64,000 bases of DNA from Stutzerimonas stutzeri (GTDB taxonomy: Bacteria; Pseudomonadota; Gammaproteobacteria; Pseudomonadales; Pseudomonadaceae), in the NCBI RefSeq assembly GCF_024448955.1, contig NZ_JAMOIH010000019.1, positions 1 through 64,000 of the forward strand, read 5' to 3'. Below the pieces are notes generated by a model. The model ran no database searches, was not told the DNA's origin, and worked only from the letters and a program-made list of their open reading frames with translations. Below, in pieces: positions 1 to 64,000 of the stretch. Both the position numbers and the translations under genes were made by a program. The first letter of the stretch is position 1, and each line of letters opens with the position of its first letter.

Positions 1-36
1 GCAAAAACAGGCTCCGGCACGGCCGCGAACGAAACG

Positions 37-375
37 TCAACAGACCCTAGCCTCGCTGAAGTTCAGCTGTCGGTAGAAGGCAATCACCTTGGGCTCACAA
101 AACAGCCAGACAGGTCCGTCATTTGCGGCCAGTGCCTGGGTTATCAACCGCGTCGCCAGACCCTGGTTGCGCTGACTCGGGGCGACCAGCAATCCGGTCA
201 ACCAGTGACCACCGGCAATGCCGCTCAAGCAGAGACCGGCAACGAAATCGGTGTGCCCGACGACCCAGCAATGCGCACCGGCCGGTACTCGCATGTGGCT
301 GCGATGGGCTCGGTAGAACTTGTCGAGTAGCGGCTGACATTCGGCGGGTAGCTGACGCGGTTGGAGTCCGAGCAT
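37..375 (-). CDS. GNAT family N-acetyltransferase
   Basis: Predicted acyl-CoA-dependent N-acetyltransferase; the acceptor substrate cannot be read from the sequence. The 112-residue product has the core of a GNAT fold: strand beta-4 followed by the pyrophosphate-binding loop RNQGLAT (residues 69-75), and the motif-B segment AFYRQLNF (99-106). At 112 residues it is shorter than the usual ~150, lacking part of the N-terminal region, but it begins with an ATG and ends with a stop, so it looks complete. No strong Shine-Dalgarno precedes the start. It is transcribed divergently from the symporter gene across about 140 bp. Confidence 0.75.
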   Translation of the reverse strand: MLGLQPRQLPAECQPLLDKFYRAHRSHMRVPAGAHCWVVGHTDFVAGLCLSGIAGGHWLTGLLVAPSQRNQGLATRLITQALAANDGPVWLFCEPKVIAFYRQLNFSEARVC

Positions 376-518
376 GAGTGGTATCCGATGACGCAGCGCA
401 TGGTACCCGATGAGCGCCGTAACCTGCGCTAGCCGGCCCGTCCGATCCGTTTATCCGATGGCCGCAATTTTCGCTGTAGTGCAGGCTCTGAAGAGAACTA
501 CTCCACAGGGCCATAACA

Positions 519-2459
519 ATGATAGATCTCCTGATAGTGGTGGTTTTCATCCTGTACGGTCTGGGTTCGGGCCTCCGTGCGCGCGGAAAGGCTTCTCAGA
601 GCCTCGATGAGTATTTTCTCGCCGGCAAGACGATCAAGGGTTGGAAGGCCGGCTTCTCCATGGGGGCGACTCAGTTCGCCGCCGATACGCCGCTGCTCGT
701 TACCGGCCTCGTTGCGACGGCTGGCATCTTCGCGCTTTGGCGATTGTGGATTTACGGCCTTGCGTTTCTGCTCATGGCTTTCGTGTTCGCGGTTGGCTGG
801 CGTAGGGCGGGCGTGTTGACCGATGCAGAGCTGACCCGAGTGCGATACAGCGGCAAGGGTGTCACTCCGCTACGTTTGCTCAAGGCGATCTACTACGGCA
901 CGGTGATCAATTGCGTGGTGCTGGCAATGGTGCTGGTGGCTGCCATTCGTATCGCCGAGGTGTTCTTGCCATGGCACCTGTGGCTGCCCTCCGGAGTTTA
1001 CGAGCCCATCGTGGATTTCATCGCTACTACAGGCATACAGCTCGGCGAGAGTATTACCGGGCTGGAGCCGGCAATGATGAGCGCCAATAACCTGATATCG
1101 ATTCTGCTGATACTTGCGTTCACCGCGATGTATTCGATAACCGGGGGGCTGCGCGCTGTGGTCCAGACCGACGTGGTGCAATTCAGCCTGGCGATGATCG
1201 GCACGCTGCTTTATGCCTGGTTCGTCGTCGATGCCGCCGGTGGGTTGGGCGGATTGACGGATCGCATTGTGGAAATCTACGGAGCCGAGCAGGCGAGCAG
1301 GATGTTGTCCTTCGCCCCTCCAGCCGATGCGGGTGAGGCGCTGATGCCGTTCCTGGTCATCATCGGTCTGCAGTGGTTCTTCCAGATGAACTCCGACGGT
1401 ACTGGCTATCTTGCGCAGCGAAGCATGGCGTGCCCGACCGACCGTGACGCTCGAATCGCCGGTCTGGTGTTCGCCTGGCTACAGATTTTTCTGCGCAGCC
1501 TGTTCTGGCTCGCGATCGCGGTTGGGCTGCTGGTGCTATACCCGTTCACTCCAGCCGAAATGGCCGGCGATGGTTTCACGGCTGGGCGAGAAGCACTGTT
1601 CGTGCAAGGTATCGAGGATTTGTTACCGCCCGGTGTGCGCGGCCTGATGCTGGTCGGATTGCTGGCCGCGTTGGCTTCTACCGTCGATACACACCTCAAC
1701 TGGGGCGCGTCTTATTGGAGCAACGACGTCTATGGCGGCGTATTCGCACCACATGTGCTCAAGCGCAAGCCAAGGGATCGCGAGTTAGTGCTGGTGGCGC
1801 GGTTGTCCAACGTGCTGATTCTGGTGATCGCGATGATCATCATGGCCAATCTCGGTTCGATCCAGACTGCCTGGTTTATTTCGCTACTGTTTGGCGCGGG
1901 GATGGGTTCGGTGCTAGTGCTGCGTTGGCTCTGGGAACGAATCAATCTGTACTCGGAGCTGACCGCCATGGCGGTATCGCTGATTACGGCGCCTTTGCTC
2001 CTCTATTATTTGGGCACCGATCCGGAGCGCGAATGGATACGCCTCGGAATCATGGCCTTGACCACTACATCCGCCGCGATCCTGGTTACCTTCATCACTC
2101 CGGCGACCGACGACGCCACGCTCAAACGCTTCTATCGCCGTGTTCGCCCCTTCGGCTTCTGGCGGCACGCAGCGATGCTCAACGGCGTTGGGGCTGCGGT
2201 GTCGGTCAAGGCGTTGGGGACTCGGCTGTTCGCCGTGGTGGTAACCGCCGTTTCGCTTTTTTCATTGCTGGTCGGTGTTGGTCGCCTGATGTTCCCGCCG
2301 CCGCAGGGCAGCTCCCTTATTAGTTGGCTGTGTCTGGCGGTTGGGTTATTGCTGATACCGGTCTGGCTGCGAATCGCCATGGGGCGACAGTTCGATAAGG
2401 ATCCAGAAGATGAACCATTGCCGGAAGATGTATCGGCGCGAAAAAGTGGCTCGGCGTGA
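519..2459 (+). CDS. Sodium:solute symporter (SSS) family protein
   Basis: Inner-membrane secondary transporter of the SSS (SLC5-like) family, expected to couple uptake of an organic solute to Na+ entry. The 646-residue protein is mostly hydrophobic, with about 13-14 predicted membrane helices. The segment TGGLRAVVQTDVVQF, around residues 208-222, matches the family signature with GG and TDxxQ. The N-terminus contains the DEYFLAGK stretch typical of these carriers. The C-terminal tail (DKDPEDEPLPED) is acidic and cytoplasmic. Substrate is unknown; no linked catabolic gene points to one. The ATG start is preceded by a CAGGG-like ribosome site. Confidence 0.88.
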   Translation: MIDLLIVVVFILYGLGSGLRARGKASQSLDEYFLAGKTIKGWKAGFSMGATQFAADTPLLVTGLVATAGIFALWRLWIYGLAFLLMAFVFAVGWRRAGVLTDAELTRVRYSGKGVTPLRLLKAIYYGTVINCVVLAMVLVAAIRIAEVFLPWHLWLPSGVYEPIVDFIATTGIQLGESITGLEPAMMSANNLISILLILAFTAMYSITGGLRAVVQTDVVQFSLAMIGTLLYAWFVVDAAGGLGGLTDRIVEIYGAEQASRMLSFAPPADAGEALMPFLVIIGLQWFFQMNSDGTGYLAQRSMACPTDRDARIAGLVFAWLQIFLRSLFWLAIAVGLLVLYPFTPAEMAGDGFTAGREALFVQGIEDLLPPGVRGLMLVGLLAALASTVDTHLNWGASYWSNDVYGGVFAPHVLKRKPRDRELVLVARLSNVLILVIAMIIMANLGSIQTAWFISLLFGAGMGSVLVLRWLWERINLYSELTAMAVSLITAPLLLYYLGTDPEREWIRLGIMALTTTSAAILVTFITPATDDATLKRFYRRVRPFGFWRHAAMLNGVGAAVSVKALGTRLFAVVVTAVSLFSLLVGVGRLMFPPPQGSSLISWLCLAVGLLLIPVWLRIAMGRQFDKDPEDEPLPEDVSARKSGSA

Positions 2460-2718
2460 TTGGACATCCATTCTTGGGTCGGGCTTCATGTCGGCTGATC
2501 GGGTTGTATAGTTCGCTCCGTTTGTTGTTTGGCGAACTCAGCCCGATTAGGCGATAATTAGCGCAGCGGCGAAACAAATTAAATAATCAATAAAAATAAC
2601 GGCTTACTTGATATACCTAAAATAAAATGAACAGTAGTTGTACTCCTCTTGTCATTAAAATACGCATCGCGTGAGCGTTACTGCGTATCCGCCATAGTAA
2701 GAACAAGAGGGTGTTGTC

Positions 2719-3234
2719 ATGAAACGACTTTTCAAAACTTCTCTCCTGGTAGCCGCCATGCTTCCCGCTATCGCAGTTGCCGCTCCGGTGGCAGGTGATC
2801 GTGAAGTTACCTTGAGCGGTGCGGGAAGTAGCGATAAGGACTTCGACGATACGGTATTCTCGGTACAGGGTAGTTGGGGTACTTATCTTGATGAGCGATC
2901 CATGTGGGGCATTCGGCAAACGGTTAACGCCCGCGATTCTGAAGGTGAAAGCGTGCAGTTCGATGGCTCCACCCGAGTGTTTTATGACTATCACTTCGGT
3001 AGTGGAAACACTCGCCCATTCATTGGCCTGAGCGTGGGTGGAGTCTACGGCGAAGAAGTGGACGAGACCTTCATGGGTGGACCGGAACTCGGCATCAAAT
3101 ACTGGGTTCAGGACAAGACGTTCATCACTGCGATGGCTGAATATCAGTTTCTGTTCAAGAGCGGAAGCGATGCGCGAGATCGTTATGACGATGGAGCGTT
3201 CTTCTATAGCGTCGGTATTGGTTACAACTATTGA
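2719..3234 (+). CDS. Small outer-membrane beta-barrel protein
   Basis: Predicted secreted outer-membrane protein of 171 residues. Residues 1-22 form a Sec signal peptide (MKRLFKT positive region, hydrophobic core, AVAA cleavage motif). The mature part shows alternating polar/hydrophobic strands with Gly and aromatic residues and ends in the aromatic GIGYNY, a typical barrel terminus recognised by the BAM complex. Its size fits an eight-stranded barrel of the OmpA/OmpW-like type; no enzymatic motif is visible. The gene is less GC-rich than the surrounding core genes. A strong hairpin terminator follows immediately. Confidence 0.75.
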   Translation: MKRLFKTSLLVAAMLPAIAVAAPVAGDREVTLSGAGSSDKDFDDTVFSVQGSWGTYLDERSMWGIRQTVNARDSEGESVQFDGSTRVFYDYHFGSGNTRPFIGLSVGGVYGEEVDETFMGGPELGIKYWVQDKTFITAMAEYQFLFKSGSDARDRYDDGAFFYSVGIGYNY

Positions 3235-3242
3235 TGCATGCG

Positions 3243-3272
3243 AGTGCGATGCCCGACGGCATCGCACTTTTA
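3243..3272 (+). terminator. Rho-independent terminator after the OMP gene
   Basis: A perfect 11-bp stem (3243-3253 pairing with 3258-3268) with a CGAC loop is followed by TTT. It sits 9 bases after the stop of the outer-membrane protein gene and could also end transcription of the converging SIR2 gene. Confidence 0.85.
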
Positions 3273-3321
3273 TCGCTTCGTTTGTTTATTCTTTCGCTTC
3301 GCTTGATATAACCAAGGTCCG

Positions 3322-4113
3322 TTAGCCTTCAACCAGATTCCGCAAAAAATTCTGCAAGGCTAACCCCGGTTCGTCATCTTCCGAAGTGATCATCTGAATT
3401 CCCCATTGGCTGAGAATTTCTTCCTGCACCGGGTTGGGTTTGTGCGAGAAGACATAGGATATCGGCCGGACGCCAAGGGTTTCGTGTTCGTTCCAGATCT
3501 TCGATAGTTTGTAGAACAATAATCGAATGTTGGTATCCGAAAGGCTGTAGCCAATAAACAGAACGGCTTTGCTCAATGTGTCGGCGCGTAACTTGATATC
3601 CAGCGGCGTTTCGAATTGCAGGCGCTCGTAATAGCTCGTTTCGTCGAGCACGATCGAGTCATCGTCATCGAAGTCGCCGTGGAACTTGACGATTTGCCTG
3701 ACGCCATCGCGGGCCTTTACCAGGTCACTGGCATTGGCGATCTTGATGTAACCAACGCCATGAGCATCATGGGCGTTCTCCAACCAGCGGTCGTAGTTGG
3801 TCGTGTAGATCGCTGGAAACCGACCTTGAACGATCAGCCGGTGAATCTCCGAATCGCGGATCTCGATGCTCTTGTGCCACTCCCGGTCCATCCAGCTGCG
3901 CAGTGGCCCGATGTTGCCTTTCCTGATGCGGTAGTACTCGGCAAGCGAGAGGAAGTTTCCATAGGTATCGAAGACATCGGGGTCGTAATCGAGTTGCTGG
4001 GCAATTTCGTTGATCAGGTCGCGCCAGGGCGGTAATCCGATATTGGCCGACACGCCGGAGCCTACGAACAGAATCAGGCGGTTATGCCGGTACGCCTCCA
4101 GAAGCTTCTGCAT
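3322..4113 (-). CDS. SIR2-like NADase-type effector (KomC-like)
   Basis: Cytoplasmic protein of 263 residues with a SIR2_2-type Rossmann domain. Visible motifs are the NAD-binding GSGVS (18-22) after a FVGSG strand, TTNYD (104-108) carrying the catalytic Asn106, KFHGD (143-147) carrying the catalytic His145, and [11 protein letters not shown] near residue 200. The zinc-binding cysteine pairs of sirtuin deacetylases are absent, as in bacterial immune SIR2 NADases. It is encoded directly behind the HAM1-like gene (9-bp gap, same strand), so the two are almost certainly cotranscribed. Its base composition is more AT-rich than the flanks, suggesting transfer. NAD+ depletion triggered by the HAM1 partner is inferred from the KomB-KomC arrangement of the Kongming system; function has not been shown for this protein. 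Confidence 0.85.
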
Positions 4114-4122
4114 CTATACCTC

Positions 4123-4671
4123 TCAGACCCGGCGCAAGTGATTGATGAAGGCGTCCAACGCCCGCTTGCGCATGGAAAGCTCGTTATGGACGCCACCCAA
4201 CTCGGCGAAGGTGCAGGAGTAGCCGTCGGGAATGAACACGTTGTCCCACTCGAAGCCCTCTGCACCCGCTGGTTCGCGGGAAATCCTGCCGGTAACTTCA
4301 CCCTCGAAGAAATGCCGCTTGCGGCCGTCGCAGTAGCCGATCAGCGAACGTGCCACCGCGGAAGGATCGTCCAGATTGCCGATCAGTTCGGAGAAGCGCA
4401 CGGCGTGCAAACGATCCCAGAACGTCTGGGTCAGGCCGCCGGGAAAGCCGTTCAGGCTATTGATGAACAGGCCCGAGTGCTCGACGAAGACCGGTTTGCC
4501 AATCATTTTGAAGGCGTCCATCAGCTTGTCACTGACTAACTGATGCAGATCTTCGGTTTGCTGTTCCACGATGCGCACCGGGAAGCTGATGATCTCGATA
4601 CCGCTCTGCTCGAGAAATTCCCGTGCGTCGCGAATTTTCTGCTCGTTGACCGAGGCAAAGCGGATCTTCAT
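4123..4671 (-). CDS. HAM1/ITPase-fold protein with altered active site (KomB-like)
   Basis: A 182-residue member of the HAM1/RdgB/ITPA fold. Recognisable elements are SVNEQK (7-12, the TGNxxK loop), VFVEHSGL (61-68, family VEDTCL/ADDSGL), FPGG (76-79), SREPAG (131-136), FEWDNVF (140-146, family FGWDPxF) and SMRKRAL (166-172, family SHRxxAL). The aspartate that acts as catalytic base in RdgB/ITPA is His65 here, and the SHR histidine is Met167, whereas Lys12, Glu64, Asp143 and Arg168 are kept. The protein therefore probably binds a deaminated purine nucleotide without efficient hydrolysis. It is the first gene of the pair with the SIR2 effector. The housekeeping RdgB is expected elsewhere in the genome. 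Confidence 0.82.
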   Translation of the reverse strand: MKIRFASVNEQKIRDAREFLEQSGIEIISFPVRIVEQQTEDLHQLVSDKLMDAFKMIGKPVFVEHSGLFINSLNGFPGGLTQTFWDRLHAVRFSELIGNLDDPSAVARSLIGYCDGRKRHFFEGEVTGRISREPAGAEGFEWDNVFIPDGYSCTFAELGGVHNELSMRKRALDAFINHLRRV

Positions 4672-4700
4672 CTAATCACCCTGACTGCTGTTCGAAGCTG

Positions 4701-4715
4701 CGGATGCCGCATCCG
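4701..4715. repeat. Small palindrome upstream of the HAM1-SIR2 pair
   Basis: CGGATGccgCATCCG lies about 30 bp upstream of the HAM1-like start codon and about 70 bp downstream of the haemoglobin stop. It could be a weak terminator of the haemoglobin gene or an operator for the pair; no T-run follows. Confidence 0.4.
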
Positions 4716-4783
4716 AGCATCGTTATCCCACAGAGTTATGACGCAGCGATGTGCCCAGGGTTCGGCCTGTCGATCCGCGTCGG

Positions 4784-5233
4784 TTATGGCAGGGGCGAGT
4801 GCGGGTGCGCCGGGCACGACTGTTGTCCGGCTTGGAGGATGCGTTCCGCCGGTACCCGCAACTGCACCAACAGGTAGTCGGCGAAGTCCGCTGAATAGTC
4901 CTGCTTGGCAATGGCGAGCGCCATGCATTCGAGCCAGGCGTCCCGCTCGGTTTCGCCCACCGTCCAGCGTCTGTGGAATTGCGGGATGCTGATGCTGCCG
5001 AACTTCTCGGCGTAACGGCGCGGTCCGCCCAGCCAGCCACAGAGAAACGCCGCCAAACGTTCGCGCGACTCACTCAGGTCCTGCGGATACAAACGGCGTA
5101 CGCAATGGGCGGCTTCGTGCTCGTCCATGATCCGGTAGAAGTCCGCGACCAGCTGTTGGATGCCGGCTTCGCCGCCGGCTGCCTTGAAAGAGGCGTCGCC
5201 GATGCCGAACGGAGCGTTGGAGGTTGTACTCAT
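4784..5233 (-). CDS. Group II truncated haemoglobin
   Basis: Predicted haem-binding 2-over-2 globin of about 149 residues, of the group II (YjbI/TrHbO) type, probably involved in oxygen or nitric oxide handling in the cytoplasm. Family features include the N-terminal GGEAGIQQLVADFYRIMDE helix region, YPQDLSESRERLAAFLCGWLGGP (E helix), the proximal-histidine segment FHRRWTVGETERDAW, and the Trp of helix G in DAWLECM. An upstream in-frame ATG exists at 5287, but the family begins close to MSTTSNAPFG, so the start at 5233 is preferred. The gene is divergent from the universal stress gene and shares an upstream region containing a possible ANR/FNR site. Confidence 0.88.
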   Translation of the reverse strand: MSTTSNAPFGIGDASFKAAGGEAGIQQLVADFYRIMDEHEAAHCVRRLYPQDLSESRERLAAFLCGWLGGPRRYAEKFGSISIPQFHRRWTVGETERDAWLECMALAIAKQDYSADFADYLLVQLRVPAERILQAGQQSCPAHPHSPLP

Positions 5234-5273
5234 CGATGTCTCGCAAAGGCGTTGATTGTTTCCGGTGCCGGGA

Positions 5274-5287
5274 TTGATCCAGCGCAA
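5274..5287. promoter_or_regulatory. Possible ANR/FNR box
   Basis: TTGATccagCGCAA resembles the TTGAT-N4-ATCAA palindrome of oxygen-sensing ANR/FNR regulators, with a perfect left half and three of five matches on the right. It lies between the divergent haemoglobin and universal stress genes, both of which belong to families often controlled by ANR. A TATGCT -10-like hexamer for the stress gene is at 5328-5333. Confidence 0.4.
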
Positions 5288-5361
5288 TGGATATGTTCCT
5301 GGCGCTAGGGGGCATTGGGCGGTGGTCTATGCTGTTCTCAAATGTTCAATGGAGACCCGCC

Positions 5362-5793
5362 ATGCGCAATATTCTTTTAGCTTTCGACGGTTCGGACAAC
5401 GCTAAACGGGCGCTGCGATACATCGTCGACTTCGCCGCCGATGCGCCTAAACCGCTTCAGGTGCACGTCCTGAATGCGCAGCAGGAACCGGTCATCTATG
5501 GCGAATTCGTCACCGCAAGTACGGTTGAAGACCTGAACAAGAGCTTTCTTGAAAAATCTCACCGTACTCTGGAGCAAGCCGCTACGGAGTTACAGGCCGC
5601 CGGCATACCGCATCAGACCCATGCCGTTCTAGGCGATGTCGCAGCGCAGGTGAATACGGCCGTGCAGCAATTCGGCTGCGACACCGTCGTCATGGGCACA
5701 CGCGGACTAGGTAGCTTTACCGGCATGTTGCTGGGCTCGGTTGCCAACCGCGTGGTCCATGAGGTTTCGGTGCCGGTCCTGCTGGTCAAGTAA
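5362..5793 (+). CDS. Universal stress protein (UspA family)
   Basis: Cytoplasmic stress-response protein of 143 residues with a single Usp domain. It starts with the typical MRNILLAFDGSDNAKRA strand-loop and ends with the ATP-binding pattern GTRGLGSFTGMLLGS followed by VPVLLVK, the G-2x-G-9x-G(S) motif of ATP-binding Usp proteins. The start at 5362 is chosen because GGAGA precedes it and the family begins at this Met; an in-frame codon at 5287 would add an unrelated extension. The gene stands alone, followed by an inverted repeat. Confidence 0.9.
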   Translation: MRNILLAFDGSDNAKRALRYIVDFAADAPKPLQVHVLNAQQEPVIYGEFVTASTVEDLNKSFLEKSHRTLEQAATELQAAGIPHQTHAVLGDVAAQVNTAVQQFGCDTVVMGTRGLGSFTGMLLGSVANRVVHEVSVPVLLVK

Positions 5794-5807
5794 CCGGGGC
5801 GTGTGAG

Positions 5808-5847
5808 CTGTTCCCGTTTCGTCGCGGCTCACGCGAAACGGGAACAG
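5808..5847. terminator. Inverted repeat between convergent genes, probable bidirectional terminator
   Basis: A perfect 14-bp stem (5808-5821 with 5834-5847) and 12-base loop lies between the stop codons of the universal stress gene and the YajD-like gene. A clear T-run is missing on either side, so its efficiency is uncertain. Confidence 0.55.
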
Positions 5848-5863
5848 ATTCGAGATCGCTGAA

Positions 5864-6208
5864 TCAATCTGACTTGCCCTTGAGCAGGTCACCCAGGTTG
5901 GCGAAGGCCTTGAAGGTTTCCTTCGGGCCCAGATCGCTGCCGGGCCTGGCTTCGGCCTGGTACTGATTGTCCGTATAGCGTGAATGCTCGTTGTCGTGGC
6001 AGTACAGGCAGAGCAGTTCCCAGTTGGAGCCATCCTCGGGGTTGTTGTCGTGGTTGTGGTCCTTATGGTGGACCGTCAATTCGCTCAGCCGCTTGCCTGA
6101 GAACTCCCGCGCGCAACGTCCACAGACCCAGGGGTACATTTTCAGCGCCTTCTCGCGATAGCCCTGTTCGCGCTGGGCGTACGGCGTATTCGGTTTGTTC
6201 GTGCTCAT
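5864..6208 (-). CDS. yajD: YajD-like HNH nuclease family protein
   Basis: Small 114-residue HNH-fold protein. The zinc-binding ββα metal motif is visible as CGRC (29-32) and CLYCH (67-71), with the HNH residues in LTVHHKDHNHDNNPEDGSN and the following LLCLYCHDNEH. This matches YajD of enterobacteria, whose function is not established; nicking or metal-dependent nuclease activity is only inferred from the fold. The start is preceded by GAGGG. It lies 31 bp downstream of the YebC-family gene on the same strand and may be cotranscribed with it. Confidence 0.85.
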   Translation of the reverse strand: MSTNKPNTPYAQREQGYREKALKMYPWVCGRCAREFSGKRLSELTVHHKDHNHDNNPEDGSNWELLCLYCHDNEHSRYTDNQYQAEARPGSDLGPKETFKAFANLGDLLKGKSD

Positions 6209-6239
6209 GGTGTTTGCCCTCTACCGGAATCCAGACCCG

Positions 6240-6944
6240 TCAGCCCGCCAGGCCGACATAGACGTTCTGCACATCGTCATGGGCATCGATGGCCGCGAGG
6301 AAGGCTTCGACTTCTTCGAGCTCCGCATCGGAAAGCGTGGTGACGGGGTTCTTGGGTCGATAGCCGAGCTGTGCCGACTGTACGGTGAAGCCCTGTTCGG
6401 GCAGCGCACGGCAGACCACGTCCATGTCGCTGGGATCACTGATGAATAGCGTGGCCCCGTCTTCGGCGGCTTCGAAATCCTGCGCGCCGGCTTCGATGGC
6501 GGCCAGTTCCGGATCGGCATCAGCCGTGTCCGGCGCCGCTTCGATCAGGCCGCAGTGGTCGAAATCCCAAGCGACGGAGCCGGACGAACCGAGCTGACCC
6601 TTGCGGAACAGTACGCGGATTTCAGCGACGGTGCGGTTGACGTTGTCGGTCAGGCACTCGACGATCACCGGCACCTGATGCGGGGCGAAACCTTCATAGG
6701 TGGTGCGTTCGTAGTGGACGCTTTCACCGAGCAGGCCAGCGCCTTTCTTGATTGCGCGCTCCAGGGTTTCTCGCGGCATCGAGGCTTTCTTGGCCTGTTC
6801 CACCACCAGGCGCAAGCGGGGATTCATATCCGGATCGGCGCCGCTGCGGGCTGCGATCATGATCTCCTTCGACAGCTTGCCGAAGGTGCGTCCCTTGGCG
6901 TTGGCTGCCGCTTCTTTATGCTTCGCTTTCCACTGTGCGCCCAT
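6240..6944 (-). CDS. YebC/PmpR family DNA-binding regulator
   Basis: A 234-residue member of the YebC/PmpR family. The protein starts [19 protein letters not shown], followed by [23 protein letters not shown], the hallmark N-terminal region, then [16 protein letters not shown] and the acidic C-terminal domain. Family members act as transcriptional regulators, and some relatives help translation of proline-rich stretches; which applies here cannot be decided. Sequence extending to 7112 is open, but the conserved family start and a purine-rich GAGAAC site support 6944. It precedes the yajD-like gene. Confidence 0.9.
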
Positions 6945-7159
6945 GCTTGTTCTCGTGCGGGTTGATTCGTTCGCTAGCGATTCTAGCTCTTTTGCAGCCG
7001 AAGCTGGCACGGAGTGCATGGCATCGACCCATGCCGGAAAGAGCCGTTCGCGGGGCAGGTTTACCGCGCTGCGACTGTATTGCCGAATCCTTTGCTCGCT
7101 GTATGAGTGCACGATTGCAAGAGAGGGCTTTAATGATTTTTTAACCCGGGAAGTGCGCC

Positions 7160-8056
7160 ATGGTACCCAAAGACCTCCTGCTGGCCCTGGTGGTAATCAT
7201 CGTCTGGGGCATGAACTTCGTGGTGATCAAGGTCGGTCTGGATGATATTCCGCCGATGCTACTGGGCGCGTTGCGTTTCCTGCTTGCAGCCTTCCCGGCG
7301 ATTTTGTTCATCAAACGTCCGCAACTGCCGCTGCGCTGGCTGCTGGCCTATGGTGCGACCATCTCGCTTGGGCAGTTCGCCTTTCTGTTCTCGGCCATGA
7401 ATGTCGGCATGCCGGCCGGGCTGGCTTCGTTGGTGCTGCAATCGCAGGCATTTTTCACGCTGTTCTTCGCCGCGCTGTTTCTTGGCGAGCGTCTGCGTGC
7501 GACCAATTTCATCGGCTTGTTGATCGCTGCGGGCGGGCTGCTGCTGATCGGCATGCAGGGCGATCGCAGCATGACCTTGGCCGGCTTCGTGCTGACCATC
7601 TGTGCGGCGTCGATGTGGGCGCTGGGCAATATCGTGACACGCAAGGTGGGCAAGGTGAACCTGGTCGGATTGGTGGTTTGGGGCAGCCTGATTCCACCAA
7701 TCCCATTCTTTGCGCTTTCATGGATGCTGGAAGGCCCGCAAGTCATCGAAAGCGCATTGCGCGGCATCGGCTGGAGTTCGGTTCTGGTGCTTCTCTATCT
7801 GGCCTTCGGTGCGACCATCCTTGGCTACAGCCTGTGGAGCCGGTTGCTGTCGCGCTATCCGGCCAACACCGTGGCGCCTTTCTCGTTGCTGGTGCCGGTG
7901 GTGGGGCTGACGTCCGCCGCGTTGCTGCTCGATGAGCATCTTGGTGTGATGCAGGCGATCGGAGCGCTGCTGGTAATGCTGGGGCTGATGATCAACGTAG
8001 GCGGCGGTTGGCTGCTGGGCCGGGTGCGCATGGTGCTGGGCGGTTCGGCTGCCTAG
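7160..8056 (+). CDS. EamA-type DMT superfamily exporter
   Basis: Inner-membrane transporter of 298 residues with about ten hydrophobic helices and two EamA repeats (residues ~7-140 and ~145-285). The start [22 protein letters not shown] and the [34 protein letters not shown] region are close to E. coli EamA (O-acetylserine/cysteine exporter), so export of amino-acid-related metabolites is plausible. Single gene, divergent from the YebC-family gene, with a hairpin between it and the converging chemoreceptor gene. Confidence 0.85.
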
Positions 8057-8059
8057 AAG

Positions 8060-8093
8060 GAACCGGATCGCGACATCATGCCCGATCCGGTTC
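8060..8093. terminator. Hairpin between convergent genes
   Basis: GAACCGGATCG (8060-8070) pairs with CGATCCGGTTC (8083-8093) across a 12-base loop, between the stops of the exporter and chemoreceptor genes. No strong T-run; probably a bidirectional terminator. Confidence 0.6.
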
Positions 8094-8106
8094 TGCAGAT
8101 TTCATA

Positions 8107-10029
8107 TCAGACCTTGAAGCGGCCAATCAGCGTCTGCAACTCGCTGCCCAGTTGAGCCAGTTGCGCCGTGGACGCTGCCGTTTCCTGCGCCGCTTCGGCG
8201 GATTGGTCGGCCACGTCGCGCACGTTGAGCACACTGCGATTGATCTCTTCGGCCACTGAACTTTGCTGCTCTGCCGCGGTGGCGATCTGCAGGTTCATCG
8301 CCTGAATGATCGATACCGTCTCGGTGATCGCCTGCAGTTCCGCACCGACATCACGTGCCAGACTGACCGTGTCCTTGGCGAGACTACTGCTGCTGTCCAT
8401 CATCCCCGAGGCGGTACGCGCGCCTTTCTGCAGATTGCTGATCAGCTCTTCGATCTGCGCGGTGGATTGCTGGGTGCGCTGCGCCAAGCCGCGCACTTCG
8501 TCGGCAACCACGGCAAAACCACGACCCGCCTCACCCGCACGCGCCGCCTCGATGGCAGCGTTGAGCGCGAGCAGGTTGGTTTGTTCGGCGATGCCGTTGA
8601 TCACCGTCAGTACGGTGCTGATGCCATCGGTTTCCTGGTTCAGCTGGGTCATGGCTTCGGCGGAAAGTGTGACTTCCGCGGACAATCGATCGACCTGCGC
8701 CAGCGCCCGTTGAACCACGGCGTTGCCCTTGGTTGCCTGTTGGTCCGCGCGCTTGGCAGCATCTGATGCTTCTTCGGCGTTGCGCGCCACTTCCTGCACC
8801 GTGGCGGTCATTTCATGCATGGCGGTGGCGACCTGATCGGTTTCCTGGCGTTGGCTGCTGACGCCAGCGCTGGCCTGGGCGGTGACTGCCGACAGTTCTT
8901 CCGAGGCGGCCGCCAGCTGCGTGGTGATACCGCCAATATGGCCGATGAGCGATTGCAGGTTGCTGCGGGTTTTGCCCAGCCCATCGAGCAGCTGACCGAA
9001 CTCGTCGTGGCGTTTATCCACATCCTGTCCGGTCATATCGCCGGCGCCGATACGCTCGGCCATTCGCACCGCCTGATTCAGCGGCTGGGTAATCTGCCGA
9101 ACGATCAAGGCGCTGATCAGAACCCCCAGGACGATAGCCAGCAAAGTGATGCCAATGACTTGCACCTTCTTGGCCTGGGCTTCCTCGGCGCGTTTGCTGG
9201 TTTGGCTGGCGATGATGGCCTGAGCCTGCTCATAGAGCCTGGCGAAGATCGCTTCCATGTCCTGGTGCGTCTGTTGCTGCATGGCGACGATGGGCGGTAG
9301 CTTCTTGACCAGCTCGACGTATTCGTTCGCGCTGGCCTTGAGCGTCTGCAGGCTTTTTGCCTGAGGCCCGATCAGCTCGCTTTCCAGGGCTGCAATGGCT
9401 GCGTTGAGGCTGTCGAACTGCTGATTGAGCGCCTGCAGGGCGGCCTCGGATTCTTCCATTAGGTAGCCACGCACCGTGTAGCGCAGCAGCCGGTTCTGCT
9501 TGGACAGTTCGCTGGTGAGCAGGGCGATATTGGCGGTATCGCTGGCTGGATGCAGTACCGGGTTGCCCTGGACGCCGTTCCAGCGTCGCTCCAGGTCGCC
9601 GATCAGTTTGTCAGTGTTGTTTCCAGTCTCGACCCAGTTGGCGCGGGTTTGCGTTTTCTGCGCGTGGAGGGCTACCAGTTTTTCGAACGCGTCCTGGTAA
9701 TGGCGGGCTTCACTGGCGATGATTTCCAGATACTCAAGGTCTTGCGGCTCGGAGAAGCTGGCCCTTTCCCTTTCGATGATCTGAACGATGTTCGCCACCG
9801 AGTCCGTGACGCGAGCGACGTGGCTGGGATCGCTGCGCTCCTCGAAGCGCACCTGCGCGTAGCGAATTTCGTTGGCTTCGTTGAGCAGGTTTTCAGCCGT
9901 CTGTGCCTTGTCGCTGCGGGAGATCAGCGCGTCCATGCTGAGCACGCCGATAGCGGCAACGCAGACGGTCAACAGCAGTACGGCTGCGAAACCCAGAGCC
10001 AGCTTGTAGCTGACCTTCAGATTTTTCAT
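8107..10029 (-). CDS. Methyl-accepting chemotaxis protein with HBM-type sensor domain
   Basis: Membrane chemoreceptor of 640 residues. Order: TM1 (about 11-31), a long all-helical periplasmic domain (about 32-275) resembling the helical bimodular (HBM) sensor of McpS-type receptors that bind organic acids, TM2 (about 277-300), HAMP ([23 protein letters not shown]), and a cytoplasmic signalling domain whose hairpin tip is [18 protein letters not shown] followed by [12 protein letters not shown]. It should control CheA. No CheR-tethering pentapeptide is at the C-terminus. The start at 10029 has GAGGAAA upstream; an in-frame codon at 10056 would only add residues before the membrane anchor. The ligand is unknown. 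Confidence 0.92.
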
Positions 10030-10141
10030 TGTTGTTTCCTCAAGGCCGGATGCCACTGAAGTTAGTCGTAATATGACATCGGCAAAATCGGCCTTTACTT
10101 GAGCTTGTCGTCTGATGACTGCAAAGGTTTTCTGCTCACAG

Positions 10142-10168
10142 CGCCTCGCCTGCCGTTGAGGCGAGGCG
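10142..10168. terminator. Hairpin downstream of the 62-residue gene
   Basis: CGCCTCGCC (10142-10150) pairs perfectly with GGCGAGGCG (10160-10168). It lies beyond the stop of the small minus-strand gene and upstream of the chemoreceptor, so it may insulate the two; a T-run is lacking. Confidence 0.45.
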
Positions 10169-10204
10169 ATGGAGGTCTGGTTGAAGGCGTTGGCTGGCTG
10201 CGCC

Positions 10205-10393
10205 TCAGCCTTCGTTCAGGCGAGCCAGCGCACGGCGAACCATCGCCGCGTATTCCGGTGGGGTGAGTTGGTAGAGTTCCGAGGCGACCCAGGGTAGCCA
10301 GCGAGCTCCCAGTTCGGGTCGCTTGTCGAGCAGCCGCCGTGCTTCGGCGGTCGCCCGCTCGGCATGTTGGTGATGAAAATCCGCTCTGCTCAT
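10205..10393 (-). CDS. Conserved small hypothetical protein (62 aa)
   Basis: Short, charged, helix-rich protein with no recognised domain, signal peptide or membrane segment. It contains [19 protein letters not shown] and ends in [13 protein letters not shown] good ribosome site (GGAG, 9 bases before ATG) and GC-rich third positions support real coding. It is divergent from the dGTPase gene, about 120 bp away. Function unknown. Confidence 0.65.
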
Positions 10394-10513
10394 GATGCTT
10401 CGCTCCTGGCTGAGCGGGCGATTCTAGTCGAGCAGGGCTAGGGCGGGGCAGCGGTCTTGGTAAAGCCGTCATGCCGCGCTAGGCTCGGCTTTCTTATCTA
10501 TCGAGTGCGATCC

Positions 10514-12010
10514 ATGCCAGTGCCCCTGAACTTCAAGGACAAGATCACCCGCCAACGGCCCTACGGCCAGTTGGAGCCGGGGATGCGCGCCTCGGACGGC
10601 AATCTGCACGCGGTCATCGACCAGCTGGAAAGCGACCGCGGCCGCATCATAAATTCGGCGGCGGTGCGTCGCCTGCAGCAGAAAACGCAGGTGTTCCCGC
10701 TGGAGCGCAACGCGGCGGTGCGTAGCCGGCTGACGCATTCGTTGGAGGTCCAACAGACCGGTCGTTTCATCGTCCGTACGCTATATAAGCAGCTTGGCAA
10801 CAAGGCCAGCCTGTATGGCCTCGATGATCTGGAAGGGGCGCTGGAAAGCCTGGTGGAGATGGCCTGCCTGATGCACGACATCGGCAATCCCCCGTTTGGG
10901 CACTTCGGTGAGTTCGCTATCAGTGAGTGGTTTGCACGTCACTTGGAGGCTCTTTTCGAAGCCGCCGACCCGGTGGGGCAGGGCGATGCCGAGCTGCGCG
11001 CACGTATGCTGCTCGATCTCAAACAGTTCGAAGGCAACGCTCAGGCGATTCGTCTGGTGGTCAGCCTGTTGCGGTTGAACCTGACCTATACCCAGACGGC
11101 CGGTCTGCTCAAGTACGTGCGGGCGGCCTACGCGCCCAAGCCTGACAAGGGCACGCCAGGCGCCTATCTGCACAAGAAGCCGGGCTTCTATCTATCCGAA
11201 GCGCCGTTCGTGGATGATTTGCGCACCGCGCTGGGTCTGCACCCCGGCACGCGTCATCCCGTTGCTTACATCATGGAAGCAGCGGACGACATCGCTTATT
11301 GCTTGGCCGATATCGAGGACTCGGTGGAGAAGGGCATCTTCACCATTGAACAGCTGGCGCAGCTGCTGGTAGCCAAGTTCGCTGAGCACGGGTCGCCGGA
11401 CGAGCCGATCGCACCAACCGGGCGCAGCTTTCGCAGCATGGTCGCCTATGCCGAATCGCGGGCGCGCAAGGAGCCGATCAACAAGGTCGGCGAGTTCTTC
11501 ATCTGGTTGCGCGTGAATATGGTCCATCCGCTGGTGCAGCATGCGGCTCAGCAGTTCGTCGACAACATCGAAGCGGTCTATCACGGCACGCTGGACCGTG
11601 CATTGTTGGAAGATGCCAGCCTGGCCAATGCCATCGTGCAAACCTTCAAAGACGTGGCGATGGATCGGGTGTTCTGCCACCGGGAAGTGGAAACTCTGCA
11701 ATTGCAGGGCTATCGCATCCTGCAAGGCTTGCTCGACGCCTACGCACCGCTGTTGCGCGTCGCTCCGGAAACCTTCCAGGCATTGACCGAGGGCGGCTGC
11801 CGCCGTGAGCCGCATCTGCAAATGCTCGCGCGGCGGTTGCCCAGCCAGCTCATCAAGGCCTACCACGAAGCCATGAAAGCCCACCCTGTGGATTCGCCTG
11901 ATCAGCCGTTGTGGGAGTTCTACTACCGCTGCCGAATGCTGCAGGATTTCGTCAGCGGCATGACCGATCAGCTCGCGCAGGATGAATACCGGACCCTTTC
12001 CGCCTTGTAG
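10514..12010 (+). CDS. dgt: Deoxyguanosinetriphosphate triphosphohydrolase
   Basis: Cytoplasmic HD-domain enzyme that hydrolyses dGTP to deoxyguanosine and triphosphate, adjusting dNTP pools. The 498-residue length is close to E. coli Dgt (505). Metal-binding HD residues are visible at His75 (THSLEVQQ) and His121-Asp122 (MHDIGNPPFGHFGE), followed by AADDIAYCLADIEDS carrying the last Asp. The start at 10514 (MPVPLNFKDKI) is preferred over an in-frame upstream codon at 10457, since family members begin close to this point. Some Dgt homologues limit phage replication, but nothing here indicates more than housekeeping. Confidence 0.92.
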   Translation: MPVPLNFKDKITRQRPYGQLEPGMRASDGNLHAVIDQLESDRGRIINSAAVRRLQQKTQVFPLERNAAVRSRLTHSLEVQQTGRFIVRTLYKQLGNKASLYGLDDLEGALESLVEMACLMHDIGNPPFGHFGEFAISEWFARHLEALFEAADPVGQGDAELRARMLLDLKQFEGNAQAIRLVVSLLRLNLTYTQTAGLLKYVRAAYAPKPDKGTPGAYLHKKPGFYLSEAPFVDDLRTALGLHPGTRHPVAYIMEAADDIAYCLADIEDSVEKGIFTIEQLAQLLVAKFAEHGSPDEPIAPTGRSFRSMVAYAESRARKEPINKVGEFFIWLRVNMVHPLVQHAAQQFVDNIEAVYHGTLDRALLEDASLANAIVQTFKDVAMDRVFCHREVETLQLQGYRILQGLLDAYAPLLRVAPETFQALTEGGCRREPHLQMLARRLPSQLIKAYHEAMKAHPVDSPDQPLWEFYYRCRMLQDFVSGMTDQLAQDEYRTLSAL

Positions 12011-12062
12011 CCGTTCGCAGCGCGGCGATTCTCCTCGTAGCGCAAAACTATCGAGTCGGTTC

Positions 12063-12725
12063 CTATGCCGGCTCCTGCGATCCGGGTTTCACGCTTCCAT
12101 AAGCGCGCATGAACAAGGCGACGCAGTCCTGCACATGTTTATCGGCTTCTTCCTGGTCAGGCAACTCCGAGTAGCCGATCAACAAGCGGAAATGCGCCGC
12201 GCCCTTTATCAGTGAGCAGAAGTGTTCGGCGGCGCGCATGGGCTCGTTCGCATGTAGCAGTCCGCGCTGGTTGGCTTGAATCACGAGCTGTTCCAGATCC
12301 ACCAGCAAACGCTGCGGTCCCGCGTCGAAGAACATGCGCGACAGCGCGGAATTCTGCGTGGCCAACGCGACCATGACACGGTGCAGTCCGATGGACTCCG
12401 GGCTGTTGACCAAGGCATGGAATGCATGACCCAGCTCCAGCAACACCTGGCTGATCGAGCAATCGTGCTCGAGGACGAACAGCGTGCGTGGCAGGCGCGT
12501 CTCGCAAGTGGTCTTTATCGCCTCGCCAAACAACGCCTCCTTGTCCTTGAAGTGGCTGTATAGCGTGAGCTTCGAGACGCCCGCCTCAGCGGCGATGGCG
12601 TCCATGCTGCTGCCTTCGTAGCCGTTGCTGAGAAACAGCACCTGAGCCGCTGCGAGTATCGCGTCACGCTTGGCCGGATCTTTCGGACGGCCCGGGCCAG
12701 AGGGCACGGATTGGTTTTCTGTCAT
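12063..12725 (-). CDS. TetR family repressor of the adjacent RND efflux operon
   Basis: 220-residue TetR-type regulator. Residues ~15-65 form the helix-turn-helix domain (AILAAAQVLFLSNGYEGSSM, then AGVSKLTLYSHFKDKEALF); the rest is a helical ligand-binding and dimerisation domain of the AefR-like C-terminal type. It is divergent from the efflux adaptor gene across 95 bp that contain a palindrome, the normal arrangement for a local repressor released by a pump substrate. The inducer is unknown. Confidence 0.88.
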   Translation of the reverse strand: MTENQSVPSGPGRPKDPAKRDAILAAAQVLFLSNGYEGSSMDAIAAEAGVSKLTLYSHFKDKEALFGEAIKTTCETRLPRTLFVLEHDCSISQVLLELGHAFHALVNSPESIGLHRVMVALATQNSALSRMFFDAGPQRLLVDLEQLVIQANQRGLLHANEPMRAAEHFCSLIKGAAHFRLLIGYSELPDQEEADKHVQDCVALFMRAYGSVKPGSQEPA

Positions 12726-12752
12726 AGCTGTTTTAATACTGGACTGGTGAGT

Positions 12753-12772
12753 TCGGTATTTTTACTATACCG
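12753..12772. promoter_or_regulatory. Probable TetR operator for the RND operon
   Basis: CGGTAT (12754-12759) and ATACCG (12766-12771) form an inverted repeat centred between the divergent TetR and adaptor genes. A second, wider pair TAATACT (12734-12740) and AGTATTA (12782-12788) encloses it. Nested symmetry of this kind is expected of a TetR dimer site overlapping the divergent promoters. Confidence 0.6.
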
Positions 12773-12820
12773 CGCAGTACAAGTATTAGAACCCACCTTG
12801 CGACAGAGAGAGAACCGATC

Positions 12821-13918
12821 GTGTTCCGACATGCCCTGCCTTTCCTTGGTGTCATTGGTCTCGCCTTGCTGGCCGGTTGCGGCAATGGCGAGCCCGAGCA
12901 GCTCTCGGCAAGGCCGGTCATGGTGGTTCAACCGCAGCCGGCCAGCGAGGCGGTCGAAAGCTATCCGGGCGAGGTGCACGCGCGTTACGAGCCTGAATTG
13001 TCGTTCCGAATCGGCGGAAAGGTGACCGAGCGACTGGTCGAAGCCGGCGAGCGGGTGCGCAAGGATCAGCCCTTGGCCAAGCTCGATCCGCGGGACGTGC
13101 AATTGCAACTGGAAGGCCTGCGCGCCCAGGTTGCAGCCGCGGAGGCCAATCTTCGCGTCGCTCGCGCCGAGCACGAGCGCTACAAGACGCTCATGAACCG
13201 CCAATTGGTCAGCCGCTCGCAGTTCGATTCTTCCGAAAATGCCTATCGCTCGGCCCAGGCGCGTCTGCAGCAAGCGCGCGCGGAATTCGATGTGGCGCGC
13301 AACCAGGTGGACTATGCCGTTTTGCGGGCGACCCGCGACGGGGTGATCGCCCAGCGTCGGGTCGAGGTCGGCCAAGTGGTCGCGGCAGGGCAGACCGCGT
13401 TCGTGCTGGCCGCCGACGGCGAGCGCGAGGTGGCGATCAATTTGCCGGAGCAGGCGCTGGATCGTTATGCGGTAGGCCAAAAGGTTTCGGTGGAAATCTG
13501 GTCGCACCCGGGCACGCAGCACCCGGGGCACATTCGTGAATTATCGCCGGCGGCCGATCAGCAAACGCGTACCTACTCGGCGCGCGTCGCGTTCGATGAT
13601 GCCGATGTGCCGGCCGAGCTGGGTCAGAGCGCCCTGGTGTCGATCCGCAACAATGGCGAGGTGCCGCTGGCCGTACCGCTTTCGGCTGTCACGGCCGAGC
13701 AGGGCAAGGCCTATGTCTGGCGAGTGAAGGGTGGCGCCACGCTGGAACGAGTCGCCGTACGCACCGGTGCCTTCGGCGAAGCTCTGGTACCCATACTGGA
13801 GGGTTTGCAAGCTGACGATTGGGTCGTGCTGGCCGGCGTGCAGATGCTGCACGAAAACCAGGAGGTGAGGGCAGTCGACCGCGACAACCGACCGGTCGTG
13901 CTGGCGGCGCAGGAGTAA
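12821..13918 (+). CDS. RND efflux periplasmic adaptor (membrane fusion) lipoprotein
   Basis: Periplasmic adaptor linking an RND pump to an outer-membrane channel. The 365-residue protein begins with a lipoprotein signal peptide with lipobox LLAGC (cleavage before Cys20), then shows the barrel-sandwich half (GGKVTERLVEAGERVRKDQPLAKLDPRD), a coiled-coil hairpin (~residues 85-155, rich in AAEANLRVARAEHERYK), the second lipoyl half (ATRDGVIAQRRVEVGQVV), a beta-barrel and a membrane-proximal domain. The start is GTG with a GAGAGAGAA site; the nearby ATG at 12831 is out of frame. The pump gene follows after a 5-bp gap. No outer-membrane factor is encoded here. Confidence 0.9.
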   Translation: MFRHALPFLGVIGLALLAGCGNGEPEQLSARPVMVVQPQPASEAVESYPGEVHARYEPELSFRIGGKVTERLVEAGERVRKDQPLAKLDPRDVQLQLEGLRAQVAAAEANLRVARAEHERYKTLMNRQLVSRSQFDSSENAYRSAQARLQQARAEFDVARNQVDYAVLRATRDGVIAQRRVEVGQVVAAGQTAFVLAADGEREVAINLPEQALDRYAVGQKVSVEIWSHPGTQHPGHIRELSPAADQQTRTYSARVAFDDADVPAELGQSALVSIRNNGEVPLAVPLSAVTAEQGKAYVWRVKGGATLERVAVRTGAFGEALVPILEGLQADDWVVLAGVQMLHENQEVRAVDRDNRPVVLAAQE

Positions 13919-13923
13919 TCGCG

Positions 13924-16900
13924 ATGCGCTTCAATCTCTCTGCCTGGGCGCTGGGTAACCGGCAGATCGTGATCTATCTGATGCTGCTGGTGGCTGTCGT
14001 CGGGGTGCTTTCCTACAGCAAGCTCGGCCAGAGCGAAGACCCACCCTTCACCTTCAAAGCGATGGTGATCCAGACCCAGTGGCCCGGCGCCACGGCCGAG
14101 GAAGTCTCTCGTCAGGTCACCGAGCGCATCGAGAAGAAGCTGATGGAGACGGGCGAATACGAACGCATCGTGTCCTTCTCGCGGCCGGGTGAATCCAACG
14201 TGACCTTCATGGCGCGTGATTCTCTGCGCTCCGAGCAGATTCCTGAACTGTGGTATCAGATTCGCAAAAAGATCGGCGACATTCGCCACACCTTGCCGGC
14301 TGGTGTGCAGGGTCCGTTCTTCAATGACGAGTTTGGCACCACCTTCGGCAATATCTATGCGCTGACCGGCAAGGGCTTCGACTATGCAGTGCTCAAGGAT
14401 TATGCCGATCGCATCCAGCTGCAGCTGCAGCGCGTAAAGAACGTCGGCAAGGTAGAGCTGATTGGCCTGCAGGACGAAAAGATCTGGATTGAGCTTTCCA
14501 ACGTCAAGCTGGCCAACCTGGGAGTACCGCTGGAAGCCGTGCAGCAGGCGCTCGAAGCGCAGAATGCGGTGATGTCGGCGGGCTTCGTCGAGACGCCGAG
14601 CGACCGTGTCCAGCTGCGTGTCACCGGCAGCTTCGAAACGGTGAAGGAAATTCGTGATTTTCCCATCCGGGTCGCCGGTAGCACCTTCCGTATCGGTGAT
14701 GTGGCCGAGGTCTACCGCGGCTTCAACGACCCACCAGCCCCGCGTATGCGTTTCATGGGCGAGCCGGCGATCGGTCTGGCGGTGTCGATGAAGGACGGTG
14801 GCGACATCCTTATGCTGGGCGAGGCACTGCAGGGCGAATTCGCGCGATTGCAGCAGGAATTGCCGGCCGGCATGGAGCTGCGCAAGGTGTCCGACCAACC
14901 GGCGGCGGTGAAAACCGGTGTCGGCGAGTTCGTTCAGGTGCTCATCGAGGCGCTGGTGATCGTACTGCTGGTGAGCTTCTTCTCGCTCGGCGTGCGCACC
15001 GGTCTGGTGGTCGCGCTATCGATTCCGCTGGTGCTGGCGATGACCTTTGCCACCATGCATTACCTCGACATCGGTCTGCACAAGATTTCGCTCGGCGCAC
15101 TGGTGTTGGCGCTCGGGCTGATGGTGGACGACGCGATCATCGCCGTGGAGATGATGGCGATCAAGATGGAGCAGGGCTTCGACCGGCTCAAGGCTGCGAG
15201 TTACGCCTGGACCAGCACGGCTTTTCCGATGCTCACCGGAACCCTGATCACTGCGGCCGGTTTTCTGCCGATTGCCACGGCGCAATCGAGTACCGGTGAG
15301 TACACCCGTTCGATTTTTCAGGTGGTGACCATCGCGCTGGTGGCCTCGTGGATCGCCGCGGTGATGTTCGTCCCATTATTGGGCGCCAAGTTGCTGCCTG
15401 ATCTGGCCAAGCGTCACGCGCGGAAACACGGTGGCAGCGATGCAGGACACGATCCCTATGCGACGCCGTTCTATCAGCGCGTGAGGCGGATCATTCACTT
15501 CTGCGTGCGTCGACGCAAAACGGTGATCGTACTGACACTGTTGCTCTTCGCCGGCTCGATTGCCCTGTTCCGTGTCGTTCCACAGCAATTCTTCCCGGTA
15601 TCGGGACGTCTGGAGCTGATGGTCGATCTCAAACTGACCGAAGGCGCTTCGCTCAAGGCCACCGAATCCGAGGTGCGCCGCCTCGAAGAACTGCTCCAGG
15701 ACCGTGCCGGTATCGACAACTACGTCGCCTATGTCGGCAACGGCTCGCCACGTTTTTATCTGCCGCTCGATCAGCAGCTGCCTGCTACCAGCTTCGCCCA
15801 GATTGTGGTGCTGGCTAAGAGTATCGAGGAGCGCGAAGCCCTTCGCAGCTGGCTGATCGAGCGCCTGCGTGAAGATTTTCCGACGTTGCGCGGACGCGTC
15901 AGCCGTCTGGAAAACGGTCCGCCGGTAGGCTATCCGGTCCAGTTCCGGGTAACCGGCGAGCATATCGATGTGGCTCGCAAGCTGGCGCGCCAGGTCGCCG
16001 CCAAGGTGCGTGAAAATCCGTATGTCGCTAATGTTCACCTGGACTGGCAAGAGCCGAGCAAGGTGGTCTGGCTGAATGTCGATCAGGATCGCGCCCGCGC
16101 GCTAGGGGTGAGCACCGTCGAGCTGTCGAGCTTCCTCAAACGTACCTTCACCGGCACCACGGCCGGACAGTTCCGCGAGGACAACGAGCTGATCGAGATC
16201 CTGCTGCGCGGCACCGAGCGCGAGCGCGAAATGTTGTCGATGCTGCCCAGCCTGGCGATTCCTACCGCCAGCGGTCTCAGCGTGCCCTTGTCGCAAGTCG
16301 CCACGCTGGAATATGGCTTCGAGGAGGGCGTGATCTGGCATCGCAATCGCCTGCCGACGGTGACGGTGCGTGCCGATATCTATGGCGAACAACAACCGGC
16401 TTCGTTGGTGCAGCAGATCGAGCCGACGCTGAGCGAGATTCGCGATGCGCTACCCAGCGGCTATCTGCTGGAGGTTGGCGGGACGGTGGAAGACTCCAGC
16501 CGCGGACAGGCGTCGGTGAATGCCGGTATGCCGTTGTTCATCATTGTCGTGGTCAGCCTGTTGATGATCCAGCTCAAAAGCTTCTCGCGCTCGGCGATAG
16601 TCTTTCTCACAGCGCCGCTGGGGCTGATCGGCGTTGCGCTGTTCCTGCTGTTGTTCGGCAAACCGTTCGGCTTCGTCGCGATGCTCGGCACCATCGCGCT
16701 GTCGGGGATGATCATGCGCAACTCGGTGATTCTGGTGGACCAGATCGAGCAGGACATCGGCGCCGGTCAGGATCGCTTCAACGCCATCATCGACGCCACG
16801 GTGCGCCGGTTCCGGCCCATCGTGTTGACCGCGCTGGCCTCGGTGCTGGCAATGATTCCGCTGTCGCGTAGCGTGTTCTTCGGGCCGATGGCGGTGGCGA

Positions 16901-16998
16901 TCATGGGCGGTTTGATCGTCGCGACCGCACTGACGCTGCTATTCCTGCCGGCGCTTTACGCCGCCTGGTTCCGCGTGAAGGAAGAGCGCCCGGCATAA
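13924..16998 (+). CDS. RND efflux transporter permease (AcrB-like)
   Basis: Inner-membrane proton-driven multidrug-type pump of 1024 residues, the family's usual length, with 12 expected helices and two large periplasmic loops. The proton-relay pair Asp402-Asp403 lies in TM4 (LGLMVDDAIIAVEMM). Typical elements include WPGATAEEV near residue 58, and GTIALSGMIMRNSVILVDQIE and RFRPIVLTALASVLAMIPL in the second half. Compared with drug-specific AcrB/MexB, the N-terminus (SAWALGNRQIVIYLM) is closer to the single-permease pumps of unknown substrate found in many pseudomonads. Encoded just after its adaptor; both are probably repressed by the divergent TetR protein. Confidence 0.92.
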   Translation: MRFNLSAWALGNRQIVIYLMLLVAVVGVLSYSKLGQSEDPPFTFKAMVIQTQWPGATAEEVSRQVTERIEKKLMETGEYERIVSFSRPGESNVTFMARDSLRSEQIPELWYQIRKKIGDIRHTLPAGVQGPFFNDEFGTTFGNIYALTGKGFDYAVLKDYADRIQLQLQRVKNVGKVELIGLQDEKIWIELSNVKLANLGVPLEAVQQALEAQNAVMSAGFVETPSDRVQLRVTGSFETVKEIRDFPIRVAGSTFRIGDVAEVYRGFNDPPAPRMRFMGEPAIGLAVSMKDGGDILMLGEALQGEFARLQQELPAGMELRKVSDQPAAVKTGVGEFVQVLIEALVIVLLVSFFSLGVRTGLVVALSIPLVLAMTFATMHYLDIGLHKISLGALVLALGLMVDDAIIAVEMMAIKMEQGFDRLKAASYAWTSTAFPMLTGTLITAAGFLPIATAQSSTGEYTRSIFQVVTIALVASWIAAVMFVPLLGAKLLPDLAKRHARKHGGSDAGHDPYATPFYQRVRRIIHFCVRRRKTVIVLTLLLFAGSIALFRVVPQQFFPVSGRLELMVDLKLTEGASLKATESEVRRLEELLQDRAGIDNYVAYVGNGSPRFYLPLDQQLPATSFAQIVVLAKSIEEREALRSWLIERLREDFPTLRGRVSRLENGPPVGYPVQFRVTGEHIDVARKLARQVAAKVRENPYVANVHLDWQEPSKVVWLNVDQDRARALGVSTVELSSFLKRTFTGTTAGQFREDNELIEILLRGTEREREMLSMLPSLAIPTASGLSVPLSQVATLEYGFEEGVIWHRNRLPTVTVRADIYGEQQPASLVQQIEPTLSEIRDALPSGYLLEVGGTVEDSSRGQASVNAGMPLFIIVVVSLLMIQLKSFSRSAIVFLTAPLGLIGVALFLLLFGKPFGFVAMLGTIALSGMIMRNSVILVDQIEQDIGAGQDRFNAIIDATVRRFRPIVLTALASVLAMIPLSRSVFFGPMAVAIMGGLIVATALTLLFLPALYAAWFRVKEERPA

Positions 16999-17007
16999 GG
17001 GCGCATC

Positions 17008-17031
17008 GCCGGCGTTTATTCAGACGCCGGC
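17008..17031. terminator. Hairpin between the RND permease and the second TetR gene
   Basis: GCCGGCGT (17008-17015) pairs with ACGCCGGC (17024-17031). The stem spans the stop codon of the converging TetR gene and probably ends transcription of the pump operon. Confidence 0.6.
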
Positions 17032-17580
17032 CGCCTGCAGCAACTGCTCAGCCGCCGCCTTGGCCAGCAGCGCCTGATCGGCGGGACCTTCGATGTGCGC
17101 CATGCTCAGCGCGCCCTCGATCAGAAACTGCAGTTGTCGCGCTAGCTGCTCTGGCTGCGGTGCGTCGAGCGCCTCGAGCAGTTCGCGCAGATGCGTCTGA
17201 AACTGAGCCTTGTACGTCGCCGAGCGCTGATGAATCGGATGATCGCGGTCCTGATATTCGGCCGCGGCGTTGATGAACAGGCAGCCACAAAACGTGCTCG
17301 GGCTGTGAATCATATTGTTCAACCCATCGAAAACGCCGAGCAGCGCCTTGCGTGGCGGCAGGGTGTCGCGCGCTTCGCGCAGGCGCTCGAGCATTGGCAG
17401 CTGACGGGCGTCGAGCACCGCCAAGATCAGCTCTTCCTTCGACTTGAAGTGCTTGTACAGCGTCATCTTCGCCACGCCAGACTCGCTGAGAATCCGGTCG
17501 ATGCCCGTGGCGTGGTAGCCCTCTGTGTAGAACAGCCGCTCGGCAGTGCTGAGCAATAGGTCGCGCTTGTTCGTTGCCAT
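17020..17580 (-). CDS. TetR family transcriptional regulator
   Basis: 186-residue repressor with the N-terminal helix-turn-helix (TAERLFYTEGYHATGIDRIL, then SGVAKMTLYKHFKSKEELI), followed by a ligand domain containing Cys98 and Cys100 in STFCGCLFINAAAEY. That FxGCLF segment is typical of the NemR/AcuR-like subgroup, some of which sense reactive electrophiles through cysteines. A strong CGAGGAGA site precedes the start. It is divergent from the GST operon, and the ~150 bp between them holds a perfect palindrome. Confidence 0.88.
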   Translation of the reverse strand: MATNKRDLLLSTAERLFYTEGYHATGIDRILSESGVAKMTLYKHFKSKEELILAVLDARQLPMLERLREARDTLPPRKALLGVFDGLNNMIHSPSTFCGCLFINAAAEYQDRDHPIHQRSATYKAQFQTHLRELLEALDAPQPEQLARQLQFLIEGALSMAHIEGPADQALLAKAAAEQLLQAAGV

Positions 17581-17663
17581 ATCGGTCTCCTCGGGCGGCC
17601 ATTATGCGGGAGCGATTCTTTTCCCTCCAATCGTCATCCTCGTGAACATTGTGCTTGAAGTGT

Positions 17664-17677
17664 ACAGACAGGTCTGT
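17664..17677. promoter_or_regulatory. TetR-type operator upstream of the GST operon
   Basis: ACAGACAGGTCTGT is a perfect 6-2-6 inverted repeat, placed about 55 bp before the GST start and 85 bp from the divergent TetR start. Spacing and symmetry fit a TetR dimer site controlling both directions. Confidence 0.65.
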
Positions 17678-17730
17678 CTATTATCCAGTCGTGCCTTTTA
17701 CCTCCCCCCATCTTGCGAAGGAGCGACACG

Positions 17731-18330
17731 ATGAAACTGTACGATCTGACCCTGTCCGGTAACTGCTACAAAGCGCGCCTGTTTCTCAGCCTGATCGGCC
17801 AGCCGGTTGAGCTGGTGCCGGTGAATCTGCTGCAAGGCGAGCACAAGCAACCGTCGTTTCTCACTATCAACCCGCGCGGGCAGGTGCCGGTTCTGGAGGA
17901 TGGCGATATCCGCGTGGTCGACTCCCAGGCCATCCTCGTCTATCTGGCACGGCGCTACGCCGACGAAGTCTGGTATCCGCAGGATGCGCTCACTCAGGCG
18001 CGCGTCGTTGGCTGGCTGAGTTTCGCCGCCAACGAGATGCATCACGGCCCGGCGACGGCTCGGGTAGGGCGCTTGTTCCGCCGCCCGATCGACGAACCCT
18101 TGACCACCAGCCGTGCTATTGCTGCTTTGCAGCTGGTCGAGCAGCAGCTCACCGAACATGCCTGGCTGGCCGAAACCGCTGCGCCAACCATCGCCGATCT
18201 CGCGGTATATCCCTATGCGGCACTGGCTGGCGAAGGCGGTATCGATCTCGGTCCGTACCCGGCAATCCGTGCCTGGTGCTCGCGCATCCGTGAGCTACCG
18301 GGCTACATCGGCATGCCTGGCCTGGAATAG
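17731..18330 (+). CDS. Glutathione S-transferase family protein
   Basis: 199-residue cytoplasmic GST. The N-terminal thioredoxin-like domain (1-78) starts MKLYDLTLSGNCYKARLFLSL and contains NPRGQVPVLEDGD with the cis-proline and VVDSQAILVYLARRY with the glutathione gamma-glutamyl-binding DSQAI. The C-terminal helical domain includes APTIADLAVYPYAAL. The start at 17731 has a GAAGGAG site; a codon at 17713 is too close to it. First gene of an apparent three-gene operon with a flavin-binding protein and an MBL-fold protein, under the divergent TetR regulator. A role in electrophile detoxification is inferred. Confidence 0.9.
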   Translation: MKLYDLTLSGNCYKARLFLSLIGQPVELVPVNLLQGEHKQPSFLTINPRGQVPVLEDGDIRVVDSQAILVYLARRYADEVWYPQDALTQARVVGWLSFAANEMHHGPATARVGRLFRRPIDEPLTTSRAIAALQLVEQQLTEHAWLAETAAPTIADLAVYPYAALAGEGGIDLGPYPAIRAWCSRIRELPGYIGMPGLE

Positions 18331-18341
18331 GAGGTATCGCG

Positions 18342-19271
18342 ATGAGCAGTCCGTTCCACGTCGGCGAGCAGTTGGTTCAGACCCGCGCTGGCGTTCGCGA
18401 AAAAGCTGAGCAGATAGGCAGTCGCGTGATCCGCCCATTCATGCCTGAGCAGCATCGGGAATTCTTCGCGCAATTGCCGGCGTTGTTAGTGGCGGCAGTG
18501 GACAGCGAAGGGCAGCCTCATGCATCGGTACTCTGCGGTGAGGCCGGGTTCGCCTGGTCGCCGCATCCGGCCCTGCTTTGTGTCGGCGCCAAGCCTCAAA
18601 TCGACGACTCGATCACGTCATTGCTGCAGCCGCGCGCCGCGGTCGGTTTGCTCGGGCTCGAGTGGCCGACCCGCAGACGCAACCGGATGAATGGGCGAGT
18701 CGTTGAAAGAGACGAGCGAGGCTTCAGCGTTGCGGTCGCGCAGTCGTTCGGCAATTGCCCGAAGTACATCCAGGCGCGTGATTGGCAGGTGATTCCGCGC
18801 CCGCCGGGTTTAATGCTCGAAGGCGATGGCCTGGACCAGCAGTGGCTGGCGCTGGTGACGGACGCGGACACGCTATTCATAGCCAGCCAGAGTTCGGATC
18901 CGCAGGGCGGCGGGGTGGATATTTCGCATCGTGGCGGCCCGGCCGGTTTTATCGAAGTCGGCCGGGACGGTCGGCTCTGGATGCCGGACTACAGCGGCAA
19001 CCGGCTATTCAACACGCTCGGCAATTTGCTTCGCGAGCCGCGCTGCGGGCTGTTGCTGATCGATTTCAGCAGCGGCGATCTGCTGCACCTGCAAGCACGG
19101 GCCGAGCTGGTCTGGCCTGAGCAATACGAGGCGTTGGGTGTCACACCGCCGCCCGGCGCGGAGCGAATGCTCGCGCTGACGCCGGGGCGTTGGACGCTAA
19201 GACGCTCGCGTCTGCCGTTGACGTTCGCTTCACCCCAGTTTTCGCCATTCCTTCCCGAGTCAGGAGTGTGA
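18342..19271 (+). CDS. Pyridoxamine 5'-phosphate oxidase-like FMN-binding protein
   Basis: 309-residue protein with two split-barrel halves of the PNPOx-like fold. The N-terminal part contains FFAQLPALLVAAVDSEGQPHASVLCGE (residues ~44-70) and the C-terminal half GGPAGFIEVGRDGRLWMPDYSGNRLFNTLGNLL (~211-243), both typical of flavin-nucleotide-binding proteins of the PNPOx-like superfamily. It is unlikely to be the vitamin B6 enzyme itself, which is shorter. A strong AGGAGG site and an 11-bp gap tie it to the GST gene. Reduction or binding of a reactive small molecule together with the GST is inferred only. Confidence 0.82.
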   Translation: MSSPFHVGEQLVQTRAGVREKAEQIGSRVIRPFMPEQHREFFAQLPALLVAAVDSEGQPHASVLCGEAGFAWSPHPALLCVGAKPQIDDSITSLLQPRAAVGLLGLEWPTRRRNRMNGRVVERDERGFSVAVAQSFGNCPKYIQARDWQVIPRPPGLMLEGDGLDQQWLALVTDADTLFIASQSSDPQGGGVDISHRGGPAGFIEVGRDGRLWMPDYSGNRLFNTLGNLLREPRCGLLLIDFSSGDLLHLQARAELVWPEQYEALGVTPPPGAERMLALTPGRWTLRRSRLPLTFASPQFSPFLPESGV

Positions 19272-19274
19272 GCC

Positions 19275-20024
19275 ATGCGCAGCCTGACTATTATCGGTCT
19301 GTCATTGATGCTGTTGGCCGGGACGCTGAACGCAGCGGAACTGCGCTTCAGCTTGGTTCGCACTGCGCAGACCACGTCCAGCGGTGAGTTCGCTTGGCGT
19401 GACGGTGGCTGGATAGCGCCGCCAGTGGTCAACCACATCGCCGTTCTGATCGAACATCAGGGCCGTCGGCTGTTATTCGGCACGGGCCTTGGCCGGCAGA
19501 TCGATGCGCAGCTGAACAGCGCGGTTCCCTGGCGGGAAAAGCGCTACAGGGCCGTACAGCCTGCGCGTGATCAGCTTGATCGCGATGGCATCAGCGTCGA
19601 CCGGGTCGTGCTGGGGTGTGCCCGTTGGGAGTACGCGTCCGGGCTGGCCGACTTCGCCGATCTGCCGGTCCTGGCCAATCCGGAAAGCATTCACTACGCC
19701 CGCACCGCAACGCCGCCCGCGGTGATCCCAGCGCAGTACGCCCATGGGGTCGATTGGCAGCCGCTGCGCTTCGAACGGCGTTCTTTTTATGGATTCGAGG
19801 ATAGCCTCGACCTGTTCGGCGACGGGCGGCTGATAGTGGTGGAACTGCCCGGGCATGGCGCGCTAGGGCTGTTTCTCACCCTGGATGATGGGCAGCGCTA
19901 CTTCTTTCATGGCGATGCCGTCGGCAGTGAAGGCGCGCAAAAGCCGCTACCTGCAGAGGTCTTGCAGGTGCGAGATGCTCAGCTGCAAGCGCGGCTCGGT
20001 TTTTATCCAACCTGGATCGAATAA
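19275..20024 (+). CDS. Degenerate metallo-beta-lactamase-fold exported protein
   Basis: 249-residue protein with a Sec signal peptide (residues 1-21, cleavage near LNAAE). The order of strands follows the MBL fold, but the metal-binding HxHxDH motif, expected after 'DRVVL', reads GCARWEYASGL (about residues 115-125), so all histidines and the aspartate are missing. Later landmarks survive in altered form: LPGHGALGLF and YFFHGDAVG. The C-terminal part that normally supplies the last His is short. It is probably not a di-zinc hydrolase; a binding or structural role is possible. Three bases separate it from the flavin-binding gene, so it is the last gene of the operon. Confidence 0.75.
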   Translation: MRSLTIIGLSLMLLAGTLNAAELRFSLVRTAQTTSSGEFAWRDGGWIAPPVVNHIAVLIEHQGRRLLFGTGLGRQIDAQLNSAVPWREKRYRAVQPARDQLDRDGISVDRVVLGCARWEYASGLADFADLPVLANPESIHYARTATPPAVIPAQYAHGVDWQPLRFERRSFYGFEDSLDLFGDGRLIVVELPGHGALGLFLTLDDGQRYFFHGDAVGSEGAQKPLPAEVLQVRDAQLQARLGFYPTWIE

Positions 20025-20139
20025 GGGGCTCTGCCAAGGCCGTTCTTGAGCGGCTCCGTTCGTCTGCTTGAATACGTGAACGAAACGCCAACAGCTAAGC
20101 TTAAGCCTGTGATTTTCCTAGGAAGCCAGGCCGGAATAT
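20025..20139. repeat. Possible dispersed repeat between operons
   Basis: The 115 bp before the GT51 gene contain GAACGAAACGCCAACAG (about 20078-20094), which also occurs with one difference at 27-43 at the start of the window. Both copies have GGCTCCG upstream. Two copies only suggest a dispersed intergenic repeat of the genome. Confidence 0.35.
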
Positions 20140-23100
20140 ATGGGCGCAGTATGGCGGAGCGATACCTCCCGGGCGGCTGGTGGCAAGCGCGCATCGAAGG
20201 CCAGCAAAACCGGTAGACCAACCACGCACGGCAGCCGTCTGGCTCGCCGCATGACGCTGTTGCTGGGCATCTCGCTGCTGGCAGGCGGCGGCTATGCGGC
20301 CTGGCATGAGATGCACACCTCAAAGCTGCAGGCGCTCTGGCTGAGCCGTTATGCCGAGAATCTCGACTATCGGGTCGAGCCCGGCGCGAGTACCAGTATC
20401 CGCTTCCCCGAGGCCGGGCCTTTCGATCGGCGTCTGGGCTATGCAGCGCTGCCGACATTTCTCGAGCGACTGACCGAGCGCGGTTTCGATATCCAGCAGC
20501 AGGTGCGTTTTTCGCCGGCCTTGCAACGCTACGCCAGCCACGGCTTCTTCCTGCCCTATCCGGAGAAATCGCAGGCGGGTCTAACGATAGACGATTGCCG
20601 TGGCGAGCCCCTATACGCCAACAGCTACCCACATCAGTACTACGAAACCTTCGAAGACGTGCCGCCCATCATCGCGATGAGCCTGCTGTTCATCGAGGAT
20701 CGTGGGCTGCTCAATGCCGAGCGACCCCGCGCCAACCCGGCGGTGGACTGGCCGCGTTTCACCATGGCGGCTGTGAGCCAGGTCGAAAAGAAGCTCGGCC
20801 TGCCGGTGCAGGCGGCTGGCGGCAGTACGCTCGCGACCCAGGTGGAGAAATACCGCCACTCGCCAGAAGGTCGAACCGGAAGCGTCGAAGAAAAGATTCG
20901 GCAGATGATATCGGCGAGCGTGCGCACCTACCGCGAAGGTCAGCAAACCTTGACCACGCGCAAGCGCATCGTGCGCGACTACCTCAACAGCGTGCCGCTG
21001 TCGGCGGCGTACGGTCACGGCGAAGTGCATGGCATCGCCGATGGGCTGCGCCTCTGGTTCGGCGCGGATTTCGCCGAGGTCAACCGTGCGCTGGACTCGC
21101 GCCGCAATGCCGATGTCAGTTATGAGGCGCGGGGCCTGGCGCTGCGCCAGGTGTTGTCGTTGCTGATCGCTCAGCGGCGCCCGTCCTATTACCTGTTCGC
21201 CGGGCGCGATGACATGGCGGCGCTCACCGACAGCCACATCCGGCTGCTGGCCAACGGTGGGGTGATTGGCACCCGGCTGCGCAATGCGGCGCTGCAGCAG
21301 AAGGTGGTGTTCCGTGATCTACGCCGCGAGCCGGGCATCCGCGAGGTGCCGACCAGTAAGGGCATCACCGCCGCGCGCATGCGCCTGAGCAGTCTGCTCG
21401 GCGTGTCGCTGTACGAACTGGATCGACTCGATCTGGCTGCCACCACGCCGTTGCACGGCGAATTGCAGAAGCAGGTCAGCGATTATCTGCTGCGCCTGGC
21501 GGAGCCGGAGTTTGCTGGTGAAGTAGGGCTGTTCGGCGAACGCATGTTGTCGCCGGAGCGCACCGCGGACGTCCGCTACAGCTTCACGCTGTTCGAGCGC
21601 GGTGAGCAGGGCTTCCGCGTGCGGGTACAGACCGACAACACCAACCAGCCGTTCGACATCAATGAAGGCAGCAAACTGGAGCTGGGCTCCACGGCCAAGC
21701 TGCGCGTGCTGACTACCTATCTCGAAGTGATTGCCGAGTTGCATGATCGCTACGCGCAAAGCGAGATCAGCGAGTTGCGCAAAGCCGAGGCGGTCGATCC
21801 GCTGACACGCTGGGCCGTGGGTTATCTGATCGAGAATAAGGATCGCAACCTGCCGGCGATGCTCGATGCGGCGCTGGAGCGCCGTTACTCGGCCAGCCCC
21901 GCCGAGCGCTTCTTCACGGGCGCCGGCATGCATCGATTCGGTAATTTCCGTCGGGAAGATGACGGGCGTTTGCCCACCATGCGCGAGGCTCTGCGAGAGT
22001 CGATCAACCTGCCGTTTGTGCGTCTGATGCGTGATCTGGTGAGGTACAGTACTTACCAGACATCCAATGGCTCCGAGCTGTTGAAGAGCGACGATAACCC
22101 CGAGCGGCGCGAATACCTGCGACGCTTCGCCGACCGCGAGGGCTCGGTGTTCCTTCAGCGCTTTTGGAAGAAATACCGCGGCAAGACCGCCGACGAACGC
22201 ATCGAAGTGCTGCTCGATGGCATGCGCCCGACGCCGCCCCGGCTCGCCGCGGTGCACCGCTACCTGATGCCGGAAGCCGATCGCGCCGCCTTTGATCGCT
22301 TCCTCAAGCAGGCCCTGCCGGGCGTCGAACTTAACGACGAGAAACTCGATTCGCTGTACACCCGTTACGGCCCCGGTGCCTATAGCCTGCCGGATCAGGG
22401 TTACATCGCCAGAGTGCATCCGCTGGATCTGTGGTTGCTGGGCTATCTGATCAAGCACCCGGACGCGGGAATCTCCGAGGTAATCGCTGCCAGCACCGCT
22501 GAGCGGCAGGAGGTCTACGGCTGGCTGTTCCGCAGTCGGCACAAGAGTGCGCGCGACAGTCGTATCCGCATCATGTTGGAAGTGGAAGCCTTCACCGATA
22601 TTCATCGCCGCTGGCAGCGCCTGGGTTATCCCTTCGAACACTTAGTGCCGTCGCTCGCCACCGCGCTGGGCAGCTCCGGCGATCGCCCGGCCGCGCTGGC
22701 GGAGTTGATGGGCATCATCGTCAATGACGGCGTAAGGCTGCCCAGTGTGCGTATCGACAGCCTACATTTTGCCAGCGACACGCCGTATGAAACGCGCGTG
22801 GGCATCAGGCCGAATACGGGTGTCAGGGTGCTGCACAGCGAAGTGGCCGCGGCTTTACGCGAAGCGCTCGCCAATGTCGTCGAGGGCGGTACGGCGCGGC
22901 GTCTGCGTGGCAGCTTTATGCAGGCTGACGGCGAACCGCTGCGTGTTGGGGGCAAGACCGGAACGGGCGACAACCGCATCCAGACCATCGGCGCGGGTGG
23001 CCGGCTGATCAGTTCGTTGGCGATCAACCGGACCGCCACCTTCGTGTTCTTTCTCGGCCCGAATCATTTCGGCACCTTGACTGCTTATGTTCCGGGGCGT

Positions 23101-23265
23101 GGCGCGGACAGCTTCCGCTTCACCTCGGCGCTGCCGGTGCAGGTGCTCAAGGGCATGGCGCCGATTCTTCAACCCTATCTGCAGGTTGGCGCGCAGACGC
23201 AATGCCAGCCGCCGACAGAGCCGATCAAGCCCACATTGACCGCCAGCATGGTGTCGGGCTCCTGA
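20140..23265 (+). CDS. Atypical class A penicillin-binding-like protein (GT51 transglycosylase-transpeptidase)
   Basis: Membrane-anchored peptidoglycan enzyme of 1041 residues. A basic N-terminus precedes one membrane helix (about 38-56). The GT51 domain has its catalytic glutamate at Glu186 (FIEDRGLL), then GGSTLATQVEKYRHSPEGR. The penicillin-binding domain shows SxxK as Ser517-TA-Lys520, SxN at Ser621-Ile-Asn623 and KTG at 939-941. The distance from SxxK to KTG (about 420 residues) is far longer than in PBP1a/1b, so a large insertion sits between SxN and KTG. Such proteins occur in many pseudomonads and their role is undefined. No lipoprotein activator is linked. An upstream purine stretch (AGGCCGG) precedes the chosen ATG. 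Confidence 0.85.
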   Translation: MGAVWRSDTSRAAGGKRASKASKTGRPTTHGSRLARRMTLLLGISLLAGGGYAAWHEMHTSKLQALWLSRYAENLDYRVEPGASTSIRFPEAGPFDRRLGYAALPTFLERLTERGFDIQQQVRFSPALQRYASHGFFLPYPEKSQAGLTIDDCRGEPLYANSYPHQYYETFEDVPPIIAMSLLFIEDRGLLNAERPRANPAVDWPRFTMAAVSQVEKKLGLPVQAAGGSTLATQVEKYRHSPEGRTGSVEEKIRQMISASVRTYREGQQTLTTRKRIVRDYLNSVPLSAAYGHGEVHGIADGLRLWFGADFAEVNRALDSRRNADVSYEARGLALRQVLSLLIAQRRPSYYLFAGRDDMAALTDSHIRLLANGGVIGTRLRNAALQQKVVFRDLRREPGIREVPTSKGITAARMRLSSLLGVSLYELDRLDLAATTPLHGELQKQVSDYLLRLAEPEFAGEVGLFGERMLSPERTADVRYSFTLFERGEQGFRVRVQTDNTNQPFDINEGSKLELGSTAKLRVLTTYLEVIAELHDRYAQSEISELRKAEAVDPLTRWAVGYLIENKDRNLPAMLDAALERRYSASPAERFFTGAGMHRFGNFRREDDGRLPTMREALRESINLPFVRLMRDLVRYSTYQTSNGSELLKSDDNPERREYLRRFADREGSVFLQRFWKKYRGKTADERIEVLLDGMRPTPPRLAAVHRYLMPEADRAAFDRFLKQALPGVELNDEKLDSLYTRYGPGAYSLPDQGYIARVHPLDLWLLGYLIKHPDAGISEVIAASTAERQEVYGWLFRSRHKSARDSRIRIMLEVEAFTDIHRRWQRLGYPFEHLVPSLATALGSSGDRPAALAELMGIIVNDGVRLPSVRIDSLHFASDTPYETRVGIRPNTGVRVLHSEVAAALREALANVVEGGTARRLRGSFMQADGEPLRVGGKTGTGDNRIQTIGAGGRLISSLAINRTATFVFFLGPNHFGTLTAYVPGRGADSFRFTSALPVQVLKGMAPILQPYLQVGAQTQCQPPTEPIKPTLTASMVSGS

Positions 23266-23388
23266 CTCAGCAGGTGATCGTCGCCAGCCACACGTCACTC
23301 AGGAAGATTGCCGGGCGCCTCCCGCTCGGCGAGACTGGCTCGATCAGCGCGCCCGATGGCGGGCGCCGAGCAGGGATGAGGGCCGAGC

Positions 23389-24180
23389 ATGAAACTGCCG
23401 ATCTATCAGGTCGACGCATTCACCGATGAGCTGTTCAAGGGCAACTCCGCTGCGGTGGTGCCGCTGGAGCAGTGGCTGAGCGATGCGCAGATGCAGTCGA
23501 TCGCCATCGAGAACAATCTTTCGGAAACCGCTTTTCTGGTCCGCGAGCCGGACGGTGCCTTTCACATTCGTTGGTTCTCGCCGTTGACCGAAATCGATTT
23601 CTGCGGCCACGCGACGCTGGCTAGCGCCTTCGTGCTGCTCCGTCAGGAAATGGCGACGGCGCCACTGACCTTTCGTGCAGCAGCGGTGGGCAACATCAGC
23701 GTCGCGCAGCTGGACGGCGGCCTGTTGGAGATGAACTTCCCCAACCGCGAACCCGAGCGCGTGGATAACCCGCCGGCGGAATTGTTCAACGGCCTCGGCG
23801 TCGTTCCGCAAGTTGTGCTGAGGAATAGTCAGGCCTGGTTCGCCGTATATGAGGACGAGGCTCAAGTTCGCAGCTTGACGCCGCACCTCGCCGCGCTCAA
23901 AACGCTCGCGCCCCTTGATGTGGTGATCACCGCGCCGGGGCGTGAGCAGGACTTCGTCTCGCGCTACTTCTGGCCCGCCAATGGTGGAGATGAGGACCCA
24001 GTCACCGGCTCGATTCATGCTGGCCTCGCGCCGTATTGGGCCGGACGTCTTGGCAAATCGTCGCTGGTCGCGCTGCAGGCCTCGCGTCGTAGCGGGCTGC
24101 TGTATTGCCGGGTGGAAGGGGAGCGCGTATTCGTCGCCGGGCGGGCAGTGCAGTACCTGCATGGAACCATCGAGGTTTAG
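23389..24180 (+). CDS. PhzF family epimerase/isomerase
   Basis: 263-residue member of the PhzF/DapF-like fold (two similar halves). The catalytic glutamate region is NNLSETAFLV (Glu47) and the second-half signature is GDEDPVTGSIHAGLAPYW, characteristic of PhzF-like proteins. The segment DFCGHATLASAFVL is also typical. Despite the family name there is no phenazine cluster here, so the substrate is unknown. It converges with the MocR-type regulator, 32 bp between stops. Confidence 0.9.
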   Translation: MKLPIYQVDAFTDELFKGNSAAVVPLEQWLSDAQMQSIAIENNLSETAFLVREPDGAFHIRWFSPLTEIDFCGHATLASAFVLLRQEMATAPLTFRAAAVGNISVAQLDGGLLEMNFPNREPERVDNPPAELFNGLGVVPQVVLRNSQAWFAVYEDEAQVRSLTPHLAALKTLAPLDVVITAPGREQDFVSRYFWPANGGDEDPVTGSIHAGLAPYWAGRLGKSSLVALQASRRSGLLYCRVEGERVFVAGRAVQYLHGTIEV

Positions 24181-24212
24181 CGTCGTGCGTGGCTTACTGC
24201 CGAGGCTTCGAT

Positions 24213-25622
24213 TCAGAACGATTTGATCATTCGTCCAAGCAATTCCATCGCCTTCTCGCTGCGTGCATCCCAAGGGTAGCCATGGTTCAACCGCGCGCAG
24301 TTTCGGAATCGTTGAGTGGCCGAGAATATCGGACCGGGGACGAGGCTGATGCCTTGGGCGAGCGCAAGCTGCAATAGCTGCAGGGAGTCGACCTGCTCCG
24401 GAAACTCGAACCACAGGAAGTAACCGCCGCTGGGCCGTGTGACCCGCGTAGTCGCCGGGAAATGCCGGGCGGCGGAGGCGAGCATGGCGCCCTGTTGCAT
24501 CTCCAGGGCGTGGCGCAGTTTGCGTAAATGACGATCGTAGCCGCCGTGTTGCAGATAATCGGCGATGGCAGCCTGGGCCGGGACGGAAGGCGAAATGGTG
24601 GTCATTAGTTTGAGTCGGCTGATCTGCTCGGCGTACCGCCCGCCGGCGACCCAGCCGACTCGATAACCCGGCGCGAGACTTTTGGAGAATGAGCCGCAGT
24701 GCATCACCAGACCCTGACGGTCATGGCTTTTGACGGGTTTAGGTGGTTCCTGAGTGAAGTAGAGCTCGGCGTAGACGTCGTCTTCGATCAGCGGCACCTG
24801 ATGACGCTGCAGCAGTTCGTAGAGCTGCAGTTTCTTCGGCTCACCCATGCTCGCGCCCAGCGGATTCTGCAGGCTGCTCATAAACCAGCACGCCTTGATC
24901 GGAAGCTTGGCGAGGCTGTCGGCGAGCGTTTCCAGATCGATGCCCTCGCGCGGATGCACGGGGATTTCCACCGCCTTGAGCTTGAGCCGTTCCAGTACCT
25001 GCAGCGTGGCGTAGAAGGCGGGCGCTTCGATGGCGACCAGATCACCCGGCTCGGTCACGACCTGCAGGCACAGATTCAGCGCCTCCATGGCGCCAGTGGT
25101 GATCACCAGTTCGTCCATCGGCAGCATCACGCCGCTGACCATGTAGCGCAGGGCGAGCTGCCGGCGCAGATCCGGATTGCCAGCCGTCATCTCGGCGACT
25201 ACTGCGCTGGTCGGCATGTCGCGTACGCACTGTGCCATGGAGCGTGCCAGGCGTTGCAGCGGGAACAGCTCAGGACTGGGAAAGGCTGAGCCGAAGGGCA
25301 CGGTGTCAGGATCACGCAGCGAGGCGAGCACCGAGAACACCAGATCGCTGACATCGACCTCGGTGGTTTCGGCCAGTCGTGGGCCGATCTCCGGTTCGTG
25401 CAGCGGGCGCTTGGCATGTTCGCGAACGAAGTAGCCCGAACGCGCCCGGGCCTGAATCAGGCCGCGGTCTTCCAATAGGTAGTAGGCCTGGAAGACAGTC
25501 GACGGGCTGACCCCATAGGTACGGCTGGCGTGGCGCACCGATGGCACCCTTTCGCCGGGCGCCAGTACGCCGGTGCGGATCAGTTCGGCTATCTCGTCAG
25601 CGAATTTTTCGTAGCGCTTCAT
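24213..25622 (-). CDS. MocR-type GntR/aminotransferase-like transcriptional regulator
   Basis: 469-residue fusion of an N-terminal GntR winged helix (about 1-70: RTGVLAPGERVPSVRHASRTYGVSPSTV) and a fold-type-I aminotransferase domain. The PLP-lysine motif is SFSKSLAPGYRVGWV, and the substrate-carboxylate Arg region is FRNCARLNHG near the C-terminus, so cofactor binding should be intact. MocR regulators sense PLP or amino-acid derivatives. The neighbouring phzF gene is a possible target, though the two genes converge and do not share a promoter. Confidence 0.9.
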   Translation of the reverse strand: MKRYEKFADEIAELIRTGVLAPGERVPSVRHASRTYGVSPSTVFQAYYLLEDRGLIQARARSGYFVREHAKRPLHEPEIGPRLAETTEVDVSDLVFSVLASLRDPDTVPFGSAFPSPELFPLQRLARSMAQCVRDMPTSAVVAEMTAGNPDLRRQLALRYMVSGVMLPMDELVITTGAMEALNLCLQVVTEPGDLVAIEAPAFYATLQVLERLKLKAVEIPVHPREGIDLETLADSLAKLPIKACWFMSSLQNPLGASMGEPKKLQLYELLQRHQVPLIEDDVYAELYFTQEPPKPVKSHDRQGLVMHCGSFSKSLAPGYRVGWVAGGRYAEQISRLKLMTTISPSVPAQAAIADYLQHGGYDRHLRKLRHALEMQQGAMLASAARHFPATTRVTRPSGGYFLWFEFPEQVDSLQLLQLALAQGISLVPGPIFSATQRFRNCARLNHGYPWDARSEKAMELLGRMIKSF

Positions 25623-25709
25623 GTGTCTGGCTCACCTTCGGCAATGCCGGGTGACGATACTGCACGACGCGGGGATGGTGCGTCTCGTGTTGCGCGGATC
25701 ATGACGCAC

Positions 25710-27125
25710 TCACGGATTGGCCGGCGCAACGAAGGTGCTGTGAGTACTGACGGCACTGTGCGGATCGTCCAGGTCCCGAACCTCGAACTGCAGCCTACGG
25801 CTCAGTGCACGGCTGTGGCTGGCGTCGGTGAGCGCCACGCTGACCGGCTGATCGGCGATCTCCCCCGGTGCCAGGCTGATTTCGCGTCGACCGTGCAGCT
25901 CGAACGGCCCCTCGCCGAGCGATATCGCGTACTGCCGGTGCTGCTGGGTCTTGTTGATGACCTTGAGGCTGTACATGTTTTCGATCTGGCCCTGCGTATT
26001 TTCGCGATACAGGGTGCGGTCCTTGGTGACGTCCAGCGAAAGCATCGGCCGGGCATCCAATGCCCAGACGAAGGCCCCGATCATCACCAGCATTGCCGCG
26101 GCGTAGCCGACCAGACGTGGGCGAAACAGACGCGTCCTGCCGCCCTGCAATGCGCGCTCGGATGTGAAGCGGACCAGTCCGCGCGCATAGCCCATCTTGT
26201 CCATCACGCTGTCGCAAGCATCGACGCAGGCGCCGCAGCTGATGCAGTCCAGTTGCAGGCCGTCGCGGATGTCGATTCCGGTGGGGCAGACCTGCACGCA
26301 GAGGGTGCAGTCGATGCAATCTCCGAGGCCCAGCGTGCGCGGATCATTGTCCTTGCGCCGCGCACCGCGACTTTCGCCACGGGCCGCATCGTAAGAAACC
26401 AGCAGGGTGTCAGCATCGAACATCACCGCCTGGAAGCGCGAGTAGGGGCACATGTGCAGGCATACCTTTTCCCGCAGCCATCCAGCGTTGAGGTAGGTCG
26501 CGGCGGTGAAGAAAAACAGCCAGAAGCCGGTGGACAGCCCGAGCTCGAAGGTGAACAGGTCTTGTACCAGTTCACGTACCGGCGTGAAGTAGCCGACGAA
26601 GGCGAGCGCCGTTGCGAGACTGACCACCAGCCAGATCGCGTGTTTGGCAGTGCGGCGTAGCAGCTTCGCGGCCGACCAGGGCGCGGCGTCGAGCTTGATC
26701 CGCTGGCCACGGTCGCCCTCGGTAACCTTTTCCGCCCACATGAAAATCCAGGTCCAGGTGCTCTGCGGGCAGGCGGAGCCGCACCATACGCGGCCGGCCA
26801 GCACCGTGATGAAGAACAGGCCAAAGGCCGCGATGATCAGCAATGCCGACAGCAGGATGAAGTCCTGCGGCCAGAAGGTGGCACCGAAGATGTGGAACTG
26901 CTGTTTGCCTAGATCCCAGAGCACCGCCTGGCGGCCGTCCCAGTTCAGCCACTGGGTGCCGAAGTAGAGCAACAACAACAGACCGCCGCCCAGCAGGCGC
27001 AGATTGCGAAACAGGCCGGAGAAGCTGCGGGTATGGATCGGTTCGCCCGTCTGGGCGGGCGTCAGGCGTATTGGTTTGCTCGGATCAACAGTGGCGATGA
27101 TCGTGGCGGGAATTCGTTCGGTCAT
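25710..27125 (-). CDS. ccoG: Cytochrome c oxidase accessory protein CcoG (RdxA/FixG family)
   Basis: Membrane-bound iron-sulfur protein needed for copper delivery to cbb3-type oxidase. About 471 residues with five hydrophobic helices, a GRVWCGSACPQSTW motif, HMCPYSRFQ, and two 4Fe-4S clusters with CIDCTLCVQVCP and CISCGACVDAC, followed by a periplasmic C-terminal immunoglobulin-like domain. The start at 27125 (MTERIPATI) is chosen; an in-frame ATG at 27146 adds seven residues and cannot be excluded. No ccoNOP genes are within the window. Confidence 0.92.
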   Translation of the reverse strand: MTERIPATIIATVDPSKPIRLTPAQTGEPIHTRSFSGLFRNLRLLGGGLLLLLYFGTQWLNWDGRQAVLWDLGKQQFHIFGATFWPQDFILLSALLIIAAFGLFFITVLAGRVWCGSACPQSTWTWIFMWAEKVTEGDRGQRIKLDAAPWSAAKLLRRTAKHAIWLVVSLATALAFVGYFTPVRELVQDLFTFELGLSTGFWLFFFTAATYLNAGWLREKVCLHMCPYSRFQAVMFDADTLLVSYDAARGESRGARRKDNDPRTLGLGDCIDCTLCVQVCPTGIDIRDGLQLDCISCGACVDACDSVMDKMGYARGLVRFTSERALQGGRTRLFRPRLVGYAAAMLVMIGAFVWALDARPMLSLDVTKDRTLYRENTQGQIENMYSLKVINKTQQHRQYAISLGEGPFELHGRREISLAPGEIADQPVSVALTDASHSRALSRRLQFEVRDLDDPHSAVSTHSTFVAPANP

Positions 27126-27526
27126 TTCATGCGCCCCATCAGGCATTCAGGCGGGACGAATGATCGAGCGGAGCAGCGATGCAGAACAGTCTCAGATCTG
27201 GAGCAGGAATACGGATCAGATGGTGAGCGGAGAAACTCGCATTGTGGGTGCATCAGTCCGGAAGGCTGGCTACGCATGGGCTCGTGATCGGTATCCTCTG
27301 CAGAAAAGACGACAAACTGCTCAGGCCCTGCGACGTCGCGTCACAGGCGAATCAGGATGAAGCTCACGAACAACTGATCCGGTTTTTTTGCCTCTATCTG
27401 CACCTGTTTCGCCCCCACCACAGCGGGCGATAGTCCCGAGCTTGCATCGGTTGCGAGCGCATGCTGCTATCGATCCCCGGCTTAGCCTCTCTGCGTACCG
27501 TTCTGCTGTTGACTCAAGGAATTCCA
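27126..27526. other. Intergenic region between ccoG and cidA-like genes
   Basis: A 400-bp region between divergent genes. Open frames exist on both strands but none shows a family signature or a convincing ribosome site. It should hold two divergent promoters; no clear ANR box was found. A TTGACT at about 27509 is too close to the cidA start to serve as a -35. Confidence 0.5.
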
Positions 27527-27892
27527 ATGATCCTCAAAGGCCTGACCTGGCTGGTAGTGCTGCAATTGCTTGGCAGCGTCATCAATCTCTTGCTGATCCC
27601 TGCGCTGCCGGGGCCGATCATCGGCATGGTGCTGCTGTTCGGCCTGCTGTTGCTGCGCCGCGGCATCCCCGAACCACTCGAGAAAACCGCGGCGCTGCTG
27701 TTGCAATATCTGCCGCTGCTGCTGATCGTGCCGGCCGCGGGAATCATGACTAGCAGCGATGCCTTGCTGGCCGACCTGCCTGCCATCGCGGCTGGTCTGG
27801 TGCTTTCGCTGATGGTGACCGTGCCGTTCTGTGGCTGGCTGATGCAGTACCTCATTCGGCGGGCGGAACGCCGCAAGGAGCATCAGGCATGA
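27527..27892 (+). CDS. CidA/LrgA family holin-like protein
   Basis: 121-residue inner-membrane protein with about four helices (MILKGLTWLVVLQLLGSVINLLL onwards, GMVLLFGLLLL, PLLLIVPAAGIM, LVLSLMVTVPF). This is the CidA/LrgA pattern; family members control murein hydrolase export or act as carriers for small carboxylates such as pyruvate. The start at 27527 has AAGGA upstream; an open frame reaches back to 27461. The stop overlaps the lrgB-like start (ATGA), so the two are translationally coupled. Confidence 0.88.
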   Translation: MILKGLTWLVVLQLLGSVINLLLIPALPGPIIGMVLLFGLLLLRRGIPEPLEKTAALLLQYLPLLLIVPAAGIMTSSDALLADLPAIAAGLVLSLMVTVPFCGWLMQYLIRRAERRKEHQA

Positions 27893-28599
27893 GCCGTCTG
27901 GAATGGAGCCAGGTCTGGGCGATGACGATGGATCATCCGCTGTTTTCCGTGGCGTTGACGCTGATTGCGTTCCAGCTCGCGCTGGCGCTCTACCGACGCA
28001 GCGGCTGGCTGGTGCTGCAGCCGGTGATGATTGGCATGCTGCTGGTGGTCGGAACGCTCTACCTGTGCGGCATCGATTATGCGAACTACCGCGAAGGCGC
28101 CTCGATGATCGCCGTGCTGGTCGGCCCCGCAACGGTGGCTTTGGCAGTGCCGCTGTATCGTCATATCAAGCGCATCCAGCAGCTGTTCTGGCCGATCCTC
28201 ATCACCTTGGTGAGCGGCGGCGTGCTGGGCGTCGTCCTGACGTTGGTGATCGCCAGCGCTTTGGGGGCGGATCTGTCCGTGCTGATGAGCCTATCGCCCA
28301 AGGCCGCCACCATGCCGATTGCCATGTTGGTGGCTGAGCAGATTGGCGGCCTCGCTTCCCTGGCGGCGGTATTCGTGATGCTTACAGGCGTCATCGGCAC
28401 GGCGCTGGGTCCGTGGCTGCTGGGCTGGGCGGGTGTCGAACATCCCGCTGCCCGGGGCCTGAGCTACGGCATCAACGCCCACGCCATCGGCACGGCCCGC
28501 GCGCTGGAGGAGAGCGACGAATGCGGCGCCTTCGCTGCGTTGGGAATGAGCCTGCTGGGCATTCTCATCGCGCTGTTTCTGCCGCTGGCACTGGGTTGA
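27889..28599 (+). CDS. CidB/LrgB family protein
   Basis: 236-residue membrane protein, partner of the preceding gene, with about six to seven helices. The conserved LSPKAATMPIAMLVAEQIGG and GINAHAIGTARALEESDECGAFAALGMSL segments are typical of CidB/LrgB. The two proteins are thought to form an inner-membrane complex involved in programmed lysis or short-chain carboxylate transport. It begins within the preceding stop codon. Confidence 0.92.
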   Translation: MSRLEWSQVWAMTMDHPLFSVALTLIAFQLALALYRRSGWLVLQPVMIGMLLVVGTLYLCGIDYANYREGASMIAVLVGPATVALAVPLYRHIKRIQQLFWPILITLVSGGVLGVVLTLVIASALGADLSVLMSLSPKAATMPIAMLVAEQIGGLASLAAVFVMLTGVIGTALGPWLLGWAGVEHPAARGLSYGINAHAIGTARALEESDECGAFAALGMSLLGILIALFLPLALG

Positions 28600-28664
28600 G
28601 CGACGCTGTTGCGCTTGAGCGATCTACGCCTAATCTTAAGGTCCTAACTCCAGGAGCAGGTCCC

Positions 28665-29540
28665 ATGTTCGAGCAGTTCCAGCGTGACGAGTGTGAGGTC
28701 AATGGCGTACGGATCGCCTATCGCAAAGGCGGCTCCGGGCCGCCCCTGCTGCTGCTTCATGGCTATCCGCAGACCCACGTCATGTGGCACGAGGTCGCCG
28801 ATCAGTTGGCCGAACGGTTCACCGTCGTGGCGGCGGATTTGCGCGGCTACGGCGACAGCAGCAAGCCCGAAGGCGGCGAGGATCACGTCGCCTACAGCAA
28901 GCGCGAGATGGCCCGTGATCAGGTGGAGTTGATGCGCACGCTGGGCTTCGAGCGCTTCGACATTCTTGCCCACGACCGCGGCGCGCGAGTCAGCCATCGA
29001 CTGGCTATGGATCACCCGCAGGCGGTACGCCGGCTGATTCTGCTGGACATCGCACCGACCCTGGCGATGTACAGCCAGACCGACGAAACCTTCGCGCGCG
29101 CCTACTGGCACTGGTTCTTTCTGATCCGTCCGGCGCCGCTGCCGGAAACGCTAATGGAGGCCGCACCCGAGTTGGTGTTGAAGACCGCCGTGGCGACTCG
29201 CGCCGACCATCATCATCCATTCACCGCTACCGCCTACGCCGAATACCTGCGCTGCATGAAACTGCCCGGCACCATTCACGCGTTCTGTGAGGATTATCGC
29301 GCCAGTGCCGGCATCGATTTGCAGCACGACCGGGAAGACCGTGCCGCTGGCCGGCGTATCGAGGCGCCCCTGCTGGTGCTATGGGGAAGCAAGGGCGTCG
29401 TCGAGCGTTGCTTCGATCCACTCAAGGAGTGGCGTGAGGTAGCGGCAAGCGCGCAAGGCAAGGCGCTGCCGGCCGGCCATTACATCGCCGAAGAGGTTCC
29501 GCAATTGCTGTTGGACGAGGTTCTAGAGTTCCTGTCGTAA
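28665..29540 (+). CDS. Alpha/beta hydrolase resembling fluoroacetate/haloacetate dehalogenase
   Basis: 291-residue alpha/beta-hydrolase. It matches the residue set of fluoroacetate dehalogenase: HGYPQTHVMW (32-41) with oxyanion elements, nucleophile Asp104 in AHDRGAR with Arg105 and Arg108, the halide-pocket segment ARAYWHWFFL containing His-Trp, the CEDYRAS tyrosine, and the final catalytic His in PAGHYIAEE. Hydrolytic release of halide from short haloacids is therefore likely. Start at 28665 has AGGAGCAGG upstream; the frame is open from 28413, but that part overlaps the lrgB-like gene. No regulator or transporter for halogenated acids adjoins it. Confidence 0.85.
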   Translation: MFEQFQRDECEVNGVRIAYRKGGSGPPLLLLHGYPQTHVMWHEVADQLAERFTVVAADLRGYGDSSKPEGGEDHVAYSKREMARDQVELMRTLGFERFDILAHDRGARVSHRLAMDHPQAVRRLILLDIAPTLAMYSQTDETFARAYWHWFFLIRPAPLPETLMEAAPELVLKTAVATRADHHHPFTATAYAEYLRCMKLPGTIHAFCEDYRASAGIDLQHDREDRAAGRRIEAPLLVLWGSKGVVERCFDPLKEWREVAASAQGKALPAGHYIAEEVPQLLLDEVLEFLS

Positions 29541-29669
29541 ACGTGAAATATCGAATAGATGGATAGGTTTTACCGAGAATATCCGCTATTCGCTTAATCA
29601 ATTGAATGGAAAATGGCGGCCATAGCGCTCGACATGGTGTCGAGCTGATCGACCCGGAGGCTGCCATCG

Positions 29670-30368
29670 ATGATCGAAATCCGCCCGCGCGCCGAGCTTG
29701 GCGCCGCACACCATGGCTGGTTGCATGCCCGCCATCATTTTTCATTTGCCGATTATCACGACCCGCTGCGCATGCACTGGGGCCGCTTGCGGGTTTGGAA
29801 TGACGACACCATCGCTCCGAACTCGGGCTTCCCGACCCATACGCACCGCGACATGGAAATCATCACCTATGTACGCAAGGGCGCCATCAGCCATGAAGAC
29901 AGCCTCGGTAACCGCGGTCGTACGGCTGCCGGCGACGTGCAGGTAATGAGTGCAGGCACCGGAATTGCCCATAGCGAATACAACCTCGAAAGCGAGCCCG
30001 CCGAGATTTTCCAGATATGGATCTACCCGGACCAGACCGGGCTGCCGCCAAGCTGGGGCACGCGGCCTTTCCCTACAGCGGAGCGCGCGGGTGCATTTGT
30101 CACGCTGGCCAGCGGCATGACCGATGACAGCGATGCGCTGCCGATTCGGGCCGATGCGCGCCTGGCCGCAGCTGCACTTTCATCAGGTCAGGTTGCCCAA
30201 TACCGAATTGGCGAGGGTCGCAAGGTCTATCTGGTGCCCGCCAGTGGGCGTATCGAGGTGGCCGGTCTCGTCGCTGGGGTGGGTGACGGCGTGGCGGTAC
30301 GTGATGAAACGCTGCTCACCATCAAGGCGTTGGAAGACAGCGAAGTGGTGCTGGTGGACGTTCGCTGA
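29670..30368 (+). CDS. Pirin family bicupin (YhhW-like)
   Basis: 232-residue double-cupin protein. The metal site is visible as PTHTHRDMEIITYV (His, His and Glu, about residues 56-66) and HSEYN (about 101-105), as in YhhW/YhaK quercetinases and pirins. It probably binds Fe(II) and may have dioxygenase activity on flavonoids or act in redox sensing. A CGGAGG site precedes the ATG. WrbA follows after 63 bp, so the two may be a redox-related transcription unit. Confidence 0.9.
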   Translation: MIEIRPRAELGAAHHGWLHARHHFSFADYHDPLRMHWGRLRVWNDDTIAPNSGFPTHTHRDMEIITYVRKGAISHEDSLGNRGRTAAGDVQVMSAGTGIAHSEYNLESEPAEIFQIWIYPDQTGLPPSWGTRPFPTAERAGAFVTLASGMTDDSDALPIRADARLAAAALSSGQVAQYRIGEGRKVYLVPASGRIEVAGLVAGVGDGVAVRDETLLTIKALEDSEVVLVDVR

Positions 30369-30431
30369 GCGATTTCGGCGACAGCGTAGATAGAAACAGA
30401 GTCGAAACATAACCCAGAAGAGGAAACGAAA

Positions 30432-31031
30432 ATGGCGAAGATTCTCGTGCTGTATCACTCGATGTATGGCCACATCGAAACCATGGCTAACGCGGTCGCC
30501 GAAGGTGCGCGCCGTGTTCAAGGCGCTGAAGTGACCATCAAGCGTGTGCCGGAAACCATGCCGCAGGATGTTTTCAAGAATGCAGGCGGCAAGACCGATC
30601 AGGCTGCAGACATCGCCACTCCGGCCGAGCTGCCCGATTACGATGCGATCATCTTCGGCACGCCGACGCGCTTCGGCAACATGTCCGGGCAGATGCGCAA
30701 CTTCCTCGACCAGACCGGCGGTCTGTGGGCCAAGGGCTCGCTGCATGGCAAGGTCGCGAGCGTGTTCACCTCGACCGGTACCGGCGGCGGCCAGGAGATG
30801 ACCATCACTTCTACCTGGACTACGTTGGCCCACCACGGAATGATCATCGTGCCGACCGGCTACGGCATCGGCGAGTTCTTCGACATTTCCGAAACCAACG
30901 GCGGCACGCCCTACGGCGCCTCGACCATCGCCGGCGGCGACGGCTCGCGCCAGCCGTCCAACAAGGAGCTGACCATTGCGCGCTACCAGGGCGAGCTGGT
31001 CGCGAAAACCACGGTCAAGCTCAAAGGCTGA
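30432..31031 (+). CDS. wrbA: NAD(P)H:quinone oxidoreductase, flavodoxin-like
   Basis: 199-residue FMN-dependent quinone reductase that makes two-electron reductions and limits redox cycling. Motifs: [17 protein letters not shown] (FMN phosphate loop), [35 protein letters not shown] and the C-terminal [15 protein letters not shown] stretch, all diagnostic of WrbA. A GAGGAAACG site precedes the start. A large REP-like hairpin lies downstream. Confidence 0.94.
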
Positions 31032-31070
31032 GCATGACAAAGCGGCGGCGCCCGGCGTCGCTTGCCTGAG

Positions 31071-31157
31071 TAGGGTGGGCCGGGCGGTGCTTCGCTTCAG
31101 CCCACCAAGGCATACCCCGCTGGTGGGCTGAAGCGAAGCACCACCGGCCCACCCCTA
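31071..31157. repeat. REP-like imperfect palindrome
   Basis: Arms of about 37 bases (31071-31107 and 31121-31157) pair with only a few differences, around a 13-base loop. Each arm carries TAGGGTGGGCC and GCTTCGCTTCAGCCCACC. It has the form of an extragenic palindrome moved by RAYT (REP-associated transposase) enzymes and lies just after wrbA. Confidence 0.75.
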
Positions 31158-31271
31158 CCTATCTATACGTTCATTGGCGACGCGTTGAGATCCCAGATTT
31201 GCACCTGGTATCAGCGTCATGGCTCGTTTGCAGTGATAATGCACAGCTCGACCAATACCAGAGCAACGCTA

Positions 31272-31811
31272 ATGTCGGAATTCGAAATCAAGCCCGTCAA
31301 TCCCGAAACCTACCGCCAGCAGACGCGGCGTAGCACACTCTTCGTCGCGGCGACCTTTCTCGTACTGGCGATGGGTTGGTCCACGGCTGTGGTCACCGTT
31401 TTCGGCGAGCCGGGTGGGGACAATCTGCGACTGAACCTGGCTGGTGTCGCGTTGGGGTTTGCCTTGACCATATTGCTGGTGCGGACGGTTTACTGGCACA
31501 AGCCGTGGATGGCCTCCGCTGTTTACGGCTGGCGCCTCAAGCGCAGCCTGATGAGCGTCACCAACGTCATGCATCACGTCACGGCAGGGGTGGCGATCAA
31601 AAATCCGGCGGCCATGAAGCTGCTACGTTTCTATCATCTGGGCCTGACTCAGATGCACCAGCTGGACGCCAACAGCAGCTCGCTGCTAGAGGTCAGGGCA
31701 GAAATCGAACGCCATCGGGAAGCCATGCAAGCGCAGGGATTAGACCTGGACCAACAGCGCCTTGAGCCAGCCTGGATCGGCGCTGTAAAAAAGATCGACG
31801 CCGTGAAATAA
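31272..31811 (+). CDS. DUF3087 family membrane protein
   Basis: 179-residue protein with two hydrophobic helices near the N-terminus (LFVAATFLVLAMGWSTAVVTV and NLAGVALGFALTILLVRTVYW) and a soluble C-terminal part (about 85-179) rich in charged helices. The MKLLRFYHLGLTQMHQLDANSSSL stretch is what I recognise from the DUF3087 family, of unknown function. The start at 31272 (MSEFEIKPVNPE) is chosen from family length; the frame is open from 31185. Confidence 0.75.
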   Translation: MSEFEIKPVNPETYRQQTRRSTLFVAATFLVLAMGWSTAVVTVFGEPGGDNLRLNLAGVALGFALTILLVRTVYWHKPWMASAVYGWRLKRSLMSVTNVMHHVTAGVAIKNPAAMKLLRFYHLGLTQMHQLDANSSSLLEVRAEIERHREAMQAQGLDLDQQRLEPAWIGAVKKIDAVK

Positions 31812-32020
31812 ACACGGTGTAATCGCCGCCTCGTAACACCGATGACTTGTATCGCCCGCGTACCAAGGCGCGACGAATTAATCCCATCAGATTCGATTAA
31901 CCCAGAGGCGTTCTGCTTGTGGGTCGCACTTCGGTGCGAGTGATTCAGCAATTCCACTACTCAGTGATCGGGGGCTAAGCCGCGGTGTGCTCGAAAAGAC
32001 GTGCCAGCAGGAAATCAATA

Positions 32021-34312
32021 ATGAAACAGCGGTGTCTGCTCGGCTTGATCGCCGTTTCGATGGCAGTTCCAGCTCTGGCAGGGAAGATGCCCATTGTGCT
32101 GGACGACAAACCGGCCTTCATCGAACGGCTGGTTGAGCGCATGACGCTGCAGGAAAAAGTCGGCCAGTTGCGCTTGATCAGCATCGGCGCAGACATGCCC
32201 AGGGAACGACTGGCCGAGGAACTGGCCGCAGGCAATATCGGCGGCACCTTCAATTCGGTCACCCGGCGAGACAATCGCCCCCTGCAGGATGCCGCGCTGC
32301 GCAGCCGGCTGCAGATCCCGATCTTCTTCGCCTACGACGTGGTGCATGGACATCGCACCATTTTCCCCATCGGCCTCGGCCTGGCATCGACCTGGGACAT
32401 GCAGGCGGTCGCCACGGCGGGGCGTGTGTCGGCCATCGAGGCCAGCGCCGACGGGCTCGATATGACCTTCGCACCCATGGTCGACATCGCCCGCGACCCT
32501 CGCTGGGGACGGACCTCGGAAGGCTTCGGCGAGGATCCCTATCTGGTGTCAGAGATTGCCCGCACCATGGTCCAGGCCTATCAGGGTGAGTCGCTGCGTG
32601 AGCCCGACAGCCTGATGGCCAGCGTCAAGCATTTCGCCCTCTATGGCGCGGTCGAAGGCGGGCGCGATTACAACGTGGTGGACATGAGCTCGCTGCGCAT
32701 GCACCAGGATTATCTGCCGCCGTACCGTGCGGCCATCGATGCGGGCGCAGGCGCAGTAATGGTGGCGCTGAACACCATCAATGGCGTGCCGGCCAGCGCC
32801 AACCGTTGGTTGCTGCGGGATTTGCTGCGCGACGACTGGGGATTTTCCGGCGTGACCATCAGCGACCACGGCACGATCAGTGAACTGCTCCGCCATGGCG
32901 TGGCCGCCGATGGACGCGAGGCGGCGAAGCTCGCGATCGAAGCGGGGCTCGACATGAGCATGGCGGACTCGCTCTATGGTCAACATCTAGCTGAGCTGGT
33001 GCAGGCGGGCGACGTGCCGATGCAGGTCGTCGACCAGGCCGTGCGCGAAGTGCTGGGTGCCAAGTACGATCTGGGCCTGTTCCACGATCCTTACCGGCGC
33101 ATCGGCCAAGCCAGCGAAGATCCACCTGAGGTCAACGCCGAAAGCCGCCTGCACCGCCAGGCCGCGCGGGACGTGGCGCGCCAGTCGCTGGTGCTGCTGG
33201 AAAACCGCAACGCCGTGCTACCGCTCGAAAAGACCGGCACCGTTGCGCTGGTCGGGCCGCTGGCCGATTCGCACATCGATATGCTCGGCAGCTGGTCGGC
33301 TGGCGGTGTGGCGACACAGACGGTGACGCTGCGCCAGGCGATGCAACACGCGCTCGGGGATCAGGGCCGGCTGATCCATGCGCGCGGCGCCAATATCACG
33401 GACGACGCGCAGATGGTCGAATATCTGAACTTCCTCAACTGGGACAACCCCGAGGTGGTGCAGGACCCGCGCCCGGCCGACGAGATGATCGCCGAGGCGG
33501 TCGCCGCGGCCGTACAGGCGGACGTTATCGTCGCCGCCGTAGGCGAATCGCGCGGCATGTCCCATGAATCCTCCAGTCGCACCACGTTGCAGATTCCTGC
33601 CAGCCAGCAAGCGTTGCTGCGCGCCTTGAAGGAAACCGGCAAGCCGCTGGTGTTGGTGCTGATGAATGGCCGGCCATTGAATCTCGGCTGGGCGCAGGCC
33701 AACGCCGACGCGATCCTAGAAACCTGGTTCAGCGGAACCGAAGGCGGGCATGCCATCGCCGATGTGCTGTTCGGCGACTACAACCCCTCCGGCAAACTAC
33801 CGATCTCATTTCCGCGTTCAGTGGGTCAGATTCCCACCTATTACAACCATCCGCGCCTGGGCCGGCCTTTCGTCGAAGGCAACCCAGGCAACTACACCTC
33901 GCAATATTTCGAAGAAAAGAATGGCCCCCTGTATCCGTTCGGCTACGGCCTGAGCTACACGAAATTCAGCCTGTCGGCGCCACAGCTGTCGCGTGCCAGC
34001 CTGGCGCGCGGCGAGAGCCTGGACGTCAGTGTGACGCTGAAGAATGTCGGCGAACACGAGGGAGCAACCGTCGTGCAGCTGTACATCAGTGATTTGTCCG
34101 CCTCGGTGGTGCGACCGGTCAAGCAACTCAAGGCATTCCGCAAGATCCGGCTTGCAGCTGGAGAGCAGCGGCAGGTAGGTTTTCGCATCGATGAAAACGA
34201 CTTGAAATTCTTCAATGCTCAACTGCAGCAGGTGGCCGAGGCGGGGGCATTCGAGGTCCAGGTAGGTCTTGATTCGCAGGCCGTGCAGACGCAGCGTTTC
34301 GAGTTGCGCTGA
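32021..34312 (+). CDS. bglX: Periplasmic beta-glucosidase, GH3 family
   Basis: 763-residue exported enzyme that removes glucose from beta-linked glucosides. A Sec signal peptide (MKQRCLLGLIAVSMAVPALAG) is followed by the GH3 barrel with YDVVHGHRTIFP, APMVDIARDPRWGRTSEGFGEDP, and the nucleophile Asp282 in GVTISDHG. The second alpha/beta sandwich contains NGRPLNLGWA, and a fibronectin-III-like domain closes the protein (EHEGATVVQLYI). Start at 32021 has CAGGAAA upstream. It is immediately upstream of opgGH on the same strand, so it may act on periplasmic glucans or their fragments. Confidence 0.93.
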   Translation: MKQRCLLGLIAVSMAVPALAGKMPIVLDDKPAFIERLVERMTLQEKVGQLRLISIGADMPRERLAEELAAGNIGGTFNSVTRRDNRPLQDAALRSRLQIPIFFAYDVVHGHRTIFPIGLGLASTWDMQAVATAGRVSAIEASADGLDMTFAPMVDIARDPRWGRTSEGFGEDPYLVSEIARTMVQAYQGESLREPDSLMASVKHFALYGAVEGGRDYNVVDMSSLRMHQDYLPPYRAAIDAGAGAVMVALNTINGVPASANRWLLRDLLRDDWGFSGVTISDHGTISELLRHGVAADGREAAKLAIEAGLDMSMADSLYGQHLAELVQAGDVPMQVVDQAVREVLGAKYDLGLFHDPYRRIGQASEDPPEVNAESRLHRQAARDVARQSLVLLENRNAVLPLEKTGTVALVGPLADSHIDMLGSWSAGGVATQTVTLRQAMQHALGDQGRLIHARGANITDDAQMVEYLNFLNWDNPEVVQDPRPADEMIAEAVAAAVQADVIVAAVGESRGMSHESSSRTTLQIPASQQALLRALKETGKPLVLVLMNGRPLNLGWAQANADAILETWFSGTEGGHAIADVLFGDYNPSGKLPISFPRSVGQIPTYYNHPRLGRPFVEGNPGNYTSQYFEEKNGPLYPFGYGLSYTKFSLSAPQLSRASLARGESLDVSVTLKNVGEHEGATVVQLYISDLSASVVRPVKQLKAFRKIRLAAGEQRQVGFRIDENDLKFFNAQLQQVAEAGAFEVQVGLDSQAVQTQRFELR

Positions 34313-34446
34313 GGGCCGGCCGTTTCGGTTGCCGGGGAATCATTTGTGTATGCAGTAGACCAACGAACGCGAGCAGGCATTGATCCGCTCGCCCTTTTCA
34401 CCGCTCAGGAGGCTTCGTGTTAACCACTCTTTTTCAAGGACCGGAC

Positions 34447-35991
34447 ATGCGCGCTAGTGGCAAGACGCTGGGCAATCTGCTCAGCCTGTGCATGGCATTC
34501 GTCGTCGGCAGCGGCTGGGCATTCAGCCTCGACGACGTAGCGCAAAAGGCTGAGAAACTCGCGGCGGAGCGTTATGCCGCGCCGCAAAGCAACCTGCCTC
34601 CCGTGTTTCGCAACATGGCATTCGGCGATTACCAGCAACTGCGTTTTCGCGGCGACAAGGCGCTCTGGCATGAAGCGGAGACGCCGTTCGAGTTGCAGTT
34701 CTATCATCAGGGTATGCATTTCGACGTGCCGGTGAGGATCAACGAAGTCACCGCCACGGGTGTCAATGAGGTCCGCTACGAGCCGGAGATGTTCGATTTC
34801 GGCAAGGTGCAGATCGACCCCGCAGCGCTGGAAAATCTAGGCTTCGCTGGTTTCAAGGTCCTCTATCCGCTGAACAAGGCGGACAAGCAGGACGAACTCA
34901 TCACGTTGCTGGGCGCCAGCTATTTCCGCGTGGTGGGTAAGGATCAGGTCTATGGTCTGTCGGCACGCGGGCTGGCCATCGACACCGCGTTGCCGAGCGG
35001 CGAGGAATTTCCCCGTTTCCGCGAATTCTGGGTCGAGCGCCCGCAAGCTGATCGGCGCAATCTGGTGATCTACGCGCTGCTGGATTCGCCCCGCGCCACC
35101 GGTGCCTATCGGATGGTGGTGACGCCCGGCAAGGACAGCACCGTCGACGTGCAAGCGCGTGTCTACCTGCGCGAACCCGTGGAAAAGCTGGGCATCGGCG
35201 CGCTCACCAGCATGTATCTGTTCGGGGCCAATCAGCCCAGCAATCTGCTCAATTACCGTCCGCAACTGCATGACTCGGAAGGCCTGGCGATCCATACCGG
35301 TAATGACGAGTGGATCTGGCGGCCGCTGAACAATCCCAAGCGGCTTTCGATCAGCAGTTACAGCGTTGAGAACCCGCGTGGCTTCGGACTGCTCCAGCGT
35401 ACCCGCGATTTCGGTCGTTACGAGGATCTGGACGATCGCTACGAGCTGCGGCCTAGCGGCTGGATCGAACCGGTTGGTGATTGGGGCAAAGGCCACGTCG
35501 AGCTGATCGAGATTCCCACCCCGGACGAAACCAACGACAACATCGTCGCCTTCTGGGTGCCCGAGCAGCGACCCGAGCCCGGCGAGTCGCTGAATTTCGA
35601 ATATCGCCTGCACTTCACCATGGACGAGCCGGCGCTGCACGATCCCAAGCTCGCCTGGGTCAAGCAGACGCGCCTGTCGGCTGGCGACGTGAAGCAGTCC
35701 AACCTGATTCGTCAGCCCGATGGCAGCACAGCGCTGATCGTCGATTTCGTCGGGCCGAACCTGGCCAAGCTGCCGGCGGATGCGCCGGTCAGCACCCAGG
35801 TCAGTGTCGATGACAACGTCGAGCTGGTGGAAAACAACCTCCGCCATAACCCGGTCAGCAAAGGCTGGCGGCTGACGCTGCGGCTGCGGGTCAAGGACCC
35901 GGCGCGTCCGGTGGAGTTGCGCGCTGCGTTGGTGGACGGCGAGACCACGCTGTCCGAAACCTGGAGCTATCAGATACCTGTCCATGACTGA
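34447..35991 (+). CDS. opgG: Glucan biosynthesis protein G (osmoregulated periplasmic glucans)
   Basis: Periplasmic protein of about 514 residues needed for backbone branching or release of osmoregulated periplasmic glucans. The signal peptide ([21 protein letters not shown], cleavage near AFS) is followed by [18 protein letters not shown] and the large beta-sandwich domain with [26 protein letters not shown] and GGEN-like [20 protein letters not shown]. Two starts are possible: ATG at 34447 with AAGGA six bases before, and GTG at 34417 with a close AGGAGG. The ATG gives a cleaner signal peptide. It overlaps opgH by 8 bp. Confidence 0.93.
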
Positions 35992-38515
35992 ACACGCGCA
36001 ACAATCGCTCGCCCAGCAATATCTCGCCGAGCTTCCCCTCGATGCCGAGCAACGCCAGGCGCTGGCCGAGCAGATGGATCGACAAAGAGGCGAGCTGGCC
36101 GACGCCCATCAGGCATTGGCGCAGGGCACGTCCGACGGGAATGAATCGCCGAGCGATCCGCTCGGCTCGGTTGCGGCGCGGCTGAAGCTTGCCTGGGGTG
36201 ACCTTTTCGAGCGCGGTGGGGTGCTGACCAAGGATCATCAGGGCCGCACTTGCATCCAGTCGACGCCGCCGATCGTGCGCACCCGGATGGTGCCGGAACC
36301 CTGGCATACCAGCGTGCTGCGCCTGAGCTGGTGGCGCCTGCTGTTCAAAAAGAACCGCACGGTGGAGCAGCCTAACGCACCGCAGCCCATCGACAGGTCG
36401 GGCTGGCGCCGGGTTGCCGCTTACCGGCGTGCCGCGCTGCTGATCCTGATGCTGGCGCAGACGGCTATCGCCACCTGGCACATGAAGGCCGTGTTGCCTT
36501 ATCAGGGTTGGGCACTGGTCAGTCTGCAGGAGGTTTTTCTGCAGCCCTGGCAGGAGTCGGCGCGGCAAATCCTGCCGTACGTGGTGCAGACCAGTATCCT
36601 GCTGCTGTTCGCGCTGCTGTTCTGCTGGGTGTCGGTGGGATTCTGGACGGCGCTGATGGGCTTCTTCCAATTGCTCAAGGGGCGCGACCGCTACAACATC
36701 TCCGCCACCAGCACGGGCAACGAACCGATTCCGGCCGAGGCGCGCACGGCGCTGGTAATGCCCATCGCCAACGAGGACGTGCCGCGGGTGTTCGCCGGAC
36801 TGCGGGCGACCTACGAATCGCTGCTGGCCACGGGTGAGATCGAGCACTTCGATATCTTCGTGCTCAGCGACAGCAACGACCCCGACACCTGCGTGGCAGA
36901 GCAGAAGGCCTGGCTGGAGCTGTGCCGCGAGGTCGACGGTTTCGGCCATATCTTCTATCGCCGCCGTCGACGCCGGGTGAAGCGCAAGAGCGGCAACATC
37001 GACGACTTCTGCCGGCGCTGGGGCAGCAGTTACCGCTACATGGTGGTGCTGGACGCCGACAGCGTGATGAGCGGCGACTGCCTCACCAGCCTGGTGCGGC
37101 TGATGGAGGCCAACCCTGGCGCCGGCATCATCCAGACCGGGCCCAAGGCCTCCGGGATGGATACGCTCTACGCGCGCATGCAGCAGTTCGCCACGCGGGT
37201 CTACGGGCCGCTGTTTACCGCCGGGCTCAATTTCTGGCAGCTGGGCGAGTCGCATTACTGGGGCCATAACGCGATCATCCGGGTCAAACCCTTCATCGAG
37301 CACTGCGCCTTGGCGCCGCTGCCGGGCAAGGGCTCCTTCGCCGGTGACATCCTTTCCCACGACTTCGTCGAGGCGGCCCTGATGCGCCGCGCCGGCTGGG
37401 GCGTATGGATCGCCTACGACCTGCCAGGCAGTTACGAAGAGCTGCCGCCGAACCTGCTCGACGAGCTCAAGCGCGACCGCCGCTGGTGCCACGGCAACCT
37501 GATGAACTTCCGGCTGTTCCTGGTCAAGGGCATGCACACGGTGCATCGCTTCGTGTTCCTCACCGGGGTGATGTCCTACCTGTCGGCGCCGCTGTGGTTC
37601 ACCTTCCTGGCGCTGTCTACCGGACTGCTGGCGATTCATACGCTGATGGTTCCGGAGTATTTCCTGCAGCCCAACCAGCTGTATCCGCTGTGGCCGCAGT
37701 GGCATCCCGAGGAAGCGATCGCACTGTTCTCCGCGACGCTGACGCTGCTGTTCCTGCCCAAGCTGCTCAGCGTGCTGCTGATCCTGAATCAGGGCGCGAA
37801 GGAATACGGCGGCGGGGTACGGCTGGTGCTGTCGATGATCTTGGAGACGCTGTTCTCGATGCTGCTGGCGCCGGTGCGCATGCTGTTTCACACAGTGTTC
37901 GTCACCGCCGCGTTTCTCGGCTGGTCGGTGCAATGGAAGTCACCACAACGTGCCGACAACGCCACGCCCTGGGGCGAGGCCCTGCGTCGCCATGGTTCGC
38001 AGATGCTGCTGGGCGTGCTCTGGACGGCGCTGGTGGCCTGGCTCGATCCGGCATTCCTCTGGTGGCTGGCACCCATCGTGGTGTCGCTGATCCTCTCGGC
38101 GCCGGTCTCGGTGCTCACCAGCCGTACGGGGCCTGGATTGGCGGCGTTCCGGCGCAAGCTGTTCCTGATTCCCGAGGAGTACGACCCGCCCGCCGAGCTG
38201 GCTGCCACGGATCGCTACAATCAGCAGAACCAGGCCAACGCGCTGCACAACGGCTTCCTAGCCGCCACGGTGGACCCGCTCTACAACGCCCTGGTCTGCG
38301 CCATGGGGCGCGCGCGGCATGCCAAGGTGGTGCCGGCCGCCGAAGTGTTGCGCGAGCAGCGCATGAAGGAAATCCTTGCCGCCGGCCCCGATGGCCCCGC
38401 CGAAGCGACCCGCTGGCGATTGCTCAACGACCCGGACGGCATGGCCCGCCTGCACCACAGCATCTGGCAGGACGAGCAGCATCAAGCCTGGCGCGAGGCG
38501 TACTACCGACGGTAA
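35984..38515 (+). CDS. opgH: Glucan beta-1,2 glucosyltransferase, GT2 family
   Basis: Inner-membrane glucosyltransferase of 843 residues that builds the linear beta-1,2-glucan chain from UDP-glucose. The N-terminal cytoplasmic region is followed by two membrane helices (about 145-215), the GT2 catalytic domain with VLDADS (Asp357 and Asp359) and the processive RRWCHGN motif, then several C-terminal helices. It begins inside opgG, giving an opgGH operon. A hairpin terminator and REP elements follow. Confidence 0.95.
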
Positions 38516-38526
38516 CCCGTCAAACA

Positions 38527-38549
38527 AGGCTGCTTTCCGAAAGCAGCCT
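38527..38549 (+). terminator. Terminator of the opgGH operon
   Basis: AGGCTGCTT (38527-38535) pairs with AAGCAGCCT (38541-38549), loop of five. It lies 12 bases after the opgH stop; the following T content is modest. Confidence 0.65.
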
Positions 38550-38594
38550 CGTCTGATTGCGAGGCCTGGCTGTGTAAACCCGGTCGCTTGTCTT

Positions 38595-38664
38595 CTGTGG
38601 GAGCGAGCTTGCTCGCGAAGCTTTAGCGTGATGCCACTCTTCGCGAGCAAGCTCGCTCCTACAG
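38595..38664. repeat. Pseudomonad REP doublet (BIME-like)
   Basis: Two inverted 26-base units (38595-38620 and 38639-38664) differ at one position and each contains GGGAGCGAGCTTGCTCGC or its complement. This is the classic pseudomonad REP sequence in head-to-head arrangement. Confidence 0.9.
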
Positions 38665-38681
38665 GTCGGGATCGGCGTGAT

Positions 38682-38748
38682 GCTTTTGTGGGCCAGCTTG
38701 CTGGCGAAGCCTGTTGGGGCTCGATGGCATTTTCGCGGGCAAGCTTTA
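38682..38748. repeat. Degenerate REP units reaching into the topB stop codon
   Basis: TTGTGGGCCAGCTTGCTGGC (38684-38703) and the inverted TTTCGCGGGCAAGCTT (38731-38746) are diverged REP units. The second includes the first base of the topB stop codon, so a REP insertion probably fixed the present C-terminus of topB. Confidence 0.65.
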
Positions 38749-40695
38749 CGCCTCGACTGACGCCTTGCGTGACTTCCGTTTTCCAGCGCTGGCAGCCTTG
38801 CGCGGTGTCGCCTTGCGTTTCTTCTTCCAGGGCGCAGCGTTACCGGCCGGGCTTGCCGGTCCGGTGATGGTCAGGCTCAGCCCGCGGCAGCGTTCCACCT
38901 GTTTGCGCATCCAAGCCGATTGCTTGGCGACGAATTCCTCCAGACTCATCTCGCCGCTCTGCACCATGTCCAGCGCCTGTTCCCAGATCGCCGTGGTGCC
39001 AGGGTCGGCAATCGCCCGCGGCACGGCATCGATCAGGCTGAAGGCAGCCGGGCTGGCCGACAGCGCCTTGCCTTGCTTGGTCAGATAGCCGCGGTCCAGC
39101 AGCCCTTGAATGATGCCGGCGCGCGTCGCTTCGGTGCCGATGCCGGTAGTGTCCTTGAGCTTCTGCTTGAGGCGGGGGTCGTCCACCAGCTTGGCGACGT
39201 TCTTCATCGCTTTGATCAGATCGCCCTCGGTGAAGGGCTTGGGCGGCTGGGTCCAGAGGTCCTTGAGGTTTACGCTCATGACATTGCAGTGCTGGCCTTC
39301 GCTCAACACCGGCAGTGCCTGGGCAGGTGCCGGCTCGCGACCCTTGACGGGCGTCAGCGCCTCGGGCAGCGCGCGGCGCCAGCCGGGTTCGACGATCACC
39401 TTGCCCACCGCCCGCAGCGCCTGCCCGGCGCAGTCGAAATCCGCCTGGGTGCGGTCGTATTCGTGATTCGGCAGGAACTGCGCCAGGTAGCGGGCGCGAA
39501 TCAGCGTATAGACCGCGCGTTGCTTGCCGACCAGACGTGACAGGTCGGTAACGGCGGCGGTGGGGATGATGCCATGGTGGGCGCTGACCTTGGCGTCGTT
39601 CCAAGCGCGGGAGCGGCGTTGCGGCTGTACGTGGGTGAGCAGTTCGGACAGCGGCGGATCGCTGCGGCCAAGGGCGGCGATGATCGCCGGGGCCTCGCCG
39701 TGCTGGCTCAGCGGCAGGTAGCCGCAATCGCTGCGCGGGTAGGTGATTAGCTTGTGGGTTTCGTAGAGCGCCTGGGCGATATCCAGGGTTTCCTGGGCAC
39801 CGAGGCCGAGTTTCTTCGAGCAGACTTCCTGCAGGGTGCCGAGGTCGAAGAGCAGTGGTGGCGCTTCACGCATGCGCTCGGTGCGTACCTTCAGCACCTG
39901 CGCCTGCTCAGCGCTTTCGATGGCGGTAGCTGCCTGGCGCGCATGTTCCGGGTCGAGGCAACGGCCCTGGTCGTCGCAGCGATCCTCGGCGGCGCGCCAT
40001 TGTGCGGTGAAGGGCATGCCGTCGGCCCGCAGCGCGACCTCAATGCTCCAGTAAGGCACCGGCACGAAGCCGGCGATGCTGCGGTCGCGATCCACCACCA
40101 GGCGCAGCGTTGGCGTCTGCACCCGGCCCACCGGCAGCACGCCCTGATAGCCGGACTGACGGCCTAGCAAGGTGAACAATCGGCTCATATTCATTCCGAT
40201 CAACCAGTCGGCCCGCGAGCGGCCCAGTGCCGAATGATAGAGGCTGAAGGTTTCGGCGCCGGGCTTGAGTGTGGCCAGCGCCTTGCGGATCGAGGCATCG
40301 TCCAGCGCCGACAGCCAGAGCCGCTGGATAGGGCCGCGATAACGACAGTGTTCCACCAACTCACGGGCGATCATCTCGCCTTCGCGGTCGGCGTCGGTGG
40401 CGATCACCAATTCGCTGGCCTCGCCGAGCAGCCGCTTGACGGCCTTGAACTGGCTGGCGGTTTTTGGCTTGACTTGCATCTTCCAGCGCTCGGGAATGAT
40501 CGGCAGATCGCCCAGCACCCAGCGCTTGAAGCGGGCGTCGTAGGCATCCGGCGGTGCGGTTTCCAGTAGATGGCCGATGCACCAGGTCACGGTCACGCCG
40601 GGGCCGAGCAAACAGCCGTCGCCACGTCGATTGGCGCCGAGCACCTTGGCGATGTCCTTGGCCTGGGAGGGTTTTTCGCAGAGAAACAGCCGCAT
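38746..40695 (-). CDS. topB: DNA topoisomerase III
   Basis: Type IA topoisomerase of 649 residues that decatenates DNA and resolves recombination intermediates. N-terminal Toprim domain (MRLFLCEKPSQAKDIAKVLG and DADREGEMIARE), VLPVGRVQTPTLRLVV, and the active-site tyrosine Tyr319 in THKLITYPRSD. The C-terminal tail (KKKRKATPRKAASAGKRKSRK) is basic and binds DNA without zinc fingers. The start at 40695 matches the family; ATG at 40704 is possible. A perfect LexA-type palindrome sits about 70 bp upstream, suggesting SOS control. Confidence 0.94.
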   Translation of the reverse strand: MRLFLCEKPSQAKDIAKVLGANRRGDGCLLGPGVTVTWCIGHLLETAPPDAYDARFKRWVLGDLPIIPERWKMQVKPKTASQFKAVKRLLGEASELVIATDADREGEMIARELVEHCRYRGPIQRLWLSALDDASIRKALATLKPGAETFSLYHSALGRSRADWLIGMNMSRLFTLLGRQSGYQGVLPVGRVQTPTLRLVVDRDRSIAGFVPVPYWSIEVALRADGMPFTAQWRAAEDRCDDQGRCLDPEHARQAATAIESAEQAQVLKVRTERMREAPPLLFDLGTLQEVCSKKLGLGAQETLDIAQALYETHKLITYPRSDCGYLPLSQHGEAPAIIAALGRSDPPLSELLTHVQPQRRSRAWNDAKVSAHHGIIPTAAVTDLSRLVGKQRAVYTLIRARYLAQFLPNHEYDRTQADFDCAGQALRAVGKVIVEPGWRRALPEALTPVKGREPAPAQALPVLSEGQHCNVMSVNLKDLWTQPPKPFTEGDLIKAMKNVAKLVDDPRLKQKLKDTTGIGTEATRAGIIQGLLDRGYLTKQGKALSASPAAFSLIDAVPRAIADPGTTAIWEQALDMVQSGEMSLEEFVAKQSAWMRKQVERCRGLSLTITGPASPAGNAAPWKKKRKATPRKAASAGKRKSRKASVEA

Positions 40696-40764
40696 CGCCG
40701 TCATCTATCCATTTTTCACAATGGGCATAGCATGAGCAGCGGAGCGACTTCAGGCAATCTTTAT

Positions 40765-40780
40765 CTGTATGGATATACAG
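40765..40780 (-). promoter_or_regulatory. LexA-type SOS box upstream of topB
   Basis: CTGTATGGATATACAG is a perfect palindrome and matches the gammaproteobacterial LexA consensus (CTG-N10-CAG with the TAT/ATA flanks). On the minus strand it overlaps a possible promoter: ATGACA before it as -35 and GATAAA just after it as -10. The only gene facing away from it at short range is topB; plsB ends on the other side. Confidence 0.75.
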
Positions 40781-40849
40781 GTTTTGTCATCTGCATCGGA
40801 TCCTCGACCGTGCTGGTTGCCATCTGCCGGGTTCCGACGCGAGGGGCTT

Positions 40850-43339
40850 TTAGCCCTGGTCGACCGCAACGTCTTCCTCGTGCCGTTCCAGCGCCACCTG
40901 ATGGATCGACAGGCGAATCTCGGCGGGCAAAACCCGTTTGGCTACGCCTTCGGCCAGCTCGCCGAGCTTGTCGTGGTAAGCGAGTTTGCCGGCCTCGTCC
41001 TGACGCAGCACGTCTTGCTCCTGAAGGCTCTCGATGAAATGGCGGAACAGACTCTTGTCGAAGAATTCCGGTGCGTTCAACCCATGCAGGATCGACAGCC
41101 GCTGAGCCATCACCGTGCAGAGCGTCTCCAACTCTTGGGCGGTGAGGCTGTGCTGGCCGCTGTTGAGCAGCAGCGAGATCGCCATGTAGAAGCGCTGCAG
41201 TGTCTGCACGATTACCCGCGCCAGTAGCGTAAGCAGCACGAACTGACGGGAACTAGGCGCCGGACGGACATAGATTTCGCCATCGAGTTTGAGCAGACCC
41301 TGCTCGACGAAGGCCGCCAGCCACTGGTCGATCACCGCCTCCAGTTCTTCCGGCTCCCAGCGTATGAACAGCTCGGCTCGCAGGTAGGGATACAGCGCCA
41401 GGGTGAAGCGCAGGATCTGCTTGCGGCTGATCCGTGAACTGCTCTGGAAGAAGCTCGCCAGTAGCGCCGGCAGGGCGAAGATGTGCATTACGTTGTTGCG
41501 GTAATAGGTCATCAGGACGGCGTTCTGCTCGTCGAGATAGAGGATGTTGCCCAGCGCGTCCTTCTGTTCGGCAAGCAGGCCAAGGGCTTTCACGTAGTCG
41601 ATCAGCACCTCGCCATTGCCGTCCGGCAGCGTTGTATGAGGCGAGTAGGGCACTGCGCGCAACAGGCGCTGATAGAGATCGAGGATGCGTGCCAACGAAC
41701 GATGATCCAACGCTTGACGGCTGGTGGACAGCATCGCCAGCGCCACCAGGTTGACCGGATTGACCGCCGCCGCTTCGTTGAGCCTCTGGGCGATGCGCTC
41801 GGCGAGGCGATTGGTCGTGCCGCTGAGCCATTCCGGACGGTCGCTCGGTGCCAGGCTTTGCTGGCGCCAGCCGGGTTGCTCCCGGTCGAGAAATTCGTTG
41901 AGCCGGAGCGGTTCGCCGAAATTCACCCAGACCTGGCCGAAACGCTGTTTGAGCGCGCCGATGACCTTGAAGATGTCGAAGATCGATTCCTTTTTCTTCT
42001 GCGCGCCGCGCAACTCGCCCAGGTAAGTGCGACCTTCCAGCACGCGCTCATAGCCGATGTACACCGGCACGAAGAGGATCGGCAATCGCGGCGAGCGCAG
42101 GTAGCTGCGAAGCGTGATCGCCAGCATGCCGGTTTTTGGCTGCAGCATGCGCCCGGTGCGCGAGCGACCGCCCTCGACGAAGTACTCCACCGGGAAACCG
42201 CGGGTGAAGAGGGTATGCAGGTATTCGTTGAATACCGCGGTGTAGAGTGGGTTCCCTTTGAACGAGCGGCGCATGAAGAATGCGCCGCCACGGCGCAGCA
42301 GCCCGCCGACTATCGGCATGTTGAGATTGATGCCGGCGGCGATGTGCGGCGGCGTCAGCCCGTTGCGGAACAGCAGGTAGGACAGCAGCAGGTAGTCGAT
42401 ATGGCTGCGGTGGCAGGGCACGTAGATGACCTCGTGGCCGCGCACCGCCTCCTGCAGTGGCTCGATGTGATTGACCCGGATGCCGTCGTAGATCTTGTTC
42501 CAGAACCAGGACAGCACCACCTCGAGAAAGCGCACCGCCGTATAGGCATAGTCCGACGCGATCTCGTTGCCGTAGCGCAGCGCTTTGGCCTCGGCCTTCT
42601 CCACGGAAATATTCTCGCGCTCGGCCTCGTCGCGGATCGCCTGACGCACCGCGGGGGCGTGCACTAGCCCCTTGACCAGGTTGCGCCGGTGCGAAAGGTC
42701 CGGGCCGATCACCGAGGTTTTCTGCTGACGGAAGTGTACCCGCAGCATGCGATGGACCATGCGCAGGGTGCGCTCGTGCCCCTTGTTCATCGCCACCAGT
42801 TCGTCGAGCTGGATCGGCGTGGAGAACTGCACACGCGTCTTGCGCCCGAGGATCAGGATGCTCAGCAGCTTGCGCAGCCGCCCGGTCACCGCCCAGCTAT
42901 CGGCGAACAGCAGCTTCCAGGGACTCGTTTCGCGATCCGGCGACTGGCCCCAGAACACGCTCACCGGGACGATCTGCGCGTTATCCACGGCATTCTGTTC
43001 CAGCGCGCCGACCAGACGAACGAGCGGCGCCGGAGGCACGACTCGTGTACGCCGGCCGAACCAGCTCGCCGCAGGGCTGAGGAAGATGAATGCCGCCGGC
43101 TCGATATGGCTACCCACAGCGACCTCCGCCACCGGACGCGGCAAACCGGCCTTGCCGCACTCTTGATCGAGCACCGCCAGATCGCTCAGCGAGGCGCGTT
43201 GCAACACATAAAACACCGGCCTGCTGCGGTCCAGCTTGAGGTTGAAAGCTGACTGGTTGATGGTTTCCGAGCGCACCCAGAAATACAGCACGCGGCGCAA
43301 GATGGAGAAGAGCAGACGACGGATCGGCGAGCGGGTCAT
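40850..43339 (-). CDS. plsB: Glycerol-3-phosphate 1-O-acyltransferase
   Basis: 829-residue inner-membrane-associated enzyme making lysophosphatidic acid from glycerol-3-phosphate and acyl-ACP/CoA, the first step of phospholipid synthesis. The HX4D catalytic motif is His310-Asp315 ([13 protein letters not shown]), with [25 protein letters not shown] and [13 protein letters not shown] as the other acyltransferase motifs. Length fits E. coli PlsB (807). The C-terminal third is helical. Likely a single-gene unit. Confidence 0.95.
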
Positions 43340-43434
43340 ACGAAGATTCGGCTAAAAAGGGGCAGGGCCCTCGAAGGCGGCAAGTGTGCCGCAAGCGCAG
43401 GCAGCGGACAAAAAAATTGATGCTCGATGTGTGT

Positions 43435-43479
43435 GTAGGGTGGAAACCGCGCAGCGTATTCCACCGCAGGTATGCCTGC
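43435..43479. repeat. REP-like element upstream of plsB
   Basis: GTAGGGTGGAAACCGCGCAG (43435-43454) and TTCCACC (43459-43465) form a hairpin of GGTGGAA with TTCCACC, followed by a second small hairpin GCAGG/CCTGC. It belongs to the same TAGGGTGG family as the element after wrbA. Confidence 0.55.
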
Positions 43480-43513
43480 CTGCTGACTCGAGCCGAGGTG
43501 TGCCGGCGAAGGG

Positions 43514-43921
43514 TCAAGTGCCCTCGGTCCGAGTCGACAGCTGTGCCTCGATGGCGGCTTTGTCGATGACGGAGCGGACCTCGACGATCTGCCCGTCCTT
43601 GAACGCATAGAAGACGTTCTCCGCGAACGAAACCTTCCGCCCGTCGACATCCAGCTCCAGAAACCGGGCTTTTGGCGAACAGTTGAATTGTAGCCGGCTC
43701 GCGACATAAGGGGGCTCGGCAACCAGCAATTCGATGTTGAAGTGCAGATCGGGAATGCTGGCGTAGTCGTTCTCCAGCATTTGGCGATAACCGGCCAGGC
43801 CGATCCGCTTGCCGTTATGACTCACCTCGTCGTGCACGAAGCGTCCCAGGTTCGACCAATCCCTGTCATTCAGGCAGGCGATGTACTGTCGATAGATGCT
43901 GGCCAGGTCGGCTGGGGTCAT
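43514..43921 (-). CDS. SnoaL-like/NTF2-fold protein
   Basis: 135-residue protein of the NTF2-like superfamily, closest in look to SnoaL-type ester cyclases. It begins MTPADLASIYRQYIACLNDRDWSNLGRFVHDEVSHNG and ends with the beta-strand FAENVFYAFKDGQIVEVRSVIDKAAIEAQL, the characteristic conical-barrel layout. The start at 43921 has GGAG upstream; the frame is open to 44095. Substrate unknown. Confidence 0.8.
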   Translation of the reverse strand: MTPADLASIYRQYIACLNDRDWSNLGRFVHDEVSHNGKRIGLAGYRQMLENDYASIPDLHFNIELLVAEPPYVASRLQFNCSPKARFLELDVDGRKVSFAENVFYAFKDGQIVEVRSVIDKAAIEAQLSTRTEGT

Positions 43922-44037
43922 CGTCGGTTCTCCGTTGCGCGAGTCGTATTGTCGGACTTGAAACACTAGTTCAACTTCGCGCAATGCGTGCTGGCTATGC
44001 GAGCTTCGGAAACCGACAGCGGCAACGGTGGATGCCT

Positions 44038-44370
44038 TCAGCGCGTCCGAACGCGGGCACCGGCACAGGCACCGACCAGCAACAGCAGTGACCACACCAA
44101 CAGGAACACCAGGCCTACCGCCATCAAGGGGCTGGGCGGCAAGAACAGCAACAGGTACAGCGCCTGCCCGACTATGCCACCCAGATAGTGCGCCCAGAGC
44201 GGCTTCGGCACCGCAACGCCCGAGAGCAATCCTGCTGCCAACAGCGCGCCGCTGTAGTACAGGCCTACGTCCCAGGGTTCAGCCCGACCGGTGATCCAGG
44301 GCGACAACGCCCAGATAGCCGCCCCTGCAAGCGCTGCGATCAGGAAGGGCAGGGGCCATGTCCGGCTCAT
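44038..44370 (-). CDS. Small four-helix membrane protein, unknown function
   Basis: 110-residue hydrophobic protein with about four helices (PLPFLIAALAGAAIWAL, LYYSGALLAAGLLSGVAV, LGGIVGQALYLLLFLPPS, LMAVGLVFLLVWSLLLLVG). No catalytic motif. Its start overlaps the stop of the methyltransferase gene by four bases (ATGA), so the two are coupled. Confidence 0.75.
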   Translation of the reverse strand: MSRTWPLPFLIAALAGAAIWALSPWITGRAEPWDVGLYYSGALLAAGLLSGVAVPKPLWAHYLGGIVGQALYLLLFLPPSPLMAVGLVFLLVWSLLLLVGACAGARVRTR

Positions 44371-45077
44371 GGCGCCTCGCCTGATGCACGTCTCGCGAAC
44401 CAGGCATGGATCAACCCGGCCTGGTAGAACAGAATGGGCTCATCGAAGCCACCAGCCTTGAGGATAGATGCGATCTCCGAGGTAGGAAGTATCGCGACGT
44501 CCTTGGCGTAAGCCGCACGCATCTGCTCCAGGCCTGCAGCAGGAATATCCGCCTTCTGCATCATCTTCAACCATGCATCGAGAAGGGCATCGTATTCGCT
44601 GGAAGTCGTATCCGATGCCAGATCAGAACTTGCCAATATCGCGCCGGGGCGAAGCCTTGCGGCTATGGTTCGGAAAAAGTCGGCTCGGGCTTCCCGTTCC
44701 AGAATGAACTGGGAAACCAGAAAACAGGTTGCTGCATCGAAGGTATCTCCGCCAGGCAGCGATTCCAGATATCCCTCATGGAAATCACAGCGGGAGACGA
44801 ACCCTCCCTTCACCGCCTTGTTGCGACACACATCGAGCATGGCGCCGGAGGGCTCCACGGCGGTAAAGGTCCACAGGGGATAACGCCTGGCGAGATAATC
44901 GATCTCTTCGCCCGTGCCAGCACCAACACAAAGAATTCGCGCATCGGCCGGCAGCTCGGCAAGCACCGCTTCCAGCAGCAAATGCAATGCGCTTCGAATC
45001 GGCGCTGTCTTGGCCCAGCGCTCGTCGTAACTCGAAGCCTGTTGATCGAATATGGCTTTGATTTCATCGCTCTGCAT
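44367..45077 (-). CDS. Class I SAM-dependent methyltransferase
   Basis: 236-residue Rossmann-type methyltransferase. Motif I is ILCVGAGTGEEIDYLARRYP, with the acidic ribose-binding residue in FTAVEPSGAMLDVC, then motif IV around DAATCFLVSQF and RLRPGAILASSDLAS. Substrate unknown. The start at 45077 is preferred because GGAG lies six bases before it; the in-frame ATG at 45089 has none. It is followed by the overlapping four-helix membrane protein gene. Confidence 0.87.
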   Translation of the reverse strand: MQSDEIKAIFDQQASSYDERWAKTAPIRSALHLLLEAVLAELPADARILCVGAGTGEEIDYLARRYPLWTFTAVEPSGAMLDVCRNKAVKGGFVSRCDFHEGYLESLPGGDTFDAATCFLVSQFILEREARADFFRTIAARLRPGAILASSDLASDTTSSEYDALLDAWLKMMQKADIPAAGLEQMRAAYAKDVAILPTSEIASILKAGGFDEPILFYQAGLIHAWFARRASGEAP

Positions 45078-45141
45078 CGTGGGCTCCATCGCAGTGGAAG
45101 TCGGGCTTGCAAGCTCAGGTAACGGTTATGCGCTTCGGGCC

Positions 45142-45402
45142 TCAGACATCACGTCTCAGCACCAGCGCCGCTACACCATAGCTCACACCAGCGGTGGCCA
45201 ATCCCCATACATAGGAGACAGGAACGGCAATCGCCGCCCACATGCGTGCTTCCGGGTCCGCAGGGTAGATGAAGGATGTGAACGCCACCAATGCCGGCAA
45301 AACCAGCCCGACGCCGGCAATCGCTACCAATGCTTTAACACGGCGCCAACGCAAATAGCCCGCCAAGAGTAGCGTTGCCATAAGGCCTGTCACGAATGCC
45401 AT
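45142..45402 (-). CDS. Small membrane protein (86 aa), unknown function
   Basis: Three hydrophobic helices (MAFVTGLMATLLLAGYLRW, VKALVAIAGVGLVLPALVAF, AAIAVPVSYVWGLATAGVSY) and a short basic tail. A strong AAGGAGG site seven bases before the ATG at 45402 fixes the start and supports real expression. It lies 64 bp upstream of the methyltransferase gene on the same strand. No function inferred. Confidence 0.75.
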   Translation of the reverse strand: MAFVTGLMATLLLAGYLRWRRVKALVAIAGVGLVLPALVAFTSFIYPADPEARMWAAIAVPVSYVWGLATAGVSYGVAALVLRRDV

Positions 45403-45573
45403 CGATGCCTCCTTAACATGTTGGACTGAAAGCGAGGAATAGGCGGGCAGGTCACTTGCCGGTTCGCTACCGCACCAGAGGATTGCATATCTGCCGTGAC
45501 AACTACCGTGTCGAATTTCCACTTCACCGTTCGACCACAGGGCAGGGCAACCGCAAATCGAAAGGAGACAGCT

Positions 45574-45984
45574 ATGAAAATCACCGTAGAGACTCGCGTA
45601 AAGGCCGAGCTAGGCAAGGTCTGGGATGCCTACAACAATCCCGCAGACATCAAGCAATGGAATGCGGCTCAGGATGATTGGCACACGACCAGGAGCACCG
45701 TCGATCTGCGCGAAGGCGGCACGTTCATGTCGCGCATGGAAGCGAAGGATGGCAGCCTGGGATTCGACTTCGAAGGCACCTACACTCGCGTCGTACCGAA
45801 GAAGCTCATCGAATACCGGATGGGCGATGGCCGTGAGGCCGAGATCGAGTTTGCCGAGCGCCCTGACGGCGTTCTCGTGACCGTCAGGTTCGATGCGGAG
45901 ACCGCAAACCCGCCCGAACTCCAGCGCCAGGGTTGGCAGGCCATTCTGGACAACTTCGGTCGGCATGTGGAGGACAGGAGCTGA
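45574..45984 (+). CDS. SRPBCC/AHSA1 family protein
   Basis: 136-residue START-like (Bet v1 fold) protein. It starts MKITVETRVKAELGKVWDAYNNPADIKQWN and has the ELQRQGWQAILDNFGRHVE helix at the C-terminus, typical of the AHSA1 (activator of Hsp90 homologue 1-like) branch. Such proteins bind hydrophobic small molecules; the ligand is unknown. AAAGGAG upstream of 45574 fixes the start. Divergent from the small membrane protein gene. Confidence 0.87.
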   Translation: MKITVETRVKAELGKVWDAYNNPADIKQWNAAQDDWHTTRSTVDLREGGTFMSRMEAKDGSLGFDFEGTYTRVVPKKLIEYRMGDGREAEIEFAERPDGVLVTVRFDAETANPPELQRQGWQAILDNFGRHVEDRS

Positions 45985-46121
45985 GACGGGGCGCTGAAAG
46001 GGGTGGCGTTTGCCCATCCAGTAAGCGAAGCGAACGGTTGCGTCTGTTGTCGGATGCGCCTTTGACGGAGCGCCGGCATGCGCACAATATCTGCGCATGC
46101 AATAGCCAAGGAGTGAAGACC

Positions 46122-46368
46122 GTGCTCGCGGCTTATGACCCACATGTCCCAAAGCGGGCTGCTAACCTCAGTGTTAACGGTGACTTACTTCATAAATCCA
46201 AAGACTTGAATATCAACCTCTCCGCGACATTGGAACAGGCTCTGGTCGAGACCCTGAAGAAAAAAACAGCGTGAGCAATGGCTGGCAGAGAACAGCAAAG
46301 CCATCGATGCCTATAACGAATACGTGGAAGCCCAGGGCATGTTCAGCGATGAGCTGCGGAGCTTTTGA
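46122..46368 (+). pseudogene. ccdA: Frameshifted ccdA-like antitoxin
   Basis: CcdA-type antitoxin reading frame broken by one extra base. From GTG at 46122 (AAGGAG eight bases before) the product reads VLAAYDPHVPKRAANLSVNG through NINLSATLEQALVETLKKK, the DNA-binding half, then stops early at 46272. The remaining toxin-binding half, QREQWLAENSKAIDAYNEYV through MFSDELRSF, continues in the +1 frame up to 46368. The break coincides with a run of seven A (46260-46266); six A would restore the frame. It may be a real inactivation, a sequencing error, or, less likely, transcript slippage. Confidence 0.8.
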
Positions 46369-46686
46369 TGCCTCAGTTTGCCGTTTACAAAGAACACAAA
46401 CTCAGCCACCAAGGCTGCCGTACCCTTCCTGCTCGATGTGCAAAGCGATTTAATCGCCGAGCTGGGTACGCGAGTTGTGGTGCCTCTCCTCACGGCTTCT
46501 GCCATGAAAGGAAAAATCCTCAGGACCCTCACGCCAACCTTTGAAATCGAAGGCAGGCAGTACGTGATGGTAACTCCGCAACTGGCCGGTATCGCCAAGA
46601 AGCACCTTGGCACCCAAGTTGCGGAACTCTCCGCACAACGCGATGAAATCATTGCTGCTCTTGATTTGCTTATCACCGAAATTTGA
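46368..46686 (+). pseudogene. ccdB: Frameshifted ccdB-like toxin
   Basis: CcdB-type DNA gyrase poison. The ATG at 46368 overlaps the ccdA stop (TGATG), and the first codons read MPQFAVYK, but an extra base near 46390-46392 moves the rest out of frame. From there the +1 frame gives NTNSATKAAVPFLLDVQSD through EVAELS-like AELSAQRDEIIAALDLLITEI, the full toxin body including the gyrase-interacting C-terminal helix. A TTG-initiated product from 46378 is formally possible but has no ribosome site. As read, no normal toxin is made. Confidence 0.78.
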
Positions 46687-47073
46687 TAGGTGTATCTAAC
46701 GCTTGATGAATTGTTAGACATTCTTAGTGGCCGGCATCGAGCAATTTAACGATTCAGCGCGGAACCCTAAAAGTGCACTGCCAGTAGCGTCGATGCCAGA
46801 TGACGCTGGACGATATCGAGTGCCTGCGACAGCTGTGCCGAATTTCCTCAGGTACTGAAATAGCCATGATGTTTAACGATTAAGAGGCGAGCAGAAGCGT
46901 AGCTTTGCGAGAGTCTAGTGAGCGAGGCGAACGATGCAATCTCCGGTAAATCTCCCAACCGCTTTGTCCGTTGCATTCGCCGCGCCCATCTTCATATAGT
47001 TCCGCCGGCATTTTTGCAGGCCGGGTGCGTGGTGCATGCGTGGCGCCGGCCTTGATCCATGGATGAGAGGCCA
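46687..47073. other. Gene-free stretch after ccdAB
   Basis: About 390 bp with lower GC content than the flanks. No coding signature, RNA gene or transposase remnant was recognised on either strand. The promoter for the following ABC operon must lie near its right end. Confidence 0.5.
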
Positions 47074-47997
47074 ATGATCGAGTTAAAGAATCTGACCAAA
47101 CGATTTGCCCAGCACACGGCGGTCGATGCGCTGTCGTTCAGCGTCCAGCCTGGTGAGGTGCTGGGTTTTCTCGGCCCCAATGGCGCCGGCAAGTCCACCA
47201 CCATGAAGATGCTGACCGGTTTTCTCGCGCCGACTTCTGGCACGGCCAGCATTTTCAGTTGCGACATCCAGACCCAGACGCTGCAGGCTCAGCGGCAGAT
47301 CGGCTATCTGCCGGAAGGCGCGCCGTGTTACGGCGACATGACGGTACGCGGCTTTCTCGAATTCATCGCTGAGGTGCGCGGCTATCGCGGCGCGGACAAG
47401 CGCGTACGGGTCGATACCGCGGCGGGGCAGGTGGAGTTGGAAGCGGTGCTCGGCCAGGCGATCGAGACGCTGTCCAAGGGCTTCAAGCGGCGCGTCGGGC
47501 TGGCGCAGGCGATCCTGCACGACCCGCGCGTGCTGATCCTCGACGAGCCCACCGATGGCCTGGATCCGAACCAGAAGCATCAGGTGCGCGGGCTGATCCA
47601 AGGGCTGGCGCAGGACAAGATCGTCATCATCTCCACGCATATTCTCGAAGAGGTCACTGCGGTGTGTACGCGCGCGGTGGTGATCGCCAGCGGTCGCCTG
47701 GTGGCCGATGGCACGCCGTTCGAGCTGGAGAGTCGTTCGAAGTATCACCAGGCGGTGACGCTGGTCAGCGACGGTCCGCTGGATGAGATTGCATTGGCAG
47801 CCATGCCGGGCGTGGCGGGGGTCGAGCACAACGAGCCGGAACACAGCGTCACGGTGCTGGCCAAGCCGGGTGAGGTGATCTTCCCGCAAATCAACGCCTT
47901 GATCGGCCAGCAGGGTTGGCCGGTGAAGGAGCTGAACGTGGAGCGTGGGCGGCTGGACGAGGTGTTCCGTACATTGACCCGCGGGGAGGCGCTATGA
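47074..47997 (+). CDS. ABC transporter ATP-binding protein (GldA-like)
   Basis: 308-residue ATPase subunit. Walker A is GPNGAGKST (34-42), the signature LSKGFKRRVGLAQ, and Walker B VLILDEPTDGLDP, with the switch His in IISTHILEE. A C-terminal domain of about 90 residues follows the ATPase core. First of three genes matching the gliding-type (GldA-GldF-GldG) transporter arrangement that is also common in non-gliding proteobacteria, where the substrate is unknown. GAGAGG precedes the ATG at 47074. Overlaps the permease by four bases. Confidence 0.9.
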   Translation: MIELKNLTKRFAQHTAVDALSFSVQPGEVLGFLGPNGAGKSTTMKMLTGFLAPTSGTASIFSCDIQTQTLQAQRQIGYLPEGAPCYGDMTVRGFLEFIAEVRGYRGADKRVRVDTAAGQVELEAVLGQAIETLSKGFKRRVGLAQAILHDPRVLILDEPTDGLDPNQKHQVRGLIQGLAQDKIVIISTHILEEVTAVCTRAVVIASGRLVADGTPFELESRSKYHQAVTLVSDGPLDEIALAAMPGVAGVEHNEPEHSVTVLAKPGEVIFPQINALIGQQGWPVKELNVERGRLDEVFRTLTRGEAL

Positions 47998-48725
47998 GCC
48001 AGTTGCCGGTGATCTTCAAGCGCGAGCTGGGCAGTTATTTCGCCACGCCGCTCGCCTATGTGTTCATTCTGATTTTCCTGGTGCTGTCCGGGGTGTTCAC
48101 CTTTTATCTGGGCGGCTTCTACGAACGAGGCCAGGCGGATCTGGTGCCATTCTTCGGCTTCCATACCTGGTTGTACCTGTTCCTTATCCCCGCCATCGCG
48201 ATGCGCTTATGGGCGGAGGAGCGTAAATCCGGCTCCATCGAATTGTTGATGACGCTACCGATCAGCCTGTTCGAGGCAGTCACCGGCAAGTTTCTCGCCG
48301 CCTGGGTGTTCGCTGGCATGGCGCTACTGCTGACCTTTCCGATGGTCATCACCGTCAACTACCTCGGCGAGCCGGACAACGGCGCGATCGCCGCCGGTTA
48401 CTTCGGCAGCTGGCTGCTGGCGGGTGCCTTCCTGGCGATAGGTTCGTGCATGTCGGCGCTGGCGAAGAATCAGGTGATCGCCTTCATTCTTGCCGTCAGC
48501 GTGTGCTTTCTATTCATCGTCAGCGGCCTGCCGATGGTGCTCGACGCCTTTGCCTGGGCACCGCAGTGGCTGGTGGATGCGGTGGCATCCCTGAGTTTCC
48601 TAATCCGTTTCGACTCGCTCAGCAAGGGCGTGATCGATCTGCGCGACCTGCTGTATTTCGTCACGCTGATCATCGCCTGGCTGGCGGCCACCGCCGTGGT
48701 CGTCGATCTGAAGAAAGCGGCATAA
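47994..48725 (+). CDS. ABC transporter permease (GldF-like)
   Basis: 243-residue ABC-2 type membrane subunit with six helices. It starts MSQLPVIFKRELGSYFATPLAYVFILIFLVLSG and contains WAEERKSGSIELLMTLPIS, the conserved cytoplasmic coupling segment of this family. Starts within the stop of the ATPase gene (ATGA) and is followed after 10 bp by the GldG-like gene. Confidence 0.9.
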   Translation: MSQLPVIFKRELGSYFATPLAYVFILIFLVLSGVFTFYLGGFYERGQADLVPFFGFHTWLYLFLIPAIAMRLWAEERKSGSIELLMTLPISLFEAVTGKFLAAWVFAGMALLLTFPMVITVNYLGEPDNGAIAAGYFGSWLLAGAFLAIGSCMSALAKNQVIAFILAVSVCFLFIVSGLPMVLDAFAWAPQWLVDAVASLSFLIRFDSLSKGVIDLRDLLYFVTLIIAWLAATAVVVDLKKAA

Positions 48726-48735
48726 GGGAGCCCAC

Positions 48736-50571
48736 ATGAAACGAGTGATTTATTCAGGCGCCGGGCTGCTGCTGATCGCGCTGGCGTTTCTGGCGTTCAA
48801 CATCTTCTCCAGTCTGCTGTTCACCGGTGCCCGGCTGGACCTGACCGAGCAGAAGCTCTACACCATTTCCGAAGGCACCGAGACCATCCTCGATGAACTC
48901 AAAGAGCCCATTGAACTGCATTTTTTCTATTCCGACCATGCGGTGAAAGACCTGGTAGCGCTGCGTAACTACGCCCGGCGCGTCGAGGAAATGCTGCGCG
49001 CCTACGAGCGCGAGGCGGGAGGCAAGATCAAGCTGCACGTGATTGACCCGCTGCCGTTCTCGGAAGAGGAAGATCGCGCCGCCGAGCTGGGCCTGCAAGC
49101 GGTGCCGTTGAACCAGAGCGGCGACACGATCTACTTCGGCCTTGCTGGTACCAACGCCGAAGGCCAGACGCAGGGCATTCCGTTCTTCCCGCTGGATCAG
49201 GAGGAGTTTCTGGAATACGAGATCAGCCGCCTGGTGCAAACGCTTGCGGCGCCGCAGATGCCCGTCGTGGGCGTACTGTCCGGGTTGCAGATCAATGGCG
49301 GTTTCGACATGCGTACTCAGCAGGCGACGCAGCCCTGGATGGTGCTGGAGAACATCCGCCAGGTTTTCCATATCGAGAGTCTCAAGCGCGACGTCGACAT
49401 GATCCCGGCCAGCGTGTCGGTGCTGATGCTGGTGCACCCCAAGGATCTTCCCGAGCAGACGCTCTACGCCATCGACCAGTTCGTCATGCGTGGCGGCAAG
49501 CTGCTGGTGTTCGTAGATCCTTACAGCGAAGCCGATCTTGGCATGGGCATCGGCCCGGGCGAGTTCGGCGAGAACAAGGCGTCCGATCTGGAGCCGCTGT
49601 TCAAGGCCTGGGGCGTGCGCATGGATGCCGAGCAGGTGGTGGCGGATGCGTCCTACGCGATGTCCGTCGGTGTTGGCGCCGAACGCCGGTCGGTCCGCCA
49701 TCCGGGCTGGTTGAACCTACCGCAAGGCACCATGGATGCCGAGGACGTCACCATTGCCTCGCTGGAAAGCCTGACGGTGGCCACGGCTGGTTTCCTCGAG
49801 CCGCTGGAGGATGCAACGACCCGCTTCACGCCGCTGATCCAGAGCTCAAGCTACGCCATGCCATTCGAGGCGGTGCGCTTCGCCACCCTGGACAATCCGG
49901 AAGTGCTGCTACGCGAGCTGGAGCCGACCGGCGAGCGCTACACCCTGGCCGCGCGCATTCAGGGGCCGGCGCTATCGGCCTATCCGGACGGGATCGAAGG
50001 GCGTACAGACGGCCTCAAGAAAGCGGCTCACATCAATGTCATCGCTGTTGCGGATACCGATCTGCTAGCCGACCGTATGTGGGTGCAGGTGCAGGATTTC
50101 TTCGGCCAGCGCCTGCCGCAGCCCTGGGCTGACAACGGCACCTTCGTGGTCAACGCGCTGGACAACCTCGCCGGTACCGATGCATTGATCAGCATTCGTT
50201 CGCGCGGCCGCTTTGCCCGGCCTTTCGTGGTTGTCGAGGAATTGCAGCGTCAGGCCGAAAACCGTTTCCGCGAGACGGAAAACGTCCTACAGCAGCGCTT
50301 GGCCGCGACGGAAGCGAAGCTGTCCGAGTTGCAGAGCCCGGACCCTGGACAGGCACTGGAACTGAGCGCCGAGCAGGAGGCGGCATTGCACAACTTCATG
50401 CAGGAGAAGCTGAGCATCCGCAAAGAGCTGCGCGAGGTGCGCTACCAGCTCAACGCTGACATCGAGGCGCTGGGCCGCACGCTGAAGTTCGTCAATATCG
50501 CCCTGATACCGCTGCTGCTGACTTTGGGTGTGCTGCTGGCGTGGTTGTGGCGCAGGTGCAGGATTGGCTGA
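48736..50571 (+). CDS. GldG-like ABC transporter auxiliary protein
   Basis: 611-residue protein with an N-terminal membrane helix (about 6-32), a large periplasmic domain, a predicted coiled coil (about 510-580, [18 protein letters not shown]) and a C-terminal helix ([19 protein letters not shown]). The start [19 protein letters not shown] and the [15 protein letters not shown] segment are hallmark GldG features. It acts with the two preceding subunits. In many pseudomonads a DUF4340 gene follows; here the operon ends instead at 50571. Confidence 0.88.
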
Positions 50572-50619
50572 GGTCGCGTTCAACGGCTGCAAAACAACCG
50601 AAGCCGAGAGTTTCGTGTT

Positions 50620-50625
50620 TATACT
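50620..50625 (+). promoter_or_regulatory. Possible -10 of the cold-shock gene
   Basis: TATACT about 137 bp before the cold-shock start would give a 5' leader of ~130 bases, usual for cspA-type mRNAs whose leader regulates translation with temperature. The -35 is not clear. Confidence 0.35.
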
Positions 50626-50761
50626 CAGCCGGCGAACGGCCTGGAAACGCACCTGTCATGTCTGTTCCGTAGATTGTCGGGCGGACGGCTTGCTGCAGCC
50701 GGGCCGGATCGTTCCATCCCCACGGTGGGGAATAACAAGAATCGAGTTGGAGAAAGTTAGG

Positions 50762-50971
50762 ATGGCTGAGCGCGAGACCGGAACCGTCAAGTGGTTCAAC
50801 GATGCCAAGGGTTATGGATTCATCCAGCGTGGTAGTGGTCCGGATGTGTTTGTTCACTATCAGGCGATTCGTGGCGAAGGCCACCGCTCTCTGGCTGAAG
50901 GTCAGCAGGTGGAATTCTCGGTTATCCAGGGCCAGAAGGGCTTGCAGGCCGAGGACGTAGCGGGGTTCTGA
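50762..50971 (+). CDS. CspA-family cold-shock protein
   Basis: 69-residue single-stranded nucleic-acid-binding OB-fold protein. RNP1 is KGYGFIQ and RNP2 VFVHYQ, within the invariant [14 protein letters not shown] start. It acts as an RNA chaperone. The start at 50762 is preceded by GGAGAAAG; a frame open back to 50528 is not used. A strong terminator follows. Confidence 0.94.
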
Positions 50972-51023
50972 CCCTTACTGCGGCAATGAAGAGGCCCGTC
51001 GCTCGATGGCCTACATTGATGAC

Positions 51024-51053
51024 AAACCCTGCTAACCAGCGGGGTTTGTTTTT
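51024..51053 (+). terminator. Rho-independent terminator of the cold-shock gene
   Basis: AAACCCTGCT (51024-51033) pairs with AGCGGGGTTT (51038-51047), one mismatch, loop AACC, followed by GTTTTT. Confidence 0.85.
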
Positions 51054-51152
51054 GATGAAGTCGTTTCTAGGCAGTTTGCTGGAACGAGCTGGAGCAGTAG
51101 ATCCAGCTTCCTTGCAAGGCGCGCCTCCAGATTCGGTGCGCACCTAGCTGCT

Positions 51153-51261
51153 TTTGTGGGAGGCCGGCCCTCCGGGCGAAGCTTTGACTTTTTTGGGCGG
51201 GCTTCAGCCCACCTCAGTGACGCCCATGGTGGTTTTCGGCCGAATGAATTCGGCCCCACGG
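51153..51261. repeat. Mosaic of REP-like palindromes
   Basis: Three units in a row: a GTGGGAGGCCGGCCCTCCGG unit (51158-51177), a GGGCGGGCTTCAGCCCACC unit (51197-51215), and a hairpin GGCCGAATgAATTCGGCC (51238-51255). The first two resemble the two REP families seen elsewhere in the window. Confidence 0.6.
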
Positions 51262-51314
51262 ATGTGCGCTTCCAAAATGGAACAAGCCACCAAGGATCCG
51301 TTCCGAGGCCCCAT

Positions 51315-51686
51315 TCAATCCGTACGCCAGACGATTTCTTCTTCACCGCGTTCGCTGATGCTGATCCAGCGATCGGCATCTTCCACTGATTCTTCTTCCT
51401 GCCAGCCGCCGGGCGCGCAGCGGATTTCCACCCCCAACGCCTGGTACGCCGCACGCGCGCAGGCGACATCGTCCTCCCAGGGCGTTGCGTCGCTTTCGAG
51501 CAGCAGGCTATGCCATTTGCCGACCGCCTTCGGCAGCCAGGTGATCGGGACGTGTCCAGCGCGGCACTTGAACGTCTTACCTTTGGGTTGCCACGCAGAG
51601 CAGGGCCCGACGGCCAGGTTCAGCCAGTCGGTGACGGCGTCCTGGCTGGCATCCCTGAGGTAGATCTCGATGTCCGGTTGACGCAT
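51315..51686 (-). CDS. Conserved hypothetical protein (123 aa)
   Basis: Soluble protein with no recognised domain. It begins MRQPDIEIYLRDASQDAVTDWL, contains GKTFKCRAGHVPITWLPKAVGKWHSLLLESD with a potential Cys/His pair, and ends in an acidic stretch (ISISERGEEEIVWRTD). The frame is open to 51785, but the start at 51686 gives a conventional globular protein. Function unknown. It converges with the cold-shock gene. Confidence 0.7.
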   Translation of the reverse strand: MRQPDIEIYLRDASQDAVTDWLNLAVGPCSAWQPKGKTFKCRAGHVPITWLPKAVGKWHSLLLESDATPWEDDVACARAAYQALGVEIRCAPGGWQEEESVEDADRWISISERGEEEIVWRTD

Positions 51687-51784
51687 GGGCGGCTGCCTTG
51701 TTGGGTGATGTGTCAGTTGATTCTGTGGTCGGTCGGTTTCTGTAGGCCCGCTTGCGACGAGGCGTCTGCAAGATGGCCGCAACA

Positions 51785-52591
51785 CTAGGCGTCGAGCTGA
51801 ATCCAGTCGTAGCGTATCGCAACCCGCACACGCAGTGGCGCCTCGATCACCGCGGCGCGGCGTTCGGCGCTGGCGCGCCAGCCGTGTGGGGTCATCGCCA
51901 GCAAGTCGGCACGGTCGTCGGCGCTGTCCAGCTGTAGTTCGAAGGTCAGCGTTTCGCTGTGAGCGAGGTGCATGCCTTCGGGAATCAGCGACAGGTGCTT
52001 TTCGTCATCATAGTCACGTACTTCGTCATACAGCAGACCGCGCAATTCCCATAGATGCTCGCGGGTCGGGCCCATGCGCAACAGGCCTCCACCGGGTGCG
52101 AGCAGGCGCCGGGTTTCGGACCAATCCAGTGGGCTGAATACGCTGGCGAGCAAGTCGCAGCTGGCATCTGCCAGCGGTACTCGGGCCATGCTCGCCACCA
52201 GCCATTCAAGCTGCGGCGCACGTTTGCAGGCGCGCTTGACCGCCTCGCGGGAAATATCCAGTGCATAGCCTTCAGCATTCGGCAACGCCTGGGCGATCTG
52301 TGCGGTGTAATAACCCTCGCCACAACCGATATCCAACCAGCGACCAGGCGCACGCTCAGCCGCCAGCTGCGCCAACCGTGCGGCCAGCGGCGCATAGTGC
52401 CCGCCATCGAGAAAGCGCCGCCGTGCCTCGACCATCGCCTGGTTGTCGCCGGGGTCGCGGCTGTTCTTGTGCTGCACCGGCAGCAGATTGAGATAACCCT
52501 GACGGGCACGATCGAAACGGTGATTGGCCGGGCAAGCGACGCCATTGTCGACTGCGTTGAGCCCGGCGCGGCAGATGGGGCAGATCAGCAT
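51785..52591 (-). CDS. rlmA: 23S rRNA guanine-N1 methyltransferase (RlmA family)
   Basis: 268-residue SAM-dependent methyltransferase expected to modify G745 of 23S rRNA. An N-terminal zinc finger is visible (CPICRAGL and [18 protein letters not shown], residues 4-37), followed by the SAM loop [16 protein letters not shown] and [24 protein letters not shown]. The layout matches E. coli RlmA. Its start overlaps the end of dapE by seven bases, so the two are cotranscribed. The start at 52591 is chosen from the zinc finger; the frame is open to 52861 inside dapE. Confidence 0.87.
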
Positions 52592-53733
52592 GCGAGCAGA
52601 TTGACCAGCGTTTGGTAGTAGATCTCGGTCAGCAGATCGAGATCGCTGGCCAGGATATGTTCGTCCACTTGATGAATCGTTGCGTTGACCGGGCCCAGCT
52701 CGACCACTTGGGTTCCCAGGGTAGCGATGAAGCGACCATCCGACGTGCCACCGCTGGTGGAAGGCGTCGTTTCGCGACCGGTCACGCTGCGGATCGCCGC
52801 GGCCACGCCGTCGAGCAGTTCGCCCGGCTCGGTGAGGAAGGGCTGGCCCGACAACGCCCAATCGACGCTCCAGTCCAGCCCATGCTTGTCGAGAATCGCC
52901 GCGGTGCGTTGCTGCAAGCCTTCGACGGTGGATTCGGTGGAAAAACGGAAGTTGAACACAGCCTCCAGCGCGCCGGGGATGACATTGGTCGCGCCGGTCC
53001 CGGAATTCAGGTTGGATATCTGGAAGCTGGTCGGCGGGAAGAAGGCGTTGCCATCGTCCCAGTGTTCGGCGGCCAGTTCGGCCAGCGCTGGCGCGGCCAG
53101 GTGAATCGGGTTCTTCGCCAGGTGCGGATAGGCCACGTGACCTTGCTGACCGCGTACGGTCAGGGTGCCGCCGAGCGAGCCGCGGCGGCCATTCTTCACT
53201 ACATCACCCACCAGCGTGGTGCTTGACGGCTCGCCGACAATGCACCAGTCCAGGCGCTGACCGCGTTCGCGCAGACGCTCGACCACAGCCTTGGTGCCGT
53301 GGTGCGCGGGGCCCTCTTCGTCGCTGGTAATAAGGAAGGCGATTTGCCCTTTGTGATTCGGATGATCGGCGGTGAAGCGCTCCACCGCGATGATCATCGA
53401 GGCCAGGCTACCTTTCATGTCCGCCGCGCCTCGGCCGTGGAGCATGCCATGCTCGTCGATGTGCGCCCTGAATGGTGGGTTATGCCACGCCTGCACCGGC
53501 CCGGTCGGGACTACGTCGGTATGGCCGGCGAAACACAGAACCGGCCCTTCGTTGCCGCGAACTGCCCAGAAGTTCTCGACATCCTCGATGTGCATCGGCT
53601 CGATGGCGAAACCGCAGGCGGCAAGACGCTCGCTCATTAGTTGCTGGCAACCTTCGTCCAGCGGGGTCACCGATGGACGATTGATCAGCTCGCAGGCGAG
53701 TTCGACAGTCGGGGAGAGGGCTGCGGCGGTCAT
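52585..53733 (-). CDS. dapE: Succinyl-diaminopimelate desuccinylase
   Basis: 382-residue M20-family zinc enzyme of the lysine/meso-diaminopimelate pathway, hydrolysing N-succinyl-LL-diaminopimelate. Metal ligands lie in [12 protein letters not shown] (His, Asp), [10 protein letters not shown] (Asp) and the general base in TSDEEGPA (Glu-Glu), with the dimerisation domain [14 protein letters not shown] and final His in [10 protein letters not shown]. Start at 53733 with CGGAG upstream. It is first in a pair with rlmA. Confidence 0.95.
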
Positions 53734-53897
53734 TACGGCTCCGGTACGGCGAAAGGTGGCCATATTAAATTAAAAAGCACGCCAGCAGAGCGCTGGCAAC
53801 GGGGCGAAAGAACGGCATTCGCCATGCTTGTTGGAACCGCTTGCAAACGACTGGCGCGAACCATGGACGCTCGAGTACGTCTGGCATGGTCCAGGGG

Positions 53898-55241
53898 CTA
53901 GGTTGACGCCTTTGGTTGGTTTACTCCGTTGACGGGAAGAGGCGCTATGGTCAGAGACCCGCGTTCGAGTTCGGCCAGGCGCTCGAGTGCCTCGTTCACT
54001 GTTCGGCGGTCCTGCTGGTTCTGTACTTTCGCGTCGGCTTCTTCACGCAATGCACGCAGCTCGCCGTGAAGCGCCTCCAGCTGCGTTTCGCTCGGATTAC
54101 CGTGCATGGCATTTTTCAGACACTGCAGCAGCGTGGTCAGAACTTGTGGGTCGTGGCTGCCGTAAACGCGGATAGGGGCTACGACGGTTTGCAGCAGGCG
54201 CTGCATGCCTACTTGCGGATAGAAGAGGCGCGGCTGGCCCTTGTCAAAACAGCCAGCGTCGAGGGGTGGCATACCGCCGAGCCGTTTCAACAATACGCCG
54301 AGTAAGTTGGTTGCCCGCATCGCCGTTCCGGGGTCGTTGATGGCCGGGCTTATAGCCTTGACTGCTATCTCGGAAATCTGCCGCATGCCGTTAGAGACGT
54401 TGTCACCGGCGAATTCGTTGTCATGGAAGTCGAAGCAATCCAATACTTCGCCGGCATCTTCGTCGCTTAGTGGCTTGCTGAGCTTGATCAGCGGATGGCC
54501 CTCAATGAGGAAGAAGCCCGGCTCTACCTGAATCATGGCGATAAGGCCCCTTTTGCGTAGCAGCTTGCCCAGGCGCCTTTCGTTCACCTCGCGCAGGTAA
54601 CCCGGTTGGGCTGCGGACAGGCACCACCAATCGCCAGCATCGGGAAATTCGGCGACCTGGGCGATACGCCGCTTGCGCTTGCCGAGATTGGCCGACGCGC
54701 CGTTGTAAAGCTGGCTGAGAACCCAGTCGACCTGAATCGATTGCGAAACCGAGCGAATGAACACGACGAACAAAGCCATGCAGAACATCCCGAACAGCAC
54801 AGCCAGCAGCAGGCCGAGCACCGGAACGCTTTGCGGGTCGCTCGTGTTGATGCTGGTAATCAGCAGCAGATAGTAGACGATGCTTCCCAGGTAAATGCCG
54901 AGAATCACCTGATTGCGTCGGTCGCTGATCAGTCCGGGCAGCACGCGTGGTGACAGACGGGAAGCCGCTCCGTTCAGCACCACCATCACCATCGAGAAGC
55001 TGAAGACCACAAGAGAAATGATGCCGGTGATAAGCGTGCCAAGCACCTCGCGGCTGTTGTCGGCATCGATCAGGCCTGGAGGCAGTTCGTCGCGTAGCGT
55101 CGCGGCGGTATCTGTCGATTCGAATGCGAAGACCAGGAGGGCCACCACGACATAGAGCGCGGGGATCAGGACCGGATACAAAGCGATGCTTTCAGTAACG
55201 CGTCTAACGACGCGAAAGTACAGGTTGGCTGGGTCTGACAT
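53898..55241 (-). CDS. DUF2254 family membrane protein
   Basis: 447-residue protein with about four N-terminal membrane helices (YPVLIPALYVVVALLVFAF, LGTLITGIISLVVFSFSMVM, VILGIYLGSIVYYLLL, VLGLLLAVLFGMFCMALFVV) and a large soluble C-terminal region. The AVKAISPAINDPGTAMRATNLL segment is the family's most recognisable stretch. Function is unknown. A short acidic C-terminal helix region (RALREEADAKVQNQQDRR) may form a coiled coil. Confidence 0.82.
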   Translation of the reverse strand: MSDPANLYFRVVRRVTESIALYPVLIPALYVVVALLVFAFESTDTAATLRDELPPGLIDADNSREVLGTLITGIISLVVFSFSMVMVVLNGAASRLSPRVLPGLISDRRNQVILGIYLGSIVYYLLLITSINTSDPQSVPVLGLLLAVLFGMFCMALFVVFIRSVSQSIQVDWVLSQLYNGASANLGKRKRRIAQVAEFPDAGDWWCLSAAQPGYLREVNERRLGKLLRKRGLIAMIQVEPGFFLIEGHPLIKLSKPLSDEDAGEVLDCFDFHDNEFAGDNVSNGMRQISEIAVKAISPAINDPGTAMRATNLLGVLLKRLGGMPPLDAGCFDKGQPRLFYPQVGMQRLLQTVVAPIRVYGSHDPQVLTTLLQCLKNAMHGNPSETQLEALHGELRALREEADAKVQNQQDRRTVNEALERLAELERGSLTIAPLPVNGVNQPKAST

Positions 55242-55490
55242 CCATCGAACCTCGGCGTTAGCGGGCGGATAGCCTCATCCCTACGACCGCGAAGAACGGC
55301 GAAGTACGCCGTGGCCGAACCGTCTATGCTTCAAGGGACGGCGTTTTGCCACGGCTTGCAGCCAGCGGAACGCTTTGAGCCCGCATAGCTCGAACGTGAA
55401 GTCGCCCAGGCGCCTGGTTTGATGCATATGGTTCGCCTGAGACAGGGTTATTCGAAACGATAACAAGACCGACGAGTGAGGTATTTACCC

Positions 55491-57446
<1,956 letters not shown>

Positions 57447-57456
57447 AGCGAGCCGC

Positions 57457-57485
57457 GGCGGCGTCCACTCTGGTCGGACGCCGCC
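57457..57485. terminator. Hairpin between acsA and the convergent mscS gene
   Basis: GGCGGCGTCC (57457-57466) pairs perfectly with GGACGCCGCC (57476-57485), nine-base loop. It lies between the two stop codons; no T-run on either strand. Confidence 0.6.
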
Positions 57486-57490
57486 AGTCG

Positions 57491-58615
57491 TCAGCCGTTT
57501 GGCTGAGCGCTCTGAGTTTCCTGGTTGGCCGCGGGTTTTTCCTTGGGAATACCGGCTACGTTCACTTCCGGTAGGTGGCCGCCAGTGAATTCGACCTTGC
57601 GAACCGGGAAGGCGAACTGCACGCCCATCTCTCGAATGCCGTCGAGTAGTTGCAGGTTGATTTCCTGCTGAGCGTCCATGTACGCGTTGTAATCCGACAC
57701 CTGCATGATGTAGACGACCTCGAACGTGAGCTGGCTATTGTCGAAGGCAAGGAAGTGCGCCCGGTCGAATTTGGCGTTCTCCAGGCTCTCGATGATCTGC
57801 TTAACCAGTGCTGAAACCTCGCGAACCTTGTCCGACGGCGTCTGATAGGCAATGCCGAACTTGAACACGATCCGCCGCGTGTTCATGCGTTTGTAGTTGT
57901 GCAGGACCTGCGTGAGCAGATCGGCGTTGGCGGTGACGATCTGCTCGCCGCTCAATGCTCGAATGCGCGTGGTCCTGAGGCCGATGTGCTCGATTGTCCC
58001 GGCGACTTCGCCAAACACGACGAAATCGCCAATCTCGAAGGGCTTGTCCACGCCAATGGACAGAGATGCGAACACGTCGCTGAGCAGCGTCTGGACCGCC
58101 AGAGCGATGGCGATACCGCCAACCCCGAGGCTGGCGACCATCGCCGTGATGTCAACGCCGAGGTTGGCCAGGATCGAGAGCAGCATCATCGTCCAGATGA
58201 CGATGCGGATCATGATGCCGATGATGGTGGTGGTTACCGGGTTTCGCGCCTTGCCGTCGCGGCTCAGGCTTTCCATCCACAGCCTGACGGCGGTGTCCAT
58301 CCAGAGTGCGAGCTGGAAGGCGAGGGCGATGAACCAGCCATGCGACATCGCCGATTCCCAGCGATCCGGCAGTTCGACGATCTTGAGGCTGATCAGTAAC
58401 GAGAGAGCAATCAGTAACAGATGGCTGGTGCGGCTGAGCATTTCCGCCGCAATGGCGACGAAGCCGCTTTTGGAGCGTTTGCTCATCGCCCGCAAACGGC
58501 TGGTAATGATCCGCAGAATGGCCTGCAGGATGAGATAGCTGACAATTGTGACGCCAGCGATTATGGCAGTGTTGATCCATAGGGTTTCGTTAAACAGCAC
58601 GTCCCAATTCATCAA
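57491..58615 (-). CDS. MscS family mechanosensitive channel
   Basis: 374-residue inner-membrane channel. Five hydrophobic helices are followed by the pore helix TAMVASLGVGGIAIALAVQTLLSD (about residues 157-180) with the Gly/Ala packing of MscS TM3, then the beta domain GDFVVFGEVAGTIEHIGLRTTRIRALSGEQIVTANADL. Larger than E. coli MscS (286) owing to extra N-terminal helices. It probably releases osmolytes on hypo-osmotic shock. Two adjacent Met codons allow a start one codon later. Confidence 0.92.
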   Translation of the reverse strand: MMNWDVLFNETLWINTAIIAGVTIVSYLILQAILRIITSRLRAMSKRSKSGFVAIAAEMLSRTSHLLLIALSLLISLKIVELPDRWESAMSHGWFIALAFQLALWMDTAVRLWMESLSRDGKARNPVTTTIIGIMIRIVIWTMMLLSILANLGVDITAMVASLGVGGIAIALAVQTLLSDVFASLSIGVDKPFEIGDFVVFGEVAGTIEHIGLRTTRIRALSGEQIVTANADLLTQVLHNYKRMNTRRIVFKFGIAYQTPSDKVREVSALVKQIIESLENAKFDRAHFLAFDNSQLTFEVVYIMQVSDYNAYMDAQQEINLQLLDGIREMGVQFAFPVRKVEFTGGHLPEVNVAGIPKEKPAANQETQSAQPNG

Positions 58616-58747
58616 TCCGAGTCCTCCGGGCAGTTGCGGGCAGGCGCAAAAAATAGCGGCTTCTTTTTCAGTAGCCGCTGCTACGCATTAGTTCCCGCTA
58701 AAGGCGAAGGGAGGTGACGCTGACGGCGATGAACAAGAGCGTGCGGC

Positions 58748-59101
58748 TCAGCGCGGTGGAACGACTGCTTGCAAGTCCTGATAAGCGCCGGCATTGATGA
58801 CCTGGCGATAACCCATTTCCTGGAGAAGATCCTGCGCGGCGGATGAGCGACGGCCACTGCGGCAGTACAGAACGATCGGAGCGTCCTTGTCGGGAGCGGC
58901 ACTGGCGATGCGCTCGGAGAGATCCTGGGTCTCGATTCGCGTCGCGCCGGGCAAAGCGCCCTCGGCGTATTCCTGCGCGGTGCGAACGTCGATCAGAATG
59001 CTGTCGGCGCGTTGCAACGCGGCCAGCGCGGCGGGCTGATCGATTTCGCCGCCAATCGCTGTGCCGGTCGCCATCATCAACAACAGAAACAGTGGGTGCA
59101 T
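58748..59101 (-). CDS. Exported single-domain rhodanese-like protein
   Basis: 117-residue protein with an N-terminal signal peptide (MHPLFLLLMMATGTAIGGE) and one rhodanese domain. The active-site loop is CRSGRRS with the catalytic cysteine; LIDVRTAQEYAEGALPGA is the CDC25-like entry motif. A periplasmic sulfur-transfer role is inferred. The following small membrane gene is 29 bp upstream on the same strand. Confidence 0.88.
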   Translation of the reverse strand: MHPLFLLLMMATGTAIGGEIDQPAALAALQRADSILIDVRTAQEYAEGALPGATRIETQDLSERIASAAPDKDAPIVLYCRSGRRSSAAQDLLQEMGYRQVINAGAYQDLQAVVPPR

Positions 59102-59130
59102 GGATTCTTCTCCGTGCCGCGCTTGGGTGA

Positions 59131-59226
59131 TCAGCTGATCAGGCGAGTCAGGTTCGGCAGGATCAGGATGATCGCCGTAGCGATCAGGATCATGGTGGCC
59201 TGCCTGAACTTCTTATGTTTGAACAT
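59131..59226 (-). CDS. 31-residue single-helix membrane protein
   Basis: Very short protein: MFKHKKFRQATM (basic, cytoplasmic) then ILIATAIILILPNLTRLIS (one membrane helix). AAAGG lies seven to nine bases before the ATG at 59226, which supports translation. It lies 29 bp upstream of the rhodanese gene on the same strand and may be cotranscribed. Function unknown; resembles other short hydrophobic envelope proteins only in general form. Confidence 0.6.
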   Translation of the reverse strand: MFKHKKFRQATMILIATAIILILPNLTRLIS

Positions 59227-59550
59227 GGTAGCGGCCTTTCTATTGATCTGGCGCGTGGGCTCCGGTTGCCCGGCTCCCGTCGAGCGTCTTGCCGAAAAAA
59301 TTACGCGCCGATGAATTGCGACGCGCTGTATAGGTTTGTGGTGGCGGCAACGGTCTGATCCGCTGCCCGACAACGGCCTAATGATCACTCTCGAAGGCGT
59401 GGGCTTAATCTCAAGCAATTTACAGGCCAGTAAACGTGAGCTTCATTCAGGCGCGACCTGACGGGGCAGCTTTATGGGCTGATCATCACTCGTGCGCAGC
59501 TGCGTGGTTTTCGTTGTCCATGAAATGAACACCTTGAATGGAGACTGACC
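59227..59550. other. Intergenic region, no gene recognised
   Basis: A 324-bp stretch between divergent small envelope genes. Open frames on the minus strand continue upstream of the 31-residue gene but lack coding signs. It should contain divergent promoters. Confidence 0.5.
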
Positions 59551-60090
59551 ATGAATAGGCTTGGCGTGCCGGCAATGCTGTTCGCCCTGATCGCTTCAGG
59601 CGCCGCGAATGCCGAAGAAGAAAACATGACCCTGCAACAGGAGCGTGACCAGATCGGCGCTGAGATGGAGCAAAATCGCCAACGGATTGGGGACGAGATC
59701 AACGCCATTCGCGAGCCTGGGGTATCTAGCGGCTCGGCAGCTGAGTCGGGCGCAGCGGGCTCGGCCAGCCCGAACAATTCGGTCGGCACACACGCAACTC
59801 AGCCCGGACAGGCCCCGAGTGGTGGCGCTCCTAATCCCGGCGTCACGCGGCCGGGTGATAGCGATAGTCCGATCACGACCACTGGTCCGGGAAGATCGAC
59901 GGTGGAGCCTGGCAGGTCGACGACCACCGGTACGCCCGTTGAGCCCATCCGCGATCGTGGTGCTAATGGAAACGTCAGCCCCGTAAACGGCGCAGCCGCG
60001 GGTGAAATCGGAACATCAGGCGGTAACGGAACCGGAAGGCCCGGTAGCAGCCCAGCGGGCTCCGCAGTAGGCGGAGCCAGTGGAAATTGA
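59551..60090 (+). CDS. Exported Gly/Ser/Pro/Thr-rich low-complexity protein
   Basis: 179-residue protein with a Sec signal peptide (MNRLGVPAMLFALIASGAANAE) and a short charged helical part (EEENMTLQQERDQIGAEMEQNRQRIGDEIN, about 23-54 in two heptad-like stretches). The remaining ~120 residues are dominated by Gly, Ser, Pro, Thr and Asn, with imperfect repeats such as PGRST at two places, and no cysteines. It is probably disordered in the periplasm or cell surface. GGAGACTGACC precedes the ATG. No family recognised. Confidence 0.7.
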   Translation: MNRLGVPAMLFALIASGAANAEEENMTLQQERDQIGAEMEQNRQRIGDEINAIREPGVSSGSAAESGAAGSASPNNSVGTHATQPGQAPSGGAPNPGVTRPGDSDSPITTTGPGRSTVEPGRSTTTGTPVEPIRDRGANGNVSPVNGAAAGEIGTSGGNGTGRPGSSPAGSAVGGASGN

Positions 60091-60204
60091 CCTATCGAGT
60101 GATGGCTCGTTGCGGTGCATTTCCAGGCGGCCAGGGATCGTATGGCTGCGCGAGCCGAAAATGTACTCGGCACTTCTGATGGTATTGCGAACGGTAGAAA
60201 CGAC

Positions 60205-60227
60205 AAAGCCCCGATAATCGGGGCTTT
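60205..60227 (-). terminator. Terminator downstream of tRNA-Ser
   Basis: AAAGCCCCGA (60205-60214) pairs perfectly with TCGGGGCTTT (60218-60227) around a TAA loop. On the minus strand it lies just past the tRNA 3' end and gives a stem followed by T residues. It could also end transcription of the plus-strand low-complexity gene. Confidence 0.85.
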
Positions 60228-60241
60228 GCATATTTCGAGTC

Positions 60242-60331
60242 TGGCGGTGAGGGTGGGATTCGAACCCACGATACGATTTCTCGTATACACACTTTCCAGG
60301 CGTGCTCCTTCAACCGCTCGGACACCTCACC
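60242..60331 (-). tRNA. tRNA-Ser (anticodon GGA)
   Basis: 90-nt class II tRNA with encoded CCA. The acceptor stem pairs GGTGAGG with CCTCACC; the T arm contains GGTTCGAATCC; the extra arm is long (ATACGAGAAATCGTAT), as expected for serine. The anticodon GGA (complement of 60295-60297) reads UCC/UCU. A terminator follows on the minus strand. Confidence 0.96.
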
Positions 60332-60565
60332 GGGTCTCGACGGGCTTGATGTCCGTCGAGGCGCGCTAATGTAGCCGAAGAGAACGCGGATGGCAAAAAG
60401 TTTTTTAGATCTTTCATGTGGTTAACGCACCGTTAGAATGTGGGCGAAATGTAGGGTTGAAGTGAACCTATATTAAATCTTGAGGTTCTTAGCTCTAGTA
60501 ACATCTCGGTGCTTTACGCAAGCGGAGTCGAGCGTCGCGAATATAAAGAGCCAGGACAGGCTTCG

Positions 60566-61870
60566 ATGAAGTTATTCAAAAGCAAGCGCAAGCGGCCTGA
60601 CGTGGCAGAAGTTGCTACGAAGCGGCGTTTGCACGTCAGCCATCTGGAGCTCGGCATGTATATATGCGAGCTGGATCGGCCGTGGCGCCAGACCGACTTT
60701 CTATTCCAAGGATTCCCGCTGCTCAAACTGGAGCATATCCAGGCGGTGCGCGAACGCTGCGACTACGTTTTCGTCGATGACACCCGGAGAGTGCTGCTCG
60801 ATCAGGGCCAGATGATGGTGCCATCGGCGACGCCACTACGGGTGAAGCGCAAGATGTCGCGTATCCCGCTCTCGCTTGAAGTGCAGGAGGCGCGCGAAGC
60901 CTATCGAAGTAGCGCACTGGTATTGGATCAGGTGCTGCTAGATGTCCAGCAGGGTCGAGTGATCGATACCAAGGCCTGCCAGGCACTGGTCAAGCGGAAC
61001 CTAGAGAGCATGCTGCGCAACGAGAGCGCCATGCTTTGGCTGACGCGTCTGAAGTCTCGGGACGTGTACACCAGCCTGCACTGTCTTTCCGTCTCCATTC
61101 TGGCGATGGGCTTCGGGACGCACCTTGGGTTGCCAGACGAGAAAATAGAGCTGTTGGGTATCGCGGGGCTTCTGCACGACGTCGGGAAGATGAAGATCGA
61201 TCCCGCCGTTCTGAACAAGCCGGGCAAGCTGACCCAGGAAGAGTTCGAGCACATCAAATTGCACCCATCGTTCGGCTACGAGGCCTTGTGTGGCCAGGAT
61301 GATATCCCCGCTGCGGCCGTGCACGCCGCGTACGGGCACCATGAGCGGCTGGATGGCAAAGGCTATCCGCAAGGGATCGATCAATATCAGATTCCGTTCA
61401 CCACACGAGTGATCACCATCGTCGATGCCTTCGATGCGATCACCAGCCATCGCACCTATGACGATGCGCGTCCGATCCAGACTGCCTATGACGTGCTGCG
61501 CAGCAGTGCCGGCCAGCAATTCGATGAGAGCCTGGTGAATGAATTCATTCGTTGGCTCGGGGTGTTCCCGGTAGGTACGTTGGTCGAGCTGCACACTGGT
61601 GAAATCGCGCTGGTGCTGGAGAAGCATCAGCAGTTGCACCTGCGACCCAAGGTGGTGGTCATGCGGGACGCAAACAAGATGCCTTGCGAACCTCGTTACC
61701 TGGATCTCTCTCAGCTGACCGTCGACGCCAATGGCACGCCCTATCGGATCAGCTGTGGTATTGCCGACGGCTCTTACGATCTGTTCATCGCCGATCCGCA
61801 GCTGCAGACACTTCTGCACCCCGAGTTGCTTGCCGTGCTCGAACTTGAGCCGGTTACAGCTGAGAGCTAA
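60566..61870 (+). CDS. HD-GYP domain cyclic-di-GMP phosphodiesterase with DUF3391
   Basis: 434-residue cytoplasmic protein. The N-terminal DUF3391 part (about 20-140) begins KRRLHVSHLELGMYICELDRPW. The HD-GYP domain has His204-Asp205 in LLHDVGKMKIDP, His258-His259 in GHHERLDGKGYP with the intact Gly266-Tyr-Pro268, and DAFDAITSHRTYDDA. All metal ligands appear present, so c-di-GMP hydrolysis is expected. The start at 60566 has GGACAGG upstream; the frame is open from 60509. Confidence 0.92.
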   Translation: MKLFKSKRKRPDVAEVATKRRLHVSHLELGMYICELDRPWRQTDFLFQGFPLLKLEHIQAVRERCDYVFVDDTRRVLLDQGQMMVPSATPLRVKRKMSRIPLSLEVQEAREAYRSSALVLDQVLLDVQQGRVIDTKACQALVKRNLESMLRNESAMLWLTRLKSRDVYTSLHCLSVSILAMGFGTHLGLPDEKIELLGIAGLLHDVGKMKIDPAVLNKPGKLTQEEFEHIKLHPSFGYEALCGQDDIPAAAVHAAYGHHERLDGKGYPQGIDQYQIPFTTRVITIVDAFDAITSHRTYDDARPIQTAYDVLRSSAGQQFDESLVNEFIRWLGVFPVGTLVELHTGEIALVLEKHQQLHLRPKVVVMRDANKMPCEPRYLDLSQLTVDANGTPYRISCGIADGSYDLFIADPQLQTLLHPELLAVLELEPVTAES

Positions 61871-62032
61871 GTCGGCCGCCTTGAACCGCGATTTTTCTGC
61901 TGAAAGATTGAACGCTGCGACGCTCGTACTGCACTGATGGGTGGCCAGCATGACTTGTCAGTCAGTCACGACGCTTTACCTTGCGGGTTGTGCTGGGTAA
62001 CGTCAGCGGACTTCTAACAAGGAATATTCGTC

Positions 62033-62728
62033 ATGAGTGATCTGGTTTCCTACGACCTCGAAGACGGCATTGCCACGCTGACCCTGAACAATGGCAAGGT
62101 CAATGCGCTGTCTCCGGCCGTATTCGACGCGCTCAACGCCGCATTCGATCGCGCAGAGCAGGACCGCGCGGTGGTGATTCTCACCGGCCAGCCGGGGATA
62201 CTGTCCGGCGGCTATGACCTCAAAGTCATGACTTCAGGGCCTGAAAACGCCATTGCTCTCGTAGCCATCGGTTCGGCCTTCACGCGGCGAATGCTTGCCC
62301 ATCCCTTCCCGATCATCGTCGCTTGCCCTGGACATGCCATTGCCAAGGGGGCGTTCCTGCTGCTTTCCGCCGATTACCGCATCGGTGTCGACGGCGCCTT
62401 CAACATTGGTCTCAATGAAGTGCAGATCGGCATGACGATGCATCATTCGGGTATCGAGTTGGCGCGGGATCGGCTGACCAAACCGGCGTTCCAGCGTTCG
62501 GTGATCAACGGCGAAATCTTCGCACCGCAGGCGGCCCTCGATGCCGGCTTCCTCGACAAGATCGTTCCTGCTGGTGAGCTTATGGACGTCGCCAAAGCGG
62601 CTGCGGCACAGCTGAAGAAAATCAATATGACGGCTCACAAGAACACCAAGCTCAAGGCGCGCAAGGCGTTGCTGGAAACGTTGGATCAGGCCATCGTGCT
62701 TGACCGGCAGCACTCGGTCGTCTCCTGA
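62033..62728 (+). CDS. Crotonase/enoyl-CoA hydratase-isomerase family protein
   Basis: 231-residue crotonase-fold enzyme. The first oxyanion loop is GILSGGYDLKVM (residues ~56-67); the second, normally G-x-A-x-G-G-G, reads GHAIAKGAFLLLSADYRIG. LNEVQIGMTMHHSG occupies the usual active-site helix, and neither of the two hydratase glutamates is evident here, so a hydratase role is uncertain. AAGGAA precedes the ATG. A strong terminator separates it from aruC. Confidence 0.85.
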   Translation: MSDLVSYDLEDGIATLTLNNGKVNALSPAVFDALNAAFDRAEQDRAVVILTGQPGILSGGYDLKVMTSGPENAIALVAIGSAFTRRMLAHPFPIIVACPGHAIAKGAFLLLSADYRIGVDGAFNIGLNEVQIGMTMHHSGIELARDRLTKPAFQRSVINGEIFAPQAALDAGFLDKIVPAGELMDVAKAAAAQLKKINMTAHKNTKLKARKALLETLDQAIVLDRQHSVVS

Positions 62729-62734
62729 AGATAA

Positions 62735-64000
<1,266 letters not shown>

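Follow-up and report, generated by a model that had tools for sequence, protein, structure and literature searches.

A HAM1–SIR2 gene pair resident in Stutzerimonas as a putative KomBC module without KomA

The window, which is the whole 64,000-nt stretch of Stutzerimonas stutzeri contig NZ_JAMOIH010000019.1 analysed here, encodes an adjoining HAM1–SIR2 pair that we read, with a probability of roughly 0.6, as a functional, genus-resident KomBC without KomA, guarding against phage and triggered by a non-canonical purine nucleotide whose formation needs no dedicated deaminase. Kongming (KomABC), the system with which the pair is compared here, was reportedly described by Zeng et al. in Science in 2025. 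As set out in excerpts of two reports, KomA, a phage deoxynucleotide kinase and the host NDK make dITP, KomB binds dITP, and KomBC then cleaves NAD+ (PMC12774641, PMC12948488). Among titles and abstract openings of papers about Kongming or about a HAM1/ITPase paired with SIR2, a coverage that leaves the founding Kongming paper outside, we found no report of HAM1–SIR2 loci lacking KomA.

Both genes lie on the reverse strand. The putative komB-like HAM1 sensor gene (4123–4671) encodes 182 aa (PF01725, 3e-36), and the putative komC-like SIR2 NADase gene (3322–4113) follows 9 bp after it and encodes 263 aa (PF13289, 2.5e-23). A 112-bp gap (4672–4783) separates komB from the upstream gene, also on the reverse strand, which is the truncated haemoglobin that the first-pass annotation had named (4784–5287; PF01152, Bac_globin, 5.7e-24). 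The true start of this globin is probably an internal ATG, as the matches in nearly all other genus genomes begin at about residue 12–24. On the downstream side, the convergent gene called an outer-membrane protein in that annotation is indeed present on the forward strand (2719–3234); its family assignment is less secure, with a weak match to the outer-membrane beta-barrel family PF13505 (E 0.0045) that falls below the family cut-off. These Pfam results cover nine selected proteins of the window, and both neighbours are placed outside the system as syntenic flanks. The HAM1 and SIR2 identities assigned earlier were right and can be sharpened, with KomB and KomC as the best solved relatives. 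A dGTPase gene (10457–12010; PRK04926, 652 bits) lies about 6 kb from the pair.

The HAM1 protein has KomB (8zsg, E 3e-61) as its best PDB match, and the SIR2 protein has KomC (8zsf, E 5e-108). Modelled with AlphaFold (mean pLDDT 86.9), the HAM1 protein finds its best structural match in the resting KomBC complex 8zsg (Z 25.7, rmsd 1.6, 182 aligned residues), and the dITP-bound KomBC(H146N) complex 9xvc scores Z 25.6. Ordinary ITPases reach Z 24.3, with the human ITPA–ITP complex 2j4e at 23.8. The fold alone hardly separates KomB from ordinary ITPases; the signature residues do. The window protein reads VEHSGL, FEWDN and SMR, the genome's own RdgB on contig C2 reads ADDSGL, FGYDP and SHR, and PH1917 reads EDSGL, FGYDP and SHR. 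The catalytic signature of housekeeping HAM1/RdgB proteins, the D of DDSGL/EDSGL together with SHR, is absent from the window protein, and the match to 8zsg in sequence and fold, with VEH and SMR, gives it the signature of KomB. The VEH histidine appears to stand where ITPases have their signature aspartate, a correspondence to human numbering that we draw from the aligned sequences. In the alignment, VEH and SMR are both present in 25 of 25 KomB rows from KomABC loci; within the window's clade H65 and M167 are each kept in 27 of 28 rows, and the SMR methionine is replaced by N in 5 of the 17 other BC-type rows. His145 of the window's KomC aligns with the H146 altered in the KomC(H146N) construct of 9xvc, and this catalytic position is H in all 70 aligned rows. 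Judged by its sequence, the protein encoded next to KomB is thus predicted to belong to a SIR2-type NADase family with its catalytic histidine retained.

The gap upstream of komB contains an element conserved across the genus loci (4737–4763, reverse strand). It takes the form GAAC-N16-CGTC in 26 of 27 loci and GAAC-N17-CGTC in the remaining one, 52–95 bp upstream of komB. The 27 elements represent 18 distinct sequences, NTA comes next in 23 of them, and the window copy is GAAC-N16-CGTC-ATA. The element is present in S. azotifigens and S. urumqiensis despite a different upstream gene; upstream of komB in P. asuensis and P. duriflava it was found in neither of the two loci, and upstream of komA it occurs in 1 of 30 KomABC loci. 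For the extended form CGAACC-N14-GCGTC-N-TA, the window site is the only perfect match in the genome. We take the element to resemble the consensus of an ECF-sigma promoter. A search for a regulon returned six one-mismatch matches in the genome besides the element's own site and 13 for a reversed control; near matches are thus no more frequent than in the control, and the result points to no particular sigma factor. A LexA-type site was also considered upstream of the genus komB and dropped, as CTG-N10-CAG occurs in 2 of 19 loci and at different places.

Going by the SIR2 gene, the closest named relatives are S. stutzeri and its kin. Of 56 genus genomes, 41 have matches to both komB and komC, and neither gene is matched in the other 15. 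The komC gene is full-length in 39 of these 41 genomes, split over contigs in G040 and decayed in G049, where komB and komC are both decayed at the usual site (locus L123). Five more weak komC matches in the genus (23–30% identity) were read as other SIR2-type proteins and set aside. A KomC search of 298 Pseudomonadaceae genomes (E up to 1e-40) gave 46 with a match: 40 from the window's genus, three from genus g6, whose loci are two-gene, and three others; in one of these, G174, a fragment of komB adjoins the end of a contig. The pair occupies one syntenic site in the genus. The globin gene adjoins HAM1 in 22 of 28 named loci, two of them with an opposite ORF in between; at L021 and L066 a different ORF was picked for the globin place, and L022, L023, L025 and L026 have other neighbours. 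The globin (PF01152) is matched in 48 of the 56 genomes, also where the pair is absent. Among eight of the 15 pair-less genomes for which the globin region was compared, six have an outer-membrane protein or SSF gene 36–405 bp after the globin with no komBC between, and in the other two the far flank was not recognised.

KomB and KomC protein distances track those of five flanking genes (r 0.87–0.97, 19 loci), a correlation that none of 2000 permutations reached. The median dN/dS of komC is 0.053, from 140 usable pairs out of 300, and that of komB is 0.149, from 227 of 300; both fall within the 0.034–0.203 spanned by seven neighbours. Many dS values approach saturation, with medians of about 1, and the close-pair values come from eight komB and 13 komC pairs. 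The pair is under purifying selection and vertically descended, and is no decaying remnant. Its absence from 15 of the 56 genomes, together with one decayed copy, indicates that it is dispensable.

The core-like synteny of the pair also fits a housekeeping role. The fixed chromosomal site, the vertical descent, the upstream element of its own and the globin neighbour would suit a sentinel of the nucleotide pool with no part in defence, which cuts NAD+ when deaminated purine nucleotides accumulate, for example under nitrosative stress in these denitrifiers. We nevertheless regard this explanation as unlikely: the globin is there with or without the pair, and patchy loss with one decayed copy fits defence better.

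A deaminase partner was sought throughout the genome. The 64-kb window encodes no PF00962 deaminase, because searching the entire genome in all six frames gave a single match, on another contig (C6:53174–54085). This bears out the first-pass annotation, which had seen no deaminase beside the pair and no KomA-like gene in the window. The C6 gene is a separate adenosine deaminase by NCBIfam (554.8 bits, cut-off 419) and is distant from KomA, scoring 65 bits against the KomA of L028, to which 25 other KomA proteins score 289–681 bits. A KomA protein search (E up to 1e-40) found no KomA in the 56 genus genomes and, among the 298 Pseudomonadaceae genomes, detected it in two (G123 and G173), both with komABC loci. 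Among 50,697 phage records, KomA-like deaminases occur in eight, none of which reaches 27% identity; these come from Acinetobacter, Enterococcus or unnamed-host phages, and the KomC-like SIR2 matches in annotated phages amount to five records, all weak (25.7–29.6% identity).

The use of a deaminase encoded elsewhere, also raised in that annotation, would leave the pathway complete but split: the C6 adenosine deaminase would yield deoxyinosine compounds, and phage and host kinases would convert these to dITP. The genome does hold this one PF00962 gene, an NCBIfam adenosine deaminase, and 55 of the 56 genus genomes have a match. However, PF00962 is equally common where KomBC is absent, and the C6 gene is far from KomA. 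KomA was also sought in trans where other loci are two-gene or broken: of 13 such genomes, nine gave only distant matches (25–29% identity, best 70 bits) and four gave none. A dedicated partner elsewhere in the genome is unsupported, and supply in trans is a second alternative that we likewise hold to be improbable. Because KomA, one of the features by which membership of Kongming was judged, is missing from its operon, the window pair is not filed as Kongming; we class it as a variant without KomA, whose action is probably like that of the KomBC half.

The relatives of KomC place this two-gene arrangement in a broader context. The 84 KomC rows (83 loci and the window) comprise 37 komBC (BC), 26 komABC (ABC) and 19 komC alone (C), with one further BC carrying a komA fragment and one C carrying a komB fragment; the loci of the underlying homologue search are the best 80 of 165 relatives, and the two- and three-gene proportions are not population frequencies. 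Dropped before the KomC tree were L066 and L072 (both truncated where their contigs end), L112–L114 (treated as near copies of L104), L042 (like L039) and L130 (frameshifted SIR2); at L029, an ABC locus, komB is cut short in frame. The window's clade consists of 28 rows, the window included, from the genus, P. asuensis and P. duriflava (SH-aLRT 100%), and all are BC. The other nine BC rows, including the Pantoea and Acinetobacter plasmid pairs, fall outside it. In a joint KomB and KomC tree of 41 rows the clade has a support of 100/100 and KomA presence changes at least five times; a single clade uniting it with the plasmid pairs, a group chosen after an earlier tree, is rejected (p-AU 0.007). 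The tree does not fix its root, and KomA may have been lost or, in some lineages, never gained.

The two-gene state is thus shared by all 28 clade rows and stable across the genus, which supports the minimal two-gene variant suggested in the first-pass annotation. The same annotation held that the locus would be a broken remnant if close homologues always carried an adjacent deaminase; none of the 28 rows carries one, and a deaminase is often present only in more distant relatives, many of which are KomABC. Broken Kongming loci do exist, with a komA fragment at L034, komB fragments at L039 and L042 and the decayed pair at L123, but that the window pair is such a remnant, left to decay after komA was lost, is very unlikely, and we reject it for this clade on the intact komC (full-length in 39 of 41 genomes), the low dN/dS and the shared two-gene state. 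Least probable of all is a housekeeping ITPase lying by chance beside an unrelated SIR2 gene, for although the Ham1p_like match is well over its cut-off, the canonical RdgB is encoded on C2, VEH and SMR are common to KomB, and in the 56 genus genomes this HAM1 was never seen without komC, a joint presence and absence that contradicts chance adjacency.

Outside the genus, related loci take several forms. A three-gene query matched 82 of 5,426 E. coli genomes, with at least 80% of the query covered in 78, and in the one record examined the Kongming locus lies among prophage genes. Three viral contigs (L112–L114) carry komABC with scores like those of the E. coli locus L104, and on the Vibrio parahaemolyticus plasmid pHLA (L128) komABC is located a few kb from a tet(B) resistance region. 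L042 and L148 have komB fragments near the contig end, on contigs of equal length. On Pantoea and Acinetobacter plasmids (L102, L103 and L141–L147), the order HAM1–SIR2–yebG is found in all nine stretches, with no annotated deaminase. All nine also have a LexA-box-like site, CTGTAT-N6-ACAG, in the interval from komC to yebG, and the 250 bp upstream of komB contain no such site. A komC-like SIR2 occurs in 96 Pantoea plasmid records, and Pantoea ananatis pPANA10 (L130) has the same plasmid-type locus with a frameshifted, unannotated komC. Solo KomC-like SIR2 genes (L127 on Sinorhizobium meliloti pSymB, L129 and the C rows) have no komB or komA in the stretch examined; their hosts include rhizobia, Bacillus relatives, Acidobacteriota, Aeromonas and others. 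Pfam searches of ten neighbouring ORFs at nine such loci revealed no common partner, apart from adjacent Ada/AlkA-type repair genes in two Aeromonas.

The KomB of the window's clade differs from its relatives in a loop on the base side. Outside the clade, 63 KomB positions show at least 95% constancy over 35 rows; the clade has lost three of them, K52, Q141 and C144. Two of these, Q141 and C144, belong to the FQWDC motif of KomB, which aligns with the FGYDP base-side loop of ordinary ITPases. Both residues are kept in 25 of 25 ABC rows and in all 17 BC-type rows from elsewhere, one of which has a komA fragment. Within the window's clade, 27 of 28 rows carry E at position 141, whereas position 144 is split among D (13 rows), N (11), S (two) and C (two). 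The FQWDC loop, taken as a membership feature of our own that is unpublished, is FEWDN in the window KomB. A second solved 'KomBC complex', 9v0g, is distant from both and keeps VEH with the loop FHWDP; the loop therefore varies among KomBC lineages. Loss of KomA alone does not force the change, because the Pantoea pairs keep FQWDC.

KomB diverges faster relative to KomC in the two-gene groups, with a KomB/KomC slope of 2.51 in the genus and 4.01 in the Pantoea-type plasmids against 1.05 in ABC loci; this ratio depends partly on the range of divergence, the ABC slope being 1.15 at KomC distances below 0.2 and 1.53 below 0.12, and we do not use it as a main argument. The faster divergence of KomB may reflect retuning or relaxed constraint on the sensor. 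Because the loop has changed, a trigger nucleotide other than dITP is a real possibility, if well short of the favoured case. In a tentative extension of the same idea, the Stutzerimonas KomB, in a lineage without KomA, would have been retuned by the replacement of FQWDC with FEWD and, in most rows, a following N or D, such that KomBC is triggered directly by a phage-made or infection-released nucleotide distinct from the dITP made by KomA. If true, the retuned KomBC would sense unusual dNTPs for immunity in a single step, with no deaminase involved.

For the pair as a KomBC module that defends without KomA, we propose the following mechanism. KomB, with a HAM1 fold whose usual catalytic signature has been lost, would act as a nucleotide sensor and form a complex with KomC, the putative SIR2-type NADase. 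During phage infection a non-canonical purine (deoxy)nucleoside triphosphate would appear without a dedicated deaminase, its likeliest source being the host or the phage, as the first-pass annotation had also considered. Binding of this nucleotide by KomB would free KomC, leading to destruction of NAD+ and arrest of the infected cell. We infer by analogy with Kongming both that the pair does the same job as its KomBC and where the ligand comes from.

A sensor and an NADase kept genus-wide without a deaminase would imply that the trigger arises in another way, or that the sensor reads something else; in both cases one would learn what unusual nucleotides are exposed when phages infect. In addition, resident KomBC loci will be overlooked if Kongming is annotated through KomA.

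Among known systems, the window pair most resembles Kongming. A KomB-like HAM1 gene and a KomC-like SIR2 gene adjoin in the same order, the resting and dITP-bound KomBC complexes are the best structural matches, and the KomB signature and the KomC histidine are present. In contrast to published Kongming, which in the available excerpts uses KomA for its signal (PMC12774641, PMC12948488), the pair has no KomA, either adjacent or elsewhere in the genome. It also occupies a fixed chromosomal site in the genus, whereas Kongming lies in a prophage in one E. coli record, and it has FEWD followed mostly by N or D in place of FQWDC and a conserved upstream element of its own. The HAM1–SIR2–yebG loci of Pantoea and Acinetobacter plasmids share the two genes and the lack of an annotated deaminase in the stretches examined, but they form a separate lineage, keep FQWDC and have yebG next, with a LexA-box-like site between. 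RADAR (RdrAB) is comparable in that deaminated purine nucleotides (ITP and dITP) accumulate on phage infection; according to the excerpted account, it makes ITP and dITP itself through the deaminase RdrB (PMC9994260), whereas the window encodes a putative sensor and effector without a deaminase. The RdgB/ITPA ITPases, finally, share the HAM1 fold with the window KomB (2j4e, Z 23.8) and differ from it at the signature positions, with DDS or EDS in place of VEH and SHR in place of SMR.
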